Source: a virus. Taken from it: a stretch of 21,182 nucleotides of DNA. Shown here piece by piece: positions 1 to 21,182 of this stretch. The notes beneath the pieces were generated by a model. That model had not been told where the DNA came from, did no database searches, and saw only the letters and a list, made by a program, of their open reading frames with translations. The stretch covers positions 1-21,182 of the IMG/VR virus record IMGVR_UViG_3300007623_000039. One strand, 5' to 3'. Position numbers and translations under genes: made by a program. How positions within the stretch are numbered: the stretch's first letter is position 1; every line of letters begins with the position of its first letter.

Positions 1-876
1 AAGGAAATAAAGTACCCAAGCACCTTTGTTAGTTGCACCGTCAGAACCAGAGGAAATAGACATAACGCCATTTAACATAGAAACAGCAGTCATATTGTTT
101 GAGCCACCACCAATAGTAAACACTTTCCACATAGGCAGCGATGGGTCATCACCGTCATAGACAGTAACTCCAGTAACTTCAGCAACAATCACAGCAACCG
201 CAGGAAACTCTTTACGACTACCACGAGTAGCCGTGTTCAGTGTCTCTTGGTACCAGCTTGTGTGCTGCGTGCGTGACCGCCACGCTCCGCCATCGCTATC
301 TAGACGGGTGTCGTATACAAAGATATCAACAGCTGTGTCAGCAATGTCTTCGTGAATTGCATCTAGGTATTGACTGGCCGCACCATCAATCAGACGTACA
401 CGTACTTGAATCTCGCCATTACCAGCACCAGAAATCAGCACAATTGCTGCTTCTACAACATTGTGATCTGGTTTAAGATTAGTCAATTGACCAAGATTGT
501 CTGTATCAAAGTAAAGAATATCGCCTACAGAAAATGTAGAAGTGTCTATTTCAGATATAACACCAAATTGAGTAACCCAACCAAAGGCATTATCAATCAT
601 GTCTTCAGTTGCAATACCAATCATGTATTTTTGATCGGCAGCATGACCATCAGCAGCGGCAAAGGTCAAGTTAGGTGAACCACCTACCGTACCTGTAACC
701 ATTACAGGAGTGCCTTTAGTGATAGTTACACCTGAAGTATTCTTTCCATAAAATTGAACAGTATTACGTTCAGCCTTATCAGTATTTAAATTGATAAGGT
801 TATTATCCATTTCAGCGTTAGTCAAAGGACTACCTTTGGCGGTAGCTCCAACTTCGCGAGTAGTAATAGTAGCCAT
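1..876 (-). CDS. Probable tail fibre / virion protein, N-terminal part (cut by window edge)
   Basis: The frame is open from an ATG at 876 to base 1, giving 292 codons with no stop. GAGGG lies 7 bases before the ATG. The protein opens with MATITTREVG and an LTNAEMDNNLINLN segment, a phrase I recall from the N-termini of phage tail and fibre proteins. Residues 23-150 are beta-rich with many Gly, Thr and Val. Further on is a Trp-rich stretch with DSDGGAWR, HTSWYQE, RGSRKEFPAVA and DGDDPSLPMW, which I associate with structural proteins of marine phages (from memory, not searched). It is last in the run after the terminase genes, a usual place for fibres. The specific role, fibre versus other tail component, is inferred. 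The C-terminus, where receptor binding would lie, is outside the window. Confidence 0.75.
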   Translation of the reverse strand, partial: MATITTREVGATAKGSPLTNAEMDNNLINLNTDKAERNTVQFYGKNTSGVTITKGTPVMVTGTVGGSPNLTFAAADGHAADQKYMIGIATEDMIDNAFGWVTQFGVISEIDTSTFSVGDILYFDTDNLGQLTNLKPDHNVVEAAIVLISGAGNGEIQVRVRLIDGAASQYLDAIHEDIADTAVDIFVYDTRLDSDGGAWRSRTQHTSWYQETLNTATRGSRKEFPAVAVIVAEVTGVTVYDGDDPSLPMWKVFTIGGGSNNMTAVSMLNGVMSISSGSDGATNKGAWVLYFL

Positions 877-900
877 AGATAGCCCTCTAAATAGATGTCA

Positions 901-1356
901 TTAAGCGATAGTGATTTTCCAAGTGATAGTCAGTGTATCAAGAGCGCCTTTGTTGATAACACTAAATGCTGTACGTGCAAGCATAGAACCACCAGTTGTG
1001 TCCTCAAAAAGACCCGCTTCTTGAATAGCACCTGTAGATACACCAGCACCAAAAGTACAAACATACTGTACTGAGTCATTAGTTGCTGTAGTGGTTAATC
1101 GTGTTGTACTGTCAAGAGCCACACGATTAGAAATCTGTGATAACAATCCTACATGTGCCGCTGCCGCAGCTGTACCATCAGAACCTACTGCCATATAACG
1201 CATAGCGTTATCAGAAGTCCCTACCATACGTGAAGTAATCCAAGCAAGACCAGCATCTACAACGAGGTTGTGAGTGTCAGACTGCTTAACATTTCCATTC
1301 TCATCAGTCAATACTAGAGAAAGAGAGCCTTTAGCTTTTAGGTTTTCAGTAATCAT
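901..1356 (-). CDS. Small tail-associated structural protein (151 aa)
   Basis: The protein has an N-terminal segment with LVLTDENGNV and NLVVDAGLAWITSRM, then a Gly/Ala/Thr-rich middle with MAVGSDGTAAAAAH, and ends in beta-like repeats with ITWKITIA. The pattern NLVV..G...+ASR followed by MA+G is one I recall from small phage tail or fibre-associated proteins. The gene lies between the 439-residue repeat protein and the fibre-like gene, starting 12 bases after the former stops and ending 24 bases before the latter starts, so it is probably co-transcribed with both. No signal peptide, membrane segment or catalytic motif is visible. The virion role is inferred from neighbours and composition. 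Confidence 0.7.
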   Translation of the reverse strand: MITENLKAKGSLSLVLTDENGNVKQSDTHNLVVDAGLAWITSRMVGTSDNAMRYMAVGSDGTAAAAAHVGLLSQISNRVALDSTTRLTTTATNDSVQYVCTFGAGVSTGAIQEAGLFEDTTGGSMLARTAFSVINKGALDTLTITWKITIA

Positions 1357-1368
1357 TTAAAAATACCC

Positions 1369-2688
1369 TTAAAAAGTGGTGTTTGTTCCAATAAAACCTG
1401 GCTTGACAAAGTCAGCAAGGAAGTAATCTTGAAGGTTAGTAGAGCCAGATTCAGAGGTATTAACATCTTGCTCGTCAATATAAGGCTGTATATTGCTATA
1501 TTGCAGCTCAGACGCTGAAACAGAATCTGAGGGAAGTGTCTTTCCAAACACTACATATTGATCATCGTCTATATTTGCTTCACCAAGAACATCATCAGTA
1601 GCTTCTAAAGGCTCTTCAAAAGTTCTATTGAAAGCAATTATTCTACTAAAGGTTTCAGAAGAAACTATAGTAGGCTCTGTAACAGGCTTCCCAAATCCAG
1701 CTGAGAAGTAATCATATGCACTAGCACCATAGACGAGATAGTCTCCATTATCTACAAGATAGTCCTCTAAGAAATATGCTGAACTCTCAGCAGGTCTAGA
1801 GATATCTTTAGTTATGATATTTGAAGTTGCTAGGCTTTCAAGTTTTAGTTTATTGAATAATATGTCATTAGTATCTGTAACTTCTTTAGCCTCTTCTGTA
1901 AAAGGCTTATCGATGTCTTTGTATATCGTATTAGTGTCAGAGGTTTGAGTAGGAGTTTCACTTAAGATCTTGTTAAACAGAACTGTTTGATCATCATCGA
2001 TATTAGCCTCGCCTAAAACATCATCGGTTGCATCTAATTGTTCAGTATAGATTCGGTTAAAATCAACAATTCTAGAGAAACTATCACCAGTATTAAGATC
2101 TTCAGAGAAAGGTTTAGTATAGCTTATTTCAAATACTGTATTAACTTCAAGATCTTCTAACAAAACGCCTTTATCAAAGTCTATGGAAAAGACTTCTTGT
2201 AAAAGCATTTGCCTACTAAAGTAATCTGTTGGTGCTAATAGATAATCTTCTTCAAAGTATGGACCTTCATCGAACTTACGGATAAACTGTGTTACTGTTT
2301 GAAACACTTCTGACACATCAAGCGTTTCATATTTAGCAGGTTTAATTCCTAGATAAAACAATGAATCATGTATATTTGAAACATAGTCGTCGTCTAATCT
2401 TGCACCAGCATTAAATTGTAAAGTTTCAGATGTTATAGCAGCATCTGATAGTCTTTCATAAAGACCCTCTAGACCTACACTAGCAGCTAGCGTTGTGCTC
2501 ATCTCAACTTGAAGAGTTTCTTCAGAATCTGTTGTAGGAGTTACTGCTATAGTAGTCTTAATGTCTTTTAGGGCAGCTATAGTGCTAGATGTAGTAGGAT
2601 AAGAAGCACTATAAACACTCTTTACTTTGGAAATATTGTCTACAGATACAACTTTCTTAGAATCTATAGTAATTTTCTTCTTAGCCAT
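1369..2688 (-). CDS. Repetitive acidic virion/tail protein (439 aa)
   Basis: This acidic protein is rich in Asp, Glu, Ser and Thr and has a basic start (MAKKKITIDSKK). It is built from diverged repeats. A segment at residues 204-250 (FSRIVDFNR, then ATDDVLGEANIDDDQ, then FNKILSE) recurs at 347-393 (FSRIIAFNR, ATDDVLGEANIDDDQ, FGKTLPS), with 15 residues identical. A DYF/EDYL motif recurs near 147, 155, 307, 326 and 421. It has few Cys, no transmembrane segment and no enzymatic motif, which suits an extended structural protein. It starts 10 bases after the preceding 201-residue gene stops. I recall phage structural proteins with similar short acidic repeats, but the exact virion location cannot be told from sequence. 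Confidence 0.72.
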   Translation of the reverse strand: MAKKKITIDSKKVVSVDNISKVKSVYSASYPTTSSTIAALKDIKTTIAVTPTTDSEETLQVEMSTTLAASVGLEGLYERLSDAAITSETLQFNAGARLDDDYVSNIHDSLFYLGIKPAKYETLDVSEVFQTVTQFIRKFDEGPYFEEDYLLAPTDYFSRQMLLQEVFSIDFDKGVLLEDLEVNTVFEISYTKPFSEDLNTGDSFSRIVDFNRIYTEQLDATDDVLGEANIDDDQTVLFNKILSETPTQTSDTNTIYKDIDKPFTEEAKEVTDTNDILFNKLKLESLATSNIITKDISRPAESSAYFLEDYLVDNGDYLVYGASAYDYFSAGFGKPVTEPTIVSSETFSRIIAFNRTFEEPLEATDDVLGEANIDDDQYVVFGKTLPSDSVSASELQYSNIQPYIDEQDVNTSESGSTNLQDYFLADFVKPGFIGTNTTF

Positions 2689-2698
2689 AGTCTACACC

Positions 2699-3304
2699 TT
2701 ATTGATCTGGAACTTGGTGAGTAGGACTGAAGAGTATTTCTAACATACCACGTACAGGTTTCCAACTGCGTACATACACAGGGTTGCTGTTCTCAGTTAT
2801 GCGTAATTCAAAGAAACCATATACTGGATAGCCTACTGTGGGTAAAACACTCCAGGCAGGACTGATAGACACTGTATTAGGTATCTGAACATAAATTGTA
2901 TTTAATGTTGTTTCTTCCCAATCAGTTGAAATATCAGGAGACGTTGGATCTACAACAGCAATACCTGCAATGCGTTTGTAGTAGGATCCACTATAAGACA
3001 CAATTTCTTCTGTTGTGTAGGCACCGCCTGAGTTCCAAACACCAACAAAAGAAGGGATTCTTACATTAAGTGTAATTTGGTCTCCTGCTGGCTCTACAGT
3101 GATAGGATAAGAACCATCACCTGTATTTTGTCCTTCTATTATGACAGCTTCAAATGTCAAATTAGAGGCAACAGAAATAACATCTTCAATGAATGTCAAT
3201 TCAATAGGTAATTCTAGCTGTTCTCCTCTAACAATAGACCAAAGAACACTGCCGGAATCAGTCACAACATCAGTTGATATCTGATTTATTCTAGCCCTCG
3301 CCAT
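2699..3304 (-). CDS. Virion protein with carbohydrate-binding-like motif (201 aa)
   Basis: The N-terminal half (residues 1-85) is beta-rich, with LWSIVRGEQLELPIELTF and strands typical of a small tail-associated domain. Residues 88-112 read GVWNSGGAYTTEEIVSYSG then SYYKRI. This W..G..Y...E.V.Y.G..Y pattern resembles type 5/12 carbohydrate-binding modules, which bind chitin or similar glycans and are seen in some phage tail proteins. The C-terminus has VRSWKPVRG. The start overlaps the end of the 100-residue gene by 14 bases, indicating translational coupling. The carbohydrate-binding reading rests on the short motif alone; an adhesion or baseplate/tail role is inferred from the operon. Confidence 0.7.
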   Translation of the reverse strand: MARARINQISTDVVTDSGSVLWSIVRGEQLELPIELTFIEDVISVASNLTFEAVIIEGQNTGDGSYPITVEPAGDQITLNVRIPSFVGVWNSGGAYTTEEIVSYSGSYYKRIAGIAVVDPTSPDISTDWEETTLNTIYVQIPNTVSISPAWSVLPTVGYPVYGFFELRITENSNPVYVRSWKPVRGMLEILFSPTHQVPDQ

Positions 3305-3593
3305 CCGAGACCTCCTTTAAATTATTCCTTAACATTATAAGAGATTCAAACAAAGAAACTGCTAAAATATCTCTTATAACCTTTTTGTCAGAAGTATCAA
3401 GACTTGTCAATTCTTTAAAAGCTTTTGCTATATTGGCTTCATCAATCTGTAGACTATACTCACCACCTACATTAGAAATTATCTGTAAGATATCTCCTCT
3501 GAGGGTTACAGTAATACAATCACAGTTAGAATCCGAAGCCTCTGACAGTTTTCTTAGTTCCTGACTGTACTGGGAATAAATATTCCGTGGCAT
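3291..3593 (-). CDS. Small protein coupled to terminase (100 aa), unknown
   Basis: I do not recognise this family. The start codon at 3593 lies inside the end of the large terminase gene, with GGAG 7 bases upstream, and the two coding regions overlap by 68 bases. Residues 20-50 contain CDCITVTLRGDILQI and GGEYSLQI (beta), followed by a mostly helical C-terminus (AFKELTSLD to LRNNLKEV). It has no hydrophobic stretch long enough for a convincing membrane segment. Its place between the terminase and tail genes suggests a virion assembly role, but nothing specific is visible. Confidence 0.7.
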   Translation of the reverse strand: MPRNIYSQYSQELRKLSEASDSNCDCITVTLRGDILQIISNVGGEYSLQIDEANIAKAFKELTSLDTSDKKVIRDILAVSLFESLIMLRNNLKEVSDGEG

Positions 3594-4857
3594 ATCTTAC
3601 TCCATCTGAAAAGTGTTCTACGCCTTCGGACTTGTCGATAGTTGCTGTATCTGGATTTTTATCCACCCATGCAGTTCTCTCAAGCGATTTAATCGTTCCT
3701 TTACATCTGGGATGCACAAACATTTCAATATCTCCTGCTGCAGATAGTAGTTTACGGTTAACTGCAGCTGCAGAATCGATGATAGGTGGTGCGGCCTTAT
3801 GAGCTCTGCATCGGATGCCATAGGACTCGAGTATACTAAAATCAGTTCGTCCAACAGCGGCAGAAGTCTTTCTAGCTCTTCCAGATGGGTCAGGATAGGC
3901 ATAGATCTTGTGTCCTTTAAAACGTTCAGCTATCGATTTGGCTAACGTTTCTGTATCAGGATGTCCTTTAAACTCATCAATGAAATGCATTTGCTTTCCA
4001 CGAACAGCGAAGAAGGATGTTGCTTGGATACCCACGTTAAAATCTATAGCACAGTGTATGTCTTCATCATCTCTAAAGTCTCCAACCTCATCGGTTATGT
4101 GTTTCTGTCTATCAAAACAATAAAACACATTATTCCCTGAGTCTTCAAAGCTCGCCATATACTCCGTGGCAAACTCTATAGGATCTAGCGTATGTTTAAT
4201 TCTTTCTATCTCCTCAGGATCTAGAAAAGGAGACTTCGTGTAATCAAAGTGATAAAAACCCCATTGATCATCAGTCTGTGAATACATACACATATCATAG
4301 AAGAAATTATAGCCCTTAGGAGTGCTAATGATGAGTGCTCTTCCTGGGCTTCTTGATCCTACATCAGCAGCCCTTTGAGGCGACCAACGTGTAGTTATTA
4401 ATGGCTGAATAATACCTTGCCAAGCTTCTTTAGCTCCTGGTTTCTTTATCCAAGAACTTATCTCATCGAGTACAGCGAAATAACACCCTTTACCACGTAA
4501 ACGCTCTACAGATTCAAAAGACACAAGCCTAAGCTCTACTCCTTTAGGAAATTTGAATTTGCCCGTATCAGCAGAAGGATATCTAGTAGTATACCGATCA
4601 ATGCCAAAGTCATTAACCAACAAGGGAAAATAGATGTCTCTAACTTGATCAAAAGTTGGTGCAATAATGTAGACATTTTTGTTAGGTATGCTTTCATCCA
4701 ATTCTAAAAGTTCAAAGACAGCAGTGACAGCAGCAGTTGCAGCAAGATAAGACTTGCCAAAGCCGCGAGAACAACAAGCTGTAACATATCTAAACTTTTG
4801 ATCCACAAATAACTCTTTGTAGACTTGAGCTTGTGCAGTATGTAAGTTAACACCCAT
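3526..4857 (-). CDS. terL: Terminase large subunit (443 aa)
   Basis: This is the motor ATPase and nuclease that packages phage DNA into the prohead. The ATPase domain has a Walker A loop SRGFGKS (residues 30-36), a Walker B strand YFAVLDE (126-132, catalytic Glu132) and a coupling motif IISTPKG (176-182). The C-terminal RNase H-like nuclease domain shows acidic residues in IDFNVG (Asp272), a DPSG motif (323-326) and HFSDGVRYA (Asp418). The length is normal for the family and nothing is interrupted. The ATG at 4857 has GGAG 8 bases upstream, 3 bases after the preceding gene's stop. The packaging strategy (cos, pac or terminal repeat) cannot be told from this alone. Confidence 0.96.
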   Translation of the reverse strand: MGVNLHTAQAQVYKELFVDQKFRYVTACCSRGFGKSYLAATAAVTAVFELLELDESIPNKNVYIIAPTFDQVRDIYFPLLVNDFGIDRYTTRYPSADTGKFKFPKGVELRLVSFESVERLRGKGCYFAVLDEISSWIKKPGAKEAWQGIIQPLITTRWSPQRAADVGSRSPGRALIISTPKGYNFFYDMCMYSQTDDQWGFYHFDYTKSPFLDPEEIERIKHTLDPIEFATEYMASFEDSGNNVFYCFDRQKHITDEVGDFRDDEDIHCAIDFNVGIQATSFFAVRGKQMHFIDEFKGHPDTETLAKSIAERFKGHKIYAYPDPSGRARKTSAAVGRTDFSILESYGIRCRAHKAAPPIIDSAAAVNRKLLSAAGDIEMFVHPRCKGTIKSLERTAWVDKNPDTATIDKSEGVEHFSDGVRYATEYLFPVQSGTKKTVRGFGF

Positions 4858-4860
4858 TCT

Positions 4861-5262
4861 TTAATCTCCGTTGATTTCATGGAAATCACCATCATCTAGA
4901 TTGACAATGAATGGAGCAAGAACGGCTTTTTCTTCAGGCTCATTCTCTGGTACACGACCATAGCCATATCTAAGAAGGCTCTCGCCGATTTTACTGATTT
5001 GTGCTAAGATAGCCGCATGAGTGACAGCAGAATACCTGACTGCCTTGAGGGATCTATTATGCTTTTTAATGTAGGCTTCCATAGAGCCATCACGTATAGC
5101 ACACCAGTACTCATCTTCTTTGAGCAGTCTTTCATAATTATCAACAAGTGCATCAATAGGATCAAAGTTCCTTTTATGCATCTTCTTCTTGGCATTCTTT
5201 TCAGTCACTTTCTTCTTACGCTGTAAAGGCTTAACATAGCCTGGAGGCGTTGGTATAGACAT
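4861..5262 (-). CDS. terS: Probable terminase small subunit (133 aa)
   Basis: This gene sits directly upstream of terL, separated by 3 bases, where the small terminase subunit is normally found. That subunit recognises the packaging site and regulates the large subunit. The protein has a strongly basic segment (KPLQRKKKVTEKNAKKKMHKR region, residues 11-31), then helices around DALVDNYERLL and YIKKHNRSLKAVRYSAVTHAAILAQISKIGES, and an acidic C-terminal tail (DDGDFHEINGD) that could contact the large subunit. It is first in its transcription unit, with AGGGA before the ATG. The assignment rests mainly on position, size and composition, since small terminases diverge quickly. Confidence 0.68.
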   Translation of the reverse strand: MSIPTPPGYVKPLQRKKKVTEKNAKKKMHKRNFDPIDALVDNYERLLKEDEYWCAIRDGSMEAYIKKHNRSLKAVRYSAVTHAAILAQISKIGESLLRYGYGRVPENEPEEKAVLAPFIVNLDDGDFHEINGD

Positions 5263-5289
5263 ATTGTTGTCCCTTTATTTTTGAAAGTG

Positions 5290-5335
5290 AAAAATAGCCA
5301 CCATAGAGTACACTAAGTACTAACCTATGATGGCT
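5290..5335 (-). terminator. Hairpin with U-run in the leader of the packaging operon
   Basis: Bases 5296-5306 pair with 5325-5335 (11 bp with one mismatch). An inner stem AGTAC/GTACT (5307-5311 with 5317-5321) encloses a 5-base loop. In minus-strand RNA the hairpin is followed by A and five U. It could be an intrinsic terminator or attenuator, or an RNase processing site, 28 bases upstream of the small terminase start. Confidence 0.5.
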
Positions 5336-5660
5336 TATAACGGACTAATACGATGATATCACCCAGAGGAGCTAGAGGAAAGATTACTCCTAAGATATCA
5401 CTTATGCAGTCCAAATAATAGACGAGTTTGTTCATTTGCAATGGTTAGTCGAAAACGAACCGAACATCAAGCATACCTGAGGAGATATACTGTAGAATTG
5501 CTAAACCGCTACAAGCTTGCAGCGTTTCCCAGAGCACACAACTACTATGCACATTATAGACAATAACAGAACATATTCTCAGTCTAAATAGCAGTTATAC
5601 ACACTAGGCTTCTTTAAGTATTGCGGTAAAGCAACTCTACACTATACCTTCTACAGGTTT

Positions 5661-5690
5661 CAAAAGATTTCAAAAAATTTCAAAAAATTT
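5661..5690. repeat. Three tandem 10-base A-tract repeats
   Basis: Three consecutive units read caaaagattt, caaaaaattt and caaaaaattt, with a partial unit (gcttcaaaattt) at 5709. The period is exactly 10 bases, near the DNA helical repeat, so the A-tracts are in phase and would be expected to bend the DNA. They lie about 60 bases from the A+T-rich block. Confidence 0.75.
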
Positions 5691-5750
5691 GTGGCGAGAA
5701 AGTCACGTGCTTCAAAATTTCCCCTCTTTGGGTACCCTTTGGGTTTCATT

Positions 5751-5880
5751 TAATAATCATTTATAATATATTATTTTATTATAAATAATAATAAATAATA
5801 TTCTTTTATTATCTTTTATAATTAATAATAAATAAATAAATATCTATTAATTACTTTTATATAAAAAACAATAAAGAAAA
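5751..5880. other. Extreme A+T-rich block, possible DNA unwinding element
   Basis: By my count only about seven G or C bases occur in these 130 bases, which are runs of TAATAATAAATAA-like sequence. It codes for nothing plausible. Such a block next to phased A-tracts could be the melting element of a replication origin. This is inference from composition. Confidence 0.5.
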
Positions 5881-6023
5881 ACAACAACAAAGGATTAACT
5901 CAGAGAACTGTTCCCAAGAAGTTTAGCTCTTAGAGACCTTGAGAGGTACCTTAAGAGGGGACTGCTTTTTCACAAAAGATCAGATCCTCTACAAGTCTAA
6001 ACCACTTGTGGTGAACTTTCTCT

Positions 6024-6039
6024 TTAATTTAACAGGTTT
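6024..6039 (-). promoter_or_regulatory. 16-base motif, copy A (candidate promoter or operator)
   Basis: The plus-strand sequence ttaatttaacaggttt is identical to 13709-13724. On the minus strand it reads AAACCTGTTAAATTAA, containing TGTTAAAT, similar to an extended -10 element. It lies after the terminator of the upstream operon and faces the packaging operon. There is no good -35 hexamer here. It could be a promoter for either host or phage polymerase, or a repressor site. Confidence 0.4.
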
Positions 6040-6114
6040 CTAATTCCATGAATTTTAAGAGTTTTTACTTTTGTGTATCTACAGAAGTGTGAATTTATTT
6101 ATAGTGTAAATTTG

Positions 6115-6164
6115 AAAAAAAAAAATAAAGGGTTCCCTCTAGATGCCCGAAGGCACCCAGAGGG
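6115..6164 (-). terminator. Strong intrinsic terminator after the accessory gene run
   Basis: On the minus strand a 13-bp stem (6152-6164 with 6135-6147, including two G-U pairs) closes a UUCG tetraloop. It is followed by a U-rich tract with 11 consecutive U (6115-6125). It begins 9 bases after the stop of the 249-residue gene and should end the accessory transcript. Confidence 0.9.
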
Positions 6165-6172
6165 GATATAGA

Positions 6173-6922
6173 TTAAAACTTAACAGAGACTAGATAGTAG
6201 CTTAGTTTGTAGATAAATTCTTTAGCGTTCTTTAGATCTGCAAAGAATGTACAAACATACCTATCATCTTTGTCTTTATAAACAGGATACATTTTCCATT
6301 TAGTGTTCCTATTATTTTCCGTCATAAGACTTCTAATGCTAGCACTATCAAAGAATACTCTTAAATCCTCAGGATCGTCTTTAGCCAATCTATACACAAC
6401 CCAATAATAATATCCTATATAGTTTTGATCTTGGTGTATACTCCATACATGCTGATCTAGAAGTATAGGTAGTTTTAGTATTTTTTGTACAAATCTATCT
6501 GTTTCTAACTCTTCGGCTAGTTTTTCAAATTCTTCTCTAGTAAGAACATTTCTCTTTTCACTAGGTTCAGAATTCTCTACAGATTGGTCTTCTGAATGTT
6601 CTTGATAGCTTCTATGAAGTTCACCCATTTCCAACTTCTGTTCATATTCTTCTTCCTCTTTTAATACTTGAATATCTTCTTCAAACATCTTATTTCGAAG
6701 ATTATCTAGGCGTTTTAACATACCACCTAATTTATTCTTTTGTATTTCAAAACATACATAATCATTTTCAGTGTTATGCTTGTCAACATGAAGAGTAAAG
6801 CTATGCTGTAACTGAACATCCCTCCCATAACTAAAATGTTCTGCTACTCTTTCAATCCTTCTAGACTTAACTTCTATGTCTAATACTTCAGGCATATCTG
6901 TGTTAGAGATTTTGTATTTCAT
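6173..6922 (-). CDS. Unknown acidic protein (249 aa), last gene of accessory run
   Basis: I do not recognise this protein. Residues 1-60 look like a small beta domain (VLDIEVKSRRIERVAEHFSY, HSFTLHVDK). Residues 64-150 are highly charged and helical with Glu runs (LKEEEEYEQKLEM, FEKLAEELETDRF), probably coiled coil or a disordered linker. The C-terminal 90 residues form an aromatic-rich domain (QNYIGYYYWVVYRLA, FADLKNAKEFIYKLSYY). The ATG overlaps the preceding stop as ATGA, with GGGAG 7 bases upstream, so it is translated together with the 194-residue gene. A strong terminator follows at once. Confidence 0.75.
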   Translation of the reverse strand: MKYKISNTDMPEVLDIEVKSRRIERVAEHFSYGRDVQLQHSFTLHVDKHNTENDYVCFEIQKNKLGGMLKRLDNLRNKMFEEDIQVLKEEEEYEQKLEMGELHRSYQEHSEDQSVENSEPSEKRNVLTREEFEKLAEELETDRFVQKILKLPILLDQHVWSIHQDQNYIGYYYWVVYRLAKDDPEDLRVFFDSASIRSLMTENNRNTKWKMYPVYKDKDDRYVCTFFADLKNAKEFIYKLSYYLVSVKF

Positions 6923-7503
6923 TCAATAGCTCCCAACATTTTTCGAATATCACTATGTGCTGTAGATCGTAAATCCAATACAGTACGAAGATCATGTGCT
7001 AGTGCTCTAGCCTTAGCTTCATCTTTGTTTGTAAACTTAACTACAAACCTAAAAGCAGGCACCTTCTTACAAATTTTAGTGTTTGCTTTTCTGATTTGAA
7101 CTATAGGATGTCCTAGATCTTGAGCTAGATCAAAGAGAGTCTCTTCAACCTGTTCTTTCAAATCTTTATGCACATACAAGTCCATATTACCGTCTTTGAA
7201 GTAAGAAGCATTACAGATCTTCTTAAGCCTTTCTTCAGCTCCTGACCTGACTAACTTTGGTAAAGTTTCAAAAGGTACTTCAACAGTTGGTGATTTACGT
7301 TTAGTCTTAGCTTTAGCTTTAACTTCTGCTTTAACCTTAGCCTTAGACTTGATTTCTGCCTTTTCTAGCTTTTCCATTTCTTCCAGCACTTTAGCGGCCT
7401 TCTCTTGGAGCTCTGTTCGAATAAACTCTACTTTGAGTTGCTGTTCATCAGGCATAGTACTGAATTTTAGTAATTGTACTAGTTCTTTCTTAGTAAGTAT
7501 CAT
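6919..7503 (-). CDS. Unknown protein with coiled coil and Lys/Ala-repeat linker (194 aa)
   Basis: I do not recognise this protein. Residues 1-50 form an amphipathic helix or coiled coil (KKELVQLL to EEMEKLEKAE). Residues 51-71 are a basic linker of alternating Lys-Ala/Val units (KSKAKVKAEVKAKAKTKRK). The rest is a compact domain with NMDLYVHKDLKEQVEETLF and FRFVVKFTNKDEAKARALAHD. The Lys-rich linker could touch nucleic acid, but no known binding fold is visible. It starts 25 bases beyond the terminator-like hairpin at 7528-7548, so it needs read-through or its own promoter. Its stop overlaps the next start by 4 bases. Confidence 0.75.
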   Translation of the reverse strand: MILTKKELVQLLKFSTMPDEQQLKVEFIRTELQEKAAKVLEEMEKLEKAEIKSKAKVKAEVKAKAKTKRKSPTVEVPFETLPKLVRSGAEERLKKICNASYFKDGNMDLYVHKDLKEQVEETLFDLAQDLGHPIVQIRKANTKICKKVPAFRFVVKFTNKDEAKARALAHDLRTVLDLRSTAHSDIRKMLGAIE

Positions 7504-7527
7504 GGTAATTTCCCATTAATTTGATTT

Positions 7528-7548
7528 AAAACCCCCTTATTGGGGGTT
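7528..7548 (-). terminator. Terminator-like hairpin around a stop codon
   Basis: AACCCCC (minus strand, 7542-7548) pairs with GGGGGTT (7530-7536) around a 5-base loop. The loop contains the TAA stop of the 94-residue gene. The stem runs into UUUU, a short U-tract, so termination may be partial. Confidence 0.6.
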
Positions 7549-7821
7549 GTATCTTTCGTGATTTAGACGGTACTTCATACAGTATGCTGTAAAGACCTTA
7601 CGGGCAGGTTTCAATTCCCTTACCCGCTTGGACTCTATAACATCATCACCCTTAAAAAGAGTAATGAAGTAGAAGTTTACAAAGTAGGCATTCTTAAGAG
7701 AGACTGTCATTCTGAGTTCCAGATCTTGTCTCTTAGCTGTCTCTACATAGCCTTCTACCAATGCTGTTTCAGTAAACCAGCCATCTATTGTATAGCGATA
7801 TTCATTTCTAATGATCGTCAT
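7537..7821 (-). CDS. Small unknown protein (94 aa), possible paralogue of the gene at 8026-8307
   Basis: I do not recognise the family. The layout is RYTIDGWFTETALVEGYVET, then alternating strand-like residues (LELRMTVSLKNAYFVNFYFITLFKGDD), then a basic helix (ELKPARKVFTAYCMKYRLNH). The same order WFT..AL..G..ET, beta hairpin and basic C-terminal helix is seen in the gene at 8026-8307, which suggests an old duplication. It overlaps the upstream 72-residue gene by 14 bases and its stop lies inside a terminator-like hairpin. Confidence 0.75.
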   Translation of the reverse strand: MTIIRNEYRYTIDGWFTETALVEGYVETAKRQDLELRMTVSLKNAYFVNFYFITLFKGDDVIESKRVRELKPARKVFTAYCMKYRLNHERYNPQ

Positions 7822-8026
7822 CAGACTCTCTAGATTCTAATAACAATAATAGATCTTCTAGTACTGCTGAACCTTTGTAGATTTGATTTCGAGCTTTAGC
7901 TAAATGTGTCGCTGCTGCTTCTTCATTGAACTCTTCGGCTGCAATGAAAGCATCTTCAAGAACTGTTAACACCTTATCACAAGACGTTAAACAGTCTCCT
8001 ATGCAGTCAGTAAATCGTGTATCCAT
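7808..8026 (-). CDS. Small helical acidic protein (72 aa), unknown
   Basis: The protein is almost entirely helical in appearance, with CIGDCLTSCDKVLTVLEDAF then AAEEFNEEAAATHLAKARNQ and an acidic end (ESRESDDDH). Three Cys in the first 16 residues (CIGDCLTSC) are unusual for its size. The start is coupled to the upstream stop as TAATG, with GGAG 10 bases upstream inside the previous gene. It lies between the two paralogue-like genes at 7537 and 8026. No function can be given. Confidence 0.72.
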   Translation of the reverse strand: MDTRFTDCIGDCLTSCDKVLTVLEDAFIAAEEFNEEAAATHLAKARNQIYKGSAVLEDLLLLLESRESDDDH

Positions 8027-8307
8027 TAAGCTGCTTCTCCATATTTGATACGTTTGGCATGATGCTGTCTCAACATGCGGCTGTAATAATTTTGAGCCGC
8101 ACGAAGAGAGTTGTAGTGCTTTTCAGCTTTATAGTAGCAATGCTTACGAGGAACTTCCTGGTCCTCTGTCCATGTTATTACAACATACTTGTCAACGTTT
8201 CTTTTATACACTAGATTAATAATAAACTCTTCAGTGATAGATGTTTCCATCAGTCCCATTTTCAGAGCATCTGCTGTAAACCATTTACGAGTTGTTACAA
8301 TAGGCAT
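8026..8307 (-). CDS. Small basic unknown protein (93 aa), possible paralogue of the gene at 7537-7821
   Basis: The start has AAGGAG 6 bases upstream. The protein begins with KWFTADALKMGLMETS, matching the WFT..AL..G..ET opening of the gene at 7537, followed by strands (EFIINLVY, DKYVVITWTED) and a basic aromatic C-terminal helix (AEKHYNSLRAAQNYYSRMLRQHHAKR). The basic helix suggests binding to nucleic acid or an acidic partner, but this is inference. Its stop and the next gene's ATG share a base. Confidence 0.77.
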   Translation of the reverse strand: MPIVTTRKWFTADALKMGLMETSITEEFIINLVYKRNVDKYVVITWTEDQEVPRKHCYYKAEKHYNSLRAAQNYYSRMLRQHHAKRIKYGEAA

Positions 8308-8319
8308 GTCAGTCTCCTT

Positions 8320-8574
8320 TTACCAGCTGTCTCTATCTAATTCTACTTTGACATCAAACTCTTCATAAGCCGTATCGCCAAAAAGACTTTTAGCAGATTC
8401 TTCACAATCCACATAGTCTGCTACGTAATCTTCAATCTTTTCTAGAGGAATAGCCTCCCAAGGCATTATCCCTTGATCTTGTCTCATGTGATCCCAGTCT
8501 ATTCCTGAAGCAGCTAGATCAGTATCGTCAATAGTCCAAGTGTTCTTAGTAATGCAAGTTAATGTAATTTTCAT
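8320..8574 (-). CDS. Small acidic unknown protein (84 aa)
   Basis: GAGGAG lies 7 bases before the ATG. The protein opens with strands (MKITLTCITKNTWTIDD) and continues with acidic helices (EKIEDYVADYVDCEESAKSL, YEEFDVKVELDRD). It carries a strong net negative charge. There are no metal-binding, membrane or enzymatic motifs. It stops 12 bases before the start of the 93-residue gene, within an evident run of co-transcribed small genes. I do not recognise it. Confidence 0.75.
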   Translation of the reverse strand: MKITLTCITKNTWTIDDTDLAASGIDWDHMRQDQGIMPWEAIPLEKIEDYVADYVDCEESAKSLFGDTAYEEFDVKVELDRDSW

Positions 8575-8585
8575 TATTTATCTCC

Positions 8586-9032
8586 TCAGATAATAGTTTT
8601 TAGTTCATAGTTGCTGAATGGTACATCATCGTAGAAACCAGCACCGATTTTTCCTTCGGCTTGTAATTTCTCTAATACCTCAATTTCATTTGTGTCTATA
8701 CGCTGAAATGCCCACTTATACTTCTCTAGATGTTCTTCTTCGATCATCGGAGTAGGATGTATGGACACAACTTTTACAAAACGCAAGACATTGGCTTTTA
8801 GGAATATATCGTAGCTTCTAACAACTACAATATCTCCTAATTTGATTGTACCAGCAAAAGCTAGTGAGACTAAGAAGGTATAAGACTTATTAGTCACATC
8901 ATCTACGCCCAACTGATGAAGTTGCTCTTTTGTCAATCGCTTAGCATACTTGCCTGAGATAGTGGTGTACTCAATCTCAGGTTTAATTTCTTTCTTAGAT
9001 TTAGGCTTTACACCTGGCTTTAATTTTGACAT
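8586..9032 (-). CDS. Unknown protein with basic N-terminus (148 aa)
   Basis: AGGAG is well placed before the ATG. The first 20 residues are Lys/Pro-rich (MSKLKPGVKPKSKKEIKPE) and probably disordered. Then come a helix (YAKRLTKEQLHQLGVDD) and a small beta domain with GTIKLGDIVVVRSYD and VLRFVKVVSIHP, reminiscent of an SH3-like or OB-like barrel though not enough to name. The C-terminus is mixed. A DNA- or RNA-contact role would fit the basic tail plus small barrel, but is speculative. Confidence 0.77.
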   Translation of the reverse strand: MSKLKPGVKPKSKKEIKPEIEYTTISGKYAKRLTKEQLHQLGVDDVTNKSYTFLVSLAFAGTIKLGDIVVVRSYDIFLKANVLRFVKVVSIHPTPMIEEEHLEKYKWAFQRIDTNEIEVLEKLQAEGKIGAGFYDDVPFSNYELKTII

Positions 9033-9054
9033 GATATATCTCCTTAATTTAACA

Positions 9055-9318
9055 TTATATTTCTAAGTCTACAATGCCTTTCATTCGTAGCTCTTGCTCA
9101 ACCTCTTCAAGCTCAGCTAAATAGCCGCGTTCTATAGCTTTTAGAAGTGTAATATCTCCTCTCAGGTCAACTCGACTCATCAAGTCTACTTCAATTCTTA
9201 CACTAGAATTGTGGTTAGATCTTGATAAAGTAAACCCTATCTCACTTAGGTATCTTTGAATCTCCTCTCTACGTTTTCCGAGTTTATAGATCTCTTTAAT
9301 TTCTGTCATAGTTCTCAT
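9055..9318 (-). CDS. Small helical protein (87 aa), unknown
   Basis: A longer frame starts at 9333, but AGGAG lies within its first codons, 8 bases before the ATG at 9318, so that start is chosen. The protein reads MRTMTEIKEIYKLGKRREEIQRYLSEIG, then a short beta part (SSVRIEVDLMSR), then a long charged helix (LLKAIERGYLAELEEVEQELRM). This helix-strand-helix layout suggests a small dimer, but there is no recognisable motif. It stops 22 bases before the 148-residue gene starts. Confidence 0.74.
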   Translation of the reverse strand: MRTMTEIKEIYKLGKRREEIQRYLSEIGFTLSRSNHNSSVRIEVDLMSRVDLRGDITLLKAIERGYLAELEEVEQELRMKGIVDLEI

Positions 9319-9339
9319 AGTATTTCTCCTCATATTTTC

Positions 9340-9828
9340 TTAGCGATGGTTCCAGTAAACCAACATTTTGCCTAATACTGCTGGAACATCTTCTGGCGTA
9401 GGCTCTACTTCTTCCTCTTCAACATTAAACTTGTCATAGTCCGGATGATCTGGAAATACAATAATTGCTAAGCTTTTAGGGCTTATTTCAACCCTCACAT
9501 AATTGTTATCATAGTGCATGTGGACTTCTTCACCTATGCCAACACCACGTTGACTACAATAGAAATAAGAACCATCTTGAGTAACATTGGTAAACACCAG
9601 ATTACCCCAATCTTCGTTATTTCTGGTCTCATACATGTACCTGTTATAGTGCCATGTATCGAGTTTGTAGTCGTTATTCAGATTATGGAAATGAATATCT
9701 TTGCTAAGGCAATTGGTGACTCTGTATATATCACCTGTCTCATTTTCCTCATAGCAAGGCTCATTCAGAGTGCTCTGATCACCTTTAGCATATCTTTCAA
9801 TCCATATTGGTCTTTCTAAATTATTCAT
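9340..9828 (-). CDS. Unknown protein rich in aromatic and acidic residues (162 aa)
   Basis: An upstream ATG at 9840 is possible, but GGAG sits 7 bases before the ATG at 9828 (MNNLERPIW), which is preferred. The protein has many Tyr, Trp, Asn and His (IHFHNLNN, TWHYNRYMYETRNNEDW, YFYCSQRGVGIGEEVHMHYD) and an acidic segment (FNVEEEEVEPTPEDVP) near the C-terminus. It looks like a soluble beta-rich domain. I do not recognise it. Confidence 0.74.
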   Translation of the reverse strand: MNNLERPIWIERYAKGDQSTLNEPCYEENETGDIYRVTNCLSKDIHFHNLNNDYKLDTWHYNRYMYETRNNEDWGNLVFTNVTQDGSYFYCSQRGVGIGEEVHMHYDNNYVRVEISPKSLAIIVFPDHPDYDKFNVEEEEVEPTPEDVPAVLGKMLVYWNHR

Positions 9829-9861
9829 TAGGATCTCCATTTAAATTAGTTGATTCTACAC

Positions 9862-10155
9862 TCATACATCCACTCCTTTCATTTTAAGAAAGCATAAAGC
9901 TGCTGCTTTAGTCGGTGTTTCTGTGTTTGCTCCATAGTTAGCGACCTTAGCAGTCCATGAGTTGTTTTCTATGCTTAATAGGTTTATTTTTTCACGCTCA
10001 ATGATCGGGCCAATCCAACACCACTGCATATAATCTATGCTCCTTATGCTGGGATGCCCGACAGGAACTACAGCTGAACGACCTATCCAAGCTTTGATCT
10101 TGTAGTCGGGATACTCTATCTTAGCAATCGCTAAGTTAATATCTGCGTCTGTCAT
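9862..10155 (-). CDS. Phage protein resembling the NinX/DUF2591 type (97 aa)
   Basis: The protein has an N-terminal helix (DADINLAIAKIEYP), then WCWIGPIIEREKINLL and a C-terminal TPTKAAALCFLKMKG. In the small phage proteins grouped as NinX or DUF2591 I recall a similar order: a helix, a GPIIE+..I.L motif and a TP..AA...+ ending. The function of that family is unknown. GAGAGGTGA precedes the ATG, and the gene overlaps the upstream 111-residue gene by 4 bases. The family call is from memory of short motifs. Confidence 0.78.
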   Translation of the reverse strand: MTDADINLAIAKIEYPDYKIKAWIGRSAVVPVGHPSIRSIDYMQWCWIGPIIEREKINLLSIENNSWTAKVANYGANTETPTKAAALCFLKMKGVDV

Positions 10156-10487
10156 CGCTCACCTCTCAATTTAAGTAACTCAGCTTCAATCTCTTTAATC
10201 TGATCTAGCAGTGCGGCATGTTTATCCTCTAGCTTGGCTATAGTTTCTGAGTTGCCTGGTTTGATGCGGTATTGATCTCCTACATTCCATGCTGGTTTAC
10301 AGTATTTCCATACTTTCAATTCCTTATGGAAGAACTCAATCTCAGCACCTCTAGCCCACGCCACAATCAAGTCATGGTGTGGATGCCAGTTAGCTTGGTT
10401 TTCATCTACAGGTTCAACTATATATTTTCCCTCATCGCTAATAGTAAACTCATAAAGTATTTGAGTCTCTTCATCTCTCATCAGCAT
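10152..10487 (-). CDS. Conserved-looking small phage protein with C-terminal coiled coil (111 aa)
   Basis: GGAGGAG is 7 bases before the ATG at 10487. The core reads HPHHDLIVAWARGAEIEFF then WKYCKPAWNVGDQYRIKP, a pattern (H..LI.AWA.GA.I......W.......W.....YRIKP) that I recall from small phage proteins without known function. Residues 80-111 are a Leu/Glu/Lys heptad helix (TIAKLEDKHAALLDQIKEIEA), probably a coiled coil. It overlaps the downstream gene by 4 bases. Confidence 0.78.
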   Translation of the reverse strand: MLMRDEETQILYEFTISDEGKYIVEPVDENQANWHPHHDLIVAWARGAEIEFFHKELKVWKYCKPAWNVGDQYRIKPGNSETIAKLEDKHAALLDQIKEIEAELLKLRGER

Positions 10488-10489
10488 GG

Positions 10490-10966
10490 TTACGCTCCTC
10501 CCTCGTCTTCTTCAGGTGGCCTACCATCCCAATAATAGGCCTCAAAAGGGTATGTACTAATTCCACCTAAGTCTTTAGCAGTTTGTAAACTGATAAAGAT
10601 ATAAGCGGGGCTAGCATCTTGAGTCCATACACCTTTAAATTTATAAATACGATATACAGAAGGAGCGTCTTTGATGTTTATAGTAAATTCACCAAAACCT
10701 AAATATCCTATAGCAAACGTATTAGAATCATTGTGTGCATCATCCTCTTCCAAATCCCACTTCACTGAAGCTCCTTCAGGCAAGTCATACATCTCTTCTT
10801 GATGATTGATATCTATAATTGCACAAAGATCTTCAGGGTATTTTTCCCCGACATAGTCAAGAATCTTTTTGCCCCATTTCCCGTGATCTGTCATAAAATC
10901 ACGATCTTGTCCTATATCACTTATATGTACAACTAGGCAGTCATGCCTTTTATTGACAGTTTTCAT
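10490..10966 (-). CDS. Unknown soluble protein (158 aa)
   Basis: The start overlaps the previous stop as ATGA, with GGAGG 8 bases upstream. The protein opens with a Rossmann-like stretch (HDCLVVHISDIGQD) and has alternating strands and helices (DLCAIIDINH, FAIGYLGFGEFTINIKD, AYIFISLQTAKDLGG). It ends in an acidic Gly-rich tail (GRPPEEDEGGA). No nucleotide-binding loop is clear. It is probably translated together with the 67-residue gene before it. I do not recognise it. Confidence 0.75.
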   Translation of the reverse strand: MKTVNKRHDCLVVHISDIGQDRDFMTDHGKWGKKILDYVGEKYPEDLCAIIDINHQEEMYDLPEGASVKWDLEEDDAHNDSNTFAIGYLGFGEFTINIKDAPSVYRIYKFKGVWTQDASPAYIFISLQTAKDLGGISTYPFEAYYWDGRPPEEDEGGA

Positions 10967-11166
10967 CGGTATACCTCCAGTACATCCACTTCAATATAAT
11001 CTACAGTACCTTCAATGATATCAGAATCATCAAAGCATCCTTCAGCAGCTCTCTCAACTGTATAATCGATTGCTTGCTCTTCGGAAATGGCTCCATCTTT
11101 GTCATCAACCTCTAGCCTAATCGTAAAAGTCCTGACTTCACGCATCTTAATCTCTACGTAATTCAT
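10963..11166 (-). CDS. Small acidic protein (67 aa), unknown
   Basis: AGGGGG lies 7 bases before the ATG. The pattern is strand (VRTFTIRLEVDDKDG), helix (SEEQAIDYTVERAAEG) and strand (VDYIEVDVLEVYR). The acidic charge and small size recall inhibitor-like proteins of phage early regions, but there is no specific match. It is coupled to the next gene by a 4-base overlap. A 37-base gap with no visible element separates it from the gene before it. Confidence 0.72.
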   Translation of the reverse strand: MNYVEIKMREVRTFTIRLEVDDKDGAISEEQAIDYTVERAAEGCFDDSDIIEGTVDYIEVDVLEVYR

Positions 11167-11203
11167 CGTACAACCCCCTGCATTTGAAAGATATTGTTAA
11201 TAA

Positions 11204-11479
11204 TCATTTTCTATTCTCTGGTCTGATGTCTTCGAGTCCTAAATCTTCTAAAGAATCTATCAGCATCTTCTCTTCGCACACCAAGTCATCTATGATGCAT
11301 TTCAATATTTTATCAGAGATCTTTACGTCTATTTTGCAGTCTCCTTGATATATGAGAGATCCTACTTGATAGCCTCGTTCTATATCTTTACGAATCTGAA
11401 TAAAGTAATTTCGTCTCTCAACAGTTTTATGATATGCATTTAGCTGTTTATTAACTTTCTCTAGATCCTTAAGTTTCAT
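11204..11479 (-). CDS. Small helical protein (91 aa), unknown
   Basis: AGGAG lies 7 bases before the ATG. It begins with a charged helix (MKLKDLEKVNKQLNAYHKTVERR), continues with FIQIRKDIERGYQVGSLIYQ, and has two Cys (CKIDVKISDKILKC). The acidic end is LIDSLEDLGLEDIRPENRK. It is soluble and probably oligomeric by coiled coil. I see no enzymatic or DNA-binding motif. Confidence 0.74.
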   Translation of the reverse strand: MKLKDLEKVNKQLNAYHKTVERRNYFIQIRKDIERGYQVGSLIYQGDCKIDVKISDKILKCIIDDLVCEEKMLIDSLEDLGLEDIRPENRK

Positions 11480-11489
11480 TATGTCTCTC

Positions 11490-12125
11490 CTATACCTTCT
11501 TGGGCGCTTTAGGAACTTTAGGCACCTTCAGCTTAGGTTTTGCAGTATCTCCAGGTTCTTCCTCTCTGATCGCTGGTGCAACTTTTGGCTTGGGCATAGC
11601 CTTCGTACTCGGTACTTCAGTTTTCTCCTCAGGGGCTGACTCTGGAGCACTCTCAACGAGTTCCGAGTCGGATTTCGACTTGGGTTTAGTTTTCAGCGCA
11701 GTTTTTGGAGTTTTTGGGATTTTAGGTACACTTGGAGCACCAGTCTTCTTAGGCTTCTCTAATTTAGTCTCTTCAGTCTCTTTAACTTCTTCAGAGTCTT
11801 TAGCACCTAATAGACGAGTCTTCGCTGGTTCGGGTTTCTTTTGTTCAGGACGTTTCTCATGAGGCACAAGACTAACAACACAAATAGCATTATCTTTGGT
11901 ATATTGCTGTACACGAATTACATCTATCTTCTCTGGGATTTCTACGGGCTGATGAAGTCTACGCCATTCAGTGTCCATAGTGCGATGATAAAATTCAATA
12001 TCAAAGATGCCTTGTGCTCCACGCTCTACGAGCATTTTACGAGTATCTTTAACTGAATCTAGTGGTGCAGTTGTTACTACATCATCTTCAAATACAATCA
12101 TTTCGCCTTTGTTTAAAGTGATCAT
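11490..12125 (-). CDS. Two-part protein: small N-terminal domain plus Lys/Pro/Glu-rich disordered tail (211 aa)
   Basis: AGGAG precedes the ATG. Residues 1-88 form a folded part (MITLNKGEMIVFEDDVVTT, then IFDIEFYHRTMDTEWRRLHQP, then ICVVSLVP). From about residue 90 to 211 the sequence is low complexity: Lys, Pro, Glu, Ser and Ala with many KPK, PKTPK and SAPE units, ending KVPKVPKAPKKV. Negative (EEVKETEETKLEK, PESAPEEKTEVP) and positive blocks alternate. Such tails can act as flexible tethers or bind nucleic acid or other proteins. I do not recognise the folded part. Confidence 0.77.
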   Translation of the reverse strand: MITLNKGEMIVFEDDVVTTAPLDSVKDTRKMLVERGAQGIFDIEFYHRTMDTEWRRLHQPVEIPEKIDVIRVQQYTKDNAICVVSLVPHEKRPEQKKPEPAKTRLLGAKDSEEVKETEETKLEKPKKTGAPSVPKIPKTPKTALKTKPKSKSDSELVESAPESAPEEKTEVPSTKAMPKPKVAPAIREEEPGDTAKPKLKVPKVPKAPKKV

Positions 12126-12138
12126 TATGAATCTCCTA

Positions 12139-12381
12139 TTATTTAACTTTGTATATTTCTTTTATTTCCTCTAGAGCTTCTTCAGAAGCATCGGCTATAT
12201 CAGCCTCTAAGTCTTTGAAGAACTCTTGTAGATAGTTATAGCTGTCAGTGTCTCCTGTTTTAGCTAGCAAGTTGCCTACATGAAGACGTTGATTACTAAC
12301 TTGACGCATTAAGAATTTACATGATGTTTCAATAACATGTTGTCTATTGATTCTGTCTGGTGAATGTTGTTCACTACTCAT
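12139..12381 (-). CDS. Small helical protein (80 aa), unknown
   Basis: A longer frame starts at 12447, but it would run through the terminator hairpin at 12405-12433. GAGGAG stands 6 bases before the ATG at 12381, so the protein starts MSSEQHSPDR. It is nearly all helical (RQHVIETSCKFLMRQVSN, YLQEFFKDLEADIADASEEA, EEIKEIYKVK). It is the first gene after the terminator, so a promoter or read-through must serve it. No function can be assigned. Confidence 0.77.
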   Translation of the reverse strand: MSSEQHSPDRINRQHVIETSCKFLMRQVSNQRLHVGNLLAKTGDTDSYNYLQEFFKDLEADIADASEEALEEIKEIYKVK

Positions 12382-12404
12382 AGTTTTCTCCTCAGGTTTT
12401 GCGT

Positions 12405-12433
12405 AAAAAATCCCCCGACTTACTGTCGAGGGA
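12405..12433 (-). terminator. Intrinsic terminator between two small genes
   Basis: Minus-strand TCCCTCGAC (12425-12433) pairs with GTCGGGGGA (12411-12419; one G-U pair) around a 5-base loop, followed by six U (12405-12410). It lies 11 bases after the stop at 12444 and before the 80-residue gene. Confidence 0.88.
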
Positions 12434-12443
12434 CTTGCTCTAA

Positions 12444-12701
12444 TCAATGCTTAGAGACTGTTTTTACAAGGATGTGGGTTATCTGACAGTCTATGAAAAT
12501 AGTTGCTGACTTTAAATTGGGAGAAAAAGCCATCATTACTTCCATAGGTTCATCATCACCACGTTCTTCGAGAACACCACAATTCCAAAGAACTTCTAGT
12601 ATCTCGGAGTCTTCGCTTGAAGTGTCTATGTATATTGTATTGGAAAGAACTGTTTTTACATTTCTTCCAGTAAATACACGATAAACATCGTATACGTCCA
12701 T
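12444..12701 (-). CDS. Small acidic unknown protein (85 aa)
   Basis: A start at 12737 exists in frame, but AAGGAG lies 5 bases before the ATG at 12701 (MDVYDVYRVF), which is chosen. The protein has VKTVLSNTIYIDTSS, EILEVLWNCGVLEERGDD and FSPNLKSATIFIDCQITHILVK, a mixed alpha/beta pattern. It is isolated: a structured region with a possible terminator precedes it and a strong terminator follows, so it may be its own short transcript. No family is recognised. Confidence 0.74.
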   Translation of the reverse strand: MDVYDVYRVFTGRNVKTVLSNTIYIDTSSEDSEILEVLWNCGVLEERGDDEPMEVMMAFSPNLKSATIFIDCQITHILVKTVSKH

Positions 12702-12830
12702 ATGAACTCCTTTGGATAGGGATAGCAGATTTCCCAAGCTTACAGGTGGTACTCGGAGGCTCTGCCAGACCTTTTACAATGTAGTTTTAGAACGGATGAC
12801 ATATAGTGTTCTTGGTACTACACAACCCCC

Positions 12831-12852
12831 AAAAGAGGAGGCTAAGCTCCTC
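12831..12852 (-). terminator. Probable terminator after the 224-residue gene
   Basis: GAGGAG and CTCCTC (minus strand, 12847-12852 with 12835-12840) enclose a 6-base loop and run into UUUU at 12831-12834. It lies 75 bases past the stop at 12928. The U-tract is short, so confidence is moderate. Confidence 0.55.
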
Positions 12853-12927
12853 AAATCTAGCCGCAATAAAGGAAGAGAGGGACTCCCGCTTTACGCGGCT
12901 GAGATCTCTCAGTTAAGAAGCATCCGA
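12853..12927 (-). other. Structured 3' untranslated segment
   Basis: Between the stop of the 224-residue gene and its terminator are several complementary elements: the near-palindrome CTGAGATCTCTCAG (12899-12912), AGCCGC/GCGGCT (12859-12864 with 12895-12900) and CCGC/GCGG (12886-12889 with 12895-12898). The last two compete for the same bases. It may protect the transcript end or be a small RNA; no family is recognised. Confidence 0.35.
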
Positions 12928-13602
12928 TTACTTCTTAGCGGCTTTCTTGGCTGCTTTTTCAGCTTTTTCAAGCTCTTTAGCTTCTGCCAAGTATTTGGCT
13001 GCTTTAGCTCGTTGAGCTTTAACGTCAGCCTTTTTCGCACCTTCAGCTTCCATAGCATCGGCTTTTTCCTCTGCTTTCTTAGCGTGCTGGTAGCGAAGAC
13101 CAGAGTTAATTGGTCGCTTAGGATTCAAAGCTTCTTCAATAGCTTCTTGATTCGCAAAGATCCAATCAGCTACATCTTCGTCACCGCCTGCTACCATAGC
13201 CAGTGCAGCACGAATAACTGCTGGTTTATCTTCTTCGCTCACACGCTTCTGATTAGCTAGTTTCCAAGTAGAAGCTAGGTCTTCTTCGTGTTTAGCTAGG
13301 AGTGCATTACCTGATTCAGCAATCACTTCTGCCAGAGCTTTAGCCACTTTTGCACGTAGCTTAGGGCTAACCTGACGGATAGTTGCAGAATCGAATGCAT
13401 CTAGTACAGCATCTTTGTTGTCAAATAGCCACTCAGCCATTGACTCTTCACCGCCTGACACGGCTAGCAATTTAGACATCATTGCTGGTTTAGCAGTATA
13501 TTCCACTAATTCTTCCTTACTGTTAAATTCTTTTACAGTACCATCTTCAAGAGTTACTGCGAAAGTTTTCTTTTCTTCGATTTTAAGGCCATTAATTTCC
13601 AT
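12928..13602 (-). CDS. Lys/Ala-rich protein with an internal duplication (224 aa), probably strongly expressed
   Basis: GAGGAA is 6 bases before the ATG. Residues 1-35 form a small domain (TFAVTLEDGTVKEFNSKEEL). Two related helical segments follow: VSGGEESMAEWLFDNKDAVLDAF (about residues 48-70) and VAGGDEDVADWIFANQEAIEEAL (about 136-158), sharing GG.E.+A+W+F.N..A+..A. The C-terminal approximately 60 residues are a basic Lys/Ala/Glu helix ending KAEKAAKKAAKK. The gene stands alone, with a promoter candidate upstream (13711-13739) and a terminator downstream, which suggests strong expression. I do not recognise it; a nucleic-acid-binding or virion/scaffold role is possible. Confidence 0.82.
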   Translation of the reverse strand: MEINGLKIEEKKTFAVTLEDGTVKEFNSKEELVEYTAKPAMMSKLLAVSGGEESMAEWLFDNKDAVLDAFDSATIRQVSPKLRAKVAKALAEVIAESGNALLAKHEEDLASTWKLANQKRVSEEDKPAVIRAALAMVAGGDEDVADWIFANQEAIEEALNPKRPINSGLRYQHAKKAEEKADAMEAEGAKKADVKAQRAKAAKYLAEAKELEKAEKAAKKAAKK

Positions 13603-13708
13603 GAGTATTTCCTCAGATATATTTCAGTTATTGCAGATTAGTCTGCTATGATTATACTTCAGCAACTCAAAATTGAGCACCAAAGTTCGTCTATTTTTAC
13701 TTTGTGGG

Positions 13709-13724
13709 TTAATTTAACAGGTTT
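13709..13724 (-). repeat. 16-base motif, copy B
   Basis: This is an exact copy of 6024-6039 (ttaatttaacaggttt on the plus strand). It overlaps the -10 part of the promoter candidate at 13711-13739 and lies in the 159-base gap upstream of the 224-residue gene. Confidence 0.7.
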
Positions 13725-13739
13725 GGATTTACCTGTCAC
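13711..13739 (-). promoter_or_regulatory. Candidate sigma70-type promoter with extended -10
   Basis: On the minus strand GTGACA (13734-13739) is followed after exactly 17 bases by TAAATT (13711-13716), with TG one base before it, an extended -10. Transcription would start near 13704, leaving about 100 bases of leader before the ATG at 13602. Confidence 0.5.
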
Positions 13740-13761
13740 AAAAGTCAAACTGTTCCCATTT

Positions 13762-14019
13762 TTAGCGCATGGGGCAGTTTGGAGGTGGGTTGCGAGCACA
13801 ATGATAATTGCACTGCAAGTCTTCATCTATTATGATTGTCGATATGTCTAATACTCCCTCCTTAACATATTTAACAATTAATGGATTTGTACCTTTGAGT
13901 ATGCACGTTTTGCAAAGATATATCTGACGTAAGTTATTATCGAGTACAGGTACGTAGCGCCCTGCTCCACATTCCTTCGTTTGACATATTTTACATTGTA
14001 CGCTACTCTTTGTTTTCAT
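13762..14019 (-). CDS. Small Cys-rich zinc-ribbon-like protein (85 aa)
   Basis: Cysteine pairs at residues 9/12 (CKIC) and 36/39 (CKTC), with additional Cys17, suggest one bound zinc. The C-terminus has further Cys/His (CNYHCARN) and ends PPPNCPMR. A GTG start at 14037 would add six residues; neither start has a clear ribosome binding site, and the ATG is used here. The gene overlaps the 118-residue zinc protein upstream, so the two are probably co-translated. The specific function is unknown; a nucleic-acid or protein adapter role is typical for phage mini-ribbons. Confidence 0.72.
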   Translation of the reverse strand: MKTKSSVQCKICQTKECGAGRYVPVLDNNLRQIYLCKTCILKGTNPLIVKYVKEGVLDISTIIIDEDLQCNYHCARNPPPNCPMR

Positions 14020-14359
14020 CCCGTTGAAAGTCTTCACACTTACGCATCCATCCCCATTCTCCAGAGGTAAAGTCTCCCGACTTTGGCTGAAAGAATCTCG
14101 GTTTGTGTTTCTTGAAACATACGAGCTGTAGACCTAAACTGTCTTTAAAATGCCCGTACGCACATTCATCACAATGTCTCATTATGGTGCGATATTGAGA
14201 GGGTACTTTCTCAAAAATTAATCTTAGGTCTGCGAGTTCAGTTTGTAGCAAGTCATTGTCCCGTTCATTTTGGGTGCATCGCTTGTATTCACAAGTGACA
14301 CACCTTGATCGTGGAGACAACTCAGCTACAATCTTACCGCATTCGTAGCATAGCTCCAT
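14003..14359 (-). CDS. Double Cys-cluster protein (118 aa)
   Basis: Two metal-binding groups are visible. CYEC (Cys4, Cys7) with CVTC (Cys20, Cys23) forms a zinc ribbon at the N-terminus. CDEC (Cys63, Cys66) with Cys81 and His85 (CFKKHKPRFFQP) forms a second. A helix (DLLQTELADLRLIFEK) links them. The second unit, C..C.YG...C.K.HKPRF, is a pattern I recall from phage proteins without known function. The gene starts 9 bases after the 189-residue gene stops. Confidence 0.76.
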   Translation of the reverse strand: MELCYECGKIVAELSPRSRCVTCEYKRCTQNERDNDLLQTELADLRLIFEKVPSQYRTIMRHCDECAYGHFKDSLGLQLVCFKKHKPRFFQPKSGDFTSGEWGWMRKCEDFQRDENKE

Positions 14360-14368
14360 ATATTCGCC

Positions 14369-14938
14369 TTAAGCCCATTCAGGCAGATAGTATTGAAAGG
14401 TACTATTTCGAAAGCTACTCTGAGTAAGTTTATGTGAAACATATCTCTGATAGGATTCGATACAGTTACCTTGTTTGAACTCCTCAGGCATTATAGGTTC
14501 TGGCTCTGTCCAACCTGCAGGACAGTTGAATGGCGGCTCAAAGAGTGCTTCTCGATACTTCGACCAAGCGTGTTCTCTGCCACGGTCTTCTTTGAAGTTA
14601 TCTAATAGGCAACACCAGCAGTCATACAACCAGAGATAATTGATAGCTCCAGATCTCACCCACTGTGCGGCGGGATGATTGATATGAGTTGCTGCAGGGA
14701 ATCTTTCTCTAAGCAAGAGTAGTTTTCCATCTAGACTAAGGTCTACATAGTCTGCACTATGCATGTACCACTTTCTATATTTGCCGTTATGCCAGACTCT
14801 TATTTCACCATCGCCATCTAAGGTACGATGGGCAGTAGCCATGAGTTGTGCATATTCTAAGATCATTTTGTTTCTGTGAATATTGCAATGTTCCATTGCA
14901 GCTATTACAGGGTCTAGATTCAGAAAGAATATGTTCAT
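14369..14938 (-). CDS. Conserved phage protein with HxxKMxLExxQ motif (189 aa)
   Basis: The protein begins MNIFFLNLDPVIAAMEHC, then HRNKMILEYAQLMATAHR, and later has HINHPAAQWVRSGAINYLWLY, GREHAWSKYREAL and IESYQRYVSHK. I recall this whole order (N-terminal .IF.LD.DP..AA..HC, H..KM+LE.AQL+.TAHR, HP...WVR....NY.WL, PP.....) from a widespread protein in T4-like and other marine phages. Some of its relatives are labelled pyrimidine-dimer glycosylase-like, but I am not sure of that activity. His and Lys in the first motif could be catalytic. AGGATGG precedes the ATG. Confidence 0.82.
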   Translation of the reverse strand: MNIFFLNLDPVIAAMEHCNIHRNKMILEYAQLMATAHRTLDGDGEIRVWHNGKYRKWYMHSADYVDLSLDGKLLLLRERFPAATHINHPAAQWVRSGAINYLWLYDCWCCLLDNFKEDRGREHAWSKYREALFEPPFNCPAGWTEPEPIMPEEFKQGNCIESYQRYVSHKLTQSSFRNSTFQYYLPEWA

Positions 14939-14939
14939 G

Positions 14940-15215
14940 TTACCATCCTATTGACAAGACTTCTAAATTACGAATTCCACATAGAGTTTCATAATCTTCT
15001 ATTTCTGAACCCTTTACAAGTTTTCTTGAATTTCTAGCTCTTAACATTCTGACTTCTTTAGCACGAATGTCTAGATCTATATTGAAATTCTGTGCAACAC
15101 GTATAATAGAATCCATAGTAATTTTAAGCTCCCAAGTCATCTCTACTAGAGTTAATCGAGGACTCAGCAGTTCTTCGTAAATTCGCTTGTCACGTAGTGT
15201 GTTTAACATTGGCAT
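14940..15215 (-). CDS. Small helical protein, possible helix-turn-helix (91 aa)
   Basis: GGAG lies 9 bases before the ATG. Residues 21-46 (LTLVEMTWELKITMDSIIRV, then AQNFNI) have the spacing of a helix-turn-helix (helix, short turn, helix), followed by a basic segment (KEVRMLRARNSRKLVK). This would fit a small DNA-binding protein or regulator, but the match is by eye only. It lies 1 base before the next gene's start and after an 81-base gap that could hold a promoter. Confidence 0.72.
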   Translation of the reverse strand: MPMLNTLRDKRIYEELLSPRLTLVEMTWELKITMDSIIRVAQNFNIDLDIRAKEVRMLRARNSRKLVKGSEIEDYETLCGIRNLEVLSIGW

Positions 15216-15296
15216 AATGCAGTGCTCCGAGATGTTTTATTTATTGATTTACCATCTCAAAAACTATGCAAAATTTGTTCCAGTTTTACACTATTT
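15216..15296. other. 81-base gap with inverted repeat
   Basis: GAGATG and CATCTC (15233-15238 and 15257-15262) form an inverted repeat around an 18-base A+T-rich loop. There is no clear terminator. It may hold a promoter for the genes from 15215 down, but no good -35/-10 pair was found. Confidence 0.3.
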
Positions 15297-15482
15297 CTAA
15301 AGGTTATCGTCTAGGAGATTTTCCTTTACAGTCAGTATGATTTCTTCAAGAAGAGCATCATACAGCACATTTTCTTCTTCAATCTCGAATATTGTGCATC
15401 TCAATCTCTGAAGAATCCTGTGTATCTCTTCTTTGGTTCTTACTACTTGTATTTCTGCACTTCGTAATTGATCTTTTGCCAT
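15297..15482 (-). CDS. Small helical acidic protein (61 aa), unknown
   Basis: GAGGAG stands 5 bases before the ATG, which shares a base with the preceding stop (TAATG). The protein is a single long charged helix in appearance (LRSAEIQVVRTKEEIHRIL then EIEEENVLYDALLEEIIL) ending DDNL. It may be a coiled coil. No function is visible. Its size and coupling to the Cys-rich gene upstream suggest the two are made together. Confidence 0.72.
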   Translation of the reverse strand: MAKDQLRSAEIQVVRTKEEIHRILQRLRCTIFEIEEENVLYDALLEEIILTVKENLLDDNL

Positions 15483-15703
15483 TAGTCCTCCTCTGCCATC
15501 TCCTTGAACATAGCATCAGTGATTTCTTGACAACTGTAACACAAGTTTGTTATGAACACATCTTTTTGATAAACATTTGCCCTAGGCATAGCCTGTGCAA
15601 TATTTATTTTGTGGAAGTGCCAGGCTTCATATTCATCATGTGATACAGGCATTTTATATGTATAATTATTTCTACACATAGCGCATCTGAAATTATGGTT
15701 CAC
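15482..15703 (-). CDS. Small Cys-rich protein with GTG start (73 aa)
   Basis: CAMC near residue 7 and CYSC near residue 55 give two CxxC pairs that could bind one zinc, with an aromatic stretch between (YTYKMPVSHDEYEAWHFHK). The start is GTG at 15703, overlapping the previous stop by 4 bases (GTGA), with GGGG upstream. The family is not recognised. It is one of several Cys-pair mini-proteins in this part of the window. Confidence 0.74.
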   Translation of the reverse strand: MNHNFRCAMCRNNYTYKMPVSHDEYEAWHFHKINIAQAMPRANVYQKDVFITNLCYSCQEITDAMFKEMAEED

Positions 15704-15912
15704 ATTTCACCCCAACCTGCCGATTTAAGCCAAGCATTGTCAGCTTCTGAATTTTTTATAATCCTGTTATGCTCTGCTAAAGCACTAGAATTTTTCTCAC
15801 ATTCTTCACACAAAGCTCTTCCTCCATAAGGATCAGTGTTTCCACACTTAACTTCGTATTCCTTGTAATCATAGCCATGAGGCAACCAATAGGATACTGT
15901 GTTATTACACAT
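15700..15912 (-). CDS. Small Cys-rich conserved-looking phage protein (70 aa)
   Basis: AAGGAGG precedes the ATG. The protein reads MCNNTVSYWLPHGYDYKEYEV, then KCGNTDPYGGRALCEECEKN. KCGNTDPYG....LC..C is a pattern I recall from small phage proteins of unknown role; Cys23, Cys35 and Cys38 could bind zinc. A helical C-terminus follows. It is linked to its neighbours by a 4-base overlap downstream. Confidence 0.78.
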   Translation of the reverse strand: MCNNTVSYWLPHGYDYKEYEVKCGNTDPYGGRALCEECEKNSSALAEHNRIIKNSEADNAWLKSAGWGEM

Positions 15913-15923
15913 GCCATTCCTCC

Positions 15924-16481
15924 TTAGTATTTTTCTGTCCTCAGGTAATCTACTGAGTCTGGTAAGAACATATGATTACTTTCTCTAATTGAGTCAACAT
16001 AATCTGCAAATCGTGAAGGGAATTTATTGTTTTTAATAAGATCATCAATGATTTTTATAGTATCACGGGCTAGACTAATTGCAGATTTATTGCCTAGTGC
16101 TATTTCTTCTCTTGCATAAATAAACAGCTCTAGCATGTCTGCGGCCTTTAACCAGATCTTTTCTTCCTTAGTTAGATTAAAATCTACTCCAAGCAGTTCA
16201 AAAATTTCTTCTTCAGCAGATTTTATTAAGCCACCTAAGTCAGGTTGCATTTGCTTTAACGGTGTAGGAATGTCTCCTAACCACCTTTCAGGCACGTCAT
16301 GCCATAAAGCAGCTCTCAGTAATCGTGAGCTAGCACCTGGATTGAATATAGAAATTAGACCTGCAACATTGAAAGCATGTTGGCCAACAGTATACTCTCT
16401 AAGTCTTGGTCTAGCATGGCAACGAATTACTCCGCCACCTTCACGAAAAGCTTTTACTACAGTATCTTCAGTAACAGCCAT
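15924..16481 (-). CDS. HD-domain 5'-deoxynucleotidase, YfbR-like (185 aa)
   Basis: This family removes phosphate from deoxynucleoside 5'-monophosphates using a divalent metal. The HD residues are in place: VGQH (His35), LWHDVPE (His61, Asp62, Glu65), GDIPTPLK (Asp70) and KAADMLE (Asp115). In YfbR the corresponding motifs are EH...V, YHD..E, GD.PTP.K and a later Asp, so the match is close and the protein should be active. A short N-terminal segment with R20 and the motif RCHARPR precede it. It would act on the nucleotide pool during infection. AAGGA lies 9 bases before the ATG. Confidence 0.93.
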   Translation of the reverse strand: MAVTEDTVVKAFREGGGVIRCHARPRLREYTVGQHAFNVAGLISIFNPGASSRLLRAALWHDVPERWLGDIPTPLKQMQPDLGGLIKSAEEEIFELLGVDFNLTKEEKIWLKAADMLELFIYAREEIALGNKSAISLARDTIKIIDDLIKNNKFPSRFADYVDSIRESNHMFLPDSVDYLRTEKY

Positions 16482-16483
16482 AT

Positions 16484-16864
16484 TTAGTATTCCTTATCTA
16501 TTCGTGCCATATATTCATCATGAGCCCTATCAGCAGCATCATCTTTCATACGGTCAATAACTTCCTGAAGTAGTTCTTCTGATATTCTTTCATACATGTA
16601 GTCTGTAAAGTAAGATTCGTCATTAGTCTCTTCTTCTTCTACAATACCACCATCACAGTTGTAATGAATCCAATAGGCACTAACCACTTTCCATTCTATT
16701 TCATCTGGAGTTCCGTAGTACTCTTCTGGATCGCTTGCCATAGAACTAAATATGCCTATACGACCTTTTGTAAATCCTGTATCTTCAGCTTCTATAAAAG
16801 CTTCAGAATAAGCAATACGTGGGTCTTCTTCTCTGACTATCATTTCATCAAATTGAAATTCCAT
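16484..16864 (-). CDS. Acidic unknown protein (126 aa)
   Basis: AGAGG precedes the ATG, and the stop lies 2 bases before the deoxynucleotidase start. The protein is strongly acidic (EEDPRIAYSEAFIEAEDTG, GGIVEEEETNDES) with a Trp/Tyr-rich middle (EEYYGTPDEIEWKVVSAYW) and a helical end (ISEELLQEVIDRMKDDAADRA). It has no Cys cluster or membrane segment. I do not recognise it; the acidic charge resembles DNA-mimic or inhibitor proteins, but this is only a resemblance. Confidence 0.75.
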   Translation of the reverse strand: MEFQFDEMIVREEDPRIAYSEAFIEAEDTGFTKGRIGIFSSMASDPEEYYGTPDEIEWKVVSAYWIHYNCDGGIVEEEETNDESYFTDYMYERISEELLQEVIDRMKDDAADRAHDEYMARIDKEY

Positions 16865-16875
16865 ACAAACCTCTA

Positions 16876-17166
16876 CTATTGCGATTTAGTATTTCTTTCC
16901 TCAAGTCTCATTCGGAGTTCACAAGCTGCACGCCAGAGAGCCCTTTCTGGGATTATGCTTTTTGTGTCTTCTTCAGGTTCAGGCTGAACTGAGATCATAT
17001 TGGAATAAAAGCGCAATGCTTCAAGAACTACCATTTGCATCATAGCTCCGTTTTTACTATATTCCATGAGATCTAGTACAAAGTCTGTATTAGAGCCTGG
17101 AACTCTTTTATAATATCTCTCTGTATCAGCAGCCTTAGAATAGCTTCCAGTGTATATGTTGGACAT
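16876..17166 (-). CDS. Small conserved-looking phage protein (96 aa)
   Basis: AGGAG lies 9 bases before the ATG, which begins 12 bases after the ligase stop. The core reads DFVLDLMEYSKNGAMMQMVVLE and ALRFYSNMISVQPEPEED, then IPERALWRAACELRMRLEE. The pattern .FVLDLM.YS..G.+MQ.+++EA+..Y followed by a W..A..EL helix is one I recall from small phage proteins of unknown function. It follows the DNA ligase here, so a replication-linked role is possible but unproven. Confidence 0.78.
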   Translation of the reverse strand: MSNIYTGSYSKAADTERYYKRVPGSNTDFVLDLMEYSKNGAMMQMVVLEALRFYSNMISVQPEPEEDTKSIIPERALWRAACELRMRLEERNTKSQ

Positions 17167-17178
17167 TAATAGTGTCTC

Positions 17179-18516
17179 CTATTGATTAAGTAAGCGTTCA
17201 AGAGTATCAGCTTCTTCCTTATCATACCTGCGCTCTACAAACCTAGGCAAGAACAATGAATATAGCTCACTATCTCTCTGCTTTATTACTTCGTTATATT
17301 TTACCGCAATGATTGCACCAGCCCAATTATCTTCTCCCCAAGAGTTGAAGATCTTAGCACGCGCTTCATCCGTAAAACCTGATACTGCCACTCGAAGTCT
17401 TCCATCGCTTGTTTCACATAATAGCGAGCCAAATAGATCTTCGTTTTTACCTGTACCTTCCAGCATAGATACGACACATAGATCAGCCTCAGCTTCTTCC
17501 TTAAGCTTAACTTGATCTCGACTAGTACCATTCTTCCAAAGTCCATCAGGTCTCTTAATAATTGTACCCTCTTCACCTGCTTTCCTCTTCTCAGCAAAGT
17601 CTTTTTGTGCTTCCTCTAACGAGTACACACAGTTGGTTTCTATAGCACGTAAATGTGAACTCTTACAGAACATGTGTATACATGTCATAAGTTCATTTAT
17701 GCGCTGTTCGTATTCTCTAGGAGATTTTCCTTGCTTGGCCTCTTCATTAGAGATCATATCCCATGCAATATAGCATAGTGCAAGATTAGCGGGAATATCA
17801 GCATTAGTTTTGAGAATACTATTGAGGATACCATTTCCTGTTTTACGATCTAAAAACTTACCACCTCTCATTACAAGAAGTTCACCAGATAGTTGTACAC
17901 CTTCAGGTATAGCTGACTTGATGTTTTCTTTAAGAATCTTAAATCGTTCATTATCAGGAAACACATGACCCTTACGAGTAAAGAAATCAACAGAATTATT
18001 GCATACTGCTGTAGCATACATTCCGTCCATCTTCACTTGAGAGAATACTCCACGTTCCCAAGGCCAAGTCTCAAGCTTGACATCTTTAGGCAGAGAACAT
18101 CTCATGTAGGGGTGTTCTGTAAGTAACTTTGCGCCATATGCTTTGTTTACAAGCTTGACACCAATGTTAGCTTTCAGATCTTTATTTAGGATATCTACGA
18201 GTAACATGGAAGACTTAGGGGATAAATGCTTAAGTTCATAATCAACATGAGCTAAAGCTTCATTCCCTGTAAGTTTCCTTGAGTGTAGATCTCCTAGCAA
18301 ATTTAGTGTTCTTTCTCCAAACACTGCACAGGCACCTTGAGGTGGCTTGACATATTCTGGAAGAACACCAAAGTTAGCGAGAGGCTCCATTGCTATTGTG
18401 ATAACCCATTTAAAAGAGGCATCCTGAAGATACCTCTCTAATAGCTCACGCTTAGCATTTATGGAACTCTCTTGAGCTATGACACGAATAGCATCATAGA
18501 TTTCGTCAGAGTTCAT
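17179..18516 (-). CDS. ATP-dependent DNA ligase (445 aa)
   Basis: The enzyme seals nicks in DNA through a lysine-AMP intermediate. In the 445-residue numbering the motifs are: I VKMDG (nucleophile Lys162), Ia FFTRKG (Arg181), III SGELLV (Glu212), IIIa YIAWDM, IV GEEGTIIKR (Glu316) and V VKLKE (Lys337, Lys339). An N-terminal helical domain precedes them (residues 1-140) and an OB-fold domain follows. The size is close to that of T4-type ligase, larger than T7 ligase. An upstream start at 18546 lacks support, while AGGAG precedes the ATG at 18516. It lies between the helicase and nucleotide-metabolism genes, fitting DNA replication and repair. Confidence 0.95.
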   Translation of the reverse strand: MNSDEIYDAIRVIAQESSINAKRELLERYLQDASFKWVITIAMEPLANFGVLPEYVKPPQGACAVFGERTLNLLGDLHSRKLTGNEALAHVDYELKHLSPKSSMLLVDILNKDLKANIGVKLVNKAYGAKLLTEHPYMRCSLPKDVKLETWPWERGVFSQVKMDGMYATAVCNNSVDFFTRKGHVFPDNERFKILKENIKSAIPEGVQLSGELLVMRGGKFLDRKTGNGILNSILKTNADIPANLALCYIAWDMISNEEAKQGKSPREYEQRINELMTCIHMFCKSSHLRAIETNCVYSLEEAQKDFAEKRKAGEEGTIIKRPDGLWKNGTSRDQVKLKEEAEADLCVVSMLEGTGKNEDLFGSLLCETSDGRLRVAVSGFTDEARAKIFNSWGEDNWAGAIIAVKYNEVIKQRDSELYSLFLPRFVERRYDKEEADTLERLLNQ

Positions 18517-18533
18517 AATACTACTCCTAGAGT

Positions 18534-18713
18534 TTACAAGCGGCACGCTCCACCAGCACAGTCTGACATATCTAGCTCAGACATTTCTTTAGCTTCTTCA
18601 TATGCCATTTTGACTTTATCGAAAGCACCTGTCTTTAGATCACGTACTTCGTAAAGTGCATATAATGCCATATCAATCTCGAATAACTCTTCAACGGTCA
18701 GGTCTACTAGCAC
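18534..18713 (-). CDS. Small acidic protein with GTG start (59 aa)
   Basis: The frame opens at a GTG at 18713 and ends 17 bases before the ligase ATG. AAGGA lies about 9 bases upstream. The protein is LVDLTVEELFEIDMALYALY then EVRDLKTGAFDKVKMAYEEA, ending DMSDCAGGACRL. It has good coding character, two Cys in a C-terminal CAGGAC, and no other candidate frame in this 150-base interval. It overlaps the end of the upstream gene by 23 bases. I do not recognise it; the C-terminal Cys pair may form a disulphide or bind metal. Confidence 0.8.
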   Translation of the reverse strand: MLVDLTVEELFEIDMALYALYEVRDLKTGAFDKVKMAYEEAKEMSELDMSDCAGGACRL

Positions 18714-18879
18714 ACTTCTCTTCCTTTAGTAATAAATCATCAACTTTATCTATCGCTGAGTGATATGCTAAGCCACCCAAATCGTATCGTTCTAGGCACA
18801 GCCTAATTGCTTTTAACTCTTGCTTTGTCAGAAATAGAGCTTCCTCTATCTCCATATCTTCCCGAACTAGCGTAGTCAT
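18691..18879 (-). CDS. Small helical protein (62 aa), unknown
   Basis: The frame opens at 18894, but no ribosome binding site serves that ATG. The next ATG at 18879 (MTTLVRED) has a purine-rich GGGAAGAAAGG upstream, and a third at residue 14 (MEIEEAL) is also possible. The core EEALFLTKQELKAIRLCLER and HSAIDKVDDLLLKEEK looks like two helices, similar to small phage proteins with an LTK.EL..I...L pattern. It overlaps the zinc-ribbon gene upstream by 77 bases, an unusually long overlap, so one start may be misjudged. Confidence 0.62.
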   Translation of the reverse strand: MTTLVREDMEIEEALFLTKQELKAIRLCLERYDLGGLAYHSAIDKVDDLLLKEEKCASRPDR

Positions 18880-19024
18880 TTCCTTTCTTCCCATCTATTA
18901 ATACAGACTCTTGTCCAGGATCTAGCTTCCAATCATTCAAAGACTTACAATCTGCACACAGACGTTTGTCTATTGATGAGAGGCTAACCAGAACTGAACT
19001 GCCACAAATACTACAAAACTTCAT
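18803..19024 (-). CDS. Zinc-ribbon mini-protein (73 aa)
   Basis: CSIC (Cys4, Cys7) and CADC (Cys23, Cys26) with 15 residues between form a classic zinc ribbon, in MKFCSICGSSVLVSLSSID and KRLCADCKSLNDWKL. After DPGQESVLIDGKKG the sequence becomes Ser/Gly/Arg-rich and lacks structure, so the C-terminal part may be a by-product of the overlap with the next gene. The start overlaps the 79-residue gene by 14 bases. Zinc ribbons of this size are common in phages and may bind nucleic acid or polymerase; no target can be named. Confidence 0.7.
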   Translation of the reverse strand: MKFCSICGSSVLVSLSSIDKRLCADCKSLNDWKLDPGQESVLIDGKKGNDYASSGRYGDRGSSISDKARVKSN

Positions 19025-19250
19025 TTTGCTCTAACCATTGGTCATGGATGAGTATTCCATTCTGCAATATTTCATATGGTTTTGGATGATGAACAAGCCC
19101 TAACACATGAGTCCAGCACTTTGTACCTTTGTGCAATTTGTGCTTTACCATTGCTTTGCCTGTCTTTCTCAGGATACCATTAGGCTCCTTACCTTTGTTT
19201 AGGTAAAGAGCTAACTGGCAATCTAACATAAAACTGTTAGTCTCACTCAT
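19011..19250 (-). CDS. Small basic protein (79 aa), unknown
   Basis: The ATG overlaps the helicase stop as ATGA, so it is translated by re-initiation. The protein reads FMLDCQLALYLNKGKEPNGI, then a basic Lys/His-rich stretch (KAMVKHKLHKGTKCWTHVLG) and an end IHDQWLEQNEVL. The basic middle might bind nucleic acid. I do not recognise the family. It sits between helicase and ligase, consistent with a replication or regulatory role by context only. Confidence 0.7.
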   Translation of the reverse strand: MSETNSFMLDCQLALYLNKGKEPNGILRKTGKAMVKHKLHKGTKCWTHVLGLVHHPKPYEILQNGILIHDQWLEQNEVL

Positions 19251-21182
19251 AATATTTGGAAGTCTCCATCATCTTCGTCTTCAGGAACAAAGTCCAGCGC
19301 TTCAAGGCGACCAGTCTTGTGGTTGAATCTAGCGCCTTCTACTGGTCCAGTTAGACCTGTAAAACGAGCTTTGAGTACAGCCATCTTGATCTGGTTACGC
19401 TCTACATCCTTCTCAGCATTCATGTTCCTAGCAAAAGCAATAATATCAAATGATATCTGCTTTATAGAACCAGAGTTGTGAGTTATTATGTGATTTTCTA
19501 ATAGAAACCTTCCATCGGAATCCAAAGTAAACCCATAGTAATCTTGGACGTCAAGTTTGGTAACTTTAATACCTCTTTTCAAGGGATTTGTGTACCTATC
19601 TCTGTATTTCACACCTACTAGCTTCTGTGCAGTTATTGAGGATATATTTCCTGTTACAGAAACTTCCCAAATACTGCTACCATCAGAACTATAAGGAGAA
19701 CTGATAATTCTAGCGTTCATTGTGCTATACAATCCAAGAGATCTCGCCAGCCTTACAACAGACTTTGCAATATCAGTATCCTTTTGATAGAATCTGAATG
19801 CATTGTCTTTCTTAGAATAACTACCATCTGTATCTAACAACCCCGCCAACAGCTCTAGCCTATCTTTCTTAGAAGAAAGCAAGTAGACCTCAGGTATGTG
19901 TTTATTATTTACAAGATTTAAATCTCTAAGCTTGGCTAACAATTCACCTCTAATTCTGGTTTCGAAGCTAAAGTATTCACGATTAATATTGCCTGGAGTT
20001 TTAACTCTTGCTCCTAACGTCATGCCCACTCGCTCTGCAATACCTAAGTTACCGGCATCCATTACTCTGAATTGGGACTTAGAACCATCTCCTATCCAAG
20101 CACCTAATGCATAAGGCGCAATAGGCAATTCTTGCTTAGGAAGTTCATATCCTTCAGAATAATGTTGTTTGCAGCGCGACTTGAAGCTTTCTGAGCGTTT
20201 AATAAAATCCTTTACAGAAATGTCAAACATTTTATTATTATGAGATAGTGTCAGCATATGATCTTCATTACAAATAAAGAAATCATTAGAAGTCTTCATC
20301 TGAATTTTATACATTTGCTGCTTACCTCTACAGAGCTTTAACACTCGCCTCTCAGAGCCATCAACACCCATAAGAGTGTCGCCAACTTTCACGTCTTCAA
20401 CACATACAGACTTTCCGTCAGAAGTTAACACTTTTGTGCCATATGCCAGACAGCCTCTGATATCATCCATAGTAGGCAGCTTGCCATCTTCAAATGATTG
20501 TTTACCAGAAGGGGCTTTACGCAAGTGTGATATCAAGCCTATCCATAAGTCTGGATATTTCTTTACTAGTCTCAGCAGGTCGTTCATAATCTTGTCTTGA
20601 GCTTCAAGACCTTGCAGATTCTCAACACCTTCTGATACTAGAATAGTAACGTGGTCAACAAACAGATATTTACATCCGCTGAGTGCCATGTACTCTAGCT
20701 TGTCAATAATTGAAGTATCATTCATAGAGCCTTGATGATCTAATAAAATGACTTTTTCATTACCGAACACTTTGTCAAAACCAACACGTAATTCATCAAG
20801 TGGAATTTCTTCATCGGCTGGATTGCGATTAAGAGCCATGCCTGATAGTTTTCGTGCAGTTTCTGCGGGTGACTCTTCTAGGCTGATAACACCAATTTTA
20901 TCATCAGTATCTTCAAGGACTTTCAACATGATCTCACGGAACATGGTAGATTTACCACTATTATGTGTAACAACAAAATTGCCTAACACAAAGCGGTTAT
21001 TACCGTCCAATTTAAAGCCATAGAAGTCCTCCTCTTCTAGAAGCTCTATTGTGAAAGAATATCTTCTAGGGTTTTTCTTTTGAAGCCTAGTTCTAGCTTG
21101 CTTCCTAGGTAAAACGCAAGGGATTTTCTCTAGTCCCTCTCCTGAAATATAAAGCCTGAAACAATTTCCAAACTTGTTATTC
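19247..21182 (-). CDS. T7 gp4-like replicative DNA helicase with two inteins (cut at its N-terminus by the window edge)
   Basis: Both inteins keep the frame open, so one polypeptide crosses the whole region. After removal of inteins the visible helicase reads SGKST (end of Walker A), VISLEESPAETARKLSG, FGNEKVILLDH, YLFVDHVTILVS (Walker B region), LISHLRKAPSGK, MDDIRG-SGSIKQISFD and IIAFARN, then VLKARFTGLTGP and FNHKTGRLE. This order matches T7 gp4 (LEES, LDHISIVVS, CHLKNP, DLRGSG, IIALERN, LKCRFTGDTG). The C-terminus is acidic (VPEDEDDGDFQIL), as in T7 gp4, where it contacts the polymerase. Any primase domain would lie beyond 21182. Splicing must occur for function. Confidence 0.95.
   Translation of the reverse strand, partial: NNKFGNCFRLYISGEGLEKIPCVLPRKQARTRLQKKNPRRYSFTIELLEEEDFYGFKLDGNNRFVLGNFVVTHNSGKSTMFREIMLKVLEDTDDKIGVISLEESPAETARKLSGMALNRNPADEEIPLDELRVGFDKVFGNEKVILLDHQGSMNDTSIIDKLEYMALSGCKYLFVDHVTILVSEGVENLQGLEAQDKIMNDLLRLVKKYPDLWIGLISHLRKAPSGKQSFEDGKLPTMDDIRGCLAYGTKVLTSDGKSVCVEDVKVGDTLMGVDGSERRVLKLCRGKQQMYKIQMKTSNDFFICNEDHMLTLSHNNKMFDISVKDFIKRSESFKSRCKQHYSEGYELPKQELPIAPYALGAWIGDGSKSQFRVMDAGNLGIAERVGMTLGARVKTPGNINREYFSFETRIRGELLAKLRDLNLVNNKHIPEVYLLSSKKDRLELLAGLLDTDGSYSKKDNAFRFYQKDTDIAKSVVRLARSLGLYSTMNARIISSPYSSDGSSIWEVSVTGNISSITAQKLVGVKYRDRYTNPLKRGIKVTKLDVQDYYGFTLDSDGRFLLENHIITHNSGSIKQISFDIIAFARNMNAEKDVERNQIKMAVLKARFTGLTGPVEGARFNHKTGRLEALDFVPEDEDDGDFQIL
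19475..20452 (-). other. Intein 2 with LAGLIDADG homing endonuclease (326 aa)
   Basis: The element begins with Cys1 (CLAYGTKVLTSDGK, splicing block A) and has a block-B-like segment (FFICNEDHMLTL, His65). It ends with blocks F and G (DYYGFTLDSDGRFLLENHII then THN), followed by Ser at +1. These are the residues for standard class 1 splicing. The central region contains two LAGLIDADG motifs, ALGAWIGDG (intein residues 115-123) and LAGLLDTDG (202-210), each with an acidic residue at the expected place, so the nuclease may be active. It interrupts the helicase between IRG and SGSIKQ. The expected in-frame joining restores RGSGSIKQ. Confidence 0.95.
20960..21182 (-). other. Intein 1, C-terminal part, inside the helicase Walker A loop
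   Basis: The last about 74 residues of a separate intein are present. The frame is open to the window edge, and the end reads DFYGFKLDGNNRFVLGNFVV then THN, with Ser at +1 in SGKST. These are the F and G splicing blocks. The same block in intein 2 is YYGFTLDSDGRFLLENHIITHN, so the two are related but diverged. Its start, its Cys1 and any endonuclease are outside the window, so function cannot be judged fully. Confidence 0.9.

Follow-up and report, generated by a model that had tools for sequence, protein, structure and literature searches.

The stretch of DNA analysed here, referred to as the window, is a viral record of 21,182 bp (IMG/VR IMGVR_UViG_3300007623_000039, positions 1 to 21,182), one end of which holds the C-terminal half of a T7 gp4-type primase-helicase interrupted by two predicted inteins, the one complete and the other represented by its last residues. 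The frame runs on the minus strand from 21181 to 19250, is open for 644 codons from the window edge and closes with the stop at 19249-19247; its parts are collected in Table 1, together with a neighbouring gene (↓ marks an insertion point or splice junction throughout). Neither a tRNA nor any Rfam family, group I introns included, was found in the window, and nucleotide relationship to named phages is confined to short stretches of only 65-70% identity (DSS3_VP1, DSS3_PM1, Roseobacter phage CRP-7).

Table 1. Features of the interrupted helicase gene and its surroundings; positions refer to the window unless another record is named
Feature	Position	Strand	Basis or remark
Intein 1, last 74 residues	20960..21181	-	ends FVVTHN, then Ser+1
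Intein 1 in full, 326 aa (N-terminal 252 aa outside the window)	L002:6004-6981		SGTG↓CLQKSTEVLM...FVVTHN↓SGKST
Central extein, 169 aa, from SGKST (Walker A) to DDIRG (helicase motif 4)	20453..20959	-	alignment to T7 gp4
Intein 2, complete, 326 aa, Cys1 ... His325-Asn326, Ser+1	19475..20452	-	Pfam, AlphaFold, Foldseek
Intein 2, first LAGLIDADG motif, LGAWIGDGS, residues 116-124, Asp122	20081..20107	-	
Intein 2, second LAGLIDADG motif, LLAGLLDTDGSY, residues 201-212, Asp209	19817..19852	-	LAGLIDADG_3 E 1e-6, Hom_end E 6e-6
C-terminal extein, SGSIKQ to helicase end, 75 aa	19250..19474	-	stop codon 19247-19249
ATP-dependent DNA ligase, neighbouring replication gene	17179..18546	-	phrog_114 E 1e-101; PF01068

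The N-terminal part of intein 1 was supplied by two assemblies that extend beyond the window edge at 21182, namely L002 (IMGVR_UViG_3300007778_000013; 99.7% nucleotide identity to the window over 4.2 kb) and L003 (3300026123_000064; 99.96% identity over 5.6 kb). About a quarter of intein 1 is located inside the window and the remainder comes from a separate, near-identical assembly; Cys1, read from L002 and L003 beyond the window, and both LAGLIDADG motifs are present. In L002 the helicase gene is a frame of 1,230 codons (5002-8691) that contains both inteins at full length; the two assemblies differ at 8 nucleotides within the gene, 7 of the differences being synonymous, and are concordant over 11 kb. 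The splice junctions THN↓SGKST (20960/20959) and THN↓SGSIKQ (19475/19474) lie where the original prediction had put them, in a frame unbroken across both, with intein 2 bounded as IRG↓CLAY...THN↓SGSIKQ. That prediction had also been made to depend on there being, beyond 21182, an intein N-terminus that starts with Cys or Ser and, since the N-terminus with Cys1 is present in L002 and L003, the objection falls away. Upstream of the helicase in L002 is a DNA polymerase A gene, a second upstream gene reads like a 5'-3' exonuclease, and the DNA ligase gene is found downstream; the polymerase and ligase neighbours make up a replication module. A gene for a SegE-type GIY-YIG endonuclease (PF19835, E 2e-17) stands directly 5' of the helicase (L002:4356-4844, outside the window), and another such gene is likewise placed directly upstream of the helicase in the related record L113 (571-1227).

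An alignment of 14 intein-free relatives, used as query, matched the T7 gp4 structure over nearly its full length (PDB 6n7i; E 7e-92, profile 10-552), and the full protein matched Toprim_2 (E 1e-11); a match to the primase/helicase family phrog_239 (E 1e-121) was also obtained. The protein shares with T7 gp4 the zinc-binding site and the Toprim primase joined to a RecA-type helicase, and it is distinguished by its inteins, of which T7 gp4 has none. Site 1 corresponds to the bond between G315 and M316 of T7 gp4, inside Walker A, three residues ahead of Lys318, and site 2 to that between G488 and S489 in the motif 4 segment DLRG↓SGALRQ; the proposed T7 gp4-type identity of the helicase and the placement of both inteins in essential motifs are thus upheld. 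Chance is excluded by the intein-free relatives, which run continuously through SGTG-SGKST and D-I-[RK]-G-SGSIKQ at exactly the two insertion points. Judged from position, a 326-residue insert at site 1 or at site 2 would be expected to disrupt the ATP site or the loop for DNA binding, respectively, and because both inserts are positioned in essential motifs it follows that helicase activity would depend on two splicing events. The P-loop intein of RadA, cited in PMC6195587, is a published precedent.

Both inserts are most likely class 1 inteins, and each includes a predicted LAGLIDADG homing endonuclease. Cys1, the terminal His-Asn and Ser+1 occur in both, and Pfam Hom_end_hint extends over the two of them (E 6e-48 for the full protein; E 4e-29 for the window alone). 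Across 38 inteins, Cys1, His65 (the conserved block B histidine) and Asn326 are invariant, and a Hint fold is indicated by the AlphaFold model of intein 2 (built with 37 relatives; pLDDT 93), for which Foldseek returned PI-SceI as the closest structure (E 9e-25, TM 0.83). The two LAGLIDADG motifs are intact in both inteins and retain their acidic residues (LGDG/IGDG, DTDG). PI-SceI, the intein of yeast VMA1, is hence the nearest relative by solved fold and also by sequence family; it differs in its eukaryotic V-ATPase host and in its length of 454 aa, compared to 326 aa here. Its insertion point in the V-ATPase P-loop, G↓CGKT, is one that we take to be the same Walker A position as site 1.

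Based on this evidence, we consider it about 90% probable that the gene harbours two class 1 inteins that were acquired separately and bear endonucleases, and that, as read from the sequence, would have to splice before the helicase can function. In the mechanism proposed, the gene product would be a precursor of about 1,220 aa, a T7 gp4-type primase-helicase interrupted by one class 1 intein inside Walker A (SGTG↓SGKST) and by a second inside the DNA-binding loop of motif 4 (DIRG↓SGSIKQ). Other phages in this helicase lineage probably donated the inteins, each in a homing event of its own. Once translated, the two inteins would excise themselves through attack by Cys1, transfer to Ser+1 and cyclisation of Asn, to leave an unscarred helicase as the product of the two excisions. 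Until both are removed, presumably neither the ATP site nor the loop that binds DNA can form; the occurrence of splicing, its timing and the inactivity of the precursor are what we infer from this arrangement.

Separate acquisition is suggested by the kinship of the two inteins. Over their full length they are 35% identical (E 1e-63), as compared to 53-61% identity between intein 1 and four other site 1 inteins and 57-63% between intein 2 and five other site 2 inteins, the degenerate site 1 intein of L088 being the exception with 37%. Recent duplication within the gene is ruled out because each intein is closer to most same-site inteins of other phages (about 54-64%). From the related C-termini the original prediction had suspected a common source, and this stands in so far as both inteins belong to one broad Hom_end-hint family, but a recent copy within the gene does not agree with the closer same-site kin. 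Among 68 inteins placed in a tree, those at site 1 group in a single clade (100/97) and those at site 2 in a separate clade elsewhere (100/100). Nearest to the site 1 clade (97/80) stand inteins in SGHG↓[ST]GK[ST] P-loops of proteins other than the helicase.

As an alternative, one of the two inteins may have given rise to the other by a jump within the helicase gene, which we judge unlikely. The full-length similarity of the two inteins argues for it, as does an earlier tree with fewer outgroups that grouped the two sites to the exclusion of other P-loop inteins (98/98), and when both sites were forced into one clade the AU test returned p 0.485. Once more outgroups are included, however, the two clades come apart and site 1 falls nearest to the SGHG↓[ST]GK[ST] inteins, and with most same-site inteins of other phages so much more similar, any jump would be old. 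For a deep joint origin of both sites, the AU result is neither support nor rejection. Inteins of the SGHG↓[ST]GK[ST] type were seen in other P-loop proteins of L249, L291, L303 and L322, some of them in bacterial genomes; their grouping with the helicase site 1 inteins suggests that an intein may have jumped between the P-loops of different genes.

Helicases of the same type in IMG/VR display all four states. Both inteins are present in three lineages (that of the window, L002/L003; L004; L118), site 1 alone is occupied in L012, L013, L034, L088 and L100, also L233 and L261, site 2 alone in L005, L006, L007, L010, L111 and L114, also L224 and L226, and many relatives have empty sites; the searches favoured either inteins or uninterrupted helicases, so that counts of these states do not represent allele frequencies. 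Mapped on a tree of 78 exteins, the distribution implies at least 7 gains or losses at site 1 and at least 9 at site 2. In L004, the second of the double-intein phages, a LAGLIDADG intein is also found in the ribonucleotide reductase gene (L004:11835-13838).

The closest view of an insertion is offered by L006, which has intein 2, and L032, where the site is empty. The two are about 95-98% identical around the gene and differ by an exact, in-frame intein of 969 nt. With a tract boundary picked after inspection of the data, the 620 nt upstream of the insertion are 88% identical (81 differences in about 640 nt), compared to 98% in the rest of the gene (20 differences in about 1,100 nt). Across L006:5900-6525, divergence from L032 is raised upstream of the insertion only, with almost none downstream. 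The upstream tract is as would be expected for the mark of recent homing with co-conversion from the donor. The donor of this insertion was not found: L007, considered for that role, matched the tract at 35 of 81 informative sites, not much better than the 27 of L032, and the case for co-conversion is consequently the local jump in divergence itself. L111 and L176, examined as a second empty-site pair, have exteins only about 77-79% identical and lack a clear tract. Intein 2 of L006 and that of L007 are 92% identical in DNA, in the midst of exteins that are mostly about 60-75% identical, and dN/dS for this pair is 0.14 over the whole intein and 0.10 over the endonuclease part, so that in the single pair tested the endonuclease appears to be under purifying selection. 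It is by comparison in relatives only, through the L006/L032 pair and the patchy tree, that mobility is indicated.

At site 1, the whole homing cycle is visible among the relatives in the form of intact endonucleases, degenerate ones (LAGLIDADG reduced to LGAS and DTN in L013; also degenerate in L088) and mini-inteins of 143 aa in L100 and 137 aa in L118. The mini-intein of L118 (helicase frame from 2129) ends in ITYN↓SGKST, its penultimate His replaced by Tyr, and is accompanied by a full intein 2 in the same gene. These observations weigh on the idea that the inteins are retained because conditional splicing, as a redox, metal or stress switch, regulates replication, and not as selfish elements. 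Function does require that the motifs containing the two sites be intact, and regulated splicing of DnaBi1 has been proposed for Mycobacterium smegmatis DnaB (PMC6195587). Patchy distribution, including near-identical phages with and without intein 2, the purifying selection on the endonuclease in the pair tested, and the presence of every stage of the homing cycle, decayed and mini-inteins included, all count against a regulatory role, which we regard as improbable; no benefit to the phage is needed to account for them. That the frame is instead a dead or misassembled gene in a phage relying on another helicase is barely credible, for although the gene is known from metagenomic contigs alone, two assemblies agree on it, the catalytic and splice residues are all there, it sits between polymerase and ligase genes, as would be expected in a functioning replication module, and two more lineages share the double state.

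Unexpectedly, in a related helicase, that of L113, a group I intron of 689 nt (L113:2814-3502; Rfam RF00028, 78 bits) interrupts Walker A in a gene that also has intein 2. Its excision joins GGT to AAG and restores SGTSCG-KSTIMREI, as found in L147, L151 and L169; the last exon base is U and the last intron base G, which is usual for group I introns. The intron point (SGTSCG↓KST) is 6 nt beyond that of intein 1 (SGTG↓SGKST). The 134-aa ORF of the intron had no family match, one exact-pattern scan for further copies matched only L113, and the signal came from the covariance model, whereas energy folding gave none (z -0.33). On balance we incline to see the Walker A codons of this lineage as a target contested by inteins and a group I intron. 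Since L113 carries the intron together with intein 2, production of its helicase would call for splicing once at the RNA level and once at the protein level. If the view of a contested target is true, the lineage with its empty, single, double, mini-intein and intron states represents a natural series on the interference and succession of neighbouring selfish elements. Group I introns above the Rfam cut-off were recorded in 16 of 48 records of the phage group (L002, L004, L006, L010, L100, L114 and others); four are clustered at 50.8-53.0 kb of L006, and those of L100 surround what our reading of the ORFs suggests is an RNA-polymerase-like gene.

Replicative helicases with two inteins are already published (PMC6195587, PMC10643990), and P-loop inteins are commonplace in phages (PMC5050341). 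For a gp4-type helicase with two inteins, no report was found in the literature searched, the scope of which excluded most subscription journals. In M. smegmatis DnaB (PMC6195587), site b in the P-loop is occupied by DnaBi1 and site a in motif H4 by DnaBi2. That enzyme is, like the present one, a RecA-type hexameric replicative helicase with inteins in the same regions, the P-loop and the DNA-binding loop of motif 4, but it belongs to a bacterial host and not to a phage primase-helicase. DnaBi1 is a class 3 mini-intein lacking an endonuclease and inserted at the Mg2+-binding Ser (GK↓S), whereas both inteins here are of class 1 and have one; site 1 (G↓SGKST) is a few residues upstream of the DnaBi1 site. 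Presumably, site 2 is shifted by about two residues relative to the DnaB-a site. The two inteins are therefore not alleles of DnaB-a and DnaB-b, for their host is of gp4 type and the same motifs are interrupted at other codons (G315↓M316 in the case of site 1). In phages, two inteins in one essential P-loop gene are known from the TerL of cyanophage Mic1 (PMC7156551) and of a crAss-like phage (PMC7886860), with the difference that TerL is a packaging ATPase, not a helicase, and that one of the Mic1 inteins is in the nuclease domain.

Lastly, the value of the present case derives mainly from the natural series around it, while the general picture of what inteins are is unchanged. The lineage supplies sequence-defined intein pairs for studies of splicing and of endonuclease activity. 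A further parallel is found in the MCM-a and MCM-d inteins of Haloferax, again two endonuclease-bearing inteins, at separate sites, in one replicative helicase of which empty, single and double alleles coexist (PMC10643990); MCM is an archaeal AAA+ helicase, and homing was shown by experiment there and is deduced from comparison here. According to the Haloferax work, a gene comes to hold two endonuclease-bearing inteins only where both single-invaded alleles are common, because two neighbouring inteins hinder each other's homing (PMC10643990). The phage helicase lineage offers just such a set, with empty sites, both single states, three double lineages (in one of which, L118, only a mini-intein is left at site 1) and one insertion of very recent date, and it would thus allow the idea developed in Haloferax to be tested in phages.
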